DNA of 64,000 nucleotides from the IMG/VR virus record IMGVR_UViG_3300032315_001657, positions 1-64,000 of that record, one strand, 5' to 3'. This DNA comes from a virus. This document shows, piece after piece, positions 1 to 64,000 of the stretch. Made by a program: the position numbers and the translations under genes. The notes under the pieces are model-generated. The model ran no database searches. It was given only the letters and a program-made list of their open reading frames with translations, and was not told the DNA's origin. Numbering within the stretch: position 1 is the first letter of the stretch; each line of letters starts with the position of its first letter.

Positions 1-12
1 ATACTTTTAACA

Positions 13-258
13 ATGAAGAAAGAGTTCAAACCCATTGTCTATCTCGGCTATAAGATCGAGCAAGTCATTAACAAAAACCCCTATCTGTTCTATGGAGCTT
101 GGACCTACCCCGAGAACCACCCTAAGCGCAGGGTGGGTAAGAAGGTCTACGCAGTCGAATGGGCCGATAAGATGGAAGGGTACTGCTACGAAACTTACTA
201 CTATTCATCTCTAGCATTTGCAAAAAGGTCTATCAAACTCTGGCGACGGAACAAATAA
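13..258 (+). CDS. Hypothetical small basic protein
   Basis: An 81-residue protein of no family I recognise. It is rich in Lys, Tyr and Trp, with an aromatic run YCYETYYYSS at residues 57-66 and a basic C-terminus. There is no signal peptide, membrane segment or shared leader. It is followed after 3 bases by the next small gene on the same strand, which suggests co-transcription. The ATG is the first in the frame. Codon use is richer in G and C than the leader-bearing genes downstream. Confidence 0.6.
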   Translation: MKKEFKPIVYLGYKIEQVINKNPYLFYGAWTYPENHPKRRVGKKVYAVEWADKMEGYCYETYYYSSLAFAKRSIKLWRRNK

Positions 259-261
259 TTT

Positions 262-558
262 ATGAGTACAAAGAGAACCCTAGAAGAGGATATGTCGTTG
301 AGGTTTATTCATCTCATCTACGACATACTAAACAAACACACCGTTAAACGCTTCACCTACTATCATGATTCGTATGTGGAGGACGATGTCACAGTGCATA
401 TGCACAAGTTTAAGCGTAAGGGTATTGTATCCTTTAAAAGGCTTAAAGAGCTCTGCAATCATTTAGAACAAGAAGGCATTAAAGGCTTCAAGCCTACTTC
501 GGCCAAGACTGAGTCCTATTCTGGCATCGTCCTCTATCACAAGGTAAAGAACAAGTAG
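262..558 (+). CDS. Hypothetical protein
   Basis: A 98-residue protein without recognisable family. It has a mixed alpha/beta composition, is rich in His and Lys and carries no membrane segment. The C-terminal half (about residues 57-97) reads like a small single-domain fold. It starts 3 bases after the previous stop and ends 2 bases before the next small ORF, so the three probably form one transcription unit. No Shine-Dalgarno is visible; an A/T-rich stretch precedes the ATG. Confidence 0.6.
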   Translation: MSTKRTLEEDMSLRFIHLIYDILNKHTVKRFTYYHDSYVEDDVTVHMHKFKRKGIVSFKRLKELCNHLEQEGIKGFKPTSAKTESYSGIVLYHKVKNK

Positions 559-560
559 TA

Positions 561-713
561 ATGGATGAACTGATTACCCCGGAAGAGCTCCGAGCTCATG
601 AAGCTTTGATCAAAAAAATTCGGGCCGAAGAGCCGACTCGTTCTTGTGATATGGTCCGGGCCTGGATGAAGCTCAATATTGAGTCCTCTATGACCAGGGT
701 CTGGAATAACTAG
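561..713 (+). CDS. Hypothetical 50-residue protein
   Basis: Short ORF (MDELITPEELRAHEALIKKI and on) that starts 2 bases after the previous stop, in the same orientation. It is charged and probably helical over residues 6-25. No family recognised. Tight spacing and normal codon use support it being real; its small size keeps confidence moderate. Confidence 0.5.
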   Translation: MDELITPEELRAHEALIKKIRAEEPTRSCDMVRAWMKLNIESSMTRVWNN

Positions 714-720
714 TTCTAGA

Positions 721-728
721 ATAAATAA
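721..728 (+). promoter_or_regulatory. T4-late-like promoter box
   Basis: ATAAATAA lies 5 bases before the ATG at 734. It resembles the T4 late -10 element TATAAATA, recognised by gp55 with gp33 and the gp45 clamp. A gp55 homologue is encoded at 36149-36718. The site fronts a leader-bearing gene. Assignment is by sequence likeness only. Confidence 0.45.
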
Positions 729-733
729 AAGAT

Positions 734-1006
734 ATGAAGAAGAAGGATCAAGAACTAATAGCTGAGGCTTATAATAAGGTCCTTAATAAACAAACATCTG
801 AAGTTTTTAATATTGGGGACGAGCTTAGTAAACTTTATGTTCAGCTTGGGCCGGAAATTAAGACTAAGTCAGGTGCTGAAGTAGCAGAAATAGTAAAGAT
901 GATTATAGATGAATTAAAGAAGACTGTTGACGATCACAAACGTTCTGCTGATTCAGAACCTGGGGAGACTTTGCAATCCCTTTTAAGTAAGCTAACAGTA
1001 GATTGA
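734..1006 (+). CDS. Leader-bearing small protein, candidate packaged protein
   Basis: A 90-residue protein. Residues 1-18 (MKKKDQELIAEAYNKVLN) form an amphipathic leader nearly identical to those at 1933, 2211 and 5687, with an IAE/A junction like the T4 capsid-targeting sequence, where the prohead protease cuts after (I/L)xE. The body is helical and acidic with no known family. Inference: a late, head-associated protein whose leader is removed during maturation. A relic of a similar leader overlaps its stop codon (1002-1034). Confidence 0.6.
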   Translation: MKKKDQELIAEAYNKVLNKQTSEVFNIGDELSKLYVQLGPEIKTKSGAEVAEIVKMIIDELKKTVDDHKRSADSEPGETLQSLLSKLTVD

Positions 1007-1034
1007 TAAAGAACTAATAGCCGAATATTACTAA
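1002..1034 (+). pseudogene. Fossil leader peptide (MNKDxELIAE type)
   Basis: In the frame beginning at 1002 the DNA reads IDKELIAEYY then a stop, matching the core of the leader in the genes at 734, 1933, 2211 and 5687. It has no usable start codon and stops right after the leader. I read it as the remnant of a lost leader-bearing gene. It sits in the gap between two intact leader-bearing genes. Confidence 0.5.
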
Positions 1035-1035
1035 T

Positions 1036-1368
1036 ATGAAGTTCAATAAGATAGCTGATTCTATTCTTAAAGAAGAAGTACTGAGTGGTACTTTATATCT
1101 TTTAAAATGGTCTGAGCCTTATGAAGGGGACGTGATATACGGAATTTACGATTCAAAAGAGAATGCTGGAAAAGCCTTACTGCATGCATTAAAAGAAGAT
1201 CCGTCTGAAAAAGATAGCTTAACAGTTGTAGCTGTGCCGTTAAATCCTTCTGAGCCGAACTGGGGTTATATTATCAATAAAAGTCAAAAAGTAGATATGT
1301 CTTACGAAGGTTGGAATATAGATAGTGATACAAAGGATGCTTTTCGCGGTGTAGCTGATCAGCTATAG
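1036..1368 (+). CDS. Leader-bearing paralogue with shared C-terminal tail
   Basis: A 110-residue protein with leader MKFNKIADSILKEE (residues 1-14; LKE/E junction) and a C-terminal motif SDTKDAFRGVADQL (about 97-110). That tail is shared in pattern with the genes at 1379, 2211, 2599 and 2987: acidic, T/V, two or three residues, aromatic, then I/V-x-x-L. The middle resembles no family I know. It is probably a member of a diversified virion-cargo family. Confidence 0.6.
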   Translation: MKFNKIADSILKEEVLSGTLYLLKWSEPYEGDVIYGIYDSKENAGKALLHALKEDPSEKDSLTVVAVPLNPSEPNWGYIINKSQKVDMSYEGWNIDSDTKDAFRGVADQL

Positions 1369-1378
1369 AGGATTAAAT

Positions 1379-1843
1379 ATGTCTATGCTACGTAGAGATG
1401 TAAGACTTCTTATAGAGGCCTATAAATCAATTGATAATAAGAGAGATTACAAGCCGGTAGATAAACAGTTTATTTACTTCCCGGATCAGGATGCGGTATA
1501 TCTTAATCCAAAAGATAATCCTAACGCCGGTCAGCACCTAGGTAATGGCTCTTGGGCTAGAAAAGAATTAGATTTAGATGCCTGGGAAAAGGTTAGGGTA
1601 GCTGTTGGAGAGGACATTGTAACGGTTAAAGAAGTCCTTCCTATGTCTATAGGGAAGCCTTTACCGGAATGGTTAAAGAGTGTACCATACATAGATGAAG
1701 ATGAACAATGGCGTTGGTACTTTGTGCCAGATGTATTCCCTAAAGAGCATTCATTCGAGGCCTATATACCCTATGAGATAGATAAATACAAGGTGGACAG
1801 AGATACAAAAGATGCCTGGAGGGAGGTTATCGGTGAACTTTGA
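1379..1843 (+). CDS. Leader-bearing paralogue with shared C-terminal tail
   Basis: A 154-residue protein. The leader MSMLRRDVRLLIEAYKS ends in LIE/A. The C-terminus RDTKDAWREVIGEL matches the tail of its tandem neighbours. The body is rich in Trp, Tyr, Asp and Pro and may be a beta-rich fold; I do not recognise it. Unusually for this window, a plausible Shine-Dalgarno GAGGA lies upstream of the ATG. Its last codons overlap the fossil leader at 1833-1874. Confidence 0.6.
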   Translation: MSMLRRDVRLLIEAYKSIDNKRDYKPVDKQFIYFPDQDAVYLNPKDNPNAGQHLGNGSWARKELDLDAWEKVRVAVGEDIVTVKEVLPMSIGKPLPEWLKSVPYIDEDEQWRWYFVPDVFPKEHSFEAYIPYEIDKYKVDRDTKDAWREVIGEL

Positions 1844-1874
1844 CAAATTAGCTAATACAATCTTCGAAGGTTAA
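1833..1874 (+). pseudogene. Fossil leader peptide (MNFDxLxNTIFEG type)
   Basis: A 13-codon frame from GTG reads (V)NFDKLANTIFEG then stop. It is almost the same as the leader MNFDQLVNTIFEGE of the intact gene at 2599. It overlaps the end of the upstream gene exactly as the intact pair 2211/2599 does (DNA GTGAACTTTGA versus GATGAACTTTGA). This looks like a leader whose cargo has been lost. Confidence 0.6.
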
Positions 1875-1932
1875 AAGGATGAACGGGATCTATTAATATA
1901 TCCTAGTCTTCATTTTTGATTAATTATTAACA

Positions 1933-2214
1933 ATGAATAAAGATCAAAGACTTTTAGCTGAGCAGTATGAACTAGTTTTGACTCAAGAGGCTACTATTTT
2001 TGATTTTCCTTCTTATAATTCTAAAATACAAGAAAAAGATTTCTATCAATTGATAGATAGAAATTTTCAAAATAACAAAGAAAAGATCTTTAAACAATTT
2101 GAGGCTTTTAGACAAGGTATAATGGATAAAAGTATTAATAAAGTATCCAATCCCTATAGTATAGACACGTTTGGATATTATTTGTATAATTTAGCTACAG
2201 GTAATAAAAGATGA
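1933..2214 (+). CDS. Leader-bearing small protein
   Basis: A 93-residue protein with leader MNKDQRLLAEQYELVL (LAE/Q junction). The body is rich in Phe, Tyr, Asn and Lys and is unrelated to known families. It lacks the shared C-terminal tail of its neighbours. Its stop overlaps the ATG of the next gene by 4 bases (ATGA), so translation is probably coupled. Confidence 0.6.
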   Translation: MNKDQRLLAEQYELVLTQEATIFDFPSYNSKIQEKDFYQLIDRNFQNNKEKIFKQFEAFRQGIMDKSINKVSNPYSIDTFGYYLYNLATGNKR

Positions 2215-2609
2215 ATAAAGATCAAAAAATTCTCGCCGAGAAATATAATCAAATTTTGTTTGAAGGAGATACAGAACCATATGTACTTTTTCTTTTTTAT
2301 GATCACAAAGAGCATACGAGTAAAGACATTTATTATAAAATAGTTCCTAAAAATGATTTAAGACCTAGTGAAAGAAAAAAATATGATGAAATAGGCTGGA
2401 CACATAATAATCCAAATGGTACAAAGACTCGTCGTAAAGATGGTTATGAAAGTTCTATTTGTTTTATTGAAGGGCCTAAGCGGGTACTCGAACGCTCGCT
2501 TAAAGCTCAACGGGAATATGGAGAAGAGATGGGTGAGATTTATAAACCTATGTTAAAGCTAGATAAAGAGACAGAACAACAATGGGGAGGTATAGTGGAT
2601 GAACTTTGA
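2211..2609 (+). CDS. Leader-bearing paralogue with shared C-terminal tail
   Basis: A 132-residue protein. The leader MNKDQKILAEKYNQILFEG is followed by a body similar in outline to the next gene (a short beta-rich start, then an R/K-rich centre and GPKRVLE). The tail is KETEQQWGGIVDEL. The stop lies inside the next gene's first codons (11-base overlap), where the same DNA encodes DEL-stop and MNFD. It is a paralogue of 2599 and 2987 with the other leader type. Confidence 0.6.
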   Translation: MNKDQKILAEKYNQILFEGDTEPYVLFLFYDHKEHTSKDIYYKIVPKNDLRPSERKKYDEIGWTHNNPNGTKTRRKDGYESSICFIEGPKRVLERSLKAQREYGEEMGEIYKPMLKLDKETEQQWGGIVDEL

Positions 2610-2997
2610 TCAGTTAGTTAATACAATCTTCGAAGGTGAAAGGGAGGAATGGGTGTTGTTTGCTGAAATGTTTGATAAAGATGAAGACCTCTGTGTATGT
2701 AAATTAAAGCAGTACAAATATCTAACTAAAGAAGAGAGAGCTTTAATTAAAAAATCTAAAGATAATAGTTACACATTAAACTCTTTTCAGAAACAAGATG
2801 GTATACGGTCCCGAGAATACTTCCCTCCGGGTAGAATTAGTAAAAGCCGTACTGAGATCTATATAGGGCCTAAGAAGGCATTAGAAGAAGAGATGGAACT
2901 TTTTAAAGAAACATACCCTCATTTTAAGCAATTATCGGCCTTAAACTTAGAACCAGAAGTTAAACAATCTTGGGAGGATATTATTAATGAACTTTGA
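2599..2997 (+). CDS. Leader-bearing paralogue with shared C-terminal tail
   Basis: A 132-residue protein with leader MNFDQLVNTIFEGE (IFE/G), then EWVLFAEMFD, a central region with GPKKALEEE (about residues 92-100) and tail PEVKQSWEDIINEL. It aligns by eye with 2211 and 2987. It overlaps both neighbours by 11 bases. Function unknown; the leader suggests head targeting. Confidence 0.6.
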   Translation: MNFDQLVNTIFEGEREEWVLFAEMFDKDEDLCVCKLKQYKYLTKEERALIKKSKDNSYTLNSFQKQDGIRSREYFPPGRISKSRTEIYIGPKKALEEEMELFKETYPHFKQLSALNLEPEVKQSWEDIINEL

Positions 2998-3364
2998 TGA
3001 GATAGTATTAGAGGCTTTGAGAGATGAATGGGTTATTATCCTAGAATTTACTTTAGTAGGTACAGATCAGGAAGAAGAAACCGATAGTGAGATAACATAC
3101 ACTATGAAGAAAGTAAAGGATCTAACACCAGAAGAACTAGAAAAAATAAAAACTCTTGATCCGTTTAAAGGTTTTGCTAGATATAAAACAGCATTCAGCA
3201 GGACAAGTGATGACGGTCTTCCTATCTTGGCCTTCTTTGATACAAAAAAGAAAGTAGAATGGATATTGTGGTACTATAAACAAACTGGTAATAAAATGTC
3301 ACCAAAGATAGAATTACCAAAAGATGTAGAACCGTATTGGAAGGGGATTGTAGATGAAATTTAA
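2987..3364 (+). CDS. Leader-bearing paralogue with shared C-terminal tail
   Basis: A 125-residue protein, the last of the tandem set. The leader MNFDEIVLEALRDEW is followed by a variant of the shared body and tail KDVEPYWKGIVDEI. It overlaps the previous gene by 11 bases. A sigma70-like promoter begins 2 bases after its stop, so the tandem array ends here and a new transcription unit starts. Confidence 0.6.
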   Translation: MNFDEIVLEALRDEWVIILEFTLVGTDQEEETDSEITYTMKKVKDLTPEELEKIKTLDPFKGFARYKTAFSRTSDDGLPILAFFDTKKKVEWILWYYKQTGNKMSPKIELPKDVEPYWKGIVDEI

Positions 3365-3366
3365 GC

Positions 3367-3395
3367 TTGTAGTACCGGGCCGGTTCCTTTACTAT
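3367..3395 (+). promoter_or_regulatory. Sigma70-like promoter with GGTTCC spacer
   Basis: TTGTAG, 17-base spacer, TACTAT. The spacer carries GGTTCC at 3382-3387, a hexamer found at the same place in several promoters here. The -10 ends 7 bases before the ATG at 3403, so the transcript may start at or next to the start codon. Confidence 0.55.
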
Positions 3396-3402
3396 TAGAG
3401 GT

Positions 3403-3537
3403 ATGATGTGTGTTGATAACGTTTACGGAACTTGGGCCGGAGAGCCCGCTAATGAAGATAACCTTCTTTTGGAGCAAGAATTAGAGTATGAGACCATTGC
3501 CCCTTATGGCTCAGAGAATATTGACGAGGGGTATTAA
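3403..3537 (+). CDS. Hypothetical 44-residue acidic protein
   Basis: Short ORF from ATG ATG, strongly acidic (NEDNLLLEQELEYE in the middle). It has its own promoter directly upstream and ends 4 bases before the convergent phosphoesterase gene. No family recognised. A dedicated promoter makes it likely to be an early-expressed small effector, but that is inference. Confidence 0.5.
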   Translation: MMCVDNVYGTWAGEPANEDNLLLEQELEYETIAPYGSENIDEGY

Positions 3538-3541
3538 GTCT

Positions 3542-4207
3542 TTAGATATCTAAGCTCTTAAGCTCCGCTCTACCCTTCCCGTTAATCTTGCAGTACGTAA
3601 TGGGTAGGTCACATTGGGACCCTAGGTTTATGCACTCTACTCCGTGAAGAGTATTATGTAAAGGAATGTGAGTATGACCAAAAACCACAACGTCATACCC
3701 ATGATTACTAGCGTATTTGCAAACCCTCTCAGATATTTTTTTAGCTGCTCCATGCCAGGACTTTATCTTTCTTTTAATTATTCTAGTATACTTTTGTTTT
3801 TTGTCCAGCTTTTGTAAGAAGTAATAAAGACCGGAGGCTAGCTCTGTAAGGAAAGGTTTAAGCTGTATAATATAGTCCCATCTATCACCATGAACAAAGT
3901 AAAACTTCTTTGTACCGATTACCTCAATATGCTCTTCCTTAAAGTCAAAGCCTAAGAGAGCTGATATCATATCCAGGCCCTTATCATGGTTACCCTTTAT
4001 AAAGATGCATTCTTTCTTCTTAGATATCTTTCTCAGAGCTGACAGCACCTTCCATTGCTTCTTACAGAGTCTATGGATGTTGTATGAGTCTAGGATATCC
4101 CCGCAGATAATAAGCTTATCGTACTTTTCTTCTTCCAGGAGCTTAAGAGTTAGTTCGGCCTGGCACACCGGTGAACCTAAATGAATATCGGATAAACAGA
4201 GTATCAT
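3542..4207 (-). CDS. Calcineurin-like metallophosphoesterase
   Basis: A 221-residue protein with all the metal-binding motifs of the calcineurin-like superfamily: DIH (7-9), GD (36-37), GNHD (72-75), HGD (106-108) and GHTH (177-180). The size and the HGDRWD and GHTHIP blocks resemble the LpxH / UDP-2,3-diacylglucosamine hydrolase-like branch. Substrate cannot be told from sequence; nucleotide or phospholipid phosphodiesters are typical. It runs opposite to its neighbours and has no leader peptide. It is not the gp47 nuclease, which is at 36718. Confidence 0.85.
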   Translation of the reverse strand: MILCLSDIHLGSPVCQAELTLKLLEEEKYDKLIICGDILDSYNIHRLCKKQWKVLSALRKISKKKECIFIKGNHDKGLDMISALLGFDFKEEHIEVIGTKKFYFVHGDRWDYIIQLKPFLTELASGLYYFLQKLDKKQKYTRIIKRKIKSWHGAAKKISERVCKYASNHGYDVVVFGHTHIPLHNTLHGVECINLGSQCDLPITYCKINGKGRAELKSLDI

Positions 4208-4231
4208 TCTATAGTATTTATAAGAAAGTTA

Positions 4232-4259
4232 TTGCCCTTCCATTAGGTTCATCTAATAT
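4232..4259 (+). promoter_or_regulatory. Sigma70-like promoter
   Basis: TTGCCC, 16-base spacer, TAATAT. The spacer contains AGGTTC where other promoters of the window have GGTTCC. The -10 ends 7 bases before the ATG at 4267. It drives the small plus-strand genes after the divergent phosphoesterase. Confidence 0.55.
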
Positions 4260-4266
4260 AGAAACA

Positions 4267-4359
4267 ATGAGAGATTACATCCGACTTATTACCTGGACCG
4301 GTATACTACTTTGGTGTCTTATTTTTTGGCTCTTTGTTATTAATCAGGCCTGGGATTGA
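4267..4359 (+). CDS. Single-span membrane peptide
   Basis: A 30-residue peptide with one hydrophobic helix (about residues 8-25, ITWTGILLWCLIFWLFVI) flanked by a basic N-terminus. An upstream in-frame ATG at 4171 exists, but it lies inside the divergent gene, while the promoter at 4232-4259 supports the ATG at 4267. Many phages make such short inner-membrane peptides; no specific function can be assigned. Confidence 0.5.
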   Translation: MRDYIRLITWTGILLWCLIFWLFVINQAWD

Positions 4360-4364
4360 TAAAT

Positions 4365-4556
4365 ATGAATATGAGACAGCTCCTTAAAAAGATAAACAGA
4401 GCGGCTCTAGAGTGCTCAGTGGCTATTTCCCAAGAAAACGCTCTTAAAAACGTCACTGATGACGACGTAGATGGACTAGCTGAAGCCATTGAACTGCTTA
4501 ATGATATTTACGAAGAGCTTTATAACAAGGTGTTTGAAGAGACTCCAGAAGATTAA
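4365..4556 (+). CDS. Hypothetical acidic helical protein
   Basis: About 63 residues from ATG 4365 (a TTG at 4356 would add three). It begins MNMRQLLKKINRAALECSV, which loosely resembles the leader class (ALE/C), then an acidic helical body. GATAAAT just upstream may be a weak late-type box. No family recognised. It belongs to a run of small plus-strand genes with short spacing. Confidence 0.5.
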   Translation: MNMRQLLKKINRAALECSVAISQENALKNVTDDDVDGLAEAIELLNDIYEELYNKVFEETPED

Positions 4557-4562
4557 TAATTT

Positions 4563-4769
4563 ATGACCGCTAAAGCCAAGCCATCAAAACAACCATCTTC
4601 TTCGACCTATATACCCTATTCAGATTGGTCTGAAGGGGTTATTAAGAGTATTAAATCTCTTTCTGATGAATGTTTAGATAGGTTTAAAGAGGACAAGAAG
4701 ATCAATACTGAAATTCTTAAAATGCTCTCTAAGCTCCAAGCTTTGGTAGAAAAAAAGTATTACGAATAA
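4563..4769 (+). CDS. Hypothetical small protein
   Basis: A 68-residue protein with a Ser/Pro/Lys-rich N-terminus (about 1-18) and a charged helical C-terminal half. No known domain. It starts 6 bases after the previous stop and probably shares its transcript. AATAATTT precedes the ATG; there is no Shine-Dalgarno. Confidence 0.5.
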   Translation: MTAKAKPSKQPSSSTYIPYSDWSEGVIKSIKSLSDECLDRFKEDKKINTEILKMLSKLQALVEKKYYE

Positions 4770-4786
4770 GAGCTTAAATAGCTTAT

Positions 4787-4984
4787 ATGAGTTTTAAGCA
4801 CCACTGGGCTTTAGAAAATAATAAAGAGGTATTAGAAGAAAAAAAGCGAAAGCGGAAGAAGGCTAAGAAGAAACGTTCTTCCAAATACTATGGTTGGGGG
4901 TATGTTGGGTATGGGTATCCAGGTATGTATGATGGAATAGATGATGCAGGAGGAGCTGGTGATGGTGGTGGGGGAGGAGAATAA
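4787..4984 (+). CDS. Lys/Arg-rich, Gly-rich small protein
   Basis: A 65-residue protein in two parts: a strongly basic centre (about residues 19-32, KKRKRKKAKKKRSS) and a Tyr/Gly-rich then Gly/Asp-rich tail ending GGAGDGGGGGE. Low complexity, likely disordered, and able to bind nucleic acid by charge. Not assigned to a family. Confidence 0.5.
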   Translation: MSFKHHWALENNKEVLEEKKRKRKKAKKKRSSKYYGWGYVGYGYPGMYDGIDDAGGAGDGGGGGE

Positions 4985-4988
4985 ATAC
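4981..4988 (+). promoter_or_regulatory. T4-late-like promoter box
   Basis: ATAAATAC lies 5 bases before the ATG at 4994 and overlaps the stop of the upstream gene. It resembles the T4 late element and precedes a leader-bearing gene. Confidence 0.45.
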
Positions 4989-4993
4989 AATAT

Positions 4994-5203
4994 ATGAATA
5001 AATTTAACGAGGTAGCCCAGACAGTTCTTAAAGAAGAAATAGATCCAAAAATCGGATCACACTACAAACAAATTTCTGATATTCTTTCTAAAAAGGGTTT
5101 AAAGGCTTTTGAGCAAAATGAAGTAATGGACGTAGTTCAGAAGGCTATTAAGCTGGCCTTTAACGAAGGTTATAAAGCTGCAGAAAAGAATCCCTTTAAA
5201 TGA
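4994..5203 (+). CDS. Leader-bearing small protein
   Basis: A 69-residue protein with leader MNKFNEVAQTVLKEEI (LKE/E), close to that at 1036. The rest is a charged helical segment ending KAAEKNPFK. A late-type box sits directly upstream. The stop overlaps the next ATG (ATGA). Candidate capsid-targeted protein. Confidence 0.6.
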   Translation: MNKFNEVAQTVLKEEIDPKIGSHYKQISDILSKKGLKAFEQNEVMDVVQKAIKLAFNEGYKAAEKNPFK

Positions 5204-5376
5204 TCTCATTTACTGATTTATACAATTTGGTTATCGGGGAGAAGAAAAATAAAGAGCTGTCTGGCTACGATTACTACAAGATGATTCGTAGGTCCACCCC
5301 TCCTACGGGCACCGCTTTTAGAGACAAAAAGAAGTATAATCGTAAAGACAAGCACAAGGGTAGTTATAACGATTAA
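5200..5376 (+). CDS. Leader-bearing basic small protein
   Basis: A 58-residue protein beginning MISFTDLYNLVIGEK (IGE/K junction), followed by a basic, Tyr- and Lys-rich body containing GYDYYKMIRRSTPPTG. It is translationally coupled to the preceding leader-bearing gene by a 4-base overlap. The mature part would be strongly positively charged, as expected for a protein packaged with DNA. Confidence 0.5.
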   Translation: MISFTDLYNLVIGEKKNKELSGYDYYKMIRRSTPPTGTAFRDKKKYNRKDKHKGSYND

Positions 5377-5384
5377 TATATTTG

Positions 5385-5412
5385 TTGCTTGTTTGTAGGT
5401 TTAGTTTATACT
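5385..5412 (+). promoter_or_regulatory. Sigma70-like promoter
   Basis: TTGCTT, 16-base spacer, TATACT. The spacer has GGTTTA where the GGTTCC hexamer occurs elsewhere. The -10 ends 8 bases before the ATG at 5421. Confidence 0.5.
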
Positions 5413-5420
5413 TGGTTTAA

Positions 5421-5645
5421 ATGAAGATCGATAAACTGAGGTTCAGAGGTAAAACAATTGGGGTAGTTATTATACCTCGTATGACTCAAACTAAAGGTAA
5501 TGAACCTACCTATTCTTGTGACCTTGAGATAACAGGCTGGAAGGGTAAAATGAGTGCAGAGGACTTTCAATCTTTAAAGAAGTACCTAAAAGATGAAGGC
5601 TATATTGAACAGGCCTATGAAGTCTTTAATGTTGTTAAAGAGTAA
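5421..5645 (+). CDS. Hypothetical protein
   Basis: A 74-residue protein with alternating beta-strand pattern in residues 1-45 and a C-terminal helix. No recognised family. It has its own promoter and no leader, so it may be expressed early, unlike its leader-bearing neighbours. Confidence 0.55.
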   Translation: MKIDKLRFRGKTIGVVIIPRMTQTKGNEPTYSCDLEITGWKGKMSAEDFQSLKKYLKDEGYIEQAYEVFNVVKE

Positions 5646-5672
5646 TTTTAGTAACTTTTAAAGGCCTGTTCG

Positions 5673-5680
5673 TATAAATA
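5673..5680 (+). promoter_or_regulatory. T4 late promoter consensus TATAAATA
   Basis: Exact TATAAATA, 6 bases before the ATG at 5687. In T4 this element is sufficient for gp55-directed late transcription, starting a few bases downstream, which here falls at the start codon. Confidence 0.65.
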
Positions 5681-5686
5681 TAATAT

Positions 5687-6439
5687 ATGAATAAAGACGC
5701 CGAACTTTTGGCCGAGGCTTATCAAAAAGTGCTCGAAGAAGCTAAACATTGTAAAGCAGCTATGGAAGGCTGTGACTGTGATGATTGTGAAGAATGTGAA
5801 GAGAATCAAACAGTAAGCGAAGCCAAGAAGTCTAAAAAGCCAGATGCAGATGGAGACGGGGTACCTGATTGGGCTGATAAAAAGTCCGGCAAAGATGATA
5901 ATGCCGATAAAAAAGGTAAACTTACTCAAGCAGAAAATAGAGAGCGTTTTAAAAAAATGGTAGCCGGTAAAAAGAAGTCAATGCATAAAGAAAATGCTGA
6001 AATGGGCCAGGCTTACGAAACAATTTTAGAGTTTAAACAAATCAATAAAAAATTTGCGCGCCGTTATAACAAAGTTACTGCCGCCATGCTTAAAGCTCAA
6101 CCCGGTTCAGAAGAGTACGGAGCTTTAAAAACAGAGAGAGAGGATTTGGTAGCTATTCTTAGAGACCATGATCAGACTCCAAAAGATCTTGAGGCTTACT
6201 TAGTAAAGAAAGAAAAGAGTAACCCTCTTCCTGATGTACAAGATCCTCAGACAGCTAATCAGTATAGAGATAGTTCATATTCTGATACTGCTGATATCCC
6301 TTCAGCTGAAAATGAATATGAGGCAGACATGCACGCACCTCAATCAGAAGTTGCTCAAATGCCTCCTGATGCTCCAGCTCCTCAAGAAGTTAGAGCTGCT
6401 CAAGCATCTACAAGTCAGTATATCACAAGAAACGCTTGA
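5687..6439 (+). CDS. Leader-bearing acidic protein with Asp-rich calcium-type repeat
   Basis: A 250-residue protein. The leader MNKDAELLAEAYQKVLEEA (LAE/A) is followed by a Cys/Asp/Glu cluster (about residues 21-40), then DADGDGVPDWADKK (about 53-66), a pattern like thrombospondin type-3 or EF-hand calcium loops. A basic helical centre follows, then a Pro/Gln/Ala-rich tail. An exact late promoter is upstream. Inference: a late, head-associated or scaffold-like protein. Confidence 0.65.
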   Translation: MNKDAELLAEAYQKVLEEAKHCKAAMEGCDCDDCEECEENQTVSEAKKSKKPDADGDGVPDWADKKSGKDDNADKKGKLTQAENRERFKKMVAGKKKSMHKENAEMGQAYETILEFKQINKKFARRYNKVTAAMLKAQPGSEEYGALKTEREDLVAILRDHDQTPKDLEAYLVKKEKSNPLPDVQDPQTANQYRDSSYSDTADIPSAENEYEADMHAPQSEVAQMPPDAPAPQEVRAAQASTSQYITRNA

Positions 6440-6464
6440 TTTAATTTAAAGGTTCCGGTACTAT
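6436..6464 (+). promoter_or_regulatory. Sigma70-like promoter with GGTTCC spacer
   Basis: TTGATT, 17-base spacer with GGTTCC at 6451-6456, TACTAT. The -10 ends 7 bases before the ATG at 6472. The -35 overlaps the end of the upstream gene. Confidence 0.6.
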
Positions 6465-6471
6465 AGGTGTA

Positions 6472-6645
6472 ATGAAACACCTAAATGATTCCGAGAAGTA
6501 CTTCGAAGTTCGTGGTACTTTAGAGTTTGTACTCCGTGCTCTTCGTTCTGTTTATAACGAAGGTATGTTTAATTCAGCACAAAAGCGCTATATTTTTAAT
6601 CTTCTTAAAGAAGGAGATACATCCATTCGGAAAGTTTCTGAATAA
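6472..6645 (+). CDS. Hypothetical 57-residue protein
   Basis: Small helical, charged protein (MKHLNDSEKYFEVRGTLEFV and on). It has its own promoter at 6436 and is followed by another promoter 7 bases after its stop. Not recognised. Its setting among sigma70-like promoters suggests early expression. Confidence 0.55.
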   Translation: MKHLNDSEKYFEVRGTLEFVLRALRSVYNEGMFNSAQKRYIFNLLKEGDTSIRKVSE

Positions 6646-6651
6646 AAACTC

Positions 6652-6679
6652 TTGCTTTCAAATAAGGTTCCTGTAATAT
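6652..6679 (+). promoter_or_regulatory. Sigma70-like promoter with GGTTCC spacer
   Basis: TTGCTT, 16-base spacer with GGTTCC at 6666-6671, TAATAT. Unlike the other copies it leaves a 34-base leader before the start codon, and that leader contains a strong ribosome binding site. Confidence 0.6.
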
Positions 6680-6694
6680 TAGAACATCAATCCG

Positions 6695-6704
6695 AAAGGA
6701 GGTG
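6695..6704 (+). promoter_or_regulatory. Strong Shine-Dalgarno AAAGGAGGTG
   Basis: One of very few clear Shine-Dalgarno sequences in the window, 9 bases before ATG 6714. It decides the start: the in-frame GTG at 6702 lies inside it and is unlikely to be used. Confidence 0.7.
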
Positions 6705-6713
6705 AAATTAAAA

Positions 6714-7070
6714 ATGAACGAAACAAACACAATTAAAATCGAACGTAAGGCCGACGGTACTGTTGGTCGTGTTAAAGAAGGTAAGCGTCGTGGGCGTCCG
6801 GCTGGTTCCGGTAACCCGACTCTTAAGCTGGTCTGTCAGGTCACGAGCAAATCTCGCGCCACCAACCAGAACTACCTTAACGCTAAAGCCGCTCGCTTGG
6901 GAGTTTCTGTTGATGAAATTATCAACAATTATGTTTCCAAGGAAGGCCTTAAGCAGCTGCAAAACGATCAGACGATTGCTACCGATCGTAAGGAGCAATT
7001 GATCCGAGTCAATGGCGGTACCCGTCAGCGTACTGAGCAGACTGTGGAGCTTAAAAAGGCTGCTAAGTAA
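6714..7070 (+). CDS. AT-hook DNA-binding protein
   Basis: A 118-residue basic protein. Residues 24-31 read RRGRPAGS, the Gly-Arg-Pro core of an AT-hook that inserts in the minor groove of AT-rich DNA. The C-terminal part is helical (LGVSVDEIINNYVSKEGL). It has the strongest promoter/RBS pair in the window and a terminator directly after, so it forms a one-gene, highly expressed unit. Codon use is richer in G and C than its neighbours. It probably binds host or phage DNA early; no specific target is visible. Confidence 0.7.
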   Translation: MNETNTIKIERKADGTVGRVKEGKRRGRPAGSGNPTLKLVCQVTSKSRATNQNYLNAKAARLGVSVDEIINNYVSKEGLKQLQNDQTIATDRKEQLIRVNGGTRQRTEQTVELKKAAK

Positions 7071-7078
7071 TCATAGAG

Positions 7079-7112
7079 CCGGTGCTAGGCTAAACCCCTG
7101 CACCGGTTTTTC
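7079..7112 (+). terminator. Rho-independent terminator
   Basis: Stem CCGGTGC (7079-7085) with GCACCGG (7100-7106), 14-base loop, followed by TTTTTCT. It closes the AT-hook gene. Confidence 0.85.
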
Positions 7113-7122
7113 TAATTTTAAA

Positions 7123-7130
7123 ATAAATAA
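7123..7130 (+). promoter_or_regulatory. T4-late-like promoter box
   Basis: ATAAATAA, 10 bases before the ATG of the HNH gene at 7141. Confidence 0.35.
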
Positions 7131-7140
7131 TTTTCTAAAT

Positions 7141-7728
7141 ATGTCCGAAAAATTAAGTCGGAATACTGTATTAGTTCTCAATAAAAATTGGCAAGCTGTA
7201 GGGATTAAATCCCCAGCAGATACCTTTGCCATGCTTATGACTGATACAGCAACAGGTCTAGATATTAGAGGTACGGACTATATGGTACCACTTTGCTGGA
7301 ATGATTGGACGCAATTACCAATTAATGAAGAAGATGAGTTCGTACAAACAGTTAATTCTAAAATAAAAATTCCTAAAGTTATTATTTTAGCAAAGTTTGA
7401 TAGAGTACCAAAAAAACGACCTAGGTTTTCTCAAAAAAATGTTTGGATTAGAGATGGTTATACCTGTCAGTATACAGGGAAGAAGCTTAAACCCGGAGAG
7501 GGTAATATTGATCACATTGTTCCGAAATCTCGTGGAGGGATTACTGATTGGACAAATTGTGTACTAGCTTGTAAAAAAGTTAATGCTAAAAAAGCTGATG
7601 CTACACCTGAAGAGATAGGTCTTAGGTTGCTCAAAAAACCTGAACCTCCAAAAGAGCTTCCTATCTATCATTATATTACTAACAGACACAAGATAAAAGA
7701 GTGGGATATTTTTCTTGCAAAAAATTAA
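7141..7728 (+). CDS. HNH endonuclease
   Basis: A 195-residue protein with a classic HNH nuclease core in the C-terminal half: WIRDGYTCQYTG, then NIDHIVPKSRGG (about residues 123-134), then TDWTNCVLACKKVN. CQYTGK, DH, and the Asn and Lys of NCVLACKKVNAKK are the conserved elements; this branch is common as free-standing HNH genes in phages. ATG 7141 is chosen; the longer frame from 7012 runs through the previous gene and terminator. It is either a homing-type or a host-degrading nuclease. Confidence 0.85.
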   Translation: MSEKLSRNTVLVLNKNWQAVGIKSPADTFAMLMTDTATGLDIRGTDYMVPLCWNDWTQLPINEEDEFVQTVNSKIKIPKVIILAKFDRVPKKRPRFSQKNVWIRDGYTCQYTGKKLKPGEGNIDHIVPKSRGGITDWTNCVLACKKVNAKKADATPEEIGLRLLKKPEPPKELPIYHYITNRHKIKEWDIFLAKN

Positions 7729-7994
7729 TAAACTACCATAATTAATAGTATATTCAAAAATGAAGCATACAGATACACGCTTGAACATGGCTATTTCGGG
7801 TCTTTCCGGGACCTGGACACCATGTTCTATATAAGCGGGTATCATAATTTTTTAACTTGATAGACCCGCTGAACTCAATAAAATGAGCAGCGGGTTTTAA
7901 ATTCTAAAGGCCTTTTGGAAAGTGAGCCTGAATCACTGAAACAACCACCGTGAATCCGTGGGTACAGAAATGTAGAGGTGTAGGTTCATAAAAA
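7729..7994 (+). other. Non-coding gap before the tRNA array
   Basis: The stretch holds a terminator (7864-7898) and no convincing gene. A 24-codon frame at 7760-7834 is possible but unsupported. The 7908-7990 part has two short hairpins (GTGA/TCAC near 7922-7937 and CCAC/GTGG near 7949-7966), so it may be part of the tRNA precursor or a small structured RNA. I cannot identify it. Confidence 0.35.
7864..7898 (+). terminator. Rho-independent terminator
   Basis: Perfect stem ACCCGCTG (7864-7871) with CAGCGGGT (7888-7895), 16-base loop, then a short T run. It separates the HNH gene from the tRNA array. Confidence 0.7.
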
Positions 7995-8065
7995 GCGGAT
8001 GTGATGTAATGGTAGCCTGGAACCTTGCCAAGGTTTTCGCGAGGGTTCGATTCCCTCTATCCGCT
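7995..8065 (+). tRNA. tRNA-Gly (GCC)
   Basis: Full cloverleaf: acceptor GCGGATG/TATCCGC, anticodon loop TTGCCAA, T arm GAGGG-TTCGATT-CCCTC. No CCA encoded. First of the array. Confidence 0.93.
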
Positions 8066-8075
8066 CATTATTTTC

Positions 8076-8146
8076 GCCTGGTTAGTTTAATGGTAAAACG
8101 GTTGATTTGTAATCATCTGACGTCAGTTCGATTCTGTCACTGGGCT
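8076..8146 (+). tRNA. tRNA-Thr (TGT)
   Basis: Acceptor GCCTGGT/ACTGGGC, D loop with GG, anticodon loop TTTGTAA, T loop TTCGATT. One mismatch in the anticodon stem. No CCA encoded. Confidence 0.88.
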
Positions 8147-8155
8147 CTTTTTTAT

Positions 8156-8227
8156 GCACCAGAAGCTAAACGGCTAGGCATTGGTCTGCAAAACCTTTAT
8201 TAGTCAGTTCGACTCTGACCTGGTGCT
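8156..8227 (+). tRNA. tRNA-Cys (GCA)
   Basis: Acceptor GCACCAG/CTGGTGC, anticodon GCA in loop CTGCAAA, T loop TTCGACT. The anticodon stem is weak (three good pairs). CCA follows at 8228-8230. Confidence 0.83.
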
Positions 8228-8233
8228 CCATTT

Positions 8234-8304
8234 CCCTTCTTAGTATAGTAGCATTACAATCGGTTGATAACCGATAGAACAAGGGGCAGTACCTTGAGGA
8301 GGGA
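8234..8304 (+). tRNA. tRNA-Ile (GAT), non-canonical elbow
   Basis: Acceptor CCCTTCT/AGGAGGG, perfect anticodon stem ATCGG/CCGAT with loop TTGATAA, discriminator A and encoded CCA (8305-8307). The T stem CAAGG/CCTTG is perfect, but its loop is GGCAGTA instead of TTCRANN, and the D loop has no GG. The same T loop occurs in tRNA-Gly at 9103. Confidence 0.78.
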
Positions 8305-8314
8305 CCAATTTAAA

Positions 8315-8388
8315 CGGGATGTGGCTCAATTTGGTAGAGCATCTGCTTTGGGAGCAGAGGGTTGCAGGTTCAAATCCTGTCATCCCGA
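8315..8388 (+). tRNA. tRNA-Pro (TGG)
   Basis: Acceptor CGGGATG/CATCCCG, anticodon stem TCTGC/GCAGA with loop TTTGGGA, T arm GCAGG-TTCAAAT-CCTGT. Confidence 0.93.
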
Positions 8389-8398
8389 TACTTTAAAT

Positions 8399-8472
8399 GT
8401 TGCTCGTGGTGTAGCGGTCTAGCATTACTCACTGTGACTGAGTCGGGGCGGGTTCGAACCCCGTCGAGCAAC
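8399..8472 (+). tRNA. tRNA-His (GTG)
   Basis: Acceptor TTGCTCG/CGAGCAA with the His-specific extra G(-1) at 8399 opposite C73. Anticodon loop CTGTGAC on stem ACTCA/TGAGT; T loop TTCGAAC. Confidence 0.93.
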
Positions 8473-8479
8473 CCTTTTT

Positions 8480-8567
8480 GGGCTAATCTTGTCAATGGAG
8501 CCGACATTCCACTTTGTAAGAGGTGGTTGAGATTGGCCCTGGAGCGTCGCGGGTAAACTTGCTCCAT
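8480..8567 (+). ncRNA. Structured RNA of unknown type inside the tRNA array
   Basis: It fills the only irregular slot in the array. A nine-pair helix GGGCTAATC/GATTGGCCC (8480-8488 with 8531-8539, one G-T) encloses two hairpins: TGTC/GACA, and CCACTT/AGGTGG around TGTAAG. A separate hairpin GGAGC/GCTCC follows. Alternatively ATGGAGC (8495) pairs with GCTCCAT (8561-8567). No TTC T-loop and no clear 5-bp/7-base anticodon arm. It may be a degenerate tRNA or a stable RNA like T4 RNAs C and D. Confidence 0.4.
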
Positions 8568-8574
8568 AACTTTC

Positions 8575-8645
8575 GGGGAATTAGTTAAGTGGTATAACTC
8601 CTGATTTGCATTCAGGTGTCACCAGTTCGACTCTGGTATTCTCCA
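8575..8645 (+). tRNA. tRNA-Ala (TGC)
   Basis: Acceptor GGGGAAT/ATTCTCC, anticodon stem CCTGA/TCAGG with loop TTTGCAT, T loop TTCGACT. Confidence 0.92.
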
Positions 8646-8653
8646 AACTTTTA

Positions 8654-8735
8654 GCTCAATTGGCGTAATTGGCAGCCGCGCTAGACTTAGGATCTAGTTT
8701 CGTAAGAAGTGTGGGTTCGAGTCCCTCATTGAGCA
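8654..8735 (+). tRNA. tRNA-Leu (TAG)
   Basis: Acceptor GCTCAAT/ATTGAGC, anticodon stem CTAGA/TCTAG with loop CTTAGGA, long variable arm as expected for Leu, T loop TTCGAGT. Confidence 0.92.
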
Positions 8736-8737
8736 TT

Positions 8738-8824
8738 GGAAGTGTGGCTGAGCGGTCTATAGCAGAAGTTTACTAAACTTCCGAGGTTTAATAGCCTCCG
8801 TGGGTTCGAATCCTACCACTTCCG
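8738..8824 (+). tRNA. tRNA-Ser (ACT), unusual A34
   Basis: Acceptor GGAAGTG/CACTTCC, long variable arm GAGG...CCTC, T loop TTCGAAT, all Ser-like. The anticodon stem GAAGT/ACTTC holds loop TTACTAA, so the anticodon reads ACT rather than the usual GCT for AGY codons. Confidence 0.83.
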
Positions 8825-8842
8825 TTTTTAGAAAAATTTTAT

Positions 8843-8930
8843 GGGCAGATGGCTGAGCTGGTCTAAGGCGTCCGACTTGAAATCGGAAGTGGTTTTATCA
8901 CCACCGTGGGTTCGAATCCTACTCTGCCCG
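8843..8930 (+). tRNA. tRNA-Ser (TGA)
   Basis: Acceptor GGGCAGA/TCTGCCC, anticodon stem TCCGA/TCGGA with loop CTTGAAA, long variable arm, T loop TTCGAAT. CCA encoded (8931-8933). Confidence 0.93.
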
Positions 8931-8941
8931 CCATCTTTAAT

Positions 8942-9014
8942 TGCAGGGTCGACAAGTGGTTAAGTCAGTAGGCTCACAACCTACCATGCATGGGTTCAAA
9001 TCCCATCCCTGCTA
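8942..9014 (+). tRNA. tRNA-Val (CAC by anticodon)
   Basis: Anticodon stem GTAGG/CCTAC with loop CTCACAA; T arm ATGGG-TTCAAAT-CCCAT. The acceptor pairs GCAGGG/CCCTGC. Keeping T8 in place makes position 1:72 a T-T mismatch, or else the acceptor has six pairs. No CCA encoded. Confidence 0.8.
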
Positions 9015-9023
9015 TTTTTTAAT

Positions 9024-9094
9024 ACGTATATAGTGTAATGGTAGCACAATTCTCTCCAAAAGAATTTGTCAGGGTTCAAGTCCTTGTATACGTG
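9024..9094 (+). tRNA. tRNA-Trp (CCA)
   Basis: Acceptor ACGTATA/TATACGT, anticodon stem ATTCT/AGAAT with loop CTCCAAA, T loop TTCAAGT, discriminator G and encoded CCA (9095-9097). Confidence 0.93.
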
Positions 9095-9102
9095 CCATTT
9101 TC

Positions 9103-9173
9103 GCCGCAGTAACATAAAAGTAATGTGTTAGTCTTCCAAACTAAAGAACTCGGGGCAGTACCGTGCTGCGGCA
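9103..9173 (+). tRNA. tRNA-Gly (TCC), non-canonical elbow
   Basis: Perfect acceptor GCCGCAG/CTGCGGC, D stem ACAT/ATGT with loop AAAAGTA (no GG), perfect anticodon stem TTAGT/ACTAA with loop CTTCCAA. The T stem CTCGG/CCGTG has one mismatch and carries the loop GGCAGTA. Same altered elbow as tRNA-Ile at 8234. Confidence 0.78.
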
Positions 9174-9182
9174 TATTTTTAA

Positions 9183-9256
9183 GGAGTTGTAGCTCAGTTG
9201 GTTAGAGCATCTGACTGTCACTTAGAAGGTCGCGGGTTCGAGCCCCGTCAGCTCCG
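9183..9256 (+). tRNA. tRNA-Asp (GTC)
   Basis: Acceptor GGAGTTG/CAGCTCC, anticodon stem TCTGA/TTAGA with loop CTGTCAC, T loop TTCGAGC, discriminator G and encoded CCA (9257-9259). Confidence 0.93.
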
Positions 9257-9265
9257 CCATTTTTA

Positions 9266-9338
9266 GGACTGTAGCTCAGCGGAATTAGAGCATCTGAATA
9301 CGGATCAGAAGGTCAAAGGTTCAAATCCTTTCAGTCCT
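9266..9338 (+). tRNA. tRNA-Arg (ACG)
   Basis: Acceptor GGACTG/CAGTCC, anticodon stem TCTGA/TCAGA with loop ATACGGA, T loop TTCAAAT. A34 would need deamination to inosine by the host TadA. Confidence 0.9.
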
Positions 9339-9342
9339 ATAC

Positions 9343-9370
9343 TTGTTTTTTATAGTTCACTAGCTATAAT
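9343..9370 (+). promoter_or_regulatory. Strong sigma70-like promoter
   Basis: TTGTTT, 16-base spacer, perfect TATAAT. The -10 ends 6 bases before the ATG at 9377, so the bilin reductase transcript may start on the start codon. Confidence 0.65.
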
Positions 9371-9376
9371 AATGGT

Positions 9377-10024
9377 ATGAACTCACAAGAACAGATAAAA
9401 GATTATTTTGTCAAATTATCCGAAACTTTAAGCAAACATTTCGGATCTCATACTAATAAAGAGTTACCGTTTCAAAAATTAGAACACGAATGGTTAAATT
9501 ATTTTTATAACTCTACTACTTTTAGACACATACATCTTGAGTACTATAAAACTGATAAAATTTGTGCTCTGCATTTAACAGTGATGCCTACACCATCTTT
9601 TGATTACCCTATTCTTGGTTTTGATATGATTGCTCTTGGAGATAAAATTACTGGGCTATTTTTTGATATAACACCAACAATTACACAATGTGTAAATTTA
9701 TCTCAAAATTTAATTGATTTAAATAAAGATATAAAATCAGTAAAAAGACCGCTGCCTGAATGGGCTGATATTTTTAGTAATAACTTTGTATGTGTATCTC
9801 CTGATGTAGATGAACTTCCTGTTATATTTGATAATGTTGTTTCTTGTATAACTAAATATATATCTCACTCAAAATCATTAGTAACTAAAAACATTGAAAT
9901 ACAAAACAAATATTGTCAAGGGCAAAAGAAAAATCAAAAGACATTTAAAGCTTTAATAGCCGAAGTTGGTAAAGAAAATGCTCAATTGTTCTTTGATGAT
10001 TATCTTTTTCCAGAAATAAAATAA
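9377..10024 (+). CDS. Ferredoxin-dependent bilin reductase (PcyX/PebS-like)
   Basis: A 215-residue protein matching the FDBR family, which reduces biliverdin IX-alpha to phycobilins with electrons from ferredoxin. Visible family pattern: HIHLE (51-55), ALHLTVMPTPSFDYPILGFD (64-83) and LFFDITP (94-100). The Asp in GFDM (D83) matches the conserved catalytic Asp of PcyA. Cyanophage PebS and the shorter phage-borne PcyX are known viral members. No heme oxygenase lies in the window, so biliverdin must come from the host or another locus. It has its own strong promoter after the tRNA array. Confidence 0.8.
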   Translation: MNSQEQIKDYFVKLSETLSKHFGSHTNKELPFQKLEHEWLNYFYNSTTFRHIHLEYYKTDKICALHLTVMPTPSFDYPILGFDMIALGDKITGLFFDITPTITQCVNLSQNLIDLNKDIKSVKRPLPEWADIFSNNFVCVSPDVDELPVIFDNVVSCITKYISHSKSLVTKNIEIQNKYCQGQKKNQKTFKALIAEVGKENAQLFFDDYLFPEIK

Positions 10025-10037
10025 CCAAGCACATTAC

Positions 10038-10934
10038 ATGCTTAAAAAAATTAAATTAACATGTAATTGGTGTGATGATCAGTCTCTTTATGAGCGTTTT
10101 AAACGGGTTTATATTAGTAAGTTTAATGAAGATTCTGAATTTGAATTTACTAATTCAAATGAATATAATTTTTTAGTAATTATAAATTACTCTAGTTATG
10201 AAATAAATTTTCCTAAAGAAAGTACGTTGGGTATAATTTTAGAGCCAACCTGGAGACCCGAATTTGTTGAGTCGAAATGTTTAAAAGATCTGTGTCAACA
10301 TATTTTGTTTCATAAGCTACAAGAGGACTCTCAATTCATACAAATTTGTGGTTTGCTACCCTTTCATTTAGACTATAATGAAGGAGAAGATCTAGATTAT
10401 TATATCAATAGCTCTTTTTCAAACAGCAAAAACAAATTATGTAGTATCATAGTATCCCATTACGATGAAAATACTGCTCATAGCTATTTTAAACAATCGA
10501 AAGAATGTCTGTATTCTCAAAGAATGAATCTTGTTAGAAATATTTTGCAAACTGATTTAGATATTGATATCTACGGTAATTATTGGGAATATTCATCTAT
10601 TAAAGATCCAAGAATTAAGGGTAGTTTGTATAATAAAAAAGATGGTTTATTAAATTACAAATATTCAATCGCTATAGAGAACTGTATAGAAGAGGGATAC
10701 TTCACCGAAAAACTTACTGATTGTATTTTAACAGATACTATACCTATTTATTACGGTTGCCCGAACATTGAAAAATATTTTTCAGGTATACCGGTTCTAT
10801 CTAATTTAAATGATACAGATCTCATAAAAAAAGTAATCAATAGTAATACCTTTAAACCAATAAGAGATAAAAAAATATTAGCTACAAAATACAATCTGTA
10901 TAGTGCTATTATAAACTATTTTAAAAAAATATAA
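10038..10934 (+). CDS. Alpha-1,3-fucosyltransferase-like (GT10)
   Basis: A 298-residue protein. The C-terminal donor-binding signature of GT10 is clear: YKYSIAIENC (208-217), YFTEKL (221-226) and IPIYYG (235-240). GT10 enzymes move fucose from GDP-fucose to sugar acceptors. The N-terminal half is a divergent acceptor domain. It starts 13 bases after the bilin reductase and is probably co-transcribed. The likely role is decoration of a virion or host glycan, by inference. Confidence 0.85.
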   Translation: MLKKIKLTCNWCDDQSLYERFKRVYISKFNEDSEFEFTNSNEYNFLVIINYSSYEINFPKESTLGIILEPTWRPEFVESKCLKDLCQHILFHKLQEDSQFIQICGLLPFHLDYNEGEDLDYYINSSFSNSKNKLCSIIVSHYDENTAHSYFKQSKECLYSQRMNLVRNILQTDLDIDIYGNYWEYSSIKDPRIKGSLYNKKDGLLNYKYSIAIENCIEEGYFTEKLTDCILTDTIPIYYGCPNIEKYFSGIPVLSNLNDTDLIKKVINSNTFKPIRDKKILATKYNLYSAIINYFKKI

Positions 10935-10976
10935 AATTTGATAAATTAGTTATTTTTTGATATATATTAGAATAAT

Positions 10977-11945
10977 ATGTTTGTAAAACAGGCTTTAGAA
11001 AATGGTAGTAATTTGTACCCACTCTTTATTGATCCTGAACTTACATCGGGTACTGGTATAATGAACCCTTCGATCTTTGTTGATAAAGATCGCTTATTAC
11101 TAAATATTAGACATATAAATTATACCTTATTTCATTCAGAAAAAAAGGTAATAACTCACCCTTGGGGCCCAGTGCATTATGTACATCCGGAAAATGATAT
11201 GCATTTAACTACTGTTAACTATCTAGGGGTATTAAATGATGACTATACCTGGAAATATTATTCTCGGGTAGACACTTCCCTATTAGATAAAGAACCTATC
11301 TGGGAATTTATAGGTTTAGAAGACGGAAGAGTTGTCCGCTGGAACGATAAATTGTATTTAACAGGTGTTAGAAGAGACACTACAACTAACGGCCAGGGAC
11401 GAATGGAGTTATCAGAAATAGTAGAAGAAAATCAGACCTTTAAAGAAGTTTCTCGCAAAAGAATACCGGCTCCAGGAGATGATGGCTCGTATTGTGAAAA
11501 AAATTGGATGCCGGTGCTAGATAGACCCTTCGAGTATGTTAAGTGGTGTAACCCTACTCAAGTAGTTAGGGCCGGGTTAAATGATAATCCAACTATTGAA
11601 GTACATTTAGGGGAATATCAGTATCAAAATTGGGATTTTCGTGGTAGTTCTCAAATTGTGCCTTACAAAGATTATTATATTTGTATTGTACATACTTGTT
11701 ATCTTTATAAAAGTGCAACCGGGAGAAGGGATGCTAAATACCGGCATTTGTTTATAGTGTGGGACAAAAACTGGAATGTTATAAAGTATGGAGAACCCTT
11801 TTCTTTTTTAAACGGAGATATCGAATTTTGCTGCGGTATGTGTATTTGGAAGGATAAATTTTTAATTACTTTTGGTTTTCAAGACAATTCTTCATTTTTA
11901 TTAGAATGTCCAAAAGATTTTATAGAAGAGTTTTTATCGATATGA
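10977..11945 (+). CDS. GH130-like five-blade propeller (glycoside phosphorylase/hydrolase family)
   Basis: A 322-residue protein with beta-propeller features: MNPSIF near the start, then GLEDGRVV (113-120), the hallmark block of GH130 and related families, and NGDIEFCCGM near the end. GH130 enzymes phosphorolyse or hydrolyse beta-mannosides. The Asp after GLE is the usual catalytic position. The stop overlaps the next gene's ATG by 4 bases, so it is coupled to the large glycosyltransferase. Phage homologues could instead act as transferases. Confidence 0.7.
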   Translation: MFVKQALENGSNLYPLFIDPELTSGTGIMNPSIFVDKDRLLLNIRHINYTLFHSEKKVITHPWGPVHYVHPENDMHLTTVNYLGVLNDDYTWKYYSRVDTSLLDKEPIWEFIGLEDGRVVRWNDKLYLTGVRRDTTTNGQGRMELSEIVEENQTFKEVSRKRIPAPGDDGSYCEKNWMPVLDRPFEYVKWCNPTQVVRAGLNDNPTIEVHLGEYQYQNWDFRGSSQIVPYKDYYICIVHTCYLYKSATGRRDAKYRHLFIVWDKNWNVIKYGEPFSFLNGDIEFCCGMCIWKDKFLITFGFQDNSSFLLECPKDFIEEFLSI

Positions 11946-14890
11946 ATGAAGAAATTAGAAATATTTTAATGGGTAATTCTTTTTTAGAAAAGGAATACGT
12001 TTTTCCCTCTTTACCTGTTAATAAAAAATTTACTATTATAATACCCTATAGAGATAATTCTGAACAAAAACGTAAACAGCAATTAAAAATTCTAATACCC
12101 CATTTAGAGAACAAGCTAAAAAGTAAAAATGCTAACTTTAATATTATTGTTATAGAACAAAATAACTATAAAGAATTTAATAGGGGAGCTCTATTAAATG
12201 TTGGTGCTGATTTAGCACATAAATCAAATTCGTCTTATATAATTTTGCATGATGTAGATATACTACCTGATGATGATTTAATTGAATATTATTTAACAGA
12301 ACCTAAGACTGATGAAGTATGGCATATAGGTAAACAAATAACAAAGTACAAATATAATACTTTTTTTGGAGCCGCAAATAGTTTTTCTTTAAAAACCTTT
12401 AAAAAAATTAACGGTTACCCTAACAGTTTTTGGGGCTGGGGAGGAGAGGATGATTGTTTATTAATAAGATTTACTAATCTTAAGCATGCAAAAATTATTA
12501 GACCAAATAAGGGTAAGTATAAGGAACTACAAGTTGAGGTAATTCGACAAGACCCTTTAAGAGAAGAATTAAAAACAAAAAAAATTATAAATGACAAAAA
12601 AAATTGGACTAATGATGGTTTCAATCAAATAAGTTACGAAATTTTAAATACTAAAAATTTAAATTCCAATACTCAAAAACTTACAGTTAATTTATTATTA
12701 GATAAATTTAAAATTGACCCTCCAAAAGAGCAGGATATTTTTACAGAATTTGCATACAACACAGAAGATGCTGAATTAAACTTTAAATTAGGGTTACATT
12801 ATCATGGTATGAATCAGACTGCTTCAGCATTTAGTCATTATTATCGCTGTGCAGAAAGAACAACAGATGAGACATTGAGATATGAGTGTTTATTACGGTG
12901 TTATATGTGTTTTATGAGTCAGACAAATAGGGACTTTACAGCACTTCATTGCTTAAAACAAGCAGTTTGTTTATTGCCCGAGAGGCCTGAAGCTTATTTC
13001 TTAATAGCTAAACATTACGAAGATCATAAAGAATATTACGATTGTTATACATACTGTAACATAGCATTAAATCTATGTAATTTTAATCTCCCTAGTTTAA
13101 AAACTTGGGTCAATTACCCAGGCAAGTACGGTTTACTTTTTCAAAAAGCTATCTCGGGGTGGTGGTGGGATAAAATAGATGAAACATATGATATTTTAAC
13201 TGGGTTATTAACAGATTACCCGGATTTACCAGAAGAGTATAAAATCATAATAAAAAATAATTTAAAAAACTTTTATAAAGAGGCAAAATATAGATACACA
13301 TTACCCGAAGAAATTGTACAAACAAAAAATGTTATTGACTGTTTTAGTTTCTTTTCAGGATACGGAAAAGAAATGCTTGAGCTTAGATACAACATATTAA
13401 AAGATCATGTAGATTATTTTGTACTATGCGAGCTTAATACAACTCATACTGGCACATTAATAAAGCTAGAGGCAGCTAATTTAATAGAGCAGCTCGGCTT
13501 ACCTAAAGAAAAATTTATTATTATAAATTTAAATATTCCTGAAGAAGAAAACTTAGAGATACAGGAAATAGACCGGTTGAACTGTATGTGCGGTAATCAT
13601 GAAAATAAAGATTCTTTATACAGTCGAGTACGTGAAAGATTACAGAAAGATGCTATACAGCAAATTTATGATGTTTTTAATAATGATACAGTTTTTATAC
13701 ATAGTGATTTAGACGAAATTATTAACCCTAAATATCTTAAATGGTTTGCCGACCAAGCAAGAAGAACACCTGACAACATTATAAAGGTACCTCTTGTTTA
13801 TTTACAAGGAAGAGCTGATTTAAGAACATATTTTAAGGACTCTAATACCCCTGCTCCTTGGGATGATAATCTTTTTCTATGTCTCAAATCTCATTTACAA
13901 AATGCAAGTCCGACCCAAATAAGATCAAATAAATTTACCCCCTATAGTAATGTATACATTACACAAAATAATGAAATTGTTCGAGACGCTGGGTGGCATT
14001 TTTCATGGATGGGAAATTCTGATATTAAAAAAATAAAACAAAAATCGTTTATACATTATACTGATAAATTTGACTTTGTAGCGGGGGGTAGCTACAACAA
14101 TACTGAGCTTAATAATATTCTTAATGTAGAAGATTTAGAAAATAAAATACCTCCAAGCGGAGAAAAGGATAAAATTTTACAAAAATATAATGTTAATTTA
14201 TTACCTAATGAAATTTTTAAACTTGACAGAGTAAAGAAGTTTTTATTACCAAATTGTAAAGAAGTTAATTTTTTAGAAAATATACCAGATGTATTGCAAA
14301 ATATATATGGGTTTTGTAGTGTTAAAAAAGCTACAGTATTAATAGACTTAATAACAAAAAATAAATTACAAACGATTGTTGAAATAGGGGTGTTAGAAGG
14401 AAGCTCTCTTATGCCTCAGGCATTAGCCGTTAAGCAGGCTGGTTCAGGTAAAGTATATGGTATAGATCCTTGGTCTCAAGAAGAGTCTTTACAGTATACA
14501 AAAGATGAAAATCATAAAAATTATTGGGGCACTATTAATCATGATGTTTTTTATAACAACTTTTTAAATCACTTACAGAATTATAATGTTGAGGGGGTTG
14601 TTGAAGTTCTTAAGACTACTAGTAAAGAAGCATCTGAAAAATTTTTACCTAATACTATAGATTTGTTACATGTTGATGGTAATCATTCTGAAGAAAAAAG
14701 CTTTGAGGATGTTTGTTTATATTTACCTCTTGTAAAAAAAGGTGGTTTTATAGTATTTGACGATTTACATTGGGTAGATGGTGGTAAGAATACTACTCAT
14801 AAAGCTGCAAAATATCTACAACAACATTGTGCTGAAATAGAACAAATAACAGATGAGCTTGGAAATTTCTTTGTTATTTTTCAAAAGTAA
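11942..14890 (+). CDS. Fused GT7-like / TPR-like / GT17-like / SAM methyltransferase protein
   Basis: A 982-residue protein from ATG 11942. Residues 30-200 look like a GT7 galactosyltransferase: DVD at 104-106, and FGAANSFSLKTFKKINGYP then WGWGGED (164-170). Residues 265-450 are helical repeats of TPR type. Residues 460-770 match GT17 N-acetylglucosaminyltransferases: VIDCFSFF, then HSDLDEI at 587-593. Residues 795-982 are a class I methyltransferase with EIGVLEGSS (814-822) and DLLHVDGNHS. It probably builds and caps a glycan in one polypeptide. Confidence 0.8.
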   Translation: MNEEIRNILMGNSFLEKEYVFPSLPVNKKFTIIIPYRDNSEQKRKQQLKILIPHLENKLKSKNANFNIIVIEQNNYKEFNRGALLNVGADLAHKSNSSYIILHDVDILPDDDLIEYYLTEPKTDEVWHIGKQITKYKYNTFFGAANSFSLKTFKKINGYPNSFWGWGGEDDCLLIRFTNLKHAKIIRPNKGKYKELQVEVIRQDPLREELKTKKIINDKKNWTNDGFNQISYEILNTKNLNSNTQKLTVNLLLDKFKIDPPKEQDIFTEFAYNTEDAELNFKLGLHYHGMNQTASAFSHYYRCAERTTDETLRYECLLRCYMCFMSQTNRDFTALHCLKQAVCLLPERPEAYFLIAKHYEDHKEYYDCYTYCNIALNLCNFNLPSLKTWVNYPGKYGLLFQKAISGWWWDKIDETYDILTGLLTDYPDLPEEYKIIIKNNLKNFYKEAKYRYTLPEEIVQTKNVIDCFSFFSGYGKEMLELRYNILKDHVDYFVLCELNTTHTGTLIKLEAANLIEQLGLPKEKFIIINLNIPEEENLEIQEIDRLNCMCGNHENKDSLYSRVRERLQKDAIQQIYDVFNNDTVFIHSDLDEIINPKYLKWFADQARRTPDNIIKVPLVYLQGRADLRTYFKDSNTPAPWDDNLFLCLKSHLQNASPTQIRSNKFTPYSNVYITQNNEIVRDAGWHFSWMGNSDIKKIKQKSFIHYTDKFDFVAGGSYNNTELNNILNVEDLENKIPPSGEKDKILQKYNVNLLPNEIFKLDRVKKFLLPNCKEVNFLENIPDVLQNIYGFCSVKKATVLIDLITKNKLQTIVEIGVLEGSSLMPQALAVKQAGSGKVYGIDPWSQEESLQYTKDENHKNYWGTINHDVFYNNFLNHLQNYNVEGVVEVLKTTSKEASEKFLPNTIDLLHVDGNHSEEKSFEDVCLYLPLVKKGGFIVFDDLHWVDGGKNTTHKAAKYLQQHCAEIEQITDELGNFFVIFQK

Positions 14891-14905
14891 TATATACTAC
14901 CTAAT

Positions 14906-15172
14906 ATGCAGGAAATTGTTAAAGAGGTAGCAGGCATCATAATGACTTTATGTTTTATGTTTTGCTATATTCCACAGATTATTAAAATATACAAAAACAA
15001 ATCATCGGAAGGTGTCTCTCTAATGTTAATTTTAATGTGTATTGGAGGGTATGTTTCTGGAATGGTGTACTTATTTCTTGGAACTTTCGGACTTTGGTGG
15101 TTTATGAATTATTGTGTTGGGCTCATTATGTGCTCAATTCTTGTGTACGCTTGGTTTAAGTATAAGAAATAA
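14906..15172 (+). CDS. SemiSWEET-like PQ-loop sugar transporter
   Basis: An 88-residue membrane protein with three hydrophobic helices (about 8-26, 38-58, 64-84) and the PQ motif YIPQ at 21-24 in the first. The size and layout match SemiSWEETs, which dimerise to carry sugars across the inner membrane. It follows the glycan genes by 15 bases. The tRNA-Val gene begins 1 base after its stop. Rare for a phage; the substrate cannot be told. Confidence 0.75.
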   Translation: MQEIVKEVAGIIMTLCFMFCYIPQIIKIYKNKSSEGVSLMLILMCIGGYVSGMVYLFLGTFGLWWFMNYCVGLIMCSILVYAWFKYKK

Positions 15173-15173
15173 T

Positions 15174-15245
15174 GCGCGCGTAGCTTAGCGGTAGAGCAGG
15201 TCCTTTACACGGACAAGGTCGGGAGTTCAATCCTCTCCGCGCGTA
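15174..15245 (+). tRNA. tRNA-Val (TAC)
   Basis: Acceptor GCGCGCG/CGCGCGT, anticodon loop TTTACAC, T arm GGGAG-TTCAATC-CTCTC, discriminator A and encoded CCA (15246-15248). It stands alone between two protein genes. Confidence 0.92.
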
Positions 15246-15251
15246 CCATTC

Positions 15252-15259
15252 TTAAATAA
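15252..15259 (+). promoter_or_regulatory. T4-late-like promoter box
   Basis: TTAAATAA, 4 bases before the ATG at 15264. Confidence 0.4.
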
Positions 15260-15263
15260 TGCT

Positions 15264-15626
15264 ATGAAAAGAGTAGTGACGATAGATTTTGACGAAACCC
15301 TTGCAACAGAAAAAAATATGGGTTGGGGTAAGTCTTTGGTTCCGTATCAAACTATTTTAGATTTAATAAACAAGGAACATAAACAAGGGTCTGAGATTCA
15401 TATTGTTTCTTTTAGATCTGAAAAAGAAAGACCAGAAGTTGAGCGTTTTGTTAGAATGTACAATCTACCTATTAAATCTATTGTTTGCACTAATCTACAA
15501 AGCAAAACGCCTTATCTTCTTAAGCTCAGTTCAAACCTTCATGTTGACGATATGAAGTTTGCTTTAGATGATGCTCAAGAGGCGGGCATAGAAACTCTTC
15601 ATTTTAAAGAAGGTAAATTTATTTAA
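15264..15626 (+). CDS. HAD-like phosphatase/hydrolase
   Basis: A 120-residue protein beginning MKRVVTIDFDETLA. DFDET (8-12) is HAD motif I, with the nucleophile Asp and the acid/base Asp two residues on. VSFR (about 49-52) fits motif II, and HVDD (93-96) fits the metal-binding motif. Short HADs of this kind are common in phages as nucleotide or sugar phosphatases. No leader peptide. Confidence 0.7.
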   Translation: MKRVVTIDFDETLATEKNMGWGKSLVPYQTILDLINKEHKQGSEIHIVSFRSEKERPEVERFVRMYNLPIKSIVCTNLQSKTPYLLKLSSNLHVDDMKFALDDAQEAGIETLHFKEGKFI

Positions 15627-15635
15627 ATTTTTTTC

Positions 15636-15663
15636 TTGCAGTTCAGACTGAACTCCGTATAAT
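15636..15663 (+). promoter_or_regulatory. Strong sigma70-like promoter
   Basis: TTGCAG, 16-base spacer, perfect TATAAT, 12 bases before the ATG at 15676. With the terminator at 16765 it makes a one-gene unit. Confidence 0.7.
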
Positions 15664-15675
15664 GGTGAGTGCAAT

Positions 15676-16746
15676 ATGAACGCAACATTAACTAAAGCCT
15701 ACAACAAACAGGCAAACATCGTCCGGGAGAGCTATTCGCATTTTCGGAAACAACCGGTCCGTCTTTCGAATATTCGTCGGGATGGAAAACTATTCACAGT
15801 CAATGATGTGGAAGTCACATCCAGGGCTCTTAATGATCTGGCAAATATCTTCTCGATTAAAGCGAGTTTGGTGGACCAGATTGAAAATGACAAAGAACAA
15901 TGGCAGCCACTTCAGCATGCCTTGACTAACATCAAAAAAGATCGCACAGTTACAGCAATTGTGAATGAAGGTTCAACTTCTCGTCCTTTCATTACAAAAT
16001 TTGTTGATGCCTCAATTGAAGAAGCAACACCTCTAAACTTCGATAAGGGTATCGAACAAATCGGGGGGTATCTTGAAACAGCAGAAGGAGATCTTGAAAT
16101 TCGTAATTTTCACTTCAATTCTGATAGTTTGAGTCTTGAGCTCAACATACAAGATAAGTCTAACAACATTGACGTCTTTAAAGATGGTAATGATATCTGG
16201 AATCCGGGGTTCGGTATTAACTATGGAGAAAATCGCACCTCGATTGCTCCGTATTACCTCCGTCTAGTGTGTACTAACGGTATGACCGCGGCGCATGAAA
16301 TTCTTCAACGCTATTTTAACAATAAGCCTATGAAGCAAGAAACATTTAATAAGTTGATTAACAATGTTGTTGAAAGAGACATGCACGTCCTTTGTCAAGC
16401 AAATGGTAGCCGCTTAAAGAATGTTAATTGCTCCCTTCGGGAGTTCTTCGCAGCTCGTAGTATTTTGAGTGGTAAAAAAGAGCCACAAAAAGAGTACTTT
16501 GATGACACCGAGATTCAAGAGGCTTATAAGCCTTATAGTATTCGGTATAAGAACAAACGTTGGTTAGCATCTGCTAATAGCAATGTTAACGGTTACGATC
16601 TGTTCAACCGACTCACTCATGCTGCTAGTCACAAGGCGACCTTGCCTATGGCTACTAGAACAGCTTTGAATGCCTTAGCTTCAGAATTGTTCTTCAAAGG
16701 ACCAGACCTATCTTTTCAAGCTCCTAATCCGTTTAGTAGGAATTAA
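15676..16746 (+). CDS. DUF932-like phage protein
   Basis: A 356-residue soluble protein. The pattern GFGINYGENRTS...YYLRLVCTNGMTA (about 177-208) resembles the DUF932 family of phage and plasmid proteins; the family's function is not established. It has its own strong promoter and terminator, and its codon use is richer in G and C than nearby glycan genes. It is therefore probably an early, abundantly made protein. No catalytic motif visible. Confidence 0.65.
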   Translation: MNATLTKAYNKQANIVRESYSHFRKQPVRLSNIRRDGKLFTVNDVEVTSRALNDLANIFSIKASLVDQIENDKEQWQPLQHALTNIKKDRTVTAIVNEGSTSRPFITKFVDASIEEATPLNFDKGIEQIGGYLETAEGDLEIRNFHFNSDSLSLELNIQDKSNNIDVFKDGNDIWNPGFGINYGENRTSIAPYYLRLVCTNGMTAAHEILQRYFNNKPMKQETFNKLINNVVERDMHVLCQANGSRLKNVNCSLREFFAARSILSGKKEPQKEYFDDTEIQEAYKPYSIRYKNKRWLASANSNVNGYDLFNRLTHAASHKATLPMATRTALNALASELFFKGPDLSFQAPNPFSRN

Positions 16747-16764
16747 AAAATAGTAATATTAAAC

Positions 16765-16798
16765 AAGCACCCCTCGGCGCGCCGAGGGGTTTGCTTTA
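16765..16798 (+). terminator. Rho-independent terminator
   Basis: A long GC-rich inverted repeat CCCCTCGGCG/CGCCGAGGGG (16770-16789), extended by AAGCA/TTGCTT outside and followed by T-rich sequence. It closes the DUF932-like gene. Confidence 0.85.
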
Positions 16799-16802
16799 AC
16801 TA

Positions 16803-16830
16803 TTGATGTAAATATAATTTCCTTTATTAT
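16803..16830 (+). promoter_or_regulatory. Sigma70-like promoter
   Basis: TTGATG, 16-base spacer, TATTAT, ending 6 bases before the ATG at 16837; possible leaderless start. Confidence 0.5.
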
Positions 16831-16836
16831 AAGCTT

Positions 16837-17226
16837 ATGAAAGTAGAGTATTTTAAAGATTGTGGAGGTTCTCCTGAGCATGAACGTAATGACTGTACTG
16901 TAAGAGCTTTAGCTATATCAACTGGAGGCTCGTATCATGAGGCTTATATGGTTCTTAATAGTTTTGGTCGAAGAGCTAATAAAGGGACTAACATCCGCAA
17001 ATTTTTTAAAAATAATTGTATAGTCTTAAACAAAGTGTTTACGAAGTTGAAATTTCGTAAACAAATTACACTTAATAAATTTGTACAAAAATACCCTACC
17101 GGTACATTTTACGTAAGAATAACTCGGCACGTTTTTGTAGTTAAAGATGGAGTAGCCATAGATATGACTAGACCTAAAACCTTTTGTCGTATTACCGATG
17201 CCTGGGAAGTTACCGAAATTGTTTAA
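16837..17226 (+). CDS. Putative papain-like cysteine protease-fold protein
   Basis: A 129-residue protein with RNDCTVRALAIST (17-29) near the start, and TFYVRITRHVFVV (about 90-102) with VAIDM after it. A conserved Cys at a helix start and a His in a strand about 75 residues later fit a papain-like fold seen in many small phage proteins. The catalytic role is inference; it could be an inactive member. Confidence 0.5.
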   Translation: MKVEYFKDCGGSPEHERNDCTVRALAISTGGSYHEAYMVLNSFGRRANKGTNIRKFFKNNCIVLNKVFTKLKFRKQITLNKFVQKYPTGTFYVRITRHVFVVKDGVAIDMTRPKTFCRITDAWEVTEIV

Positions 17227-17230
17227 ATAT
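17223..17230 (+). promoter_or_regulatory. T4-late-like promoter box
   Basis: TTAAATAT, 4 bases before the ATG at 17235, overlapping the stop of the upstream gene; it fronts a leader-bearing gene. Confidence 0.45.
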
Positions 17231-17234
17231 TAAT

Positions 17235-17513
17235 ATGCAATTTGATAGATTAGTTGAAGAACTACTAACAGAGATGCCTTATATAGAAATTGGAGATCAA
17301 ATTATTGATTTAGAAGTTGAGCTATATAAGGAAAGACCAGAAGAATTTATTGACAAATTAAAAAGTATCTTACAGGGTAATAGGGTAACAGGTAAATACA
17401 ACTCCTCCATACAATTAACAACGCCGGAAGAAAAACAAGAGTTTCTCAAAAAAATAAAATTAAATTACATGTTAAAAGGATTTATACCTGGAGATCTTAT
17501 CGATAGTTTATAA
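17235..17513 (+). CDS. Leader-bearing small protein
   Basis: A 92-residue protein from ATG 17235, which follows a late-type box; the longer frame from 17184 overlaps the upstream gene. The leader MQFDRLVEELLTEM ends LTE/M. The body is acidic and helical with no known family. Same leader class as 1036, 2599 and 24879. Confidence 0.6.
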   Translation: MQFDRLVEELLTEMPYIEIGDQIIDLEVELYKERPEEFIDKLKSILQGNRVTGKYNSSIQLTTPEEKQEFLKKIKLNYMLKGFIPGDLIDSL

Positions 17514-17524
17514 AATAGTGCATT

Positions 17525-18016
17525 ATGGGCCCAACCTCGATTGCACCTGATGAAATTTTAGATATTAAAAAACAATATTACTCTTGGAATCGTTTTCATG
17601 AACTTATTAATAGGGTTAAGAAACAAATTGATATTCCACCTAATTTAATTGTATCTATTGGTAAAGGGGGATCCATTCCCGGTGTTGTTTTAGCTGAAAT
17701 GTTTGAGTGTAATAATATAAATTTAGGTTTAAAATCCTATAAGGGACACTCTCGGGGTAACATTCATGAGTATCAATCTATTGGCTGTTTTAATGGGTTT
17801 AGAGATGCTAATATTCTTATTGTTGATGATCTTGCCGATTCAGGTGAAACTTTTCTTTATGCGGTTAAAAAGTTTAAAGGTAATGGTTGTGAGAATATAA
17901 GAACAGCCTCAGTATTTTATAAGCCTTGTTCAAGGTTTAAGCCTGACTATTTTGCAGAAGAAGTGGATAGCAAGATCTGGATCGTGCTGCCTTGGGAGAC
18001 TATGGAAGTTCAGTAA
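17525..18016 (+). CDS. Phosphoribosyltransferase
   Basis: A 163-residue type I PRTase. The PRPP-binding signature is ILIVDDLADSGET (97-109), preceded by the SIGKGGSIPG loop (44-53). It resembles hypoxanthine/xanthine-guanine PRTases, which join a purine base to PRPP. In a phage with deazaguanine genes it may feed guanine nucleotide pools, which is inference. It converges with the Nudix gene, overlapping it by 17 bases. Confidence 0.8.
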   Translation: MGPTSIAPDEILDIKKQYYSWNRFHELINRVKKQIDIPPNLIVSIGKGGSIPGVVLAEMFECNNINLGLKSYKGHSRGNIHEYQSIGCFNGFRDANILIVDDLADSGETFLYAVKKFKGNGCENIRTASVFYKPCSRFKPDYFAEEVDSKIWIVLPWETMEVQ

Positions 18017-18416
18017 TAAACTTCTTATATAAATCCCAATACGATTTAAAAACAGAAGTTAATTTCTCCGGCTTAACCTTTTTATAGTTAATCCATTTAT
18101 AGTCTATATGCTCCCAGGATAGAGTGGGCATAAAACTATCATTAACCACCATAAAAAATGAGTAAACAGGCTGTTTTTCTCCTTCTTTAGTAATCTTTAA
18201 TTTACCCACTAAATTACCCTCAGGCATTAGTCCAATCTCTTCTATACACTCTCTCTGAGCAGTTTCTAGAGGTGAATATTCATCTTCCTCCCTGTGACCT
18301 CCGGGAAATGTATATTTACCGTTTTCTTTTTGTAGTAGAAGTACCTCTTTTTGTGGGGTAACAAAAACTATACCTGCACCGATGTATTTTATTTTAATAA
18401 ATTCTGCAAAGCTCAT
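18000..18416 (-). CDS. Nudix hydrolase
   Basis: A 138-residue protein with a Nudix box at residues 39-62: GGHREEDEYSPLETAQ then RECIEEIG. The spacing between the Glu and REC-EE-G is one residue longer than the textbook box. Nudix enzymes hydrolyse nucleoside diphosphates linked to another group (8-oxo-dGTP, ADP-ribose, NDP-sugars). Substrate unknown. Opposite in strand to its neighbours. Confidence 0.8.
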   Translation of the reverse strand: MSFAEFIKIKYIGAGIVFVTPQKEVLLLQKENGKYTFPGGHREEDEYSPLETAQRECIEEIGLMPEGNLVGKLKITKEGEKQPVYSFFMVVNDSFMPTLSWEHIDYKWINYKKVKPEKLTSVFKSYWDLYKKFITELP

Positions 18417-18429
18417 GGTTGATGTTTAA

Positions 18430-18437
18430 TATAAATA
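18430..18437 (+). promoter_or_regulatory. T4 late promoter consensus TATAAATA
   Basis: Exact TATAAATA between the divergent Nudix and bS21-like genes, 16 bases before the ATG at 18454. It sits in the near-palindrome TATAAATAATTTATA, so a related box (TATAAATT) also faces the Nudix gene. Confidence 0.5.
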
Positions 18438-18453
18438 ATTTATAATACAACTC

Positions 18454-18678
18454 ATGGAAAATATAGCAGTTTATTTACAAAAAGGGGAATTTTCAGGTAG
18501 AGAACATATTGATCGAGTACTCAAAAGGCTTAAAGGCAAAATGGAGTCAGAGGGTATTTTAGATACCGTCCGCTCCAAAAAGGCCTTTGAGAATGAAACT
18601 CAAAAAAGACAACGTAAAGCTAAGAAGCTAGCAAAACAACGTAAGCTTCAAAAGCTTAAGCGGCAGCACCAGTCTTAG
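18454..18678 (+). CDS. rpsU: Ribosomal protein bS21-like
   Basis: A 74-residue, very basic protein. The pattern GREHIDRVLKRLKGKMESEG, then DTVRSKKAFENET and a Lys/Arg-rich helix, follows bS21, the small 30S protein near the mRNA exit that helps Shine-Dalgarno-dependent initiation. bS21 homologues are known in aquatic phages such as pelagiphages. It would compete for or replace host bS21. Its end overlaps the convergent histone-like gene by 23 bases. Confidence 0.65.
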   Translation: MENIAVYLQKGEFSGREHIDRVLKRLKGKMESEGILDTVRSKKAFENETQKRQRKAKKLAKQRKLQKLKRQHQS

Positions 18679-18880
18679 CAGCTTTGCGGGAGTTCTTCTC
18701 TTCTTGAATGGCTTTACGTTCGTTTTTGACATATTTACCAATCTCTTGAAGGGCTTTACGAGCACGAGACCCTGCAGCATTGTTCCCTCCGTAAAACTTT
18801 TCAGCTTCTACGGAAAAAGTTTCAACGATTTGTTTTAGTGTGTCTGTAGTATTAGGCATAATATCAATAGTTATTTGCAT
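18656..18880 (-). CDS. Histone H1-like (Hc1-type) DNA-binding protein
   Basis: A 74-residue basic protein. The segment AEKFYGGNNAAGSRARKALQ (about 26-45), followed by a Lys-rich tail, matches small histone H1-like proteins known from Bacteroidota, Chlamydiae and phages. These bind DNA without sequence preference. It may compact phage or host DNA. It has no capsid-targeting leader. Convergent with the bS21-like gene. Confidence 0.65.
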   Translation of the reverse strand: MQITIDIMPNTTDTLKQIVETFSVEAEKFYGGNNAAGSRARKALQEIGKYVKNERKAIQEEKNSRKAAKTGAAA

Positions 18881-18912
18881 TTGTATGCTTTTTCAACTAA
18901 TTAATTTTACCT

Positions 18913-19668
18913 ATGAATAAAAAAAGTTTAAATTTGGATATGTCAACTAGTGGCTATACGAATTTAGCAGGTATAGCTACTCTTTATAATGAATTTTTTT
19001 CTCGGCATGATTATAGATGGTGGTATGAGGTACACCCTGGAGATATTGTTGTGGATGTTGGTGGTTGTATTGGTATGTTTACCTGTTTAGCTTTAGATAG
19101 CGGTGCAAGTAAAGTTTTTACAGTAGAACCTAATCCATCCCTCGCAAAAACTATTCTCAAAAATGCATCAATACACATTTTTAATAAAAAAGACTCACCT
19201 GTAACTATTATTAATAAAGCTATTGGTACTGACAGTACTTATTTTAAACACATATATGGTAATAAATATATGAACTCAAATGATATTGGTGCTGAATTAA
19301 CTGAAGAAGAATTTAATGCTTTAGAGCTAATATCCTTTAAAGAATTTATAAAGCAATACGACATTAAGCATATAGATTATCTTAAGATAGATTGTGAAGG
19401 TGGAGAGTTTGATATTTTAACTGCTGAAAACCTTGATTTTATAAAAAATAATGTAAAGCATATAGCTGTAGAGTTTCATATAGGGGCTTTTGAAGATGGC
19501 CCAGAAAGATATAATAAATTTAAAGATACTTTTTTATCTCAATTTGATAAAAGTAAAATTAAGTTTTTAAACTCTGAAGATTATGAAAAAGCTTTTAATA
19601 TAGACTGGACAAAACGACAAGAGGGATGGAGAACAAGTGTCTTTATGATATACATATGTAATTTTTAA
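18913..19668 (+). CDS. FkbM-family methyltransferase
   Basis: A 251-residue SAM-dependent methyltransferase. Motif I is DIVVDVGGCIGMF (44-56), then VFTVEPNP, and the FkbM hallmark IDYLKIDCEGGEFDIL (about 157-172). FkbM enzymes O-methylate hydroxyls on sugars or polyketides. It stands apart from the two glycan clusters but probably serves them. Confidence 0.85.
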   Translation: MNKKSLNLDMSTSGYTNLAGIATLYNEFFSRHDYRWWYEVHPGDIVVDVGGCIGMFTCLALDSGASKVFTVEPNPSLAKTILKNASIHIFNKKDSPVTIINKAIGTDSTYFKHIYGNKYMNSNDIGAELTEEEFNALELISFKEFIKQYDIKHIDYLKIDCEGGEFDILTAENLDFIKNNVKHIAVEFHIGAFEDGPERYNKFKDTFLSQFDKSKIKFLNSEDYEKAFNIDWTKRQEGWRTSVFMIYICNF

Positions 19669-19734
19669 AAAATTACTAAAGAAATTAAACTTTATATTTG
19701 CAATACCTTATTAATACAATAAATTTATAGTGTT

Positions 19735-19848
19735 ATGAAATACATCCTACTCGCAGTTTTGGTAGTCTCTGCTGTTATGACTACTGCTTGTGCCTCTAAA
19801 AAAGAATGCACACCATGTAATAAAACTGTCGTCACCACGACTAAATAA
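19735..19848 (+). CDS. Small lipoprotein-like secreted peptide
   Basis: A 37-residue peptide with a signal sequence (MKYILLAVLVVSAVMTTACA). The Cys at position 19 after TTA could be a lipobox Cys, although Thr rather than Leu sits at -3. The mature part is only 18 residues, with CTPC. Small phage lipoproteins often take part in superinfection exclusion or lysis; the role here is unknown. A terminator follows at 19932. Confidence 0.5.
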   Translation: MKYILLAVLVVSAVMTTACASKKECTPCNKTVVTTTK

Positions 19849-19931
19849 TAATAATGTTTTATTACATACAAAACGAAAATAATAGAAAACCTCCCTTTAC
19901 GGGCTGAGTTCTTGATTCGTTTTGTTTTGAG

Positions 19932-19963
19932 ACCCGGCCCTAAAAAGCCGGGTTTTCTTTTTG
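19932..19963 (+). terminator. Rho-independent terminator
   Basis: Stem ACCCGGC (19932-19938) with GCCGGGT (19947-19953), then TTTCTTTTT. It lies before the second tRNA group. Confidence 0.85.
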
Positions 19964-19996
19964 ATCTTTGATAGCTTTAATCTTAAATAATTTTTC

Positions 19997-20078
19997 GGGT
20001 AGATCGCATAGTGGCAATTGCCGGAGACTGTAAATCTCCTCTCATTAGAGTTCGTAGGTTCGAGTCCTACTCTACCCA
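19997..20078 (+). tRNA. tRNA-Tyr (GTA)
   Basis: Acceptor GGGTAGA/TCTACCC, anticodon stem GGAGA/TCTCC with loop CTGTAAA, long variable arm as in bacterial Tyr tRNAs, T loop TTCGAGT. Confidence 0.93.
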
Positions 20079-20092
20079 TATTTTAATAATTT

Positions 20093-20161
20093 GGCTCGTA
20101 GTGTAATGGTAACACCAGAGAATTTGGATCTCTTAATCATAGTTCGAGTCTATGCGAGCCA
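20093..20161 (+). tRNA. tRNA-Gln (TTG)
   Basis: Acceptor GGCTCGT/GCGAGCC, anticodon stem AGAGA/TCTCT with loop ATTTGGA, T loop TTCGAGT. Confidence 0.9.
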
Positions 20162-20205
20162 GTTTTTAGTTGCACAATTTAAAAGATTCCGACATAATAA
20201 CAACA

Positions 20206-20379
20206 ATGAAGCTTTTAAAGCAGCCCTGGGAAAAATATGGCATAACCGAAATGGCATATTTAATGGCTTACACACAGGGATACCAAGGGGCATTTAGATC
20301 TCCTGACACCACCTATAAGCATGGTACAGTACTTAGAAAAATTTATAATAAAGGAAGAAGAGAGGCTAAACAATATTAA
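20206..20379 (+). CDS. Hypothetical small basic protein
   Basis: A 57-residue protein from ATG 20206; an in-frame ATG at 20170 lies too close to the tRNA-Gln 3' end. It is rich in Lys, Tyr and Gly with a basic C-terminus (KGRREAKQY). No family recognised. The stop overlaps the next ATG by one base. Confidence 0.5.
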   Translation: MKLLKQPWEKYGITEMAYLMAYTQGYQGAFRSPDTTYKHGTVLRKIYNKGRREAKQY

Positions 20380-20546
20380 TGAAATTAGACTTAGACATTT
20401 TATATGCTTTTGTACTCTGCATACTCATAGCTGTTTTTACAATTCAATCGCGAGAAATTAAAATTTTGCAAACTGAAATTAAAGAGCTTAGAATTATTGT
20501 TGATCAAAAATTCTTACCTCCAGTAAATACAGATAAAAATTTGTAA
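20379..20546 (+). CDS. Small membrane-anchored coiled-coil peptide
   Basis: A 55-residue protein with an N-terminal transmembrane helix (about 6-22) followed by a heptad-like charged helix (REIKILQTEIKELRIIVDQ) and a short tail. The layout resembles inner-membrane spanin or holin-accessory peptides, but the sequence does not prove it. Overlaps the previous gene by one base. Confidence 0.5.
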   Translation: MKLDLDILYAFVLCILIAVFTIQSREIKILQTEIKELRIIVDQKFLPPVNTDKNL

Positions 20547-20586
20547 TATGGAAGACTTTGACGGTTTAGGAATTTAATGAATTCTA

Positions 20587-20677
20587 GCTGGGTTAGTGTA
20601 ATTGGAAGCACCGACAGTCTTATAAACTGTGTGCCCTAGATGAGGGCCGAGCATGGGTTCAATTCCCATACCCAGCA
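20587..20677 (+). tRNA. tRNA with anticodon TAT and long variable arm
   Basis: Acceptor GCTGGGT/ACCCAGC, anticodon stem ACAGT/ACTGT with loop CTTATAA, variable arm stem GCCCT/AGGGC, T arm ATGGG-TTCAATT-CCCAT. By anticodon it reads AUA (Ile), but Ile tRNAs normally lack a long variable arm. Confidence 0.78.
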
Positions 20678-20705
20678 TATTTTTTTTTTGATCTTTTACA
20701 TTTTA

Positions 20706-20778
20706 GGGGTGGTAGCTCAATGGTTAGAGCAGTCGGCTCATAATCGATAGGTTGACGGTTCGAATCCGTCCCGCCCCA
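20706..20778 (+). tRNA. tRNA-Met (CAT)
   Basis: Acceptor GGGGTGG/CCGCCCC, anticodon loop CTCATAA, T arm GACGG-TTCGAAT-CCGTC. The paired 1:72 position makes it an elongator tRNA, or a lysidine-modified Ile tRNA. Confidence 0.88.
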
Positions 20779-20785
20779 CATTTTC

Positions 20786-20857
20786 GGAACGGTAACTCAA
20801 TGGTAGAGTAGCGCCCTTTTAAGGCGTAAGTTCTGGGTTCGAGCCCCAGTCGTTCCA
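20786..20857 (+). tRNA. tRNA-Lys (TTT)
   Basis: Acceptor GGAACGG/TCGTTCC, anticodon stem GCGCC/GGCGT with loop CTTTTAA, T loop TTCGAGC. Confidence 0.93.
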
Positions 20858-20876
20858 TATTAAATAGCTCTTTAAT

Positions 20877-20948
20877 ACCTAGGTAGCACAGCGGTAGTGC
20901 AGCGCACTGTTAATGCGCGGGTCGTTGGTTCGAATCCAACCCTAGGTG
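20877..20948 (+). tRNA. tRNA-Asn (GTT)
   Basis: Acceptor ACCTAGG/CCTAGGT, anticodon stem GCGCA/TGCGC with loop CTGTTAA, T loop TTCGAAT, discriminator G and encoded CCA (20949-20951). Confidence 0.93.
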
Positions 20949-20959
20949 CCATTTTAAAA

Positions 20960-21031
20960 GTCTCGTTCGTTCAAGGGATAGGACCGAAAACTTCTAATTT
21001 TCTAATGTAGGTTCGAGTCCTACACGAGACA
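20960..21031 (+). tRNA. tRNA-Arg (TCT)
   Basis: Acceptor GTCTCGT/ACGAGAC, anticodon stem GAAAA/TTTTC with loop CTTCTAA, T loop TTCGAGT. Confidence 0.92.
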
Positions 21032-21052
21032 TACATTTAAATATACAATAAC

Positions 21053-21124
21053 GTCGCCATCGTCTAACGGTTAGGACACATGGTTTTCATCCATGTAATC
21101 GGGGTTCGATTCTCCGTGGCGATG
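21053..21124 (+). tRNA. tRNA-Glu (TTC)
   Basis: Acceptor GTCGCCA/TGGCGAT, anticodon stem CATGG/CCATG with loop TTTTCAT, T loop TTCGATT. Confidence 0.92.
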
Positions 21125-21138
21125 CTTTATATTTTTAG

Positions 21139-21166
21139 TTGCCGGTCTATTAATCCCCTCTATACT
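21139..21166 (+). promoter_or_regulatory. Sigma70-like promoter
   Basis: TTGCCG, 16-base spacer, TATACT, 12 bases before the ATG at 21179. Confidence 0.5.
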
Positions 21167-21178
21167 TTTCATAACTCT

Positions 21179-22348
21179 ATGTCTAAAATTCAATTACCTA
21201 AAAACATAGGTCAAGGCAAACCAGCTAAAATTAAGGAAAATGTTCAGTATTTTGATACATCTCATCATGGTTCATTTTTTCCTTTTGGTGTATATTTCAC
21301 TACTACTCATGGAGTAATGCCTTCTACTATTCATATTAACAAAACGTATACAGAAGATTTAATTTTCTTTTTAAGAGAAAAAGGCGAAATCTTTCAAGAT
21401 CTTGTCTCTATTCCTGCAACTTCTCCTCGATCCATGACTCTTAGTATGTATCAAGATGACTTTGAAACAGAAGAGCCAGAATATAAAGGTACTTTCCTTT
21501 ATAAGGATTGTGTAATTAATTTTCAAAGAACACCTTCTCGTAAACATAAAAAGTCTGCTGAAACACCACCGCTTTTTACTATCTCAATTTATTATAAACC
21601 TGGTACTACACCTCCAGTAAAGGATTTTGATAAATTTTTATTTGAAGAAAAACTTAATAGTGTAATTCATACTATTTTTCGAGATGAGCACGGAGGAATT
21701 GTTTTTGAGCCTTTTGAAACTGTTGTACCTGAAGGTTATTCAGTAGAAAAATATTACACTAAAGACTTTCAACCGATTCATAAACATATTGTTGATACTC
21801 TTCAAAAAAATGAATCTGGGTTATACCTCTTTCATGGGGAGCCTGGAACTGGTAAAACAACTTATATTAAATACTTAGCAAGTGTTCTTAAAAGAGATGT
21901 AATTTATGTTCCGGTTGCTTTTATCGACTCTCTAGTTGATCCGTCGTTCTTACCAGCATTGCTTAAAAAGCGTCATTCGGTTCTTGTTATTGAGGATGCT
22001 GAAAAAGCCTTATTAGCTCGAGAGCCAGGCGATTCGTCCTCCCTTGTTTCAGCTATCCTCAATATAACTGATGGTATTATGGGTAATGTGTTTAGTATAT
22101 CGGTTATAGCTACTTACAATTCCCCTAGAGCAGGGATTGATAAAGCTTTGCTTCGTAAGGGAAGATTAAAGGGAGAGCATAAATTTGATAAACTTCCCGT
22201 AGAACAAGTTCAAAAAATTCTGGATGATAATAAGATTAATTTTACCGCTAAAGAGCCTATGTCCTTGGCAGAAATATTTAACACCCAAGAGCCCGACTCT
22301 TTGAATACTAAATCTTTAGTCGAAGAAAAAAGAATGGGCTTTTTTTAA
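21179..22348 (+). CDS. AAA-family ATPase
   Basis: A 389-residue protein from ATG 21179 (the frame extends back into tRNA-Glu, so the longer form is rejected). The N-terminal 200 residues are unrecognised. The C-terminal AAA module has Walker A GEPGTGKT (220-227), Walker B VLVIED (268-273), a sensor-like IATYN and a GRLKGEH arginine-finger region. It most resembles BCS1-type or phage 'AAA ATPase core' proteins that remodel protein complexes. Substrate unknown. Confidence 0.8.
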   Translation: MSKIQLPKNIGQGKPAKIKENVQYFDTSHHGSFFPFGVYFTTTHGVMPSTIHINKTYTEDLIFFLREKGEIFQDLVSIPATSPRSMTLSMYQDDFETEEPEYKGTFLYKDCVINFQRTPSRKHKKSAETPPLFTISIYYKPGTTPPVKDFDKFLFEEKLNSVIHTIFRDEHGGIVFEPFETVVPEGYSVEKYYTKDFQPIHKHIVDTLQKNESGLYLFHGEPGTGKTTYIKYLASVLKRDVIYVPVAFIDSLVDPSFLPALLKKRHSVLVIEDAEKALLAREPGDSSSLVSAILNITDGIMGNVFSISVIATYNSPRAGIDKALLRKGRLKGEHKFDKLPVEQVQKILDDNKINFTAKEPMSLAEIFNTQEPDSLNTKSLVEEKRMGFF

Positions 22349-22394
22349 AAAGTTAGTGGAAAAGCTTAAAACCTCATATATTATTAAACGCGTT

Positions 22395-22634
22395 ATGAAA
22401 AACACAAACATCACGACAATGAACCTCGAACAGATCGCTGACTTCTACATTCCGGCCAATGCGCCTAAGAATGTTAAGTCCTGCATCGTCGAGAACTACC
22501 TCGATACAACACGTTACGAGTTTCTCGGTTTCGTTGATCGCTCGAACACCGCTGTTCTTCGCCAACGCTTTCATAGCGTTCGTGATAACAACGGCCGTTT
22601 CGCTAAGATCCGCGCTACCCGTAGTGCTCGCTAA
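22395..22634 (+). CDS. Hypothetical basic protein, high-GC codon use
   Basis: A 79-residue protein from ATG 22395 (a GTG at 22356 would extend it into the spacer). Basic C-terminus (RQRFHSVRDNNGRFAKIRAT). G+C is clearly higher than in neighbouring genes, like the AT-hook gene at 6714, which may reflect high expression. A terminator follows directly. No family recognised. Confidence 0.55.
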   Translation: MKNTNITTMNLEQIADFYIPANAPKNVKSCIVENYLDTTRYEFLGFVDRSNTAVLRQRFHSVRDNNGRFAKIRATRSAR

Positions 22635-22652
22635 GTTGTTGTAGCGTTACAC

Positions 22653-22693
22653 GAACCCGGCTTTGAGCTTGACTTAAGGCCGGGTTCCTTTTA
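22653..22693 (+). terminator. Rho-independent terminator overlapping a promoter
   Basis: Stem GAACCCGGC (22653-22661) with GCCGGGTTC (22679-22687), 17-base loop, then CTTTTAT. The -35 of the next promoter lies in the loop and the 3' arm supplies the GGTTCC of its spacer. Confidence 0.8.
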
Positions 22694-22697
22694 TACT
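22669..22697 (+). promoter_or_regulatory. Sigma70-like promoter with GGTTCC spacer
   Basis: TTGACT, 17-base spacer with GGTTCC at 22683-22688, TATACT, ending 6 bases before the ATG at 22704. It is embedded in the terminator of the upstream gene. Confidence 0.6.
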
Positions 22698-22703
22698 AAC
22701 AGT

Positions 22704-22994
22704 ATGAAAAAATTAGAAAAAACGTTTGTTAAAAAAGGATTTAAATATACCCAAGTTGAACGTAAGGGAGAGTTTGCTATCTACAAACAAGAAAGCGCTA
22801 AAATAAAAGACTCGAAGGCTAACTACGAAGTAGTGCAAATTAAGTCTCATAACGGCTATGAGATCGGTGGCTCAAAAATTGCCGCAGCTGAAGTCTACCC
22901 CGGCTCTACTCAATGGGGCATTCTTGGATGGACTCATCTTGATCTCCCATCTGCTGAAAAAAGATTTAAAAAGCTTATTCGAGGATCGAACTAA
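22704..22994 (+). CDS. Hypothetical protein
   Basis: A 96-residue, Lys-rich alpha/beta protein. YEVVQIKSHNGYEIGGSKIA (about 41-60) and the segment ending GWTHLDLPSAEKRFKKL look like a small conserved phage domain, but I cannot name it. It has its own promoter. Its end overlaps the convergent gene at 22975 by 20 bases. Confidence 0.55.
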   Translation: MKKLEKTFVKKGFKYTQVERKGEFAIYKQESAKIKDSKANYEVVQIKSHNGYEIGGSKIAAAEVYPGSTQWGILGWTHLDLPSAEKRFKKLIRGSN

Positions 22995-23154
22995 CTAGGT
23001 CTTCAAAAGATTCTTTTTTAAGAAACTTTTTAATTTCTTTTTTAGGCATTTCTTTAGCTACTTTTTTAGCAGCACCTTTAACACCCTTTTGACCCTCTTT
23101 GGCTCCCATTACGGCACCAAAAAATTTACGCTGTTTTTCTGACTTTGCTGGCAT
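22975..23154 (-). CDS. DUF3008-like small basic protein with leader-like C-terminus
   Basis: A 59-residue protein, MPAKSEKQRKFFGAVMGAKE then GVKGAAKKVAKEMPKKEIKK, matching the MPAKSxxQ... pattern of DUF3008-type phage proteins (function unknown). The C-terminus ESFEDLVSSILE resembles the N-terminal leaders of other proteins here (compare MNFDQLVNTIFEGE), but sits at the other end. Convergent overlap with the upstream plus-strand gene. Confidence 0.65.
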   Translation of the reverse strand: MPAKSEKQRKFFGAVMGAKEGQKGVKGAAKKVAKEMPKKEIKKFLKKESFEDLVSSILE

Positions 23155-23183
23155 ATTATGATTAATTAAGCAATATATTACTA

Positions 23184-23738
23184 ATGGCCGCTAAAAAACA
23201 AACACGTCAAAAAAGAGTGGATCTAGTCTGTATACTGACTGGTGAAATAATACCTAAGCAGCCAAGAGCGCGGGTTGAGAAACAGGCCAAGAAACTTAAA
23301 TTTGATGATGTTGAAGATTACATCAATTATTTTATAAGCAGGGATGCTCGTAAATTATTATCGAAAGGTAATTCAGAATTAGAAATTCGTAAACAGTTTA
23401 ATTGTAAAGAAACAAAGTCAATACCTTTCCCTATACTGAAGTGTTACGTTAAGAAATTTAAATCGAAGGACGCTGTAGATAGAAAGCGACAAAAGAAGGT
23501 CGCAGAAGAGTACAAACAAAAGCCTATTGTAATGCAATGGAAAGGTTCTGAGCCTATTAGTATGCTCAAGAACAAAGAAATGTGCGAACAGGTAACTCAG
23601 TTTGCTTGTTGGAGGCCGGACATATATCTTGATTTAGGATGTGAGGCCTGTATACTTAAAGACAATTGCGCCTGTCCTATTAAAAATCTCAAGCGGAAAC
23701 CTAATGATAGAAGAGTTAAAAAAGCTAAAAGTATTTGA
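23184..23738 (+). CDS. Hypothetical basic protein with Cys-rich C-terminus
   Basis: A 184-residue, Lys-rich protein. Cysteines at about 134, 142, 153, 156, 162 and 164 (CEACILKDNCAC) could bind zinc or an iron-sulfur cluster. The N-terminal part is charged and helical. It overlaps the RecB-like nuclease gene by 35 bases. Given the nuclease partner, the Cys cluster may act in DNA binding, but no family is recognised. Confidence 0.55.
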   Translation: MAAKKQTRQKRVDLVCILTGEIIPKQPRARVEKQAKKLKFDDVEDYINYFISRDARKLLSKGNSELEIRKQFNCKETKSIPFPILKCYVKKFKSKDAVDRKRQKKVAEEYKQKPIVMQWKGSEPISMLKNKEMCEQVTQFACWRPDIYLDLGCEACILKDNCACPIKNLKRKPNDRRVKKAKSI

Positions 23739-24507
23739 TCGAATCACTTATTTCGATAAAGACCATACATATAAAATTGATGGTCAGCCTAGCGCAAGAG
23801 TTTCAGTAACTGGTCTTGTTGGGTCTGTTAAAGAGAAGTTTGACGAAAATAAATGGTCAGCAATTAAGGCTAAGGAGCATGGTATTACACCAGAAGAGAT
23901 GAGACTTGTCTGGAAAAAAAATAACCAGATGTCTACCTACCAAGGTTCTACTCTTCATAACTACATTGACAATTATTATCAGAATAAAGTAGTTCCGTAC
24001 AACCGCAATCTTGCTGAAGCTATTTTAGGGCAAACCTTGCATGAAATGATGCAAAAAAATCTTGTAGTCCTTGTTAAGCAGTTTAATAATTTTTACAATA
24101 CTACAAAAGATTATATTCTACCTATTAAGAACGAATTTGTGGTTGGAGATCTATCAAATACAAAAGTATGCGGTATGCTGGATATGCTCGCATACAATAC
24201 TGAAACAAATGCATTTGAAATTTACGACTTTAAAACTAATAAACGTTTTAGTTTAGAGTCAGAATACGAAAAAAAGCTCCTACCCCCTGTAGAGCATCTC
24301 GACGAATGTGAATTTAGTTCTTATAGCTTACAGCTATCTTTGTACAAAATATTCATAGAAAAGTATACTAGTATTAAGATCGGGGATATTAAAGTTATTT
24401 GGTTCTCGGTTAACAACGAAGACTATAAAATAGTGCCTTTGAAGTTTATGCCTGATGAATGTGCGGCAATAATGGAAAAGTTCCTAATTGAGCAGCGCGT
24501 TTTATAA
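23704..24507 (+). CDS. PD-(D/E)XK nuclease, RecB/Cas4-like
   Basis: A 267-residue protein. Catalytic pattern: Glu at about 144 (KNEFVV), Asp at 160 (GMLDMLAY), DFK at 175-177 (EIYDFKTNK) and a QxxxY-type motif LQLSLYK at about 209-215. This is the RecB-like exonuclease arrangement found in many phage recombination systems. ATG 23704 is chosen over upstream starts inside the previous gene. It probably takes part in DNA processing next to the primase and recombination genes. Confidence 0.75.
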   Translation: MIEELKKLKVFDRITYFDKDHTYKIDGQPSARVSVTGLVGSVKEKFDENKWSAIKAKEHGITPEEMRLVWKKNNQMSTYQGSTLHNYIDNYYQNKVVPYNRNLAEAILGQTLHEMMQKNLVVLVKQFNNFYNTTKDYILPIKNEFVVGDLSNTKVCGMLDMLAYNTETNAFEIYDFKTNKRFSLESEYEKKLLPPVEHLDECEFSSYSLQLSLYKIFIEKYTSIKIGDIKVIWFSVNNEDYKIVPLKFMPDECAAIMEKFLIEQRVL

Positions 24508-24858
24508 TAGGCGGCTAAATAAAAGGTATACTGCTAAAGTTACAAGAAACACCACTGGGATATACAAAGCTGTTAAGAATAGACAAGCCCCTAAAATACT
24601 TAGCCATAGAGCTAAACAGAGCGGGCAAGTGATTAACTCTATTAAAAACATACAAGCATTACAATTAAAAAGTAAGTTACGCTTAACATAGAGATATTGA
24701 GGAAAAGTTAAACCGTCTGTATTAGTGTCATAACCAGCTAGTAGTTTTTTTAAACCTAATACCTTACAATACGCTGGAAAAGCTCCAGAATTAAACCAAA
24801 CTATCATAATAGTTACTAATAAAGCTATTACTTTAAGAAAAACTATTAAATCTACCAT
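24502..24858 (-). CDS. Multi-span membrane protein
   Basis: A 118-residue protein with hydrophobic helices at about 4-22, 62-85 and 88-114. The second contains a C-x-x-C-like pair (LITCPLCLALW) and an earlier NCNAC. The Cys motifs and topology recall small integral membrane proteins of the DUF1360 kind, but the match is loose. Opposite strand to its neighbours. Function unknown. Confidence 0.5.
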   Translation of the reverse strand: MVDLIVFLKVIALLVTIMIVWFNSGAFPAYCKVLGLKKLLAGYDTNTDGLTFPQYLYVKRNLLFNCNACMFLIELITCPLCLALWLSILGACLFLTALYIPVVFLVTLAVYLLFSRLL

Positions 24859-24878
24859 AAATATACTTATAAAGATAT

Positions 24879-25322
24879 ATGAAATTTGACACCCTTTACA
24901 GAAACGTATTTATCACTGAACAAGATGATTTATCTGTTCCTACTGATGAGCCCATGGATGGAGATATGACTGGAGAAGAGCCAGCACCAGAGCCTGCTGC
25001 TGACGGAGTGCCAATGCCTGATAATTTTGATGTAGACCCTGCGCCTGTAGCTTCACCAGCTGGCGATGCCGGAACTGTTAAGAATCATGTTATGAAGCTC
25101 GATCAATTTGCTGATGAATTGAACGGTATTGATACAGGTTCCCTTCAACAAATGGTAACAGACCTTGACAAACAAGGTTCATTATTTCAAGGAATTTCTC
25201 GAGAAACATCTTCAAAGATTATTAAACTCGCAGAACAAGCTAGAGAGTTATCAGAAATCTTTAAAGGTTTTATTATTAATTCAGCTAAACGTCAAAGAGA
25301 TATTGCTGCCGGCCAAGGTTAA
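24879..25322 (+). CDS. Leader-bearing protein with acidic Pro/Ala linker
   Basis: A 147-residue protein. The leader MKFDTLYRNVFITEQDD ends ITE/Q. Residues 18-65 are Asp/Glu/Pro/Ala-rich and disordered, followed by a helical domain (about 68-140). ATAAATAT, a late-type box, lies about 20 bases upstream. The layout suits a prohead core or packaged protein. No family recognised. Confidence 0.6.
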   Translation: MKFDTLYRNVFITEQDDLSVPTDEPMDGDMTGEEPAPEPAADGVPMPDNFDVDPAPVASPAGDAGTVKNHVMKLDQFADELNGIDTGSLQQMVTDLDKQGSLFQGISRETSSKIIKLAEQARELSEIFKGFIINSAKRQRDIAAGQG

Positions 25323-25336
25323 TATATAATATAGAG

Positions 25337-26341
25337 GTGGAAGGACTACCTCAAGATTATGTTATACAGGCTCTTTACTCTCACTGTAAAAGACCTGTAT
25401 ACAAAAAGTATCAAAGAGTTTACAACGCAGAGTGCTGTGTTTGCGGGGAAGGTCATTCTGCTGGTCGTAAGCGTCGTTTATTTTATTTTCCAGACGATCG
25501 GTATTTTTATTGTTTTAATTGTAGTAGGTCTTGGTCTGAGCTTAATTGGATTCATGAGATTTCTAAAAAACCTGTTCATGAAATTTTAAAAGAAACTAAA
25601 ATGTTTCATAGCAGTAAAGAGATTCAGACTAAAATTGCTAAACAAAACGAAGTCGTAAAAGTAGTTGATGTACCCGCGCTTCCTGATGACGCAATTGATA
25701 TATTTGATAGCAATCAGGTAGCCTTTCATAAAGAAGAAAAACTCGTTAAGAGTTCTATTGAATATGCCCAAAAAAGAAGACTCTTCACTGCTGTAAATAG
25801 ACCGAAATCTCTTTATGTATCTTTAAGGGATAAAGTGCATAAAAATCGACTTATTATACCCTTTTATGGGGAGTTAGGTAAAGTGGAGTCCTACCAGTCT
25901 CGGAGTTTAGATGGGGATGTATATCCGAAATATCTAACAAAGTACGGAGAGAAGAGTCTTTACGGTGAAAACAATATAGATAATGATATTCCTTATATCT
26001 TTATCTTTGAGGGTCCAATTGATGCTATGTTTGTTAAGAACGCTGTAGCTGTTGGCGGTGCTTCAATGACTGATAAACAAGAAGCCTTTATTAAGAAATG
26101 CGTCGATAAAGAAATTATCTACGTTTACGATAATGATAAGAACAATAAAGAGATGTCTAAGAAGATTAAGAATCTTATTAAACAAAATAAAAAACTTTTT
26201 GTATGGCCTAAAGAGTTTAAGAAGTTTAAAGATGTGAACGAGATTTGTTGTAACCTTTGCTTAGACGAATTACCTTACAAATTTATTGTACAGAACTCCT
26301 ATTCGGGAGTAGAAGCCTTAATGAAACAAAAGTCTACTTAA
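25337..26341 (+). CDS. 61: DNA primase, T4 gp61-like
   Basis: A 334-residue primase from GTG 25337. The N-terminal zinc finger uses CCVC (33-36) and CFNC (59-62). The TOPRIM part has EGPIDA (225-230) and the acidic pair in VYDNDKN (263-269). It makes RNA primers with the gp41 helicase (59367). TATAAT lies 6 bases before the GTG. Length matches T4 gp61 (342). The stop region overlaps the end of the convergent gene at 26334. Confidence 0.88.
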   Translation: MEGLPQDYVIQALYSHCKRPVYKKYQRVYNAECCVCGEGHSAGRKRRLFYFPDDRYFYCFNCSRSWSELNWIHEISKKPVHEILKETKMFHSSKEIQTKIAKQNEVVKVVDVPALPDDAIDIFDSNQVAFHKEEKLVKSSIEYAQKRRLFTAVNRPKSLYVSLRDKVHKNRLIIPFYGELGKVESYQSRSLDGDVYPKYLTKYGEKSLYGENNIDNDIPYIFIFEGPIDAMFVKNAVAVGGASMTDKQEAFIKKCVDKEIIYVYDNDKNNKEMSKKIKNLIKQNKKLFVWPKEFKKFKDVNEICCNLCLDELPYKFIVQNSYSGVEALMKQKST

Positions 26342-26573
26342 GATTGCTTACACAGAAGTTAACAGCTTTTAAAAACTTATCTTTATAATTACGGATAGGT
26401 TTAACTTCTATATCTGTCTCTGCTTCTTCAATCATTTGAAGTCTTGAAAACTCCTCTTTAAGAGACTTTAAAAATTTTTCAGAGAACTGAATTTGTTTCG
26501 GGTAACGAACCCTTGTAACAAACTTCATAGTTCTCGGAAAAAAACTTTCGCAAAGCTGATCAAACTTATTCAT
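26334..26573 (-). CDS. Leader-bearing small protein
   Basis: A 79-residue protein beginning MNKFDQLCESFFPR, a leader of the MNKFN/MNFDQ class (LCE/S junction), then a basic helical body. It lies 1 base after the next leader-bearing gene (26575-27105) on the minus strand. Candidate head protein; unrelated to known families. Confidence 0.5.
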   Translation of the reverse strand: MNKFDQLCESFFPRTMKFVTRVRYPKQIQFSEKFLKSLKEEFSRLQMIEEAETDIEVKPIRNYKDKFLKAVNFCVSNLK

Positions 26574-26574
26574 A

Positions 26575-27105
26575 TTAACCGTAAAGTTTAGCGCCGCCGA
26601 ATGCTGCTAATGCACCTAAAGCTTGAGTTGCATAATCTAAACGACTTTTACCTGGTTCTTTTCCGAGAGCATTAGCTACTAGCCCGTTTGTTACTTCCCA
26701 TTGTTTTTTATTTGTATATTTAACAATAACATCTCTTTCTTGAGCGCCGTTTTTCTCCACACTTTTATTATTAAGAAAATCCCGTAAGTTTTTCGCTGGT
26801 TTCGGTGAAGCACTTTCCCATAAGTTTTTTAAAACATCTAAAATTAAAATATTTTTTCCTACTGCACGGGCATCTTGACCTGCAATATAACCTTTAGTAA
26901 CAATAGGGAATATTCTATTAATATCAGATTCTGTAACTTCCCCTAAACCGAGCTCTTTATGTTTTGCTAAAATATCTTTTAACCAATCTTGAGAATTCTG
27001 TTGTAATGCTGGTGACGGTAGAGGTGGTGCACCTGCAGGTGTAGCGACCGGTGTTGGTTTAGGCTGCTCTAAAACTAAATGTACTGTTTTTTCAAAATTA
27101 AACAT
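26575..27105 (-). CDS. Leader-bearing protein
   Basis: A 176-residue protein with leader MFNFEKTVHLVLEQ (VLE/Q), a Pro/Ala-rich linker (15-36) and a folded helical domain. The C-terminus is hydrophobic (ATQALGALAAFGGAKLYG). The late-type box TTAAATAA lies upstream on the minus strand. Candidate virion protein of unknown role. Confidence 0.6.
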   Translation of the reverse strand: MFNFEKTVHLVLEQPKPTPVATPAGAPPLPSPALQQNSQDWLKDILAKHKELGLGEVTESDINRIFPIVTKGYIAGQDARAVGKNILILDVLKNLWESASPKPAKNLRDFLNNKSVEKNGAQERDVIVKYTNKKQWEVTNGLVANALGKEPGKSRLDYATQALGALAAFGGAKLYG

Positions 27106-27118
27106 AGTGATAGTATTA

Positions 27119-27126
27119 TTATTTAA
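27119..27126 (-). promoter_or_regulatory. T4-late-like promoter box
   Basis: TTAAATAA on the minus strand, 13 bases before the ATG of the gene ending at 27105. Confidence 0.45.
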
Positions 27127-27132
27127 TACAAA

Positions 27133-27765
27133 TCACATATTAGCTAGCAGAGAACCATCTTCTTCATGAAAGAACTTACCGGAAGGTTTAATATACATAG
27201 GTATCTGTTCAATACGTAGATCTGGAGGACCTTCAAGTGTAATAACAGCAGGACAATCTTCTCTTGGAAAGAAAATACCTTGATTCTTTTCATACGTACC
27301 GACAACAGCTCTAAAAAGATTGTCAATTTCTTGTCGATAAATAGGATCTAAAGCTCGGCCTTTTTTAGGTACTATTGTTATTTCCTCTCTTAACGGTATA
27401 TAAAATATAATATCAAACATTTTTATGGCTTGAAAAGCAATATGCTTAGTATCCATAATAAACTCATCAGATACTTTGCCCTTTTCATTAAGCCAAAGGG
27501 AATAAACAATGTTATCTATAACACAGCGATCAAATACTAAAAAGTCATCTCCTTTTGCAGTAGCATTTTGAGTATCATCTATAATTGCATTTAAAATAGC
27601 TTTTTGAGAATCAGCTGTACCCTCTTCGTTATTAGTTACCTTACCAGTCTTAATAAGTTTACGATAAGTCGACTTAACCTCTTTGTACATAGGCCATCTT
27701 TTAATAAATTCTTTAATTAGTGTACTCTTTCCGTTACACTGTGTACCCATAAATGCAATTTTCAT
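27133..27765 (-). CDS. P-loop nucleotide/nucleoside kinase-like (NadR/AAA_28 type)
   Basis: A 210-residue protein with Walker A GTQCNGKST (7-15) and a DRCVID block (about 79-84) as in NadR-type kinases. It lies 2 bases downstream of queE. A distant relative is at 56326, next to queF. It may phosphorylate a nucleoside or nucleotide; a link to the deazaguanine pathway is only suggested by position. Confidence 0.7.
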   Translation of the reverse strand: MKIAFMGTQCNGKSTLIKEFIKRWPMYKEVKSTYRKLIKTGKVTNNEEGTADSQKAILNAIIDDTQNATAKGDDFLVFDRCVIDNIVYSLWLNEKGKVSDEFIMDTKHIAFQAIKMFDIIFYIPLREEITIVPKKGRALDPIYRQEIDNLFRAVVGTYEKNQGIFFPREDCPAVITLEGPPDLRIEQIPMYIKPSGKFFHEEDGSLLANM

Positions 27766-27767
27766 AA

Positions 27768-28526
27768 TTATACCTTAAGGGCTTTATCCCAGATTACCAA
27801 CTGTAATCTTGGAGAAAAGTTTACATGCATAGCTTTAGCATATTCTGCTACAGCAGTACTTTTTTCAACGTGCTCTTCTCGAGAACCACAGCAGGGCATA
27901 AACCAAATACGGAATAAAGGTACGTTAATACCTAAATCATCATAAACATACTTACGCCAAATTTCTTCAATATCTTTATCAGAATTAATAACAAATTTAA
28001 ACCCTGAACCATTTGTAACATGCCATTTCAACACTTCAGGTTTATAAGTTTTCTCCTCCGGATCTCCGTTTGAAATAAGCTTAGGAGAGGTAGTAAAGGT
28101 TGCTTTAAACTCTTGCCGCCAACGAGGAGAGGGGGTTAAAGTAGCATTAGTTTCAAAGTCGATACGAGGTATAAAATGATACCTGTCTCTAAAAGCTTCA
28201 ATAAACTTTAGCAATTGCTTTTCCTGAATAAAGGGCTCTCCACCTGTAAGTTTAAGAATAGCATTATGGCGAAGATGTTCAATATAGTTATTATTCTCCA
28301 TTAACTCAAAGACCTCAGTAAAGGTCTTTTTATTCTTTACCGACCAAGATACAAATGAGTCACAACCATTAGGTGAATCCTCTGATGCAAAGCCAATACA
28401 AGTTAAATTACACATAGACATCCGCATAAAAACAGATGGCTGACCAATATATTCCCCTTCACCTTCAATGGTATAAAATACCAAATCGTCAGATAGAAAT
28501 AATGTTTCTTTATCGTTATCAATCAT
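27768..28526 (-). CDS. queE: 7-carboxy-7-deazaguanine synthase, QueE-like radical SAM
   Basis: A 252-residue protein. Start YTIEGEGEYIGQPSVFMRMS (18-37) is the QueE opening. Cysteines at 39, 43 and 55 provide the iron-sulfur cluster, with a longer gap than the simple Cx3Cx2C, as known in some QueE. KLTGGEPF (92-99) and NFSPRLQLVIW near the end are typical. QueE converts 6-carboxytetrahydropterin to CDG. Neighbours: QueD-like (28711) and a P-loop kinase. Confidence 0.85.
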   Translation of the reverse strand: MIDNDKETLFLSDDLVFYTIEGEGEYIGQPSVFMRMSMCNLTCIGFASEDSPNGCDSFVSWSVKNKKTFTEVFELMENNNYIEHLRHNAILKLTGGEPFIQEKQLLKFIEAFRDRYHFIPRIDFETNATLTPSPRWRQEFKATFTTSPKLISNGDPEEKTYKPEVLKWHVTNGSGFKFVINSDKDIEEIWRKYVYDDLGINVPLFRIWFMPCCGSREEHVEKSTAVAEYAKAMHVNFSPRLQLVIWDKALKV

Positions 28527-28529
28527 AAA

Positions 28530-28736
28530 TTAACCTCCAATAATAAATTTAAAAAGTAAAGAACAGATTACAATAGCAATCCATCCAATAGGATTAAACA
28601 ATAATAGATAAAGTAAGGCAAAAATCAAGACAGATACTAAAGATAAAAATTCCCAAAAACCTATTTTACGATCTTTAAGCCATACTTGTTCAAATTTAGC
28701 TGTAATTACTTCAAGGTCTTTTTTCATAGATTGCAC
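28530..28736 (-). CDS. Small two-span membrane protein
   Basis: A 68-residue protein with hydrophobic helices at about 25-46 and 48-66 after a charged N-terminus. It sits between queE and the QueD-like gene and overlaps the latter by 26 bases. No family recognised. Confidence 0.5.
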   Translation of the reverse strand: MQSMKKDLEVITAKFEQVWLKDRKIGFWEFLSLVSVLIFALLYLLLFNPIGWIAIVICSLLFKFIIGG

Positions 28737-29157
28737 TATTTAGCTCATGTTCCCACACTTCAACTCTATTAAGCCAGCAACGACCTACAGACATATCTCT
28801 TATCATAGGATCAACAGTCTTAAAACACCATTCAGCCGTCTTTTCAATACCTACACCATCCATAACACGAAGCTGGCAACCTCCATTATCCGCTAATTGA
28901 ATAAAACTAGGTAGCAACGGATCATCTTGAGCAATACAAAGAGTGTGATCAAATTGATCCTGTAATAACCTTTTAACGTCTTTTAAGCCTCCAAAATTTA
29001 TAACCCAATTCTTATCATCTAATCCCTGACATCCAAACCAAAACTTAGCTTTAAGCTGATATCCATGTACATATTTACAATGAGTACCTTCAGCTCTCCA
29101 CTGCCTGAAGGCACAAGAGCCAAGTTCTATAATCTTAGTTGATTCAAATCTAACCAT
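28711..29157 (-). CDS. queD: QueD/6-pyruvoyltetrahydropterin synthase-like protein
   Basis: A 148-residue T-fold protein of the phage/proteobacterial branch with SCAFRQW (14-20), THCKYVHGY (25-33), VINFGGLKDVK (53-63) and FDHTL (69-73). Relative to classical QueD, which binds zinc with one His and an HGH pair, the first His is absent and HGH is HGY, so the metal site differs. It probably supplies carboxytetrahydropterin for QueE, but activity is uncertain. Confidence 0.75.
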   Translation of the reverse strand: MVRFESTKIIELGSCAFRQWRAEGTHCKYVHGYQLKAKFWFGCQGLDDKNWVINFGGLKDVKRLLQDQFDHTLCIAQDDPLLPSFIQLADNGGCQLRVMDGVGIEKTAEWCFKTVDPMIRDMSVGRCWLNRVEVWEHELNSAIYEKRP

Positions 29158-29158
29158 T

Positions 29159-29446
29159 TTAAGCTTGCTGTAAAGGTACTATATTAAGATCACCTCTAAA
29201 AAAGTTAAACACATCTTGTGTCCATTTATCTTCGTAATTTTCTTCTTCGTAAAAAACAATATGATTAAGTTTAGTAGAGCCATTTAATTGCTGTTTAAGC
29301 TTTTTAGATAGAGTAACCATTTTATTAATATCTCTTTCAGACCAATTTGCTCCAACATTAATGGATGATGCAAACAATAAAGCTTCGAGCAATGTATTAG
29401 CTTCCTCCTGTTTAAGATCTAAGGTTACGGTACTACTAGTTTTCAT
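29159..29446 (-). CDS. Hypothetical protein
   Basis: A 95-residue protein with a helical region LEALLFASSINVGANWSERD (about 21-40). The pattern is familiar from phage hypotheticals but has no named function. It has its own sigma70-like promoter (29455-29482) containing an inverted repeat, and leads into the QueD-like/QueE genes, so this promoter may drive the deazaguanine operon. Confidence 0.55.
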   Translation of the reverse strand: MKTSSTVTLDLKQEEANTLLEALLFASSINVGANWSERDINKMVTLSKKLKQQLNGSTKLNHIVFYEEENYEDKWTQDVFNFFRGDLNIVPLQQA

Positions 29447-29448
29447 AT

Positions 29449-29468
29449 AGAGGTATTATACTACCTCT
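29449..29468 (-). repeat. Inverted repeat over a -10 box, possible operator
   Basis: AGAGGTA (29449-29455) and TACCTCT (29462-29468) are perfect arms with a 6-base centre. They enclose the -10 of the promoter, so a bound regulator could block it. Confidence 0.4.
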
Positions 29469-29482
29469 GGAACTTATTTCAA
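29455..29482 (-). promoter_or_regulatory. Sigma70-like promoter (minus strand)
   Basis: Minus strand TTGAAA, 16-base spacer, perfect TATAAT, ending 8 bases before the ATG at 29446. The -35 overlaps the end of the upstream nucleotidyltransferase gene. Confidence 0.6.
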
Positions 29483-30088
29483 CTTTTTATTAAACAAGTT
29501 ATAGATACCGTTATCAAATTTTCCGTAGAGGTCTACAATTATTTGTTTTCTTTCTGCCTCTGAAACATGTTTGTACATATCTCTAATTTGGGTAGCACTT
29601 GTTATATTTTTACCTAAAACTTTAAAAGGGAAAACAGGGGCAACAGTAATGTATCCCTTTTCCCCTAAAGGTAACATTTCGTTAGCATCTTGAAGTTTTT
29701 GAAAATAGCTTGGTGAACCGTCTTTTTTTGGTTTGTATGAAAATCTATCTATATCTTTTTCTGATACAGCATATATAAGTCTGTCTTTTAAGTCGTTATA
29801 TTTTAATGTAATTTCTTTTGCTACATAAGGAGACACAACCTGTACAATTTTATCAGCTGGTACACCGGCCTTGACTAAAGCTAACTTGCGCTCTTGAAAG
29901 CTAAAAGGAGATTTTTCATCAACTTTATTACTTGTAGCTACATACACATCTGCCCCTGGGTACTGCTCTACAAGAGAATTATAGACCTGAGCATGCCCTC
30001 TGTGGGCTGGTTGAAAGCGGCCAGGGTAAATTACAACTAGCTTGCCATTTCTAGTTTGTTCTGTAAAAAACTGATTAAATGCTATCAT
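29474..30088 (-). CDS. Cytidylyl/adenylyltransferase-like nucleotidyltransferase with leader
   Basis: A 204-residue HxGH nucleotidyltransferase: GRFQPAHRGH (23-32) and ITSATQIRDM near the C-terminal third (ISSTxxR motif). Such enzymes include NMN adenylyltransferase and cytidylyltransferases. It starts with MIAFNQFFTEQ, a leader-like segment resembling the T4 CTS (YQEFIAE), so this enzyme may be carried in the virion. Its start overlaps the end of the upstream ligase-like gene by 4 bases. Confidence 0.75.
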   Translation of the reverse strand: MIAFNQFFTEQTRNGKLVVIYPGRFQPAHRGHAQVYNSLVEQYPGADVYVATSNKVDEKSPFSFQERKLALVKAGVPADKIVQVVSPYVAKEITLKYNDLKDRLIYAVSEKDIDRFSYKPKKDGSPSYFQKLQDANEMLPLGEKGYITVAPVFPFKVLGKNITSATQIRDMYKHVSEAERKQIIVDLYGKFDNGIYNLFNKKLK

Positions 30089-31338
30089 TTAAATTTTTCC
30101 TCCCTTGAGATAGCAAAATTAGCCCGAGAAAACTCCAATCGATCTACAAGCTTTACCATATTACCAGATCTATCTACAGCTACAAAGCCCTCTCCGGGAG
30201 TAACCTTTAATGTACCATCAGGCTGAGTTAAAAATTGTTTTGTCTTGATAGCAGTACTATATTTGTTAAAGAAAATCTTTTTTATGTCTGCTATTTTTTT
30301 GGTAAGATTAAAAATATTAACAATAGACATTTTATTTGTATTAAAAAACTTTATAGCTTTATTTTTACCTTCAATTTTTTTTTGCTTACCTGCTTCAGAT
30401 TTTAATTTTTCAATTTCTTTATCTACCCGGCCATTATACCACTCTATAAACCCGTTAAACGTTTCTTCTGGATTTTCAACAAATTTACCTTGACGTATAA
30501 GGGTATTAATATAGGTATTTGCTAAAGTATAAAAATTATTAGGTAAACCGACCCAATCAGTTATACCCGCTATCTTCTGTATTGAATTCAGACCTTCAGA
30601 TACTGCTGTTTTTTCATCATCAGTTAATGTAACAGTGCCAGACATGTCTTTAAACTTTGCATCGTCAAACCATACATCAGGGGATTGACTAAACTCAGAA
30701 ACATTAACGTCAGCAGATTTAGAAAGCTGTTGTAAGTTAGGTCCTGTGTAGCGAGTATGAAACACAACACCAATTTGGGCTGTTTGTATTTTTTTACCTA
30801 ACTCAGAATCTACCTCTACAGCGTATGTAATTGTATTAGGTTTGAAGGTTATTAATTTTTCTCCTTGAAACTCTATTTGCTGCAATGTTGCCTTATCAAA
30901 CATGAAATCACCTTGATAAACATTGCTTTTAATAACTTTTGGTAAATAAAGTAGTGCTAACCTCATCTTTTCAACTAAGCCTGGTGCTTGGCTGTAGTTT
31001 TGCTGAATGTCTTGATTCGTGTAACATATCTTTGGTGTTTTGGCCGCAGCACTCTTTGTTGCAACAAAGAACTTGTTATTTTCAGGGTTATATCCACATA
31101 TTATAGCAGGGGCACCGTCATATTTGACTGTTGTAAAAACACCAGAATCCGCATTACCGTTAAATGTCTCGGTTAAAGCCTTAATAAACTCTACAGCAAT
31201 ATCTAGACCTGCTTTCTGTTGAGTTAAAATGTACTCTTCAAGATGGGTAAGATGCTTAATAATACCTTCTTGTTGCTCAATGACAAGATATTTACTAATA
31301 CTATCTTTATAAAAGCTATTGAAAGCTTGTTCAATCAT
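30085..31338 (-). CDS. Large leader-bearing protein with ligase-like motifs (DUF6267-like)
   Basis: A 417-residue protein. The leader-like start (residues 1-22) ends VIE/Q. TVKYDGAP (70-77) looks like motif I (KxDG) of covalent nucleotidyltransferases (RNA/DNA ligases, capping enzymes), and EGFVAVD (383-389) with MVKLVDR (394-400) resembles motifs IV and V, though widely spaced. I think it matches a phage family of unknown function. A late-type box is upstream. It is coupled to the nucleotidyltransferase. The ligase role is a hypothesis. Confidence 0.6.
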   Translation of the reverse strand: MIEQAFNSFYKDSISKYLVIEQQEGIIKHLTHLEEYILTQQKAGLDIAVEFIKALTETFNGNADSGVFTTVKYDGAPAIICGYNPENNKFFVATKSAAAKTPKICYTNQDIQQNYSQAPGLVEKMRLALLYLPKVIKSNVYQGDFMFDKATLQQIEFQGEKLITFKPNTITYAVEVDSELGKKIQTAQIGVVFHTRYTGPNLQQLSKSADVNVSEFSQSPDVWFDDAKFKDMSGTVTLTDDEKTAVSEGLNSIQKIAGITDWVGLPNNFYTLANTYINTLIRQGKFVENPEETFNGFIEWYNGRVDKEIEKLKSEAGKQKKIEGKNKAIKFFNTNKMSIVNIFNLTKKIADIKKIFFNKYSTAIKTKQFLTQPDGTLKVTPGEGFVAVDRSGNMVKLVDRLEFSRANFAISREEKFK

Positions 31339-31347
31339 AACGCTCTA

Positions 31348-31355
31348 TTATTTAA
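31348..31355 (-). promoter_or_regulatory. T4-late-like promoter box
   Basis: TTAAATAA on the minus strand, 9 bases before the ATG of the gene ending at 31338. It overlaps the stop codon of the upstream gene. Confidence 0.4.
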
Positions 31356-31716
31356 GCGTTAAGAGATAGCGTAGTCTATTAATAACAGCTAGAATTTCGT
31401 CTCTAATATTGAGACAATCAGTATCCTTTACAGGGTCGTGCATTTCATTGAATGGACCAGATAGGTAATCGTTTAACTGAATTAAAATATCCTCAAGATC
31501 TATTTCATCTTGATTAACTAAACCTAAATCAATAGGGGTTTCAAAGGTTAATCTTCCGTATTTGCCTTGATGAACTTCAACTAAACTATCAATTAATCCG
31601 TCAAGGCCTTCATACGCATTACCTAAAGCTTTATGAGCAGCATAAGAAAGAGTCTGCCAATGCAGTATTCTCAACTGATTCTGTATTTTAATTAAATTGA
31701 CAATTACTTTGTCCAT
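31348..31716 (-). CDS. Ferritin-like/Dps-like helical protein
   Basis: A 122-residue helical protein. LRILHWQTLSYAAHKALG (15-32), then YEGLDGLIDSLVEVHQGKYG, has the helix and His/Glu pattern of small ferritin-like proteins common in T4-like phages (often listed as DUF5856). Whether it binds iron is unknown. The stop overlaps the late box of the next gene. Confidence 0.6.
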   Translation of the reverse strand: MDKVIVNLIKIQNQLRILHWQTLSYAAHKALGNAYEGLDGLIDSLVEVHQGKYGRLTFETPIDLGLVNQDEIDLEDILIQLNDYLSGPFNEMHDPVKDTDCLNIRDEILAVINRLRYLLTLK

Positions 31717-31964
31717 TAGACAGCTGGCTGTTGATTTGGAGCAGGTTGTTGCCCGGGTTTAGCAGCTTGTAATGCCTGCATTTTTTGTAAAGCTATTTGA
31801 ACCTGTTGTTCTGTTTTAGCAGCAATTAGCTCTTGTACTATTTTTGGATCCAATGGAAGCTGTTGAGCTGCAGCAGCGCTAGGCGCTGGTTTTGGTTGTG
31901 GCTGTCCAGGTGTAACGGGCAGCATTTCTTCTATTCTTTTATAAACGGCATCAAATTTACTCAT
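31716..31964 (-). CDS. Leader-bearing Pro/Gln/Ala-rich small protein
   Basis: An 82-residue protein with leader MSKFDAVYKRIEEM (IEE/M), a Pro/Ala/Gln-rich linker, a helix (DPKIVQELIAAKTEQQVQIA) and a disordered tail. A late-type box lies directly upstream. It overlaps the next gene by one base. Candidate head or scaffold protein. Confidence 0.6.
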   Translation of the reverse strand: MSKFDAVYKRIEEMLPVTPGQPQPKPAPSAAAAQQLPLDPKIVQELIAAKTEQQVQIALQKMQALQAAKPGQQPAPNQQPAV

Positions 31965-31969
31965 ATGTA

Positions 31970-31977
31970 TTATTTAA
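31970..31977 (-). promoter_or_regulatory. T4-late-like promoter box
   Basis: TTAAATAA on the minus strand, 5 bases before the ATG of the gene ending at 31964. Confidence 0.5.
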
Positions 31978-32036
31978 TCGGGAACAATATATTTCTAGAA
32001 TCTATTTGGCGAAGTCCCAATCTTCCATACATGCAC

Positions 32037-32525
32037 TTAAACATTATTTTCAGTTAAATCCACTGATCCTAAAGAAAAAGTTTTAGATTTTTTATTCTTC
32101 TTTTGAAAGCTGTAAAGGGCATTCTTATTCAGAAACTTTTGTAACTTAGAGCTCACCAGACGGTTTACATTGAGAGTTCGGGTTAATGCCATTTCTGTGT
32201 CGGGGGAGTCAAAGGAACTAACTTTAACCCAGGGTACAGGTAATACCTTCAAGATAGTTTCAAAGTGCTTGTCCGTAAAGCCTACACCTTTAGGCAAAGG
32301 ATGTATGACAAAAGCTTTTGGGTATTTTGAGCTGCATTTTTGATAACCGTAACAAAACTTTTCTAAGCAATAATGATAAAAGAATTTTTGTATATCTTTG
32401 TTTTTAAAACTATAAGGTATTTTATATTTCTTACAAAATGCATAAGACTCTTTAAGAGCTTCTATAAAATAAGGATAATAATCAATCCCACATACTCTTG
32501 ATTTAGGATATTCTATAAAATGCAT
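32037..32525 (-). CDS. Hypothetical protein
   Basis: A 162-residue protein rich in Tyr, Lys, Phe and Cys. FYHYCLEKFCYGYQKCSSKY (about 49-68) and a later basic helix suggest a DNA-associated alpha/beta protein, but no family is recognised. It follows the zinc-ribbon gene by 2 bases and is likely co-transcribed with it. Confidence 0.55.
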   Translation of the reverse strand: MHFIEYPKSRVCGIDYYPYFIEALKESYAFCKKYKIPYSFKNKDIQKFFYHYCLEKFCYGYQKCSSKYPKAFVIHPLPKGVGFTDKHFETILKVLPVPWVKVSSFDSPDTEMALTRTLNVNRLVSSKLQKFLNKNALYSFQKKNKKSKTFSLGSVDLTENNV

Positions 32526-32527
32526 TA

Positions 32528-33136
32528 TTATAATAATGCTTGAACCTGCTCGATACTCAAGCCTTCTTTTAAAGCCTCTTCTGCTGTTTTGTAAAGTTCA
32601 GCAATAATATTATTAATTTTTTCTTCGTAACGTAAGACTGTTTTATGATTTTCTTTATTGTAGTTCAGTTTGGAGGCAGATTCAAGAACAGCAGTTTGAT
32701 TAATGAGGTCTAGCTTAGAACCTAAATACTTTTTAACTTTGAGAATAGTTTTTGTTTCTGGAGAATAAGCAGCTAGCTCTTGTTCAGTTACTGGCTCTTT
32801 AATCTTATCACCGTTACTGTTTATTATGCCTAGTTTGTAAGCTTCAAAATCTTTAAAGTTTTTGTTAAGGGAAGAGAGAAGAAATTTGTTTTTCATAGAT
32901 TCATTAAACATTTTATTATAATCAATACCATGAAGATGGATATCTGAAAATGGGTTTAACTTACAACCCTTACCATAAGAGGTAGAACCGCAATAAGAAC
33001 ACCTTTTAGGATCTTGAGGATGAAAGTGAACCCCCTTAGGCGCAAATCTACATCCCTTGCCGTAAGAGGTTGAATTGCAGTACAGACACCTTGAGACAGG
33101 CTTGAACACAGATACTTTTTCACTAACTGGAGTCAT
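32528..33136 (-). CDS. Tandem zinc-ribbon protein
   Basis: A 202-residue protein with two near-identical zinc modules: CLYCNSTSYGKGC (17-29) with HFH, and CSYCGSTSYGKGC (46-58) with HLH (67-69). The rest is helical. Related paired ribbons occur in phage proteins of unknown function. A late-type box lies upstream on the minus strand. It may bind nucleic acid. Confidence 0.7.
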   Translation of the reverse strand: MTPVSEKVSVFKPVSRCLYCNSTSYGKGCRFAPKGVHFHPQDPKRCSYCGSTSYGKGCKLNPFSDIHLHGIDYNKMFNESMKNKFLLSSLNKNFKDFEAYKLGIINSNGDKIKEPVTEQELAAYSPETKTILKVKKYLGSKLDLINQTAVLESASKLNYNKENHKTVLRYEEKINNIIAELYKTAEEALKEGLSIEQVQALL

Positions 33137-33142
33137 TGTGTA

Positions 33143-33150
33143 TTATTTAA
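33143..33150 (-). promoter_or_regulatory. T4-late-like promoter box
   Basis: TTAAATAA on the minus strand, 6 bases before the ATG of the zinc-ribbon gene ending at 33136. It overlaps the 3' end of the GIY-YIG gene. Confidence 0.45.
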
Positions 33151-33556
33151 GGAGGCTCTTAGGGGGAGTCCCTATGCGTACGTTGATTATTCCGTTGTAA
33201 TAGTCATCTCTTCGGAGAACGTCTCGTGCTATTTGTTCTTTAATTTCTTCATATCCGAGCTCCCATTTTGATCCGCATATTTTAAGAATACGAAATTCAA
33301 AATTATCTTTACCGTGCTTTTGAATATCTTCGTTTAAATCGTTAGAAGATGAAGTATAAGTCTTCCAATCTGATTCTTTATGATCAATTCTATTACGAGT
33401 CTTACCTTTAAGAGGTTTGCGTTTAATCTTACGTATACACTGCTTTTTACCAATATATTTTTTGCCGTTAACTTTGTTGGTTATTTCATAAATAAAACCA
33501 AACATGTTTTCAAAAATATAAACATCTTCATTTAGTAACCAATGCCCGGTATCCAT
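33143..33556 (-). CDS. GIY-YIG endonuclease, Seg-like
   Basis: A 137-residue protein. The nuclease core is GFIYEITNKVNGKKYIGKKQ (20-39), in which IYE and YIG replace GIY-YIG, followed by a basic region and FEFRIL. It resembles the SegE branch of T4 free-standing homing endonucleases. The ATG at residue 18 (MFGFIYEI) is an alternative start. It is inserted among leader-bearing genes. Confidence 0.8.
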   Translation of the reverse strand: MDTGHWLLNEDVYIFENMFGFIYEITNKVNGKKYIGKKQCIRKIKRKPLKGKTRNRIDHKESDWKTYTSSSNDLNEDIQKHGKDNFEFRILKICGSKWELGYEEIKEQIARDVLRRDDYYNGIINVRIGTPPKSLLK

Positions 33557-33558
33557 TA

Positions 33559-33786
33559 TTAACTTTTACGTTTATTTTTACGTTTCTTTCTGCGCTTAAT
33601 TAAGCCCCCACGTGTAACAATACCACCGTATAAGCTCTTAGGCACTCGGGCATCCCCAGGTGCATAATTATCTCCGGAGAATTGAGTAGCCGTCGCCTGC
33701 ACACCTGGACCGAAAGCTGAACCTGCACCACCAGCCATATTCTCTTCTTTTAATACATTTAGGATTATATTTTTTAAATTTATCAT
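33559..33786 (-). CDS. Leader-bearing small protein with basic C-terminus
   Basis: A 75-residue protein with leader MINLKNIILNVLKEEN (LKE/E), then the phage motif QFSGDNYAPGDARVPKSLYG (about 36-55) and a basic tail KRRKKRKNKRKS. Similar YAPGDAR proteins occur in other T4-like phages. The basic tail suggests DNA contact. Overlaps the upstream gene by 4 bases. Confidence 0.65.
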   Translation of the reverse strand: MINLKNIILNVLKEENMAGGAGSAFGPGVQATATQFSGDNYAPGDARVPKSLYGGIVTRGGLIKRRKKRKNKRKS

Positions 33787-33929
33787 TTCACCTGCCCCCT
33801 TCTACATCTCACCATATAACCAGATGCATATGCAGATGGAAATACTTTATATTTTCTTTTAGCCTTGTAGTAACACCTATCTTTTTTTTCTAAGATTTGT
33901 TGTTTAAAAAATTCTTTAAATGTTTGCAT
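33783..33929 (-). CDS. Leader-bearing YASGYMVRCR basic protein
   Basis: A 48-residue protein with leader MQTFKEFFKQQILEK, very close in style to the T4 CTS (MKTYQEFIAE), with ILE/K junction. The body CYYKAKRKYKVFPSAYASGY then MVRCRRGQVK belongs to a widespread phage and large-virus small-protein family with the pattern CYxKVKxRYKVWPSAYASG. It is strongly basic, so a packaged nucleoid-type protein is plausible. Confidence 0.7.
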   Translation of the reverse strand: MQTFKEFFKQQILEKKDRCYYKAKRKYKVFPSAYASGYMVRCRRGQVK

Positions 33930-33938
33930 TTGGAGTAT

Positions 33939-34196
33939 TTATTTCTTTTTAGACCATTTAATTCTTTTTGGTCCTTTTTTCTTTACTTTTGATCCAGTAC
34001 ATTGAGATAAAGTCGGTCGACAAGCCGGGTAGCCCTTAGAGGGGCCCTTAGTACCTTTTTCTCTACCACAAGGAACAAGTTTACCCGGCTTTGATTTTTT
34101 ACAGTTTATCCAGCCTTTGCCCTTATTTCTCTTGAACCATTTATGAAGAGACTCTTCGTTTAACAGCTCTGTTACTGTATTAATAAAGTCTAACAT
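33939..34196 (-). CDS. Leader-bearing DUF5872-like basic protein
   Basis: An 85-residue protein with leader MLDFINTVTELLNEES (LNE/E). The body has LHKWFKRNKGKGWINCKK, PCGREKG and GYPACRPTLSQC, a Cys-containing pattern of DUF5872-type proteins in phages and large DNA viruses. Very basic C-terminus. A late-type box sits upstream. Likely packaged or DNA-bound; function unproven. Confidence 0.7.
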   Translation of the reverse strand: MLDFINTVTELLNEESLHKWFKRNKGKGWINCKKSKPGKLVPCGREKGTKGPSKGYPACRPTLSQCTGSKVKKKGPKRIKWSKKK

Positions 34197-34200
34197 ACTA

Positions 34201-34208
34201 TTATTTAA
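34201..34208 (-). promoter_or_regulatory. T4-late-like promoter box
   Basis: TTAAATAA on the minus strand, 4 bases before the ATG at 34196; divergent from the uvsY promoter. Confidence 0.5.
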
Positions 34209-34212
34209 GTTG

Positions 34213-34240
34213 TTTACTCTTTAAAAGACTCTATTATATT
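34213..34240 (+). promoter_or_regulatory. Sigma70-like promoter for uvsY-uvsW
   Basis: TTTACT, 16-base spacer, TATATT, 11 bases before the ATG at 34252. Confidence 0.5.
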
Positions 34241-34251
34241 AGGTAATAGTT

Positions 34252-34671
34252 ATGGAAGAACAGGAACAAACACCAATTTCATTAATTGCAAAATACAACG
34301 ACGAGATCAAAAAATATGTATCTGTTGATGAATTTAACATGAAACAGATACAAATGGATCTACCAGCTACTCGTCACTACTGGGTTGGTCGTCTTATGTT
34401 TCATAAACAAGAAATTTTAAAGTTAAAGAGACTCCGGAAAGAAGCTCAGAAAAAAATTGCTGACAGATTGGAGCATGAATCCCCTGTTGGCCTTAACCCT
34501 AAGACCTTAGAACAAGCTCAACAGCATCATCCGCTTGTAGGTAAGATCGACGGTCAAATTGCTGAACATGAACTTGTTGTTGAGTATCTAGGAAAGATTG
34601 AAGCTAACTTTAGATCTATCTCATTTGATATTAAGAATCTTATTGAGATAGTTAAGCTTGAGACAACATAA
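34252..34671 (+). CDS. uvsY: UvsY recombination mediator
   Basis: A 139-residue protein matching T4 UvsY in size (137) and in the block RHYWVGRLMFHKQEILKLKR (41-60). UvsY loads UvsX recombinase on gp32-coated ssDNA. Its partners UvsX (58261) and gp32 (61742) are in the window. Its stop overlaps the uvsW start by one base, as in the T4 uvsY-uvsW neighbourhood. Confidence 0.85.
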   Translation: MEEQEQTPISLIAKYNDEIKKYVSVDEFNMKQIQMDLPATRHYWVGRLMFHKQEILKLKRLRKEAQKKIADRLEHESPVGLNPKTLEQAQQHHPLVGKIDGQIAEHELVVEYLGKIEANFRSISFDIKNLIEIVKLETT

Positions 34672-36116
34672 TGGTACAAATAACTCTTGATTACGACTCC
34701 ACTCGAAAGAAAGGTATAATAGTCTCAGATTACTTACCGAATATTAGAGAGCATTTTTCAGTTGAAGACAAACAACAAGTCTTTAAGCGCCGTTATGCTA
34801 TAGGTTATAGACCTCAGACCAGACTTTACGCAATAACCCCTCAGGGTAGGTTTGAGACTCGTTTAGTTTTTTCTATTCTAGAATTTTTACAAAATCAGGA
34901 TATTAAATTTAATATTGAATTAACAGATAAGTTTAAAGAAGTAATTTTTATTCCTGAATTAAAAGAGAATTTAACAAAATTAAATCTTGACCTTAGAGAT
35001 TATCAAGAAGAGTCTGTTAGGTTAGCTTTAAAGAATAAATCAGGAGTTATTATTTTGCCTACCTCAGCAGGTAAAACTCTTGTTATTGCCACTTTAGTAA
35101 AATCTATCCAGGATCAACATGACTTCAAAGCTCTAATACTTGTCCCTGATATACAGCTTGTTGCACAAACATACTCTGACTTTATCGATTACGGAATACC
35201 GGAATCTGAAATTACTAAGTGGACTGGCTCTACAGAACCAGATAAGAATGCTAAGATAGTAATTTCAAATGCACAAATTTTACTCTCTGAAAAACAAGAC
35301 CTATCTTTACTAAAAGATATTAAATTGCTTGTTATTGATGAGGTACACAAACTAAAATATGGAAACAAAATTAACAAAGTTGTTGAGCAAATTCCTGCAC
35401 TTTTTCGCTACGGATTTACAGGAACTCTGCCAGACTATAAAATCGACCAATGGAACATTTTCGGGAAGATAGGTAGAGTTATATATTTTAAAGAATCGAT
35501 AGATTTGAGAGATCAAAATTATATCTCTCAAGTTCATGTAGCTGCTTTAAAATTGACCTATAAAAACACTCCTCAATTTACTACTCCCTCTATGCATAAT
35601 CCAACTGCGGGTTACGAGGAAGAGATAACTTGGTTACAAACTAACCCGTATAGAAACGCAATTATTATAAAATTAGTCAATAAGTCAGATAAAAATACTC
35701 TTATTATGGTAGATAGAATTGCTCATGGAGAAGAGTTATTAAGGGTATTACAGGAAAGTACTAAAAAACAAGTACACTTTGTTCATGGCGCTGTTGAAAT
35801 TGAAGAACGAGAAATGATTCGTAAGCTTATGGAAGAACACGATAATGTAGCTTGTATAGCTATCTCTAAGATATTCTCTACCGGTATTAATATTAAGAAC
35901 CTACATAATATTATTTTTGCTGCTATTGGCAAAGCTCGTATTAAAATTATTCAGTCTATTGGCAGAAGTTTGAGAAAACATTCTAGTAAAAAATTAGCTA
36001 CAATTTTTGATATTTGGGATAATCTTCGTTATGGTAATAAACATATGGTAGAAAGATTAGCTCTATACGATAGAGAACAAATACCTTATTCCGTTACTGA
36101 ATTAACGGAGAGTTGA
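34671..36116 (+). CDS. uvsW: UvsW helicase
   Basis: A 481-residue superfamily 2 helicase: PTSAGKT (130-136), DEVH (223-226), FTGT (249-252) and SIGRSLRKH near residues 426-434 (motif VI). UvsW branches and unwinds R-loops and recombination intermediates, switching T4 from origin- to recombination-dependent replication. Slightly shorter than T4 UvsW (about 500). Confidence 0.9.
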   Translation: MVQITLDYDSTRKKGIIVSDYLPNIREHFSVEDKQQVFKRRYAIGYRPQTRLYAITPQGRFETRLVFSILEFLQNQDIKFNIELTDKFKEVIFIPELKENLTKLNLDLRDYQEESVRLALKNKSGVIILPTSAGKTLVIATLVKSIQDQHDFKALILVPDIQLVAQTYSDFIDYGIPESEITKWTGSTEPDKNAKIVISNAQILLSEKQDLSLLKDIKLLVIDEVHKLKYGNKINKVVEQIPALFRYGFTGTLPDYKIDQWNIFGKIGRVIYFKESIDLRDQNYISQVHVAALKLTYKNTPQFTTPSMHNPTAGYEEEITWLQTNPYRNAIIIKLVNKSDKNTLIMVDRIAHGEELLRVLQESTKKQVHFVHGAVEIEEREMIRKLMEEHDNVACIAISKIFSTGINIKNLHNIIFAAIGKARIKIIQSIGRSLRKHSSKKLATIFDIWDNLRYGNKHMVERLALYDREQIPYSVTELTES

Positions 36117-36148
36117 TTTATTGTTAATTTATAATAGACTTACTTATT

Positions 36149-36718
36149 ATGCCGTTTCCTCGTAAAAGAAAAATAAAAGATGAAGAGTTTGTTAATGATC
36201 CAAACGAAGAGGATTTTACCTCTTTGTGGGATTCTGAACCAAAGAAAAAAAAGAAACGGGTAAGGAGAACTAAGGAAGAACTAAAACCTAATTACGTTGA
36301 CCCTATTGAGATGGAAAATTTTATTATTCAGTACTACGAACAGGGAGGTAAAGATATACCCTCTGAACTAGCTGACATGATTCAAAAAATTGCTACCCGT
36401 CTTGGTTATGCACAAAATTTTATTAACTATTCTTACAAAGAAGAAATGATTGGAGATGCTATCATAAAGATGATAACAGCAGTAACCCGTCAACGCTTTA
36501 AATGTAGGTCTGGCTATAACCCCTTTTCATATTTTACTAAAGTAGCTTATAGAGCTTTTCAGAATCGTATTAAAAAAGAAAAGAAAGAGCATGACACCAT
36601 TCATCGCTATCAAACAGAGGTATACACACTTTTGACTGAGTCAGGTCAAATACCATCTCAGAAAAATACTAAGTTTGATACAGACTATGATGACTCATAC
36701 CGTCAAGAAAACGCCTGA
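36149..36718 (+). CDS. 55: Late sigma factor, T4 gp55-like
   Basis: A 189-residue protein. A basic, low-complexity N-terminus (1-45) precedes the conserved core: YKEEMIGDAIIKMITAVTRQ (about 91-110), then NPFSYFTKVAYRAFQNRIKK, which matches gp55 (sigma region 2-like). gp55 directs host RNA polymerase to TATAAATA-type late promoters, many of which are marked here. TATAAT lies upstream. The stop overlaps the gene 47 start by one base. Confidence 0.88.
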   Translation: MPFPRKRKIKDEEFVNDPNEEDFTSLWDSEPKKKKKRVRRTKEELKPNYVDPIEMENFIIQYYEQGGKDIPSELADMIQKIATRLGYAQNFINYSYKEEMIGDAIIKMITAVTRQRFKCRSGYNPFSYFTKVAYRAFQNRIKKEKKEHDTIHRYQTEVYTLLTESGQIPSQKNTKFDTDYDDSYRQENA

Positions 36719-37779
36719 TGCATTTTAGTTCAAACAAAGTAGCTTGTATTTCTGACATACATTTAGGGGTGCATCAGAATGCACATACCTGGCATGAAAT
36801 AGCTTTAGATTTTGCTCGATGGCTTGATCAAGAGTTAAAGCTTAGAGATATCAAGGATATTATTATAGCTGGTGACATCTTTCATAATCGTCATGAAATC
36901 GGAGTTAATACTATCCATTGTGCTCGCAAATTCTTTGATACACTCTCCAACTACAACATTGTAACTATAACCGGCAATCATGACTGCTATTACAAAGATA
37001 AGTCAGATATTAACTCAATATCTATTCTTAATGGGTATAAAAATGTCACTGTATATCAAGAGCTAGCTACCCAGACAATAAACAACAAAAAGTTTGTATT
37101 CTGCCCTTGGGGAGTAGATTTACAAGAAATTCCTTTATGTGATATTATTGTTGGTCATTTCGAGATTCTTAATTTTAAAATGAGTTCTCACAAAGTATGT
37201 GATCACGGGTTAGAGAGTGATTCATTACTAGAAAAATCTAAGCTTGTCATTACTGGGCACTTCCATTGCCGGGATCATAGAAAGTATTCAAATGGCAAAT
37301 CAATTATCTATCTTGGTTCACCTTATGAGTTAGATTTTGGTGATAGAGAGCAAACAAAAGGTTTTACTATTTTAGACACTGATGATCTATCTCTGGAGCT
37401 AATAGAAAACAACATAACACCTAAGCATAAAAAAATTAAGATATCTGATCTTCTTGATAATAAAATTAACTTAGAAAACGTTTCTGGTGAATTACAAAAT
37501 AACTTTGTCAGTCTTTGTATTGATAGGAACGTAAATGAGCAAGTTCTTAATTTAATGCTCTCAAAATTTAATCAATATAAGCCTAGACATGTTCGAACTG
37601 ATTTTAATATTTTTGAATCCGTACAGTTATCTGCTACTGAGCTTAATGAAGTATCCATAGATATTGATACAGCTTTGCATGAGTTTGTTAATCTTTTAGA
37701 TACACCCGTGCCTAAGAAGGATATTCTCGATAAATGTATAGATCTTTATAGAATATCCCAAACCGTAAATGAGCACTAA
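36718..37779 (+). CDS. 47: Recombination nuclease gp47 (Mre11-like)
   Basis: A 353-residue calcineurin-like nuclease: DIHLG (13-17), GDIFH (52-56), GNHD (86-89), VGHFE and TGHFH. It is the T4 gp47/Mre11 subunit, which with gp46 resects DNA ends. Gene 46 is normally adjacent, but here lies 11.5 kb away (49307), beyond the glycan island. The last 11 bases overlap the first glycosyltransferase. Confidence 0.92.
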   Translation: MHFSSNKVACISDIHLGVHQNAHTWHEIALDFARWLDQELKLRDIKDIIIAGDIFHNRHEIGVNTIHCARKFFDTLSNYNIVTITGNHDCYYKDKSDINSISILNGYKNVTVYQELATQTINNKKFVFCPWGVDLQEIPLCDIIVGHFEILNFKMSSHKVCDHGLESDSLLEKSKLVITGHFHCRDHRKYSNGKSIIYLGSPYELDFGDREQTKGFTILDTDDLSLELIENNITPKHKKIKISDLLDNKINLENVSGELQNNFVSLCIDRNVNEQVLNLMLSKFNQYKPRHVRTDFNIFESVQLSATELNEVSIDIDTALHEFVNLLDTPVPKKDILDKCIDLYRISQTVNEH

Positions 37780-38614
37780 AATTGGAGTAGGAATTATAAC
37801 TTGTGATAGACCTGATTACCTTAAAGGTCTTCTTAATTCTTTAGACGGGGTAAATATCGATTGTCTTTACATCATTAATGATGGTAAACCTTTAAAAGAG
37901 CACAATCTTAATATTGAGCTAAATGAGAGACTTTGTTTATATGAACAAATACCTCAAAGACAAGGGGTTGCGAAAGCTAAAAACCAGGCAATGAAGTATC
38001 TTCTTAACAAAAATTGTGATTATATTTTTGTAATAGAAGAAGATATGCTAATCTTAGATAAAGAAGTATTTAACAAGTATATCGAGGCGCATAAACTATC
38101 AGGCATTCATCACTTTAACTACGGGCCCGGATCACCTTTTAATCGTAAACAAAATATTCAATTTGATCTTTATAATAGACATTTACTCAAACAAGATACG
38201 GAAGTTAATCCAAAGCTCATTATTGAATATTCTAAAGATATTAAAGTAGCTCTATATGAACATACTGTTGCTATGTTTTCTTTTTTTACTAAAGAAATTT
38301 TAGAAAAAGTGGGGTTAATTGACGAGCAGTTTTATAATGCCTGGGAGCATGTAGACCATACATATAGGATCATAAAAGCAGGTTACCATCCACCTTTTTG
38401 GTGGTTTGCAGATCTCGCTGATAGTCATAAACTCTTAACAGAAGCACCTGGAGCTATTGATAATTCTTCTATCGCGAATAAATCTGATGAATGGGCTAAA
38501 AATGTTTATGGGGGTAGAGAAATATACCTTAAGAAGCACGGACATTATCCCAATCAACCTCCTTTTGTTTCTAAAGAAGAGGTTATAAAAATTATTAAAA
38601 AATTAAAGTCATGA
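37769..38614 (+). CDS. GT2-type glycosyltransferase
   Basis: A 281-residue GT-A transferase. MSTKIGVGIITCDRPDYL at the start and YIINDGKP (34-41), then YIFVIEEDMLI (about 89-99) as the DxD-like metal site. First gene of the glycan island and overlapping the end of gene 47 by 11 bases, so the island is read in the same transcript. Donor and acceptor unknown. Confidence 0.8.
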   Translation: MSTKIGVGIITCDRPDYLKGLLNSLDGVNIDCLYIINDGKPLKEHNLNIELNERLCLYEQIPQRQGVAKAKNQAMKYLLNKNCDYIFVIEEDMLILDKEVFNKYIEAHKLSGIHHFNYGPGSPFNRKQNIQFDLYNRHLLKQDTEVNPKLIIEYSKDIKVALYEHTVAMFSFFTKEILEKVGLIDEQFYNAWEHVDHTYRIIKAGYHPPFWWFADLADSHKLLTEAPGAIDNSSIANKSDEWAKNVYGGREIYLKKHGHYPNQPPFVSKEEVIKIIKKLKS

Positions 38615-39198
38615 TATTATCAGAAAATGAATTAGATAGTCAAAATTTAGATGAATTTACAGAACTTTTAAAAGAGTATATAAAGTTAAAACCTTATTGT
38701 TTTATAGAGATTGGTTCTATGTATGGCTGGTCTTTACAACATTTTATACATTACAGTGAAGAAGGTTCAACGGGTATTGCAATTGATTTACCAGTCCGAC
38801 ACTTTGTAGGCTCTAATGATTGGAGAGTAGAAAAACAAGAATTAAATTATAAAAATGTTTGGCCTAAATGGGCTAAAGAAAAAAAATGTAAATTGTACTT
38901 ATTACCTTGTTGTTCTTATAAACCTGAAACGTTATTAAAGGTAAAAGAAATTATAAAAGACAAAAAAATAGATTTTCTTTTTATTGATGGAGATCATCGC
39001 TATGAGGCAATTAAAAATGATTATAATTTATATTCACCGCTTGTTAGAGATGGCGGAGTGATTGCTTTTCATGATATCGGAGAAAATGAAGAGGGTGGCG
39101 GTCGCATGTTTTGGGATGAAATAAAAAATAACTTCAAACATAAAGAAATTTTAAAGGATTCAAATAAAGGTAAAGGAATAGGTATTTTGTATGTCTAA
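38611..39198 (+). CDS. Class I SAM methyltransferase
   Basis: A 195-residue protein with FIEIGSMYGWSL (31-42) as motif I and FLFIDGDHRYEA (about 125-136), followed by GGVIAFHDIG, the Methyltransf_24 layout also seen at the C-terminus of the large fused protein at 11942. Overlaps both neighbours by a few bases. Probably methylates a sugar of the island product. Confidence 0.78.
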   Translation: MILSENELDSQNLDEFTELLKEYIKLKPYCFIEIGSMYGWSLQHFIHYSEEGSTGIAIDLPVRHFVGSNDWRVEKQELNYKNVWPKWAKEKKCKLYLLPCCSYKPETLLKVKEIIKDKKIDFLFIDGDHRYEAIKNDYNLYSPLVRDGGVIAFHDIGENEEGGGRMFWDEIKNNFKHKEILKDSNKGKGIGILYV

Positions 39199-40015
39199 AA
39201 TTGCAGTCGGAACAAACCTATTTGGTTATGGTAGTCGCCAAGAATTTGGTATTCAAAGCCTCCTAAAATGTAAGGAAAAAATGCCTGATCAAATTGATCT
39301 GTTTAATTTACAATTTAAAAACGAAAAAGATATTCGGGAACAGGAAGGATTTATAACTCTAAAATGTCTAGAAAAAACTAGTAAAGATGTTTGTAACGGT
39401 GATAGAGGTTTACCGATTGTACGTGAGATGTTTGATTGTCTTGCAGATCTAAATTACGATTATTTTTGTTTTATTAATTCTGATATAATAGTCTCTTTAA
39501 ACTTTTTTAAAGAATTAGAAAATAATAAGAGTTATGATGCTTATATCGGTTCTCGATTAGCTATTGAGAAGGAAAACGTAAAAGACCTCAATTTTGAAAT
39601 AAGACTCAACGACCCAACTTCCCCTGTTAAAAACAGTCATTATCAAGTTTCAGGATTTGATACATTTACAATTAATACGAAGTGGTGGAAAGAAAATCGT
39701 AATTTATTTCCAGAATACGTATACGCAGTAGTGTATTGGGATACCCACTACGCCACTTTATTGCTAAAAAACGGTAATACGTTTATGCAAAATAAAAAAC
39801 CAACTTTATTTCATATTATTCATGAAGATGCATCTTCTGCTCAATGCATCGAATTTACTTACAATCAAAGCACATTTTATAATAATTACAGAGAAGATTT
39901 TGATAGATGGCATTATTATTTTTTTAATGTACTCGTAAAACGAGGAGTAGAACAAAATTATTTGCATCCTTTTAAAAATGAGTTAGAATTAGAAAAACAA
40001 TACTTTAAAACATGA
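39191..40015 (+). CDS. GT-A fold glycosyltransferase-like protein
   Basis: A 274-residue protein. YFCFINSDIIVSL (about 91-103) is a DxD-like block after an N-terminal Rossmann-like half; VYWDTHYATLLLK resembles the acceptor-side region. It overlaps the methyltransferase by 8 bases and the next transferase by 4. The family is not sharply recognisable. Confidence 0.6.
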   Translation: MSKIAVGTNLFGYGSRQEFGIQSLLKCKEKMPDQIDLFNLQFKNEKDIREQEGFITLKCLEKTSKDVCNGDRGLPIVREMFDCLADLNYDYFCFINSDIIVSLNFFKELENNKSYDAYIGSRLAIEKENVKDLNFEIRLNDPTSPVKNSHYQVSGFDTFTINTKWWKENRNLFPEYVYAVVYWDTHYATLLLKNGNTFMQNKKPTLFHIIHEDASSAQCIEFTYNQSTFYNNYREDFDRWHYYFFNVLVKRGVEQNYLHPFKNELELEKQYFKT

Positions 40016-40881
40016 TCGTACAAATTACAATGACAAGAAATGAATGCTTTTTGCTTAAAGAACTCTTACCTCTTTGGCAAAAATATGCTGACGGCTTTAT
40101 ATTTTACAACCATTTTTCTGACGACGGTACTGCTGAGTTTTTAGAGGCTAATAAAGAAAAATATAATATATTAAAAGTAATTACCCCCGATCCTAATGAA
40201 ACAGACCCGTCAAATCCTTACGCTATTATGGAAACATCTATGCGTCAACAATTATTTGATGAGGCCTTAAAATATACAAATAATATTATCTGTTTAGACA
40301 GTGATGAATACTTCGACGGAAAAATGACGAAACAGGATTTAGTATTAACTCTTGAAAAATACCCAAATACTATTTTTTACAGCTTATGGGCACAGTATGC
40401 AAGTAAAAACACATTAAGAGTAGATGGTGATTGGTCAAGATCTTTCAACGACCGTATTGGTAACTATCAACAGCGTTTTGAAATACCAATAAGATCTCGA
40501 CATTCCCTACATATGCCCCCTGCCTTAAATGTTGCTCGAATTAATCCAGAAGATCTTTTTATAGCACATTTACAATGGATAGATAAAAGATGGGTAGGGG
40601 TTAAACAGTATTTTTGGAAGGTTACAGATTATGTGATGCATAAAAACTGTGGTTTTACAGATATTGTAGGTAAAGAAGCGTATGATAACTCTATTAATAA
40701 TTTTACCTGGTCTTATGCCCCTGCTTCAATAGAACTTAAAGTTCCAGAAGATATTTACAAAATTCAAGACATTAAAAATAATTACAAATTAAAAGAAATT
40801 GTTAAATTTACAAAACAATATAATATACCTAATCTCGGGGATTGGGGAATGGGTATTTATGAATACTGTTTAAAACATTGA
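40012..40881 (+). CDS. Glycosyltransferase (GT2/GT92-like)
   Basis: A 289-residue protein. MIVQITMTRNECFLLKELL at the start, FYNHFSDDGT (31-40), and IICLDSDEYFDG (92-103) as the DxD-bearing strand. This is the pattern of Glyco_tranf_2_4/GT92-like enzymes. It ends 33 bases before the RfbH-like gene, which has its own promoter. Confidence 0.75.
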   Translation: MIVQITMTRNECFLLKELLPLWQKYADGFIFYNHFSDDGTAEFLEANKEKYNILKVITPDPNETDPSNPYAIMETSMRQQLFDEALKYTNNIICLDSDEYFDGKMTKQDLVLTLEKYPNTIFYSLWAQYASKNTLRVDGDWSRSFNDRIGNYQQRFEIPIRSRHSLHMPPALNVARINPEDLFIAHLQWIDKRWVGVKQYFWKVTDYVMHKNCGFTDIVGKEAYDNSINNFTWSYAPASIELKVPEDIYKIQDIKNNYKLKEIVKFTKQYNIPNLGDWGMGIYEYCLKH

Positions 40882-40905
40882 CTTACTTTATTTTTAGTAT
40901 AGAAT
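40878..40905 (+). promoter_or_regulatory. Sigma70-like promoter inside the glycan island
   Basis: TTGACT, 16-base spacer, TAGAAT, 9 bases before the ATG at 40915. It overlaps the 3' end of the upstream gene. Confidence 0.5.
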
Positions 40906-40914
40906 ATACATTAT

Positions 40915-42243
40915 ATGGTGACAAAAGAAGAAATATTAAAACTTGTAGGCAGTTTTATAAGTGAAAAAAATGCAAATAAAAAATGGGAAGCAGGCAAAGA
41001 CTGGGTTCAATATGCAGGTCCCTGTTTTGACGAACAGGAATATATTGCTTCAATAGAAACTCTACTAGATGGGTGGTTAGTTCTAGGTAAAAAGGGTATT
41101 AGTTTTGAAAATATTTTTCCAAAACACCTTAATAAAGATTATGGTATACTTACAAATAGTGGTAGTAGCTCTAATTTAATTATGATGTCTGCTTTAACAT
41201 CAAAGAGACTATACAACTTACAAAAAGGCACCAAGGTTATTACACCTATTGCAGGTTTTCCAACTACAATTAACCCTATTTTTCAATTAGGGTTTGAACC
41301 ACTATTTGTTGATATAGATCTTGACACACTTAATCTAAATTTAGAACAGGTCGAATTACGTGCAAAAGAAGGAGCAAAGGTTATTACATTTGCTCATGTA
41401 CTCGGTAATCCTCCTAATATGGATGAATTAATGTGTATTATTGAAAAATATAATCTTATTTTACTTGAAGATTGTTGTGACGCGCTTGGATCTACATATG
41501 ACGGAAAACCGCTTGGCTCGTTCGGAGAATTTGCTAGCTGTTCCTTCTATCCAGCTCATCATATTACAATGGGAGAGGGTGGGTTTGTTGCCTGTAAGAC
41601 CCACCAGCAAGAGATTATTGCACGTAGCTTTAGAGAATGGGGCCGCGGTTGTTATTGTATTGGAATGAAAGCTGGTCTACTTAAAAATGGTACTTGTGGA
41701 AATAGATTTGATAACTGGCTACCTTCATTACCAGATGAAATTTTTGATCACAAGTACGTATATGATGAAATAGGTTATAACCTGAAGCCTATTGAAGTGC
41801 AGGCAGCAATGGGACTTGAGCAAATTAAAAAACTCCCTTATATTAATGAAAGACGTAATCACAATCATAAACGCTTGTGTGAAATATTTAGCAAATATGA
41901 AGAGTGCTTTATTATACCTAAAGCAACTGAAAAGAGTGACCCGAGTTGGTTTGCTTTTGCTGTAACTATTAAAGACGGTACTAATTTTAAGAGACGGGAT
42001 ATTATTAATCATTTTGAAAGTAATAAAATTCAAACCCGTCCATACTTTGCTGGTAATATTATGCTGCAACCAGCATATGAGGGTTTAATGAATCAACAAG
42101 ACGTTATTAAAAATTACCCTAATGCAAGAAAAGTAACTACTGATACCTTTTTTCTTGGAACAAGTCCGGTTATAACCGATGAGCAATTAGATTATATAGA
42201 AATAATATTAAAAGATTTCTTTAAAGAAAACTCCCTATTATAA
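40915..42243 (+). CDS. rfbH: RfbH-like CDP-4-dehydro-6-deoxyglucose 3-dehydratase (E1)
   Basis: A 442-residue DegT/DnrJ/EryC1-fold enzyme. SFYPAHHITMGEGG (210-223) has His at the place of the usual PLP-binding Lys, the hallmark of E1/RfbH dehydratases. Cys 246, 248 and 261 (GRGCYC, TCGNRF) match its [2Fe-2S] ligands. E1 removes the C3 hydroxyl on the route to 3,6-dideoxyhexoses. It needs a reductase (E3/RfbI), not seen here and so presumably from the host. Confidence 0.85.
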   Translation: MVTKEEILKLVGSFISEKNANKKWEAGKDWVQYAGPCFDEQEYIASIETLLDGWLVLGKKGISFENIFPKHLNKDYGILTNSGSSSNLIMMSALTSKRLYNLQKGTKVITPIAGFPTTINPIFQLGFEPLFVDIDLDTLNLNLEQVELRAKEGAKVITFAHVLGNPPNMDELMCIIEKYNLILLEDCCDALGSTYDGKPLGSFGEFASCSFYPAHHITMGEGGFVACKTHQQEIIARSFREWGRGCYCIGMKAGLLKNGTCGNRFDNWLPSLPDEIFDHKYVYDEIGYNLKPIEVQAAMGLEQIKKLPYINERRNHNHKRLCEIFSKYEECFIIPKATEKSDPSWFAFAVTIKDGTNFKRRDIINHFESNKIQTRPYFAGNIMLQPAYEGLMNQQDVIKNYPNARKVTTDTFFLGTSPVITDEQLDYIEIILKDFFKENSLL

Positions 42244-42250
42244 TACCTAT

Positions 42251-42916
42251 ATGAGTAAACTAGATTTAACTAATACAACCCTGTGGTGTTTAAATGGTAT
42301 TAATCCTGAGCTCGGTGTACAGGCATTACGATATAGTATGAAAAGTTTACAATTTAAAAAAGCTTTACTATTCTCCCATATCAAACCAAACAATCTAACA
42401 CCAGATATTGAATTTATTAAAATTGATAAGATTGATCATACAATGTCAAGCTATTTTTCTATGAAGGGAATTTACCCGTATATCGATACAGATTATAGCT
42501 TATCAATTCATGATGATGGTTTTGTTATTAACCCACATCTATGGAACCCGGAATGGTTAAAATATGATTATATAGGGGCACCTTGGGCTGTGGGTCATGT
42601 ACACAGAGTAGGCAATGGAGGGTTTTGTTTAAAGAGTAAAAAGTTTATAGATGTATGTCAAACAGTTCCCTGGAATGGCGAACATGATGATACGCATACC
42701 TGTATGACGTATCATGACTATTTTGTTGAACAAGGGTGTAGATTTGCACCGGTGGAAGTAGCAATGAAATTTTCTCTCGAATCTAAGATACCTGAATGTG
42801 ATTATAATTTAGATAATTGTTTCGGTTTTCATGGTCGAGGGGAGGTCTACCCTACTAATCAAGATGGAGGTCAACAATTTAAAGATAAAATAAAATTGCT
42901 TGACAATATACCTTGA
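42251..42916 (+). CDS. DUF5672-like glycosyltransferase-related protein
   Basis: A 221-residue protein. YSLSIHDDGFVINPHLW (about 78-94), YDYIGAPW and RVGNGGFCLKSKKF (about 118-131) match the DUF5672 pattern seen in glycan clusters and often considered a transferase. It lacks a classic DxD except the DDG. A promoter for the next gene lies right after it. Confidence 0.7.
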   Translation: MSKLDLTNTTLWCLNGINPELGVQALRYSMKSLQFKKALLFSHIKPNNLTPDIEFIKIDKIDHTMSSYFSMKGIYPYIDTDYSLSIHDDGFVINPHLWNPEWLKYDYIGAPWAVGHVHRVGNGGFCLKSKKFIDVCQTVPWNGEHDDTHTCMTYHDYFVEQGCRFAPVEVAMKFSLESKIPECDYNLDNCFGFHGRGEVYPTNQDGGQQFKDKIKLLDNIP

Positions 42917-42939
42917 TTTACCTTATTTTAAGCTATAAT
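42913..42939 (+). promoter_or_regulatory. Sigma70-like promoter inside the glycan island
   Basis: TTGATT, 15-base spacer, perfect TATAAT, ending 7 bases before the ATG at 42947. Confidence 0.5.
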
Positions 42940-42946
42940 ATAATAT

Positions 42947-43777
42947 ATGAACTCTCATGATAAGCTAAGTATTCTTAAGTCTCTTTTAAATATAGAATTA
43001 AAGCACGAACCGTTCACTTACGGTGTTATTGATAACTTTTTGCCACACGATCTTGCTAAAAACTTAGCTAAAGAATTTCCGGATTTTAATGACGAAGTTT
43101 GGTTTAACTACAAAAATCAGATTGAAGATAAAAAACTTTTAAGTGATTGGAGAAAATTTCCTAAAGAAACATATCAAATATTTAGTTTTTTAAACTCAAA
43201 CCTTATACTCGAAACTCTTTCAACAATTATAGGTACAAAATTACAAGAAGATCATGGACTACATGGGGGCGGGTGGCACATTCATGCAAATGGTGGGAAG
43301 CTAAACCCTCACTTAGATTATTCGTTACACCCATCACTTAAACTTCAGCGTAAGCTTAACTTGATTGTGTACCTTTGTGAAGACTGGAAGGAAGAATATG
43401 GTGGCCATTTCGGTCTCTGGAATTGTGACCCTGAAACTAAAAGAGCAGGTAAGCTACACACAGAACTACCAGTAGCATTTAATAGAGCTGTTATTTTTGA
43501 TACTACTCAGGGTTCCTGGCACGGCTTGAGTCGTGAAGTTAGTTGCCCTAATGACAAATACAGAAAAAGTCTTGCTGTATATTATTTGTGTGAGCCCCCT
43601 GTCAATGCTGACAGTAGAAGCAGAGCTTTGTTTGCTGCAACAGAAGAACAGCAAGACAATAAAGAAATCAAAGAGTTAATTCAAAAACGCTCAGTTGAAT
43701 CATCAGCAAAAAATGTCTACGTCCAAAAATACAACAATCCCACGTCTACAGATAAACCTGTTTACGTGCAACCCTAA
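42947..43777 (+). CDS. 2-oxoglutarate/Fe(II)-dependent oxygenase
   Basis: A 276-residue protein with the HxD...H iron site: PHLDYSLHP (H122, D124) and GSWHGLS (H192), followed by the Arg of KYRKSL for 2-oxoglutarate. The double-stranded beta-helix core spans about 100-215. It may hydroxylate a sugar or a protein side chain. Its end overlaps the next gene by 65 bases in another frame. Confidence 0.82.
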   Translation: MNSHDKLSILKSLLNIELKHEPFTYGVIDNFLPHDLAKNLAKEFPDFNDEVWFNYKNQIEDKKLLSDWRKFPKETYQIFSFLNSNLILETLSTIIGTKLQEDHGLHGGGWHIHANGGKLNPHLDYSLHPSLKLQRKLNLIVYLCEDWKEEYGGHFGLWNCDPETKRAGKLHTELPVAFNRAVIFDTTQGSWHGLSREVSCPNDKYRKSLAVYYLCEPPVNADSRSRALFAATEEQQDNKEIKELIQKRSVESSAKNVYVQKYNNPTSTDKPVYVQP

Positions 43778-44699
43778 AAAAAACAGATCAAGATTTACTC
43801 TTCGTATGATCGAAGAGTTACTGAAATGTAAATATTTAAATCAGTGTAGCCTGTTTATTTACACTGAAAGAGATGGCGTAGACACGTTAAAACAGTTTTT
43901 TAGTTCAAAAAAAACAGAGCTTACAACATCTTTAGTTGTTTTAGGAGACTCGAATTACACTGACAGAGTTAAAAATGCACATAAAAGTATAGCTGAATTT
44001 TCTTGTAAGATGGATGATGACGTCTTAATGAGTCATTATGTATGGGACTTTTTATTTGAAAGCTTAGATAAGATTACATCAGAACATCCAATTATATCTC
44101 CTATTTTTACAAACGGTATTCCATCAGCTAATACCTTTGTTGAAGATTTTATAGAAAGACAAGAAGATGTACAAACCGCTCACAATTGGTTTTTAACAGA
44201 ACGTATTGCTGACACAGAATGGGGATTAAATTATACACCTATTAATGAAAAACTGAGTAGTATGAAGTTATGGTGTGATAGGGAGTATTGGGAAGCAGTT
44301 ACGGATATTAATACCGAATGGGATACGAGACCTTTACCCTGGTATTACTTTATGGTACGTGGTGTACATCCTGCTAGATACTCAAGACATTACAATATGT
44401 TTATCGCAGATCAAATTATTAACAATAAAGATAAATTTTTTAGAAAAAATAATTACTGGCTGGATACAATTACAGCTCCTTACTTTTGTAATAATTTATT
44501 TGTCGCTAAGACAGAGTATTGGAAGAACTCTGCTAATCTGTTTACTGATGGCTGGGATGAAGGTCAATTAACATTACAAATGAAACTTGATAACACTACC
44601 CCGCTTTATATAAGAAATGGTTTTGCTATTCATATGGCGTATGGTATGACGCGTAACCAACAAGAAATTGAAACATACTATATGCAACATTTAACATAA
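43713..44699 (+). CDS. GT-A glycosyltransferase-like protein
   Basis: A 328-residue protein from ATG 43713. CKMDDDVLMS (about 92-101) is the metal-binding DDD strand after IPRLQINLFTCN. The C-terminal half has LFVAKTEYWKN and a terminal AIHMAYGMTR. The long overlap with the oxygenase gene is unusual; ATGs further in are possible starts. Confidence 0.65.
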   Translation: MSTSKNTTIPRLQINLFTCNPKKNRSRFTLRMIEELLKCKYLNQCSLFIYTERDGVDTLKQFFSSKKTELTTSLVVLGDSNYTDRVKNAHKSIAEFSCKMDDDVLMSHYVWDFLFESLDKITSEHPIISPIFTNGIPSANTFVEDFIERQEDVQTAHNWFLTERIADTEWGLNYTPINEKLSSMKLWCDREYWEAVTDINTEWDTRPLPWYYFMVRGVHPARYSRHYNMFIADQIINNKDKFFRKNNYWLDTITAPYFCNNLFVAKTEYWKNSANLFTDGWDEGQLTLQMKLDNTTPLYIRNGFAIHMAYGMTRNQQEIETYYMQHLT

Positions 44700-44700
44700 T

Positions 44701-45477
44701 ATGAAATACGTAATAATTAAAAATAATGGAGATTGTGGTTTGTGTGGTTATGTTTGGCAGGTATTACGAGCAATACATAAGTACCCGAACCGCAAATACT
44801 ATATTGATTTTTCACAAGGGTGCAAGTATCAAGATGCTTATATTACAGATACCGGAAATGTATGGGAGTACTATTTTAAACAACCAGGGAATTCAACATA
44901 CCCTCTTAGTAGTGATATCGAGATAATATTAGAATCTATTATAGACGAGCCAGAGAGTGAATTTCGAGATATTTACATGGTAAATCCTACCCTCGAATAT
45001 ATTTCTAACCGTCGTTACGAATTTAATAAAATTCTAACTGAAAATATACATTTACAGCCAGCCATAGAAAAAAAAATACAAAAATTTATTACTGACAATT
45101 TCACTAATAAGCGTGTATTAGGTGTACATTTTAGAGGAACTGATCATCCTGATAAGCAATCTGTTTTTAATTACTTTCAAAGTATAAAAGATAAAGCTGC
45201 TAATTATGATGTTATTTTCTGTGCATCCGATGAAGAATATCGCATAAATGCTCTCAAAGCTGTTTTTGGAAAAAAGGTAGTAAACTATAATAGTATCCGT
45301 AGTGAATCTGAACAACCTCTTCATTATAGTAATAAACCTAAATTTAAAATAGGGGAAGATGTAATAATAGAAACATATATTATGGCTAATACAGATTTTT
45401 TATTTTGCTGCAGTAATTCAAATGTAAATTATCTTGCAAGAGCTATAAATCCGAAATTAGAATCGATAGCATTATAA
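44701..45477 (+). CDS. Fucosyltransferase-like protein (NodZ/GT23-like)
   Basis: A 258-residue protein. VLGVHFRGTDHP (139-150) is the basic donor-binding loop shared by alpha-1,2/1,6- and protein O-fucosyltransferases. NNGDCGLCGYVWQVL at the start resembles the nucleotide-binding beginning of that fold. It would move fucose (or another GDP-sugar) onto the island glycan. Confidence 0.7.
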   Translation: MKYVIIKNNGDCGLCGYVWQVLRAIHKYPNRKYYIDFSQGCKYQDAYITDTGNVWEYYFKQPGNSTYPLSSDIEIILESIIDEPESEFRDIYMVNPTLEYISNRRYEFNKILTENIHLQPAIEKKIQKFITDNFTNKRVLGVHFRGTDHPDKQSVFNYFQSIKDKAANYDVIFCASDEEYRINALKAVFGKKVVNYNSIRSESEQPLHYSNKPKFKIGEDVIIETYIMANTDFLFCCSNSNVNYLARAINPKLESIAL

Positions 45478-45481
45478 CAAT

Positions 45482-46336
45482 ATGTCAGATAAAATTTCTG
45501 TATTTGGTTCAACGGGGTTTATTGGTAAAAGATTTTGTGAATTATATAAAGATGATGTAGTACAAATTGAACGCAATACATATTCTTCTGATACTAATAA
45601 TATTTTATATATGATTAGCACTGTAGATAACTACAATGTTCATAGTGATTTACACATTGATGTGGATACTAATTTAACGGTGCTCTTAAAAGTAATCGAT
45701 AATATTAAAGATAAAAAAGATGTTATCTTTAATTTTATTAGTTCTTGGTTTGTATATGGAAAAAACAACGAAATTCCATTTAGAGAAGATTACTCTAAAT
45801 GTAGTCCAACGGGATTTTATTCTATAACCAAACATTGTGCAGAACAATTATTAATTTCGTTTTGCGAAACATACGATATCAAATATAGAATATTTCGACT
45901 AGCAAATGTAATTGGAGAAGGAGATACAAAGATATCAAAGAAAAAAAATGCTCTGCAGTTCCTTATTAAAGAAATAGTTCACAATAATGAAGTCCCACTA
46001 TATTATGGAGGAGAAGTATTAAGAGATTATATCTACGTAGATGACGTATGTGATGCAATTAAACTTTGTATGGACAAAGCTCCAACTGATCAAATTATTA
46101 ATATAGGTAGCGGAAAACCGTATAGATTTTTAGATTTAATTGAGAATGCAATTGCTTACTCTAATTCTACTTCGGAAATTAAAGAAATTAAACCAACAAA
46201 TTTTCATAATATAGTACAAGTACGACATTCATATCTCAATACGACTAAATTACAATCATACGGGTTTGAAATAAAGTACAATATTAATACTATAGTAGAA
46301 CGTCTTGTTGATTTTTATAGACAAAACAGTAAATAA
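45482..46336 (+). CDS. NAD-dependent sugar epimerase/dehydratase (extended SDR)
   Basis: A 284-residue Rossmann protein: GSTGFIGK (8-15) and the YSITKHCAEQ active-site helix (Y...K), then RDYIYVDDVCDA. Typical of nucleotide-sugar epimerases or reductases (GalE/RmlD/WcaG types). The upstream gene ends 4 bases before. Substrate not determined. Confidence 0.82.
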   Translation: MSDKISVFGSTGFIGKRFCELYKDDVVQIERNTYSSDTNNILYMISTVDNYNVHSDLHIDVDTNLTVLLKVIDNIKDKKDVIFNFISSWFVYGKNNEIPFREDYSKCSPTGFYSITKHCAEQLLISFCETYDIKYRIFRLANVIGEGDTKISKKKNALQFLIKEIVHNNEVPLYYGGEVLRDYIYVDDVCDAIKLCMDKAPTDQIINIGSGKPYRFLDLIENAIAYSNSTSEIKEIKPTNFHNIVQVRHSYLNTTKLQSYGFEIKYNINTIVERLVDFYRQNSK

Positions 46337-46349
46337 GATAAATTTTAAA

Positions 46350-47297
46350 ATGAAAAAAGTTGTATATATAACTGGCTGCCTTGGTTTTATCGGTTCATAT
46401 ATTGTTAGAGCTTGTCTTTTAAAGGGTTGGTACGTAAAAGGCGTGGATAAAATTACATACGCCGCTAATAGAACATTACTAAAAGAGTTTAATGATTATA
46501 CCAATTTCACTTTTGTAAATTGTGATATAAATGAATTAAAATTTTTGTACGAGTGTGACTATATTATTAATACTGCTGCGGAAACACATGTTGGTAATTC
46601 TATTGCAAATAGTGACGAGTTTGTGAGCTCCAACATTACAGGGGTTCACAATATTCTTGAGTTAATTAAAAATTATAGACAGGAAACTAATAGAAAACCA
46701 ATATTAATACATTTTAGTACTGATGAGGTATATGGAGACATAATTAAAGGTGCTCATACAGAAGCAGACTTACTTAAACCTAGCAACCCATATTCTGCTA
46801 CAAAAGCTGCAGCTGACATGTTAGTAATTGCTTGGAATAGAACCTACAATATACCTTATATTATTGTAAGACCTACTAACAATTATGGTATTGGACAATA
46901 TGTAGAAAAGCTTATACCTAAAGCTTGTAAATACTTAATGCTTGATAAAAAACTACCATTACATAATAATGGTACACCTATACGCAATTGGCTTCATGCT
47001 CGAGACACTGCATCAGCAATTATTAAGATAATTGAAAGTAGTGTTAAAAATGAAATATACAATATTAACGGTGATTACGAGCAAAGTAATTATCAAACAT
47101 TTGAAAAAATAGTAGCTCTTTATGATAAAAAGAACGTTGAAGATTATATAGATTTTTCCTACAATAGAGAAGGTCAAGATTTGAGATATGCTCTTGATGA
47201 TAGTAAATTAAGAAATTTAGGATGGAAACCAGAAGCTGACTTTAATAAAGAACTTTTTGAGATTGTGAAATACTATAAAGAAAAATATATATGGTAA
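46350..47297 (+). CDS. NDP-glucose 4,6-dehydratase-like SDR
   Basis: A 315-residue protein from ATG 46350. GCLGFIGS (9-16), TDEVYGD, NPYSATKAAADM, then RPTNNYGIGQYVEKLIP, closely follow dTDP-glucose 4,6-dehydratase (RfbB); the Asp-Glu after Thr in TDEVYG is catalytic in that family. It would make the 4-keto-6-deoxy sugar that RfbH-type enzymes use, although RfbH prefers the CDP form. Overlaps the next gene by 7 bases. Confidence 0.85.
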   Translation: MKKVVYITGCLGFIGSYIVRACLLKGWYVKGVDKITYAANRTLLKEFNDYTNFTFVNCDINELKFLYECDYIINTAAETHVGNSIANSDEFVSSNITGVHNILELIKNYRQETNRKPILIHFSTDEVYGDIIKGAHTEADLLKPSNPYSATKAAADMLVIAWNRTYNIPYIIVRPTNNYGIGQYVEKLIPKACKYLMLDKKLPLHNNGTPIRNWLHARDTASAIIKIIESSVKNEIYNINGDYEQSNYQTFEKIVALYDKKNVEDYIDFSYNREGQDLRYALDDSKLRNLGWKPEADFNKELFEIVKYYKEKYIW

Positions 47298-47920
47298 CTG
47301 CAGAAGAGTTGATAAAATTTGAGCGAGAAATCGGGGATACGTTTGATAGTGGTGCAATTAAAGCCCCTATTCATCTATATCACGGCAATGAAGATGTAAT
47401 GCTTGAGATTTTTAAGTATATTAATATTGAAGAAGACTGGGTGTGTTGTACTTGGCGAAATCATTATCAAGGACTTTTAAAGGGTATACCTCAAAATGTT
47501 TTAAAGGAAAATATTGTTAGCGGTAAGTCAATGGTTCTAACGTTACCAGAGTATAAATTTATTTGTAGCTCAATTGTAGGGGGTATACCCTCTATTGCAG
47601 CTGGTATTGCGTTATCAATTAAATTAAAAGGCAAGACAAATAAAGTTTGGTGTTGGGTTGGAGACATGAGTGCAGAAACTGGAGCGTTTCATGAAGCTTA
47701 TAAATACAGCCTAAATCACAATTTACCTATCACTTTTATTATTGAGGATAATAAAAAATCAGTATGTACCCCAACGGCCCCTATTTGGGGTAGAGAAAAT
47801 CCGTATTATCTTAATACAGAATATACAGGCGGGATAGTTAAACAAAAAAACTTAATTTATTATCAATATAGTAATACTGAGTACCCTCACGCAGGGGCAG
47901 GTAAGCGTGTCCAGTTTTAA
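47291..47920 (+). CDS. Thiamine diphosphate enzyme, E1 alpha-like subunit
   Basis: A 209-residue protein. The ThDP-binding motif is GDMSAETGAFHEA (124-136) to IIEDN (150-154), the GDG-N pattern with GDM. HYQGLLKGIP (58-67) fits the substrate side of E1 alpha subunits. It pairs with the next gene (E1 beta-like). Shorter than metabolic E1 alpha (about 330-400), so it is probably a specialised two-carbon transferase in sugar synthesis. Inference only. Confidence 0.78.
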   Translation: MVTAEELIKFEREIGDTFDSGAIKAPIHLYHGNEDVMLEIFKYINIEEDWVCCTWRNHYQGLLKGIPQNVLKENIVSGKSMVLTLPEYKFICSSIVGGIPSIAAGIALSIKLKGKTNKVWCWVGDMSAETGAFHEAYKYSLNHNLPITFIIEDNKKSVCTPTAPIWGRENPYYLNTEYTGGIVKQKNLIYYQYSNTEYPHAGAGKRVQF

Positions 47921-47925
47921 ATAAT

Positions 47926-48462
47926 ATGAAATATTTTAATGAATTAAAAAAAGCTATGACTATACTAGCTGAACACCCTAATACTATTTTTATTGGTCAA
48001 GCAGTAGAGTATGAGGGTACAGGTCTTTACGATTCTTTAGAGCATCTCCCTAAACATAAAAAAATGGAACTACCTGTTGCTGAATATTTGCAGTCAGGAA
48101 TTGCTAACGGTTTAGCTATAGAGGGAATGATACCTGTATCTATTTTTCCGAGATGGAATTTTTTACTTATGGGCACTGATCAAATTATTAATCATCTTGA
48201 TAAATTTTCTTTAATGTCAAGAGGTGGATGTAATCCAAAAGTAATAATTAGAGTTGCCGCAGGTAGTGAAAGACCTGTTGATCCGCAAGATCAACATAAA
48301 GGAAATTTCAGTGAGGCATTTAGACTAATGTGTAAAACACTTGATATAATAGAACTGTTTGAGCCTGAAGATATTGTTCCCAGTTATGAAAAAGCTCTAA
48401 ACAGAACTGATGGTAGGAGCACTATCTTAGTTGAGTTTGGAGATTTTAGTAAAGAAAAATGA
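47926..48462 (+). CDS. Thiamine diphosphate enzyme, E1 beta-like (pyrimidine domain) subunit
   Basis: A 178-residue protein resembling the pyrimidine-binding domain of E1 beta/transketolase: ELPVAEYLQSGIANGLAIEG (48-67), with the catalytic Glu, then FPRWNFLLMGTDQI and GRDP-like SERPVDPQDQHKGN. It lacks the C-terminal transketolase domain. It follows the alpha-like gene by 5 bases and overlaps the next SDR by 4. The two probably form one active enzyme. Confidence 0.78.
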   Translation: MKYFNELKKAMTILAEHPNTIFIGQAVEYEGTGLYDSLEHLPKHKKMELPVAEYLQSGIANGLAIEGMIPVSIFPRWNFLLMGTDQIINHLDKFSLMSRGGCNPKVIIRVAAGSERPVDPQDQHKGNFSEAFRLMCKTLDIIELFEPEDIVPSYEKALNRTDGRSTILVEFGDFSKEK

Positions 48463-49259
48463 ACGTGCTTATTACAGGTGGCAACGGGTTTATAGCAAAA
48501 AATATAAAAAACAGTTTAAAAAGTTTTTTTGATATAGATACCATTTCAAGACAAGATTTTAATTTATTAGATACTAATAAAGTTAATGATTTTTTTAAAA
48601 ATAAATTTTATGATGTAATTATTCACACTGCTATCGCAGGGGGTAGTAGGCTAAAAGAAGACAACCCTTCAATAGTGTATGAAAATACTTTAATGTTGTA
48701 TAATATTTTAGACAATAAAAGTAGTTATAGAAGATTAATAAATTTAGGATCAGGAGCTGAACTAACTTATCCTAAAACCCCTTACGGTATGAGCAAAAAT
48801 ATAATCTCTAATACTATAAAACCTTTAAAAGAACATTACAATTTACGTATATTTGCTGTTTTTAGTGAAAATGAACTAAACACTAGATTTATTAAATCAA
48901 ATATTTTAAGATATTTAAATAAAAAAAATTTAATTATACATCAAAATAAATTTATGGATTTTTTTAGTTTAAATGACTTTATAAAGGTTATAAAAATGTA
49001 TATCACCGCAGAGACTATACATCTGGACAAAACATTTGACTGCTGTTATAATAAAAAATACTCGTTATTAGATATTGCTAATATTATTAATAGTTTAGAT
49101 GATTATAAGGTTAATATAAATATTTTAAACAGCTTGACTACAGGCTCGAGCTACACGGGAAATAAACCTACAAAGTGTAATTTAAAGTACTATGGTTTAG
49201 AAAGTAGTATAAGAAAGGTTTTTAAAGCTCTTAAAAAAAACAAACTACAAATTAGTTAG
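48459..49259 (+). CDS. NAD-dependent epimerase/reductase (SDR)
   Basis: A 266-residue extended SDR: GGNGFIAK (7-14) and the TPYGMSKNII segment with the Tyr/Lys pair. Similar to RmlD/fucose-synthase-like reductases that finish deoxysugars. It is the last gene of the island; gene 46 starts 48 bases later. Overlaps the ThDP beta-like gene by 4 bases. Confidence 0.8.
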   Translation: MNVLITGGNGFIAKNIKNSLKSFFDIDTISRQDFNLLDTNKVNDFFKNKFYDVIIHTAIAGGSRLKEDNPSIVYENTLMLYNILDNKSSYRRLINLGSGAELTYPKTPYGMSKNIISNTIKPLKEHYNLRIFAVFSENELNTRFIKSNILRYLNKKNLIIHQNKFMDFFSLNDFIKVIKMYITAETIHLDKTFDCCYNKKYSLLDIANIINSLDDYKVNINILNSLTTGSSYTGNKPTKCNLKYYGLESSIRKVFKALKKNKLQIS

Positions 49260-49306
49260 CTTTATTAAAGTAGATATTTTTTAACTTTTTATTATAATCA
49301 ATAGTA

Positions 49307-51103
49307 GTGCGTTTAGTAAATTTTAAATCTCTTACGATCAAGAACTTTCTCTCTGTTGGAGAAACACCAGTAACTATTAATTTCCAAACCGGGGTTAACG
49401 TTATTACAGGTATTAATTACGACAAAGAAGACTCTAAGAACGGTGTCGGTAAATCTACCATAGCAGATGCACTTTACTTTTCGTTGTTTGGAACAACTAT
49501 TAGAGATTTACCTAAAGACTTAATAGTCAATTCTTTTACTAAGAAAAAATGTGAGGTAATTTTAGACTTCGATATTGAAAACGGTAACGGCTTATCTCAG
49601 TATCGTATCATAAGGACTATTAATCCTACTAAATGTCATATGACAAAGAACGGGGAGGATATAACCCGTTCTACTATGGCTAAGACAAACGAGTTTATTC
49701 AAAGACTTGTTATGTCCAATGGTAAGATTTTTCAAAACTCTGTCATAATGACTATTAATACAACTGTACCTTTTATGGCACAGTCTAAGATCGATAAGAG
49801 AAAGTTTATCGAGAGTATTCTTAGTCTTGAAGTCTTTTCAGATATGCTTTCAAAAGCTAGAGAAGAGCATAACATACTTAAAAAAGATTATGAAGTGTTA
49901 TTTACTAAGGTAGAAGGTATTGAAAAAGGTTACAAATTTAATAAAGAGCAACTTGATGCTTTTGAAGAAACAAAAAAATTAAAGATCGAAACTTTAACAA
50001 AACGTATTGAAGAGAGTAAAGCTAAAATTGAAGATCTTAAAAAGAGTATTAAAGTTCTTCCTAATGATGTTATAGAAAAACTCGACATTAAACTTCAGCA
50101 ATGCAATGAAGAACTACAAGAATCACAAAAACTTTATAAAATTGCCTATCAGGTTTTAGCTGATGTTAAAAGTAAAATTAGTCATATTGAAGATCAGTTA
50201 AAAGAAATTGAAAAAGTTGGTGCTATTTGTACAACTTGTAAGAGAGCATACTCTGACGATGATCTCAAACATAAAGAATCTAATAAAAAAGAACTTAACA
50301 ATAAATTAAAAGTTCTAACAAAAGAACTTAATACTGCTCAAAAGACTCTTGATGAAGTAAATGCCTTTCAGGTTAAAAAAGAAAAAGAAATAAAGGATAT
50401 TCAAGATAATAAAAATATTGTAAAAGATATCTTAAACAATAATAAAAATACTGAAACTAAGATCGGGCTTATTAACGAAAATATTCAAGAACTCTTAAAA
50501 GAAATTGAAGAGGTTAAAGGACAGACAAATGAAGCTTTAGAGAATGTTGTAAAAGAGCTCGAACAAAAGCTTAAAACTGGAAAAGTTGATTTAGAAAAAT
50601 TAGATCATGAATGTAATGTTCTCGAATGTGTTAAGTTTGTAGTATCTGAAGAGGGTGTTAAGTCATACATTGTTAAAAAGATCTTAGCTGTCTTAAACGG
50701 AAGAATGGCATACTACCTCGAGAAACTTCATGCTAACTGTTTGTGTCAATTCGATGAGTTCTTTGACGAACAGATTACAGATGAAAAAGCAGAACATAAA
50801 TCCTATTTTAACTTCTCTGGCGGAGAGCGTAAGAGAATTGATTTAGCTTGTCTGTTCTCATTCTTAGATATTCGTAGAATGCAAGGAGATGTGCACTTCT
50901 CAACTATCTTCTATGATGAGCTTTTAGATTCTTCTTTAGATGATAAAGGGGTAGAACTAGTTTTAGACGTTCTCCGGGAAAGAGCTTTAAAGCATAACGA
51001 AAACTGTTATATTATTACTCATCGAGGTACTACTATTACAGAGAAAATTGATAATACAATATTTCTGGAAAAACGTAACAATTTTACATATTTATTACCA
51101 TAA
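49307..51103 (+). CDS. 46: Recombination nuclease ATPase gp46 (Rad50-like)
   Basis: A 598-residue SMC/Rad50-type ATPase from GTG 49307. Walker A NGVGKST (45-51), coiled coil about 190-450 with a zinc-hook CTTC (308-311), ABC signature FSGGER (near 503-508) and the Walker B strand TIFYDELLDSS. With gp47 it forms the end-resecting nuclease that feeds UvsX. Length near T4 gp46 (560). Confidence 0.92.
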   Translation: MRLVNFKSLTIKNFLSVGETPVTINFQTGVNVITGINYDKEDSKNGVGKSTIADALYFSLFGTTIRDLPKDLIVNSFTKKKCEVILDFDIENGNGLSQYRIIRTINPTKCHMTKNGEDITRSTMAKTNEFIQRLVMSNGKIFQNSVIMTINTTVPFMAQSKIDKRKFIESILSLEVFSDMLSKAREEHNILKKDYEVLFTKVEGIEKGYKFNKEQLDAFEETKKLKIETLTKRIEESKAKIEDLKKSIKVLPNDVIEKLDIKLQQCNEELQESQKLYKIAYQVLADVKSKISHIEDQLKEIEKVGAICTTCKRAYSDDDLKHKESNKKELNNKLKVLTKELNTAQKTLDEVNAFQVKKEKEIKDIQDNKNIVKDILNNNKNTETKIGLINENIQELLKEIEEVKGQTNEALENVVKELEQKLKTGKVDLEKLDHECNVLECVKFVVSEEGVKSYIVKKILAVLNGRMAYYLEKLHANCLCQFDEFFDEQITDEKAEHKSYFNFSGGERKRIDLACLFSFLDIRRMQGDVHFSTIFYDELLDSSLDDKGVELVLDVLRERALKHNENCYIITHRGTTITEKIDNTIFLEKRNNFTYLLP

Positions 51104-51107
51104 CCTT

Positions 51108-52367
51108 ATGTCTCAATTTGTAATTCAGCAATCCGGTCTATCCAATATTATGGGCGCACCCATTGGACTACCCCCTTTTATACCCTCTACCACTCAAGTA
51201 CTTCATGCTAGACCTAATGGAGATTTACCACCACCTGAAATACCAGGGGAAGGTTTGTCAAGAGCTATAAATTACCTTGCTGATTATGGTGGATGTTCTT
51301 GGTACCGTTGCATGGCTCCAAACCTAATGCTTAATCTCTACCAAAAAGCAGTTCTTTTAGAACTAACTACAATGGTGCTTGATCCGAGATTTTATAATGG
51401 AGTGAAGGCAGTTAAAATTCAGCGTCAGGCAACACCCATTCAAAGAGACTTTGTTAAGATGCTTAAAGAGATTTCTCGTCAAATGCCTGATGGAGGATTC
51501 AAACTTATCTATGAAATTGACGATATTGTTTTTAGAGAAGATATTCCTGACTTTAATAGAAACAAAGATGCTTTTGTTGCAGATGAAATTCGTAACTCGA
51601 TCTTAGAGATTCTTGATATGTGTGATGAAGTCACAGTAACTTGTGAGTTCATGAAGGATTATTTTGACGAAAAAATGGGAATTAAAAAATCAACCGTGAT
51701 ACCTAACTACCTTCTTAAATGGTGGTTTGACCGGTATTACAATCTTGGAGAATTGGTTAAAAATTTCGAAAAAAATAAAAAGAAACCTGTTGTATCTATT
51801 TTTGCTTCAGGCACTCACGTTGATGTTACAAACAGAACTGGACAGAAGGACGACTTTGAAATGGTAGTACCTGCTATTATTAAGACGAGAAAAGACTTTA
51901 GGTGGAAGTTCTACGGAAGTTACCCACTGCCCTTAAAACCTTTTATTGATCGAGGTGAGATGGAGTTTCATCAGTGGGCTCCATTGCCCGAGTTTCCAGC
52001 TACTATGGCTGAATCTGGTACTCAATTAACTTTTGCAGCTCTTCAGGACAACAACTTTAACCGTGCTAAAAGTAATATTAAGTTGCTTGAAGCCGCCGCA
52101 CTAGGTATTCCTTGTGTGTGCCCAGATATGTGTACATACAAGGATGCCTTCTTAAAATATTCTAATGCTAACGAGTTTATTGATTGTATTAAAACTGCTA
52201 CTAAGAATCAGTCTGTTTATGCTGATCTTTGTAAAAAGTCTCGCGCATATGCCGATAACTTCTGGTTAGAAGACGAAAAGAATCTCATGAAGCATCATGA
52301 GGCATATTTTACCCCGTTTGGTTCCCCTGATCGTAAGTATTTGCTTGAGACTAACCCAAAACCATAA
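51108..52367 (+). CDS. GT4-like glycosyltransferase
   Basis: A 419-residue GT-B protein from ATG 51108, 4 bases after gene 46. YGGCSWYRCMAPNLML (59-74) is an N-terminal glycine-loop-like start, and SNIKLLEAAALGIPCVCPDM (about 323-342) is the donor-binding ExxGxP-type region of GT4. Similar genes stand near the polymerase in other T4-like phages. Target could be virion protein or DNA; not decidable. Confidence 0.78.
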   Translation: MSQFVIQQSGLSNIMGAPIGLPPFIPSTTQVLHARPNGDLPPPEIPGEGLSRAINYLADYGGCSWYRCMAPNLMLNLYQKAVLLELTTMVLDPRFYNGVKAVKIQRQATPIQRDFVKMLKEISRQMPDGGFKLIYEIDDIVFREDIPDFNRNKDAFVADEIRNSILEILDMCDEVTVTCEFMKDYFDEKMGIKKSTVIPNYLLKWWFDRYYNLGELVKNFEKNKKKPVVSIFASGTHVDVTNRTGQKDDFEMVVPAIIKTRKDFRWKFYGSYPLPLKPFIDRGEMEFHQWAPLPEFPATMAESGTQLTFAALQDNNFNRAKSNIKLLEAAALGIPCVCPDMCTYKDAFLKYSNANEFIDCIKTATKNQSVYADLCKKSRAYADNFWLEDEKNLMKHHEAYFTPFGSPDRKYLLETNPKP

Positions 52368-52381
52368 TACAATAGGTCTTA

Positions 52382-54928
52382 GTGTATAGGAACGCATCAT
52401 ACAACCCTCGAGAAGGAACTGTCTTCTTACGGACATGGACTGAAGATGGAGATAGAATCGATACCGATGTCCCCTTCACTCCCTATCTCTTTACAGAGCA
52501 TAAGGACTCTAAAGACGCTACATCTATCTTCAAGACACCTCTTAAGAAGCATTATTTCAAAAATACCTTTGAACGTTCTAAGTTCGTTCAAGAAACTAAG
52601 AATCCGAGACTATTTGGTAATCTATCTGTAGACCAGCAATTCTTAGTTGATCAGTTTAAGGAAGATGTACATAAACCTGAATTTAGTCAATTCCCTCTTA
52701 AAGTATTCTTTATTGATATTGAGACCTACTCTCCAGGTGCCTTCCCTATACCGAAGTACGCTAAAGACCCAGTTAATCTTATAACAGTACTAGACACACT
52801 TAGCGGTAAAATACATACTTGGGGTCTAAGACAGGACTATAAACCTAAGCTTGACAATGTCACATATTATTGTTGTAAGACAGAAGGAGAGCTATTTGAG
52901 AGGTTTGTTAATTTCTGGAAAAAAGACCCTCCTGATATTTTAACAGGTTGGAATACTGAGCAGTTTGACATTCCCTATATTATTAACCGTGCTAAGAACT
53001 TACTTGGAGAAGACTTTATTAAACAGCTCTCTCCAGTAGGTCAGGTACATTATAGAGAGAACTTCGCTAAGTTTGGTAAAGAGATGGGTAGGTGGTATAT
53101 TTCTGGTGTTAGCTGTTTAGATTACATGGAAATTTACAAGACATATTCTAAGGGTGATAGAGAGTCTTTCTCTCTTAACTATATTTGTGAATACGAGCTT
53201 GGTGAAGGTAAACTTGCTATTAATGCTACAAACCTTTCTTCCCTATCTGAAACAGACTGGGAAAACTTTGTAGATTATAATATTCAAGACGTTGATCTAC
53301 TTCGTAAGTTAGAAGAGAAGCTAAACTACTTAAAAATTATTCGTTTGTTGTCTTATAAGGGGTGTACTAACTTCGAAAGAGCATTAGGAAAGGTATCTAT
53401 TGTAACTGGCGCTATGACTCTCCAGGCACAAAAGCAGGGATATGTTATACCTACCTTTAAAAACGAAACTACTAGGGAATCTTTAGAAGGGGGTTATGTA
53501 AGAGAGCCTGAAAGAGGTCTAAAGGAAGCTATTGTATCCTTTGACGTTAACTCTCTATACCCTAATACCATTATTACTCTTAATATTGGATCTGAGACTA
53601 AGCTTGGTAAAATTGTTACTGGAGACCCTGAGTACGATAAAGAGGTTGAAATTAAACTCGAGTCTGGTGGTATGTTTAAAGTAACTACTGCTAAACTGAA
53701 GAAGTTCTTGACTGATGAAAACGTGGCTCTATCAAAGGCTGGTGTTTTATATTCTCAAAAGTTTAAAGGGGTTTGTCCGAATCTAATTAATAGTATTTAC
53801 GATGAGCGAGTTTATGCTCGTAATGAAATGCTTAAACTAAAAAAGACAAAGCAGAAGGATAAAGATACCACTAGTAAGATTCAGTACTTTGATACCCTTC
53901 AATACACGTTAAAGATTCTTCTCAACTCCATCTACGGTACGTTTGCTAATAAGCACTCGGCCTTTATGGATATTGATAACGCTTCATCTATTACCCTAAC
54001 GGGTCAAGCAGTTGCTAAAGCGGGCGGAGCTATTATTAATGCTTGGGCTAAAGATAAGTTTGGAGTTACTGAGTCTCTTATCTTAGCAGGAGATACTGAC
54101 TCTCTATATACAACAATTCAACCTATTCTCAATAAACTTAAACTACCACTTGTTAAGGACGGCAATATTACAACCGAAGTCCATAAGATCGTAGATGCGA
54201 TGGAAAAGCATCTCAATACTGAGATTATTAACTGGGCTAAGGCTGATCTTAATTCTGCTGATCCTCGCTTTGTTTTTAAACGAGAAGCTATTGCTGATGT
54301 AGGTTCGTTCTTAATGAAGAAGCGTTATATTCTTCATATTTTGGATGAAGAAGGGGTTCCTACTAATAAGTTTAAATATGTAGGCGTTGAACTGGCTCGT
54401 TCAACAACCCCTAAGGAAGTTAAGGCCTTGATTAAGAAAACCATTGATACAGCGTTCTTAACCAAAGATGTTAAAAAGACTAACGAAGTCTTTCGAGAAG
54501 CTTACGATCACTTTAAAACTCTTGATATCTCTGAAGCGGCCTTTCGTAAAGCTGCTAAAGAGCTTGAGAAGTATTCTGCAGATGCCTCTTTACATAAATT
54601 TAATAAAGGCACACCCTGCCATGTTAAAGCTGCTTTGGCTTACAACTTTCTTCTCGAGAAAATGAATATACAGAAAAGATATGAGAAGATTACTTCCGGA
54701 CAAAAAATTAAGTTCTTCTATGCAATGAAAAACCCTTATGGTTTAGATGCCGTAGGGTTTAGTAGTGAGTATCCGAAGGAGTTTCACGAGATTAAGATTG
54801 ACTATGACAAGATGTTTGGTAAGATTGTTGTGCCACCTATTGAAGCAGTTTATGATGCAATTGGATGGAGGATACCTCAGATTGGTAAAGAGGTTCAAAC
54901 AGATTTATTTGATTTATTTGGAGACTAA
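52382..54928 (+). CDS. 43: Family B DNA polymerase gp43
   Basis: An 848-residue replicative polymerase from GTG 52382. The proofreading exonuclease has IDIET (D112, E114), LTGWNTEQFDIPY and a later YNIQDVDLL. Polymerase motif A SFDVNSLYPN (386-395), motif B KILLNSIYGTFAN, motif C GDTDS (D571, D573). Slightly shorter than T4 gp43 (898). It works with clamp gp45 (63763) and gp32. Confidence 0.95.
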   Translation: MYRNASYNPREGTVFLRTWTEDGDRIDTDVPFTPYLFTEHKDSKDATSIFKTPLKKHYFKNTFERSKFVQETKNPRLFGNLSVDQQFLVDQFKEDVHKPEFSQFPLKVFFIDIETYSPGAFPIPKYAKDPVNLITVLDTLSGKIHTWGLRQDYKPKLDNVTYYCCKTEGELFERFVNFWKKDPPDILTGWNTEQFDIPYIINRAKNLLGEDFIKQLSPVGQVHYRENFAKFGKEMGRWYISGVSCLDYMEIYKTYSKGDRESFSLNYICEYELGEGKLAINATNLSSLSETDWENFVDYNIQDVDLLRKLEEKLNYLKIIRLLSYKGCTNFERALGKVSIVTGAMTLQAQKQGYVIPTFKNETTRESLEGGYVREPERGLKEAIVSFDVNSLYPNTIITLNIGSETKLGKIVTGDPEYDKEVEIKLESGGMFKVTTAKLKKFLTDENVALSKAGVLYSQKFKGVCPNLINSIYDERVYARNEMLKLKKTKQKDKDTTSKIQYFDTLQYTLKILLNSIYGTFANKHSAFMDIDNASSITLTGQAVAKAGGAIINAWAKDKFGVTESLILAGDTDSLYTTIQPILNKLKLPLVKDGNITTEVHKIVDAMEKHLNTEIINWAKADLNSADPRFVFKREAIADVGSFLMKKRYILHILDEEGVPTNKFKYVGVELARSTTPKEVKALIKKTIDTAFLTKDVKKTNEVFREAYDHFKTLDISEAAFRKAAKELEKYSADASLHKFNKGTPCHVKAALAYNFLLEKMNIQKRYEKITSGQKIKFFYAMKNPYGLDAVGFSSEYPKEFHEIKIDYDKMFGKIVVPPIEAVYDAIGWRIPQIGKEVQTDLFDLFGD

Positions 54929-54943
54929 TTTATACTTTTAACC

Positions 54944-55774
54944 ATGCTTATTTCACATGAAACGCCTGTCTCGTTGTTGCCTTATTCCTGGGGATACAAT
55001 GATTATGATTACTGCTTAGTACATTTGTTACCCGAGAATCAAAAGTACAAAGATTTCTACTTTAAGTCTGTAGAGTATGGACGTAGAGTTCTACTTGATA
55101 ATTCTATCTTTGAATTAGGTACATCCTTTGACCCTGAGCAATTTGCTTACTGGGTTAAAGAGCTTAAACCCTTTGAGTATGTTATACCTGATGTCTTAGA
55201 AGATACTGAAGGTACTTGTGTATCTATGGATAACTTCCTATCGAAGTATTCTGATCTCCCTGGTCGTAAGATTGGGGTGGTGCAGGGTAAAACTTATCAA
55301 GAACTTATCGATTGCTATGATTATATTGCACCAAAGGTAGACAAAGTAGCTATCTCGTTTGATTATTCTTATTATCTTGAGAATTGTGATTGGTCGCAAA
55401 TTAATGTACCTGGCTTTGTTAAGGGACAAGAAGAAAACAAATGGCTCAAATATGCCGTAGGAAGAGTTCAACTACTGGATAATCTTTATGATGATGATGT
55501 ACTTGATGTAAATAAACCTCACCATTTACTTGGTGCCTCTCTACCTTGGGAATTTGCTCTTTATTCTGAAAACTTCTTATCTGAGTATATTGAAACAATT
55601 GATACATCAAACCCGATTGTAGCAGGTATTTTAGGAAAGAAATATGAACCTGAGTTTGGTTTATCGGAAAAGTGGTCAGTAAAGCTTGTTGACTTTATTG
55701 ATGCTGAATTAACTGAGCAGCAAATTACTAATTCGTTTTGGAACATTACTCAATTTAAAAAGCTATGTCGATAA
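54944..55774 (+). CDS. dpdA: DpdA-like DNA/tRNA guanine transglycosylase family protein
   Basis: A 276-residue protein resembling the TGT superfamily branch used by phages to exchange guanine in DNA for a 7-deazaguanine base: VLLDNSIFELG (49-59), YVIPDVLEDTEGT (79-91) and KIGVVQGKTYQEL (about 109-121). DNS and the Asp in PDV are likely active-site elements. It lies between the polymerase and a formyltransferase, which it overlaps by 10 bases, and near queF. Activity is inferred from context and weak motif likeness. Confidence 0.7.
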   Translation: MLISHETPVSLLPYSWGYNDYDYCLVHLLPENQKYKDFYFKSVEYGRRVLLDNSIFELGTSFDPEQFAYWVKELKPFEYVIPDVLEDTEGTCVSMDNFLSKYSDLPGRKIGVVQGKTYQELIDCYDYIAPKVDKVAISFDYSYYLENCDWSQINVPGFVKGQEENKWLKYAVGRVQLLDNLYDDDVLDVNKPHHLLGASLPWEFALYSENFLSEYIETIDTSNPIVAGILGKKYEPEFGLSEKWSVKLVDFIDAELTEQQITNSFWNITQFKKLCR

Positions 55775-56313
55775 AAAAGCCCTGGGTTACTTTATTTTCT
55801 CAGACAGGTTCCGAAATTTACAAGATATCTAAAAAACTTGAACGAGTTCCTGATATTATTGTAACTAATAAACCAAAAGATAAAATTCTTGAAATTAACC
55901 CTAACCTATCTGAAGAGTATCTAGATAGGTTTGTATGGTTACCTAAAAAACCAACTGTAGAAGATTACAAACATGCTATTCCAGAAAGAGCTTTAGTGAC
56001 CCTTCACGGATGGTTAAGAATTATACCGCCTGAAGTATGTGGGCTGTTTGAGATTTATAATTTACACCCAGCGCCTATACATCTTGAAGGTTATGAAAAA
56101 TACAAAGGAAAAGATCCTCAAGTCAGAATCTTCGAAGATAAAGCAAAGTATTCTGGAAACGTAATTCATGAATGTATCCCGGAATTAGATGCCGGAAAAA
56201 TATTAGCTAAAAATCAGTTTGATGTATCTGGCTTTGATTTAGATATGGTGTTTAAATTAACTCATGCAAAAGCTTCTGAACTTTGGAGTAGCTTTTTAAA
56301 GGATAGAGTTTAA
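55765..56313 (+). CDS. Formyltransferase (PurN/Fmt-like)
   Basis: A 182-residue formyl-tetrahydrofolate-dependent transferase domain. The catalytic triad is present: YNLHPAP (N99, H101) and ELDAGKI (D142), with LHGWLRIIPPEV as the preceding strand. It lacks tRNA-binding or other extra domains. Translationally coupled to the DpdA-like gene, which points to formylation of the modified base, such as the aminomethyl group of preQ1; formylated preQ1 has been reported in phage DNA. Phage PurN is an alternative. Confidence 0.75.
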   Translation: MSIKKPWVTLFSQTGSEIYKISKKLERVPDIIVTNKPKDKILEINPNLSEEYLDRFVWLPKKPTVEDYKHAIPERALVTLHGWLRIIPPEVCGLFEIYNLHPAPIHLEGYEKYKGKDPQVRIFEDKAKYSGNVIHECIPELDAGKILAKNQFDVSGFDLDMVFKLTHAKASELWSSFLKDRV

Positions 56314-56325
56314 TATTAAGAAGTC

Positions 56326-56871
56326 ATGAGAGTTTCATTCACAGGTGCTCAGAGTACTGGTAAGACTACTTTACTCAACAAGTGTAAAGAAGTATACAAA
56401 GACTATAAATTTGTTGATGAGGTAACACGTTATGTTCGTAAGACGTATGATGTTAAGATTAATGAGATTGGTGGAACTGAAACTCAACTGTATATTTTAG
56501 CAGAACATATTAAGAATCATTTAAAGCCAGATGAAAATTTGATACTTGATCGTTGTATATTAGATGGCTATGTTTATACAAAATATCAGGTAGAGAATAG
56601 AAAAGTTTCAGAACAAGTCTTACAGGCTTTTAATGGAGTATTTGCTGTTTTAATTGATAAGTTGGATTATATTTTTTATACTGATCCATCTGATGTAAAA
56701 TTAGTTGATGATGGTGAACGTTCAGTGGATTATAATTTTAGATGCGATATAATTGATATATTTGAAGATCTTATTTCGTATAAGATGTCTCCGAAGAATA
56801 GAGAGAAAGTAGTTCGTCTCAGCGGTACTGTAGAAGAAAGAATGAAAACTATAGAAAAATATTTAAAATAA
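56326..56871 (+). CDS. P-loop kinase-like protein (NadR/AAA_28 type)
   Basis: A 181-residue protein with Walker A GAQSTGKTT (7-15) and LDRCILDGYVYT (about 77-88), like the protein at 27133 next to queE. Such folds phosphorylate nucleosides or nucleotides. It lies between the formyltransferase and queF, with its stop overlapping the queF start by one base. Substrate unknown. Confidence 0.72.
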   Translation: MRVSFTGAQSTGKTTLLNKCKEVYKDYKFVDEVTRYVRKTYDVKINEIGGTETQLYILAEHIKNHLKPDENLILDRCILDGYVYTKYQVENRKVSEQVLQAFNGVFAVLIDKLDYIFYTDPSDVKLVDDGERSVDYNFRCDIIDIFEDLISYKMSPKNREKVVRLSGTVEERMKTIEKYLK

Positions 56872-57815
56872 TGAATACAAACCTAAATGATATTGCCTCT
56901 AAGACCTTAGGGTCTTCAGCCTCATACGCCATCTATACAGACCGTTATGATGCTTCACTTCTTAACCCAATGCCTCGAAAGCTAGCTCGCGAAGGATGGG
57001 GTATTAAAGGAGATGAATTTGTAGGCTGGGATACATGGCACTGTCATGAAGCAACCTTTCTTCTTGATAATGGTGCACCAGTTGCTGGAACATTAAAGTA
57101 TGTTTACTCTTCTGATTCAAAGTATATGGTAGAATCTAAGTCTGCTAAACTATATCTTAATACTTTTGATATGTGTAAGATGGGCCAAACTATAGATACA
57201 GCAATTCAAAATTACGAACTACAAGTTAAAGCAGATTTAGAAAAAGTTTTAGAAACAGAAGTATCTGTTAAATTCTTTAAGTCGGGTGAAGACTCCCAAG
57301 GCATCTTCCCTATGTCAGGGTATATTGACCTTCAAGGGTTCTTAGATAAGAGTTTAGAAGATTTAGAAATTACAGACTACAGTGCTGAACGTAATCATTT
57401 AGAGTTTGAAAAAGTAAATTTTGCAGGTATTGGTTATAGTGCAAAAGATAATAAAAAGATTTATGTTAATAAGTTCTTTACAAATGCTTTAAGATCTCGC
57501 TGCAGACACACTAAACAAAAAGATACGGGTACAGCTTTTATCTCTGTTAATACTCTCGATTGCACACTTATTCCGTCGTCTCTATTTAAACAGATTGTAT
57601 CCTTAAGAGAGATTAATGAATTCCATGAGTTCTGTGCTGAAAAACTTTATACAGAAATTATGAAATACCCTGAGGTTGAGTCCTGTTGTGTAACGTTACT
57701 TTACGCACGTAGAGGCTCTCTTGATATTAATCCTTGCAGGGCAACTACTCTTAATATGCTACCACCAGTACTTATCAATCCGAAATACTATACTAATAAG
57801 GCAATGGGACAGTAG
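56871..57815 (+). CDS. queF: 7-cyano-7-deazaguanine (preQ0) reductase QueF
   Basis: A 314-residue, long-form QueF. ESKSAK (88-93) is the substrate-binding block, ALRSRCRHTKQKDTG (206-220) carries the catalytic Cys 211, and FHEFCAE (251-257) supplies the conserved His-Glu. QueF reduces the nitrile of preQ0 to the aminomethyl of preQ1 with NADPH. Its presence indicates that preQ1 (or a derivative) is the base made. QueC, which makes preQ0 from CDG, is not in the window. Confidence 0.88.
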   Translation: MNTNLNDIASKTLGSSASYAIYTDRYDASLLNPMPRKLAREGWGIKGDEFVGWDTWHCHEATFLLDNGAPVAGTLKYVYSSDSKYMVESKSAKLYLNTFDMCKMGQTIDTAIQNYELQVKADLEKVLETEVSVKFFKSGEDSQGIFPMSGYIDLQGFLDKSLEDLEITDYSAERNHLEFEKVNFAGIGYSAKDNKKIYVNKFFTNALRSRCRHTKQKDTGTAFISVNTLDCTLIPSSLFKQIVSLREINEFHEFCAEKLYTEIMKYPEVESCCVTLLYARRGSLDINPCRATTLNMLPPVLINPKYYTNKAMGQ

Positions 57816-57847
57816 ATTTTTGAATTCGTTTTGATTTAATATAATTT

Positions 57848-58222
57848 ATGAGTAATACAGAAAACAAAATTGTGGTGTTCTTCGATTCCGTCGGTAGAAC
57901 AATCCTTGGTGAAAGACTAGAAGACAAGACAACAAACGAGGTTCTCACTATTAAGAACCCTGCTGTTGTTCATATTATGCCTAACCAACAAAGCGGGCAA
58001 TTGCAGCTTCAAATTCTTCCTTTATTCTTTAAAGAGTTTTTAGCTGATAAAGATACTGGTACGGTTTGGAATTACAGCCGAGCTAATATTACTGAAGCTG
58101 TGGATGTAACATTTGATTTCAAACTAGAAGCACAATACCGTCAGATCTTTGCAGCAGGTCCAGCACCAGCTCCTCAACAACCACAAGGCTCACCTGAAGT
58201 AATAAAGTTGTTTGATGATTGA
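57848..58222 (+). CDS. Small beta-barrel protein with acidic tail
   Basis: A 124-residue protein. Residues 5-95 have the strand pattern of an Sm-like or SH3-like barrel (KIVVFFDSVGRTILGE, then VVHIMPNQQSGQLQLQILPL). A Pro/Gln linker and the acidic end VIKLFDD follow, similar in kind to the C-terminal peptides of SSB proteins. It lies just before uvsX and is common in this position in T4-like marine phages; function unknown. Confidence 0.6.
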   Translation: MSNTENKIVVFFDSVGRTILGERLEDKTTNEVLTIKNPAVVHIMPNQQSGQLQLQILPLFFKEFLADKDTGTVWNYSRANITEAVDVTFDFKLEAQYRQIFAAGPAPAPQQPQGSPEVIKLFDD

Positions 58223-58226
58223 TAGG

Positions 58227-58254
58227 TTGCATTACCGTAAGGTTCCTGCACAAT
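58227..58254 (+). promoter_or_regulatory. Sigma70-like promoter with GGTTCC spacer
   Basis: TTGCAT, 16-base spacer with GGTTCC at 58241-58246, CACAAT. The -10 ends 6 bases before the ATG of uvsX. Confidence 0.5.
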
Positions 58255-58260
58255 AGATAT

Positions 58261-59367
58261 ATGGCAAAAAAGACAAATACCTTAGACGGTCTCAAAGACA
58301 TTTTTAAGTCTGTTGACGATTTAAACCCTGATGCAGCTATTTTAGAAGCATCTACTCTTTCAACAGCAGATGAGTGGATTGATACTGGTTCATATGCTTT
58401 AAATGCTATTATTTCAGGCTCTATGTATAAAGGTATACCTGTAGGTAGAATCTCAGGATTTTCAGGTCCGTCAATGGCCGGTAAGACTCTTATTATGAAT
58501 AAGATTATGGCTAATGCTCAAAAAGAAGGCTTTATTGCTGTGATTTGGGATTCTGAAGTAGCAGTAGATAAAAAAGGAGCTGAGGCTATTGGTATGGATG
58601 CATCTCGTACTAAGTACTACCCTGTTGAGACGATTGAAGATTGTCGTAACCAAATTTGTGCATTTCTAGATAACGTTATTAAGGCTGATAACCCCGAGCT
58701 TAAATTTATCATATCAATCGATTCTTTAGGTAACCTAGCTTCTGCAAAAGAAATTAGAGATACCGCTTCTAACAAAGATGCTTCTGATGTCGGACAAAGA
58801 GCTAAGGCTATTAAGTCTATGATGCGGGTTCTTACATATAAGGCTGCTAAGGCTCGGGTACCCATCCTTTTCTCCAACCACGTCTATGATTCAATGGAGA
58901 TGTTTCCTACTCTGGTAAAAACCCAATCAGGAGGCAAAGGACCAATTTATCTTGCCTCTGTATTAGTACAGCTTAGTACTAAGAATGAAAAGGTGTCTGA
59001 TAACCCAAATGAGAATTCAGTAGCTATTGCCCATAATATCTCGGGAGTTACATTGGGTGCACTAACGATTAAAAACCGTTTTGTACCTAACTATCTTAAA
59101 ACTGAATTGTATCTTAATTTTAAAACTGGTCTAGATAAACATACCGGTCTTTTTGAAATCGCAGAGGCTTTTCAAGTTATTGAAAAACCAGGCCGTACTG
59201 TTATGTTCAATGGGGAGTCTTTAGGTTACCGTAAAGATCTTGAAAAGAATCCAGAGTTCTGGGCTAAAGTTATGCCTAAACTCGAAGAGGTTCTTCAAGA
59301 AAAACTTTGCTATGGCGGCGGTGATACATCAGTTGATATTAAAGAAGAAGTCGATAATATTGATTAA
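58261..59367 (+). CDS. uvsX: UvsX RecA-like recombinase
   Basis: A 368-residue recombinase from ATG 58261, chosen because the promoter ends at 58254. Walker A GPSMAGKT (69-76), Walker B FIISIDSLGNL, and the L1/L2 regions around VGQRAKAIKSMMR and KTQSGGKG. It drives strand invasion with UvsY and gp32. Its last base is the first of gene 41. Confidence 0.92.
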   Translation: MAKKTNTLDGLKDIFKSVDDLNPDAAILEASTLSTADEWIDTGSYALNAIISGSMYKGIPVGRISGFSGPSMAGKTLIMNKIMANAQKEGFIAVIWDSEVAVDKKGAEAIGMDASRTKYYPVETIEDCRNQICAFLDNVIKADNPELKFIISIDSLGNLASAKEIRDTASNKDASDVGQRAKAIKSMMRVLTYKAAKARVPILFSNHVYDSMEMFPTLVKTQSGGKGPIYLASVLVQLSTKNEKVSDNPNENSVAIAHNISGVTLGALTIKNRFVPNYLKTELYLNFKTGLDKHTGLFEIAEAFQVIEKPGRTVMFNGESLGYRKDLEKNPEFWAKVMPKLEEVLQEKLCYGGGDTSVDIKEEVDNID

Positions 59368-60716
59368 TGTCTTCGAAACTTGATCTCGACTATTACGAGA
59401 ATATCATACTCTTTAACTCTCTCCTGAGTCAAGAGTACCTTTCCTCAATAATAGAGCATACCGATCCTGAATACTTTAGTGATCGAATCGTTAAGACAAT
59501 ATTCAAAGCTATTGTATCTTACTTTAATGAGAGAGGTCAATGCCCTACAGCTACTGAACTTAAATCTCGCTTAACAACTGAAGAAGAGAAAAAAGCCTTT
59601 AATGAAGTAGCTTCTAAGTTTAAAGAGTTTGATACTAACTTTAATAAAGAAGAGTTACTAAACAATACAGAGCGCTTTCTTAAAGAACGCTGTTTATATA
59701 AGACGATTGTTGAAACAGCTGAGAAGTATGCTCAGGGTAAAGCTGATCCTGCTGAGACGCTTAGAGACTTCGAAAAGGCTTACAATATTAATTTAGCAGA
59801 AGATATCGGTTCTTGGTATTTCGAAGATATTGATGAACATATTAAAGAACTTACCAAGATTTATAATCCTATACCTACAGGGTGGAAGTTTTTAGATGAA
59901 AGACTTGAAGGTGGGTTGTTCGCTAAAACATTAACTTGTTTAGTTGGTCAGGTCAATGTAGGTAAGAGTATATTTTTAGGTAACTTAGCTGCTAATATGG
60001 TAATGAGGGGTAAGAACACCCTTTTAATATCGCTTGAAATGTCTGAGTTTATGTATGCTAAGAGAGTAAGTACTCAGCTAACTCAAATACCTCATAGTGA
60101 TTTAAAAGTCTATACTGACGAACTCAAACAACAGATCGGGCACTTACATAAGCAACTTGATTCAAAGCTTATTATTAAAGAGTATGCACCAAAGACTGTA
60201 ACAGTTCGTCATATTGATGGTTATATCGGGAAGTTAAAACATAAAGGGTTTGTACCTGAAGTTGTTGTTATTGATTATATCAATCTTCTTAAACCTACTT
60301 CTAAAAATTTAAACTCATATGCTGAAATTAAAGAGATAGCCGAACAGCTTAGAGCTCTTTCCTTTAAGCATAGCATACCCTTTGTAACTGCATCTCAGTT
60401 AAATAGGGGTGCATTTAATACAGTATCCCCTGGCATGGAAGGCATTTCAGAAAGTATTGGGCTGGCTGCTACATGTGACGTTATTTGTTCTCTTTGGCAG
60501 GAAGCTGAAGATAAAGAATTAGGACTCATTCACCTCGGTATGCAGAAGAATCGCTTTGGTGTTAATTACGGTCACTGTACCTTTAAGGTCAAATATGAAA
60601 CGTTAACTCTTACAGAAGTTAACCCGGATCACTTTGCACAGGAAAATACCCAGCAGGCGGTACAAGAGGCTGAAAATACTTTAACAAAGTTAACAGAAGA
60701 AAAAAGCACACCTTAA
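59367..60716 (+). CDS. 41: Replicative DNA helicase gp41 (DnaB-like)
   Basis: A 449-residue hexameric helicase. Walker A GQVNVGKS (194-201), Walker B VVVIDYINLL, and the DnaB-type H4 motif ASQLNRG. The N-terminal 150 residues are the helical primase-interacting part. It overlaps uvsX by one base. Partner of the gp61-like primase and the gp59-like loader. Confidence 0.92.
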   Translation: MSSKLDLDYYENIILFNSLLSQEYLSSIIEHTDPEYFSDRIVKTIFKAIVSYFNERGQCPTATELKSRLTTEEEKKAFNEVASKFKEFDTNFNKEELLNNTERFLKERCLYKTIVETAEKYAQGKADPAETLRDFEKAYNINLAEDIGSWYFEDIDEHIKELTKIYNPIPTGWKFLDERLEGGLFAKTLTCLVGQVNVGKSIFLGNLAANMVMRGKNTLLISLEMSEFMYAKRVSTQLTQIPHSDLKVYTDELKQQIGHLHKQLDSKLIIKEYAPKTVTVRHIDGYIGKLKHKGFVPEVVVIDYINLLKPTSKNLNSYAEIKEIAEQLRALSFKHSIPFVTASQLNRGAFNTVSPGMEGISESIGLAATCDVICSLWQEAEDKELGLIHLGMQKNRFGVNYGHCTFKVKYETLTLTEVNPDHFAQENTQQAVQEAENTLTKLTEEKSTP

Positions 60717-60757
60717 CTTGATTAATAGCATTTTATGTAGTAAATACTCTACATCAG

Positions 60758-61066
60758 ATGTTTAACGAAAAAGTCCTTAATGACTTTAACTCCAGAACTA
60801 ACCCTTTAAGTCAAATTTGTACCAAAGAGTATATTCTCGGGGTATTTAAATTCGGCTCTTACCTTTCTATTATTCATAATAAAAGACTTAACCCATCTGC
60901 AATTTTTGTATGTGTTTTAGAAAACAGAGAAATAAGAGATATGTTTGTGGAAATTACACATTCAGACTCTGTACACGAAGCTTTACTTGGCCTGTTGCAA
61001 TTATACCCCCCGCTATTAAAATCGAAGAACACCAAACGGTTGTTTAAGAAATCAATAGCAAAATGA
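60758..61066 (+). CDS. Hypothetical protein between helicase and helicase loader
   Basis: A 102-residue basic, mostly helical protein. By position (between 41 and 59) it could be a small replication or late-transcription accessory such as gp33, but I see no convincing likeness to gp33. TTGATT-like and AT-rich sequence upstream may be a weak promoter. The stop overlaps the next start by 4 bases. Confidence 0.55.
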   Translation: MFNEKVLNDFNSRTNPLSQICTKEYILGVFKFGSYLSIIHNKRLNPSAIFVCVLENREIRDMFVEITHSDSVHEALLGLLQLYPPLLKSKNTKRLFKKSIAK

Positions 61067-61731
61067 CGAACCTAGAACAGCGTATATTCAATAAACACTT
61101 AGCCGTATCTCGTTCCCTTCGTAATAAACCTTTCAAGCTTCGTCAGAACTTTGATAACTTCGAACAAGATCCGAAATATATTCATATAAAAAGACTTTCA
61201 ATATTCTTTTCAAAGTATCCAGATGTTAATATGGATACCTATTTTTTATCTCCCTATAAACTTTATCCTGATGTTCAGTATTTTGATTTAGCTTACTTTG
61301 CTTCACCTAGAGCAATAAAGTCATATACAATTTATAAACAACAATTATTTCAAGAATCTCCAGATGCTCAAAAAGATGATGTGAAAGAGTCTCTACAATT
61401 TTTAGTTCGTTATTGCTTACAGAATAAAATACAACTCCACGATTATATCTATCATAAAGATAAAAGCATTGAACCTATCTGGACCTATCATATTAAGCAT
61501 AACAAAATTAACCCTTATGTTTTAATGGAGTTTCCTAATATATTTCATACAATACAGGAAATGCCTAAAGATGAGAGAGAGTTCCTTTTAGGACGTTTCG
61601 GAACTAACTTTCTTGATTACCGGACAAAGTATATGAATTCTAAAGAACTCAGGCCGTTTTTGGAAAAAGCTTTTTTCCGTCTAAAACTTTTTGTAGATAA
61701 AAACTTGAACTCTGCAAAATACAATACATAA
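61063..61731 (+). CDS. 59: Helicase loader, T4 gp59-like
   Basis: A 222-residue, all-helical basic protein. FLVRYCLQNKIQLHDYIYHK (about 107-126) and the size (T4 gp59 is 217) fit gp59, which loads gp41 on gp32-covered forks. It lies directly before gene 32, as expected. Overall similarity is low, so context carries much of the call. Confidence 0.7.
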   Translation: MTNLEQRIFNKHLAVSRSLRNKPFKLRQNFDNFEQDPKYIHIKRLSIFFSKYPDVNMDTYFLSPYKLYPDVQYFDLAYFASPRAIKSYTIYKQQLFQESPDAQKDDVKESLQFLVRYCLQNKIQLHDYIYHKDKSIEPIWTYHIKHNKINPYVLMEFPNIFHTIQEMPKDEREFLLGRFGTNFLDYRTKYMNSKELRPFLEKAFFRLKLFVDKNLNSAKYNT

Positions 61732-61741
61732 TATATCAACT

Positions 61742-62662
61742 ATGACATTCACAAAAAATATGTTTAACGAAATTAAGGCCTCCTTGTCTGATAAAAAAGA
61801 TAGCTCATATAAGGATATCATGAAATTTGAACCCGGGAAGACTTACGTTGTTCGTCTTGTCCCTAACGTAACTGATCCTAAGACTACAATGTATCATTAC
61901 TATCACCATTCCTGGAATAGTCTTTGTACTGGTCAGTTCGTTACTACCCTTTGTCCTTCTACTTACGGAGAGCAATGCCCGATCGATCAATACGTTCTTA
62001 AGACCTACAATACCGGGTCTGCTGAAGATAAAGAAAAAATTAAACCGATCACACGTAAAGAGAATTGGTTTGTTAATGCCTATATTATCTCTGATCCTAC
62101 TAATGCTGAAAACGAAGGTAAAGTTAAGGCTATTCGCTACGGTAAAGAGTTAGCTAAGGTTATCAACGCAGCTATTGACGGAGATGATGCTGATGAGTTT
62201 GGTGTTAAGATCTTTGATGTTGCTGAAGGCTGTTCCCTCAAGATTAAATGCGAGTCTCGTACCGGCATGGGTGGCTCTAGAGCCTTTGTTACATACTCGG
62301 CTTCAAAGTTTACTTCGCCCTCTAAGCTTGAAGGTGTAGATGCTAAGAAGATTGATGGCATCTATGAGTCTGTTCTTGAGCTTGATAAGTTCAATAAGCC
62401 GAAAACCTATGCTGAACTTCAGCGTATGCTTGATCAGCACTTCTTTTGTATTCAGGATGTTACCTCTGTGGAAGAAGATGATGAACCCGTCTCTAAACCT
62501 ACCCCTTCAAAGAAGGATGAAGCATTAAACTCCATCTTTGCAGGTATTAAAGAGGCTACTTCAACTATTGAGCCATCTGTTTCTAAAGTCGAAGTATCTG
62601 AAGAAAAGCCGGCTGTTGATGATACTGATGCTAAACTCAAAGAACTTCTCGCAAGTCTTTAA
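61742..62662 (+). CDS. 32: Single-stranded DNA-binding protein gp32
   Basis: A 306-residue protein. Zinc ligands YHHS (His 55/56), C62, C71 and C79 lie in the OB-fold core, which contains FEPGKTYVVRLVPN (29-42) and ENEGKVKAIRYGKEL. The acidic, disordered tail ends DDTDAKLKELLASL, like T4 gp32, and would contact gp43, UvsY and gp59. Confidence 0.92.
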   Translation: MTFTKNMFNEIKASLSDKKDSSYKDIMKFEPGKTYVVRLVPNVTDPKTTMYHYYHHSWNSLCTGQFVTTLCPSTYGEQCPIDQYVLKTYNTGSAEDKEKIKPITRKENWFVNAYIISDPTNAENEGKVKAIRYGKELAKVINAAIDGDDADEFGVKIFDVAEGCSLKIKCESRTGMGGSRAFVTYSASKFTSPSKLEGVDAKKIDGIYESVLELDKFNKPKTYAELQRMLDQHFFCIQDVTSVEEDDEPVSKPTPSKKDEALNSIFAGIKEATSTIEPSVSKVEVSEEKPAVDDTDAKLKELLASL

Positions 62663-62665
62663 TTT

Positions 62666-63331
62666 ATGTTAAGAAGTAAAAAGAAACTCCAATACGCTAA
62701 TCATAACATTCTTCATTCACCTGAAGAAGTTGAAGGGCTTATTAATAATGCTGCAAAGGCTTATGAAGCTTATCTTGATGCTTTAGGCTTTGATTGGCGT
62801 AACGATCCGAATAGTGCTGATACACCTCGACGGGTTGCTAAGGCTTTTGTTACTGATTTAGCTATGGGGTGTTATTCTGCACCCCCTAAAGTAACCGCCT
62901 TCGATAACGTGGATGGTTATGATGGTATGGTTTGTCAGAACAATATCAAAGTTGTTTCAATGTGCTCTCACCATCATGCACCTTTTATGGGTGTAGCTCA
63001 TGTAGCTTATTTACCCGCTAAGAATGGTAAAGTAATTGGACTATCAAAGCTTAATCGTATTGTAGATTGGTTTTCAAGAAGGCCTCAAGTTCAAGAAAAC
63101 TTAACTATGCAGGTTCATGAGTACATTGATCAAGTTTGCGAGAAGAATAAAGGAGTAGCTATATTAATTGAAGCTAATCATACTTGTTGTTCTAACCGTG
63201 GGATTAAGCATGATTCAACTATGAGAACTGCTAGAATGTCTGGTTCCTTTTTAGATGAAAAAGATAATTCAAGGGCTGAGTTTTACAAATTTGTGGAGTT
63301 TGCCCAAAATAATAAAGGACATATTTCATAA
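62666..63331 (+). CDS. folE: GTP cyclohydrolase I
   Basis: A 221-residue enzyme: SMCSHHHAPF (98-107) with zinc ligands C100 and H103, GLSKLNRIVDWFSRRPQVQE (126-145), and NHTCCSNRGI (171-180) with the third ligand Cys. It turns GTP into dihydroneopterin triphosphate, the first step to QueD, QueE and preQ0/preQ1, so it probably belongs to the deazaguanine DNA modification pathway although placed after gene 32. Confidence 0.92.
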   Translation: MLRSKKKLQYANHNILHSPEEVEGLINNAAKAYEAYLDALGFDWRNDPNSADTPRRVAKAFVTDLAMGCYSAPPKVTAFDNVDGYDGMVCQNNIKVVSMCSHHHAPFMGVAHVAYLPAKNGKVIGLSKLNRIVDWFSRRPQVQENLTMQVHEYIDQVCEKNKGVAILIEANHTCCSNRGIKHDSTMRTARMSGSFLDEKDNSRAEFYKFVEFAQNNKGHIS

Positions 63332-63332
63332 A

Positions 63333-63770
63333 ATGAGTACAATTGAAGAACAACTTGCAACAGCTATTGTAGCTAAGATGGCAGGAGTTGAACTACAAAA
63401 AGTAGACGAACACACCATAACCCAGTCTTCTACTGGTCCAGCTAGAAAGTTAGACCCTAAGTCATTTCTACCAGGTATGCAGCAGCATCAACAGAGGCAA
63501 CAAGATGCAATTGTTGCTGCCGCTAACCGAGAGGCTGAAATGGCATACCCTTTGCCAGTTGATTATGGAAATCAGTCCCAGCCCGTACTTCAAACGTCTC
63601 CAGGTGCACCGCCAGTTTTAGCACAACCTCAAGCTGATCCTAATCAACTCACCTTTGATTTCTTAGATGAAGCTACTACTAAAAAATCTTTAAAACAGCT
63701 TGATTTAATTGTCGATTACCTGTATTCTATTAATAACAAATTAGATAAGGTACTCTCAAAACGTGACTAA
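63333..63770 (+). CDS. Hypothetical protein with Gln/Pro-rich linker
   Basis: A 145-residue protein from ATG 63333. A helical start (IEEQLATAIVAKMAGVEL), a Gln-rich stretch QQHQQRQQ (about 49-56), a Pro/Gln/Ala linker and a C-terminal helix ending INNKLDKVLSKRD. LTFDFLD near 113-119 might be a clamp-binding-type peptide, since the clamp gene follows directly; this is speculative. Confidence 0.55.
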   Translation: MSTIEEQLATAIVAKMAGVELQKVDEHTITQSSTGPARKLDPKSFLPGMQQHQQRQQDAIVAAANREAEMAYPLPVDYGNQSQPVLQTSPGAPPVLAQPQADPNQLTFDFLDEATTKKSLKQLDLIVDYLYSINNKLDKVLSKRD

Positions 63771-64000
63771 CATTCTGTCTCTCAATAAAGAATCTTTTGT
63801 TCAGAAGTTTCTTTCACCTATTAGTAAACTAGCTGATAACGTTTCCATCACTATTGATGATAACGAGGTATTTACTACTTGCGCCTCTCAGGATGGCTCA
63901 GTGGTACTCTTAGCTAGTTACAAAACCGATACAGCTGTTAGAGGTATACCCCGGATAAACCTTCCTGATGTTAAAAAGTTTGTCCGTCTTCTTGATTGCG
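63763..64000 (+). CDS. 45: Sliding clamp gp45, partial (3' end beyond window)
   Basis: Open frame from GTG 63763 to the window edge, about 79 residues seen. It begins VTNILSLNKESFVQKFLSPI, then NVSITIDDNEVFTTCASQDG and INLPDVKKFVRLL, which fits the N-terminal domain of T4-type clamps. Overlaps the upstream gene by 8 bases. In T4 the clamp is also needed for gp55-dependent late transcription. Confidence 0.75.
   Translation, partial: MTNILSLNKESFVQKFLSPISKLADNVSITIDDNEVFTTCASQDGSVVLLASYKTDTAVRGIPRINLPDVKKFVRLLDC

Follow-up and report, generated by a model that had tools for sequence, protein, structure and literature searches.

What modified base, if any, is specified by the genes that follow the DNA polymerase gene of this T4-like phage? 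The window analyzed is a stretch of 64,000 nucleotides, positions 1 to 64,000 of IMG/VR record IMGVR_UViG_3300032315_001657. The full record of 75,108 bases is a fragment of a T4-like phage. The window encodes homologues of the replication proteins gp43, UvsX, gp41 and gp32, and terminase and tail sheath genes lie in the record beyond the end of the window. Directly downstream of the family B DNA polymerase gene, gp43 (52382..54928, plus strand; PF00136/PF03104), lies a single cassette on the same strand, encoding a DpdA3-type guanine transglycosylase (54944..55774, 276 aa), a PurN-type formyltransferase (FT; 55765..56313, 182 aa), an AAA_28 P-loop nucleoside/nucleotide kinase (56326..56871, 181 aa) and QueF (56871..57815, 314 aa). 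The folE, queD and queE genes are elsewhere in the window. The gene positions that the initial annotation had given agree exactly with the open reading frames, as does the 10-base overlap that it reported between dpdA and the FT gene (55765-55774). The order polymerase, dpdA, FT, kinase, queF is conserved across dozens of viral contigs, so the arrangement of the cassette is more than chance.

The reading that we favor, with a probability of about 0.78, is that formylated dPreQ1 (fdPreQ1) would replace guanine in the phage DNA. FolE, QueD and QueE, with a QueC that is either outside the fragment or supplied by the host, would make preQ0, and QueF would reduce it to preQ1. DpdA3 would substitute the deazaguanine for guanine, to an extent that is itself part of the prediction. 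The FT would cap the amine, using 10-formyl-tetrahydrofolate as the formyl donor. The product would be 2'-deoxy-7-(formylamino)methyl-7-deazaguanine in the genome, and its presumed role is protection against restriction. The kinase would be a fixture of the DpdA3 system rather than of formylation, most likely acting on nucleotides made or released by the base exchange.

Three genes of the precursor pathway lie within the window. FolE, the GTP cyclohydrolase I of the first step, is encoded at 62666..63331 on the plus strand (GTP_cyclohydroI, PF01227, 164.6 bits) and is 52% identical to FolE of Flavobacterium phage immuto. The minus strand carries the QueD-like 6-carboxy-tetrahydropterin synthase (28711..29157; PTPS, PF01242, 57.9 bits; phrog_2389), which is 41% identical to that of immuto, and the radical SAM 7-carboxy-7-deazaguanine synthase QueE (27768..28526; phrog_2076, 140 bits; NCBIfam QueE families, 51 bits). 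The identities first proposed for FT, QueF, FolE and QueD are borne out by Pfam, and that of QueE by PHROGs and NCBIfam. The QueD of the window has HCxxxHGY where the E. coli enzyme has CxxxHGH, and the upstream His of E. coli is missing; the other DpdA3 phages are alike except CP220, and the metal site may differ from that of E. coli. In QueE, the three cluster cysteines are arranged as CX3C-X11-C, with insert lengths at that place varying among relatives. Directly downstream of queE is a second AAA_28 kinase (27133..27765, minus strand; PF13521, 49.7 bits), a possible member of the pathway; most DpdA3 phages searched have two AAA_28 proteins.

The initial annotation had made preQ1 synthesis conditional on the availability of QueC. 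QueC is absent from the window, from the whole 75-kb record and from the 103-112 kb fragments of close relatives. It is encoded by immuto, by CP220 and by a 218-kb relative, G011, which keeps the window's gene order from gp46 to gp32, with gp43, dpdA, FT, kinase, queF, UvsX and gp41 in between. Since this syntenic relative has it, the missing QueC most simply lies outside the window's fragment.

An ESKSxKLYLN-type motif marks the QueF nitrile reductases that make preQ1. The QueF of the window has it as ESKSAKLYLN, together with C211 and D218. Pfam matches are to QueF_N (78.1 bits) and QueF (33.2 bits), and in the alignment to the QueF structure 3bp1 (9e-29), the motif, the catalytic Cys, the Asp and the HE all correspond. 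At least 127 of 128 homologues keep the motif residues, and 125 keep C211 and D218. The protein is a diverged member, scoring 160.2 bits against the 293.45 cut-off of the NCBIfam equivalog TIGR03138, so the assignment as an NADPH-dependent preQ0 reductase rests on the motif rather than on that model. Having kept the nitrile-reductase motif, it should make preQ1. QueF and QueF-L are hard to distinguish by similarity, and dPreQ1 has been found in phages with such genes (Hutinet 2019, PMC6884629).

The dpdA-like product is a DpdA3 by homology. It has no Pfam or NCBIfam match, and its match in PHROGs (phrog_19058, 7e-49) is to a family of unknown function. It is 44% identical to an immuto protein that carries the annotation DNA guanine transglycosylase DpdA (NC_055915) and 40-41% identical to its counterparts in the Campylobacter CP220 group; overall, identity to DpdA of the CP220/immuto type is 40-45%, with 98-99% of the length aligned. 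This places it in the DpdA3 subfamily, and we predict that it exchanges guanine for a 7-deazaguanine. Residues D52, S54, D83 and D220 and an HLLG motif are invariant in 140 homologues. More distant comparisons did not establish homology to TGT, which weighs against the favored reading: hhalign of DpdA3 against TGT gave a probability of 4.7%, which is not significant, but the DpdA1-TGT control failed too (2.2%), and a fold search with a moderate model (pLDDT 75) matched TIM barrels with no TGT in the top 50. The zinc site of bacterial TGT, CxCxxC..H, is present in the E. coli enzyme and absent from the window's DpdA3. We considered whether this loss points to a nucleotide substrate and rejected the idea, since the DpdA of phage 9g lacks the zinc motif too. 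Two general searches were also negative: no DNA-level relatives of the cassette were found among annotated phages, and PADLOC returned no match. Palindrome avoidance, which is not diagnostic, was not seen within the window.

The FT carries a Formyl_trans_N domain (31.2 bits against a cut-off of 26.1). The initial annotation had called its catalytic residues N99, H101 and D142 intact; all three are there, and they are invariant in 122 of 122 relatives. This domain with catalytic N, H and D, in company with DpdA3 and QueF, is the pattern expected of a dPreQ1 formyltransferase (DpdN), and QueF accompanies 108 of the 109 FT-bearing DpdA3 loci. The one locus that departs from this, L200, is an incomplete 9.6-kb contig in a metagenome bin; it begins 0.8 kb before dpdA and carries dpdA and FT, with neither QueF nor kinase in its 9.6 kb, and QueF was not found in its metagenome bin. 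The protein could instead be an ordinary PurN copy that raises purine synthesis and has no tie to a modified base. It is nearer PurN than Fmt, PurN is its best named family, its solved relatives are PurN, and it has a GS loop at the position of PurN's GSN loop. Yet it falls below both equivalog cut-offs, scoring 26.8 bits against 150.1 for PurN, and it is locked between dpdA and the kinase and goes missing together with QueF, which makes a housekeeping PurN very improbable. We predict, partly from what was reportedly described in 2023, that the FT formylates a preQ1-type amine, namely the aminomethyl of preQ1 or of dPreQ1, and formylation may precede or follow the base exchange.

The joint absence just mentioned comes from a survey of related loci. 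Profile scans of viral contigs found at least 530 stretches with DpdA and 544 with FT, from which the best 80 of each were taken. A set of 140 DpdA3 loci had enough context; loci were chosen by similarity, so that the fractions are not population frequencies. Of these 140, 108 have FT, QueF and kinase, 25 have QueF and kinase, six have the kinase alone, and FT alone is found in one (L200). The sister lineages L041-L043, L054 and L055, whose dpdA region is flanked by the same replication genes as in the lineage of the window, have neither FT nor QueF. Since the kinase gene sits between the FT and queF positions, a single deletion cannot remove both and spare the kinase. The joint absence fits an FT that needs the product of QueF, the preQ1 amine, and among the sequence comparisons, it is the best evidence for it, although the weight of the argument is limited by the small number of QueF changes on the DpdA tree, three in all, and by a sign test that is not significant. 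Formylated preQ1 DNA, as first proposed for this locus, is thus supported by the gene identities, the catalytic residues, the gene order and the absence of FT where QueF is absent, but as a proposal it is not new, having reportedly been made in 2023.

The same loci bear on whether the preQ1 is meant for tRNA. The phage has 21 tRNA genes, including all four with GUN anticodons (His, Asp, Tyr and Asn; window positions 8400, 9183, 19997 and 20877), which are queuosine substrates, and preQ1 might be supplied to the host TGT and to these phage tRNAs. In such a role, DpdA3 and FT would serve no purpose or do harm, and the pairing of DpdA3 with the kinase persists where QueF is gone. We consider this use of preQ1 to be highly unlikely.

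Other features of the surveyed loci vary. L005 (7312-7986), L014 (5871-6449) and L018 (5002-5796) have extra ORFs of 190-265 aa that separate dpdA from FT, and a minus-strand ORF lies between polymerase and dpdA in L006, L007, L014 and L018; these insertions around dpdA are probably mobile genes. In L043 (9926-12561), a 356-aa ORF splits the UvsX gene, as an intron or intein would. L091 (8001-16779) has about 6 kb between dpdA and FT-kinase-queF, a gap as wide as was noticed in no other listed locus. A clade with dpdA, kinase and queF and without FT (L070, L073, L075, L086, L097, L103 and L104) has the cassette among apparent virion structural genes, adjoining a gene that resembles the major capsid protein. 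In L199, which is immuto-like and lacks FT, an Amidoligase_2-like gene (8980-9978; below the cut-off) and a GNAT acetyltransferase gene (10477-10926) flank the kinase before queF; their products are possibly alternative caps for the preQ1 amine.

The kinase appeared in the initial annotation as a named but unexplained member of the cluster. It is a real AAA_28 protein (Pfam, 56.2 bits), with a Walker A motif invariant in 146 homologues and INE, TQ and DR motifs that are invariant or nearly so. Its nearest solved folds are NadR, thymidylate kinase and deoxynucleoside kinase, which do not fix the substrate. It is present in 139 of the 140 DpdA3 loci, across all three gene sets (FT and QueF, QueF, or neither). 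In the reverse direction, a scan with a kinase profile gave 61 new loci; 57 of them carry DpdA3, and contig ends truncate the remaining four. In 50,697 annotated phage records, the only phages with this kinase are DpdA3-carrying phages of Campylobacter and Flavobacterium. Of the phages with 9g-type DpdA that were searched, all but one lack AAA_28. Judged by this distribution, no other gene accompanies DpdA3 as constantly as the kinase, which stands outside the formyl branch.

Genes acting on the nucleotide pool also lie near dpdA3. Pyrophosphohydrolases are found within about three genes of it, PRA-PH in immuto and L199 and MazG in phi13:1 and L200. An HD domain protein is encoded just before dpdA in CP220, and in phi13:1, an AAA_18 P-loop protein directly precedes the dpdA homologue. 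With the kinase, these genes raise the tentative possibility that the swap is pre-replicative: DpdA3 would exchange the base of free dGMP (or dGTP), FT would optionally act on dPreQ1-monophosphate, the kinase would phosphorylate the nucleotide in the direction of the triphosphate, and the polymerase of the neighboring gene would incorporate it. This differs from the favored reading only in the stage of the swap, so that the two probabilities are not exclusive, and the same is true of a recycling role for the kinase. The constancy of the kinase whatever the chemistry, its confinement to DpdA3 phages and its near absence from 9g-type phages all speak for it, as does the likeness of FT, GS loop included, to PurN, which itself acts on a ribonucleotide monophosphate. 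A modified dGTP had also been proposed for Campylobacter phages, as noted in Hutinet 2019 (PMC6884629). However, known TGT and DpdA enzymes act on polymers, a review describes DpdA action as post-replicative (PMC12707154), and neither MazG nor HD genes turned up in the record that contains the window or in the close relatives G001 and G003. If the pre-replicative swap proved true, no transglycosylase of this group before DpdA3 would have been known to use free nucleotides as substrate, and a complete replacement of guanine would be explained.

The kinase could also serve recycling, with the exchange on DNA after replication. Each exchange releases one guanine and costs one GTP, and the kinase and a phosphoribosyltransferase would return released guanine to GMP and then GDP/GTP, feeding FolE. 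The window has a candidate in its xanthine/guanine phosphoribosyltransferase-like (Gpt-like) gene (17525..18016, plus strand; PF00156, 54.4 bits), which could possibly salvage guanine released by DpdA, though its link to DpdA is tentative; its best NCBIfam match is xanthine phosphoribosyltransferase at 55.2 bits, far under the equivalog cut-off of 138. Gpt-like genes are also present in immuto, L198 and L199, and PF00156 occurs in 8 of 17 DpdA3 phage records compared with 1 of 7 for 9g-type DpdA, in a set that includes many fragments. Still, no phosphoribosyltransferase was found in CP220 and several others while the kinase is nearly constant, and hosts already have a guanylate kinase, so we regard recycling as rather doubtful. 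The kinase and the pool genes hint, short of proof, at a DpdA3 that acts on free nucleotides ahead of replication or at recycling of the released guanine; the pool genes fit one as well as the other, and the data do not separate them.

Returning to fdPreQ1 as the favored product, the chemistry itself was reportedly described already in 2023, and annotated immuto already shows the same cassette. The present analysis contributes the near-universal link between kinase and DpdA3, which looks new, together with the pool genes and the finding that FT and QueF are absent jointly. Formylated deazaguanine DNA would now extend to T4-like phages that form a large and mostly uncultured group, the FT scan having found 544 related stretches. 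The joint absence of two nonadjacent genes provides a genetic argument that FT acts on the preQ1 amine, and the kinase as a constant partner of DpdA3 makes it testable whether the exchange of guanine happens on DNA or within the nucleotide pool.

Among known systems, Cui et al. reportedly described fdPreQ1, DpdA3 and the predicted dPreQ1 formyltransferase DpdN in 2023. The window shares the DpdA subfamily, QueF and the predicted formyltransferase with that system, in which DpdA insertion is reportedly post-replicative; a constant kinase partner is not known to have been described there. Phage 9g, whose DNA carries dG+ (PMC6884629), likewise has a transglycosylase with FolE, QueD, QueE and a QueC-type enzyme (DpdA/Gat-QueC). 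Unlike the window, 9g has no AAA_28 kinase, and its DpdA has no significant hhalign profile match to the window's DpdA3. Campylobacter phage CP220 (Firehammervirus), in which a 7-deazaguanine replaces dG completely (PMC10273834), has DpdA3 (40% identity) followed by the same kinase (34%), with QueC present, but it has no FT beside dpdA, and an HD/AAA_33 protein is encoded before it. In Flavobacterium phage vB_FspM_immuto_2-6A (immuto), queD, queE, folE, dpdA, a PurN-type FT, the kinase and queF are on one strand, the order dpdA-FT-kinase-queF is identical to that of the window, and QueC is also encoded. The two differ in that the cassette proteins are only 33-44% identical, the polymerase is family A in immuto and T4-type family B in the window, a PRA-PH gene lies just before dpdA in immuto, and queD, queE and folE are adjacent in immuto and distant in the window.
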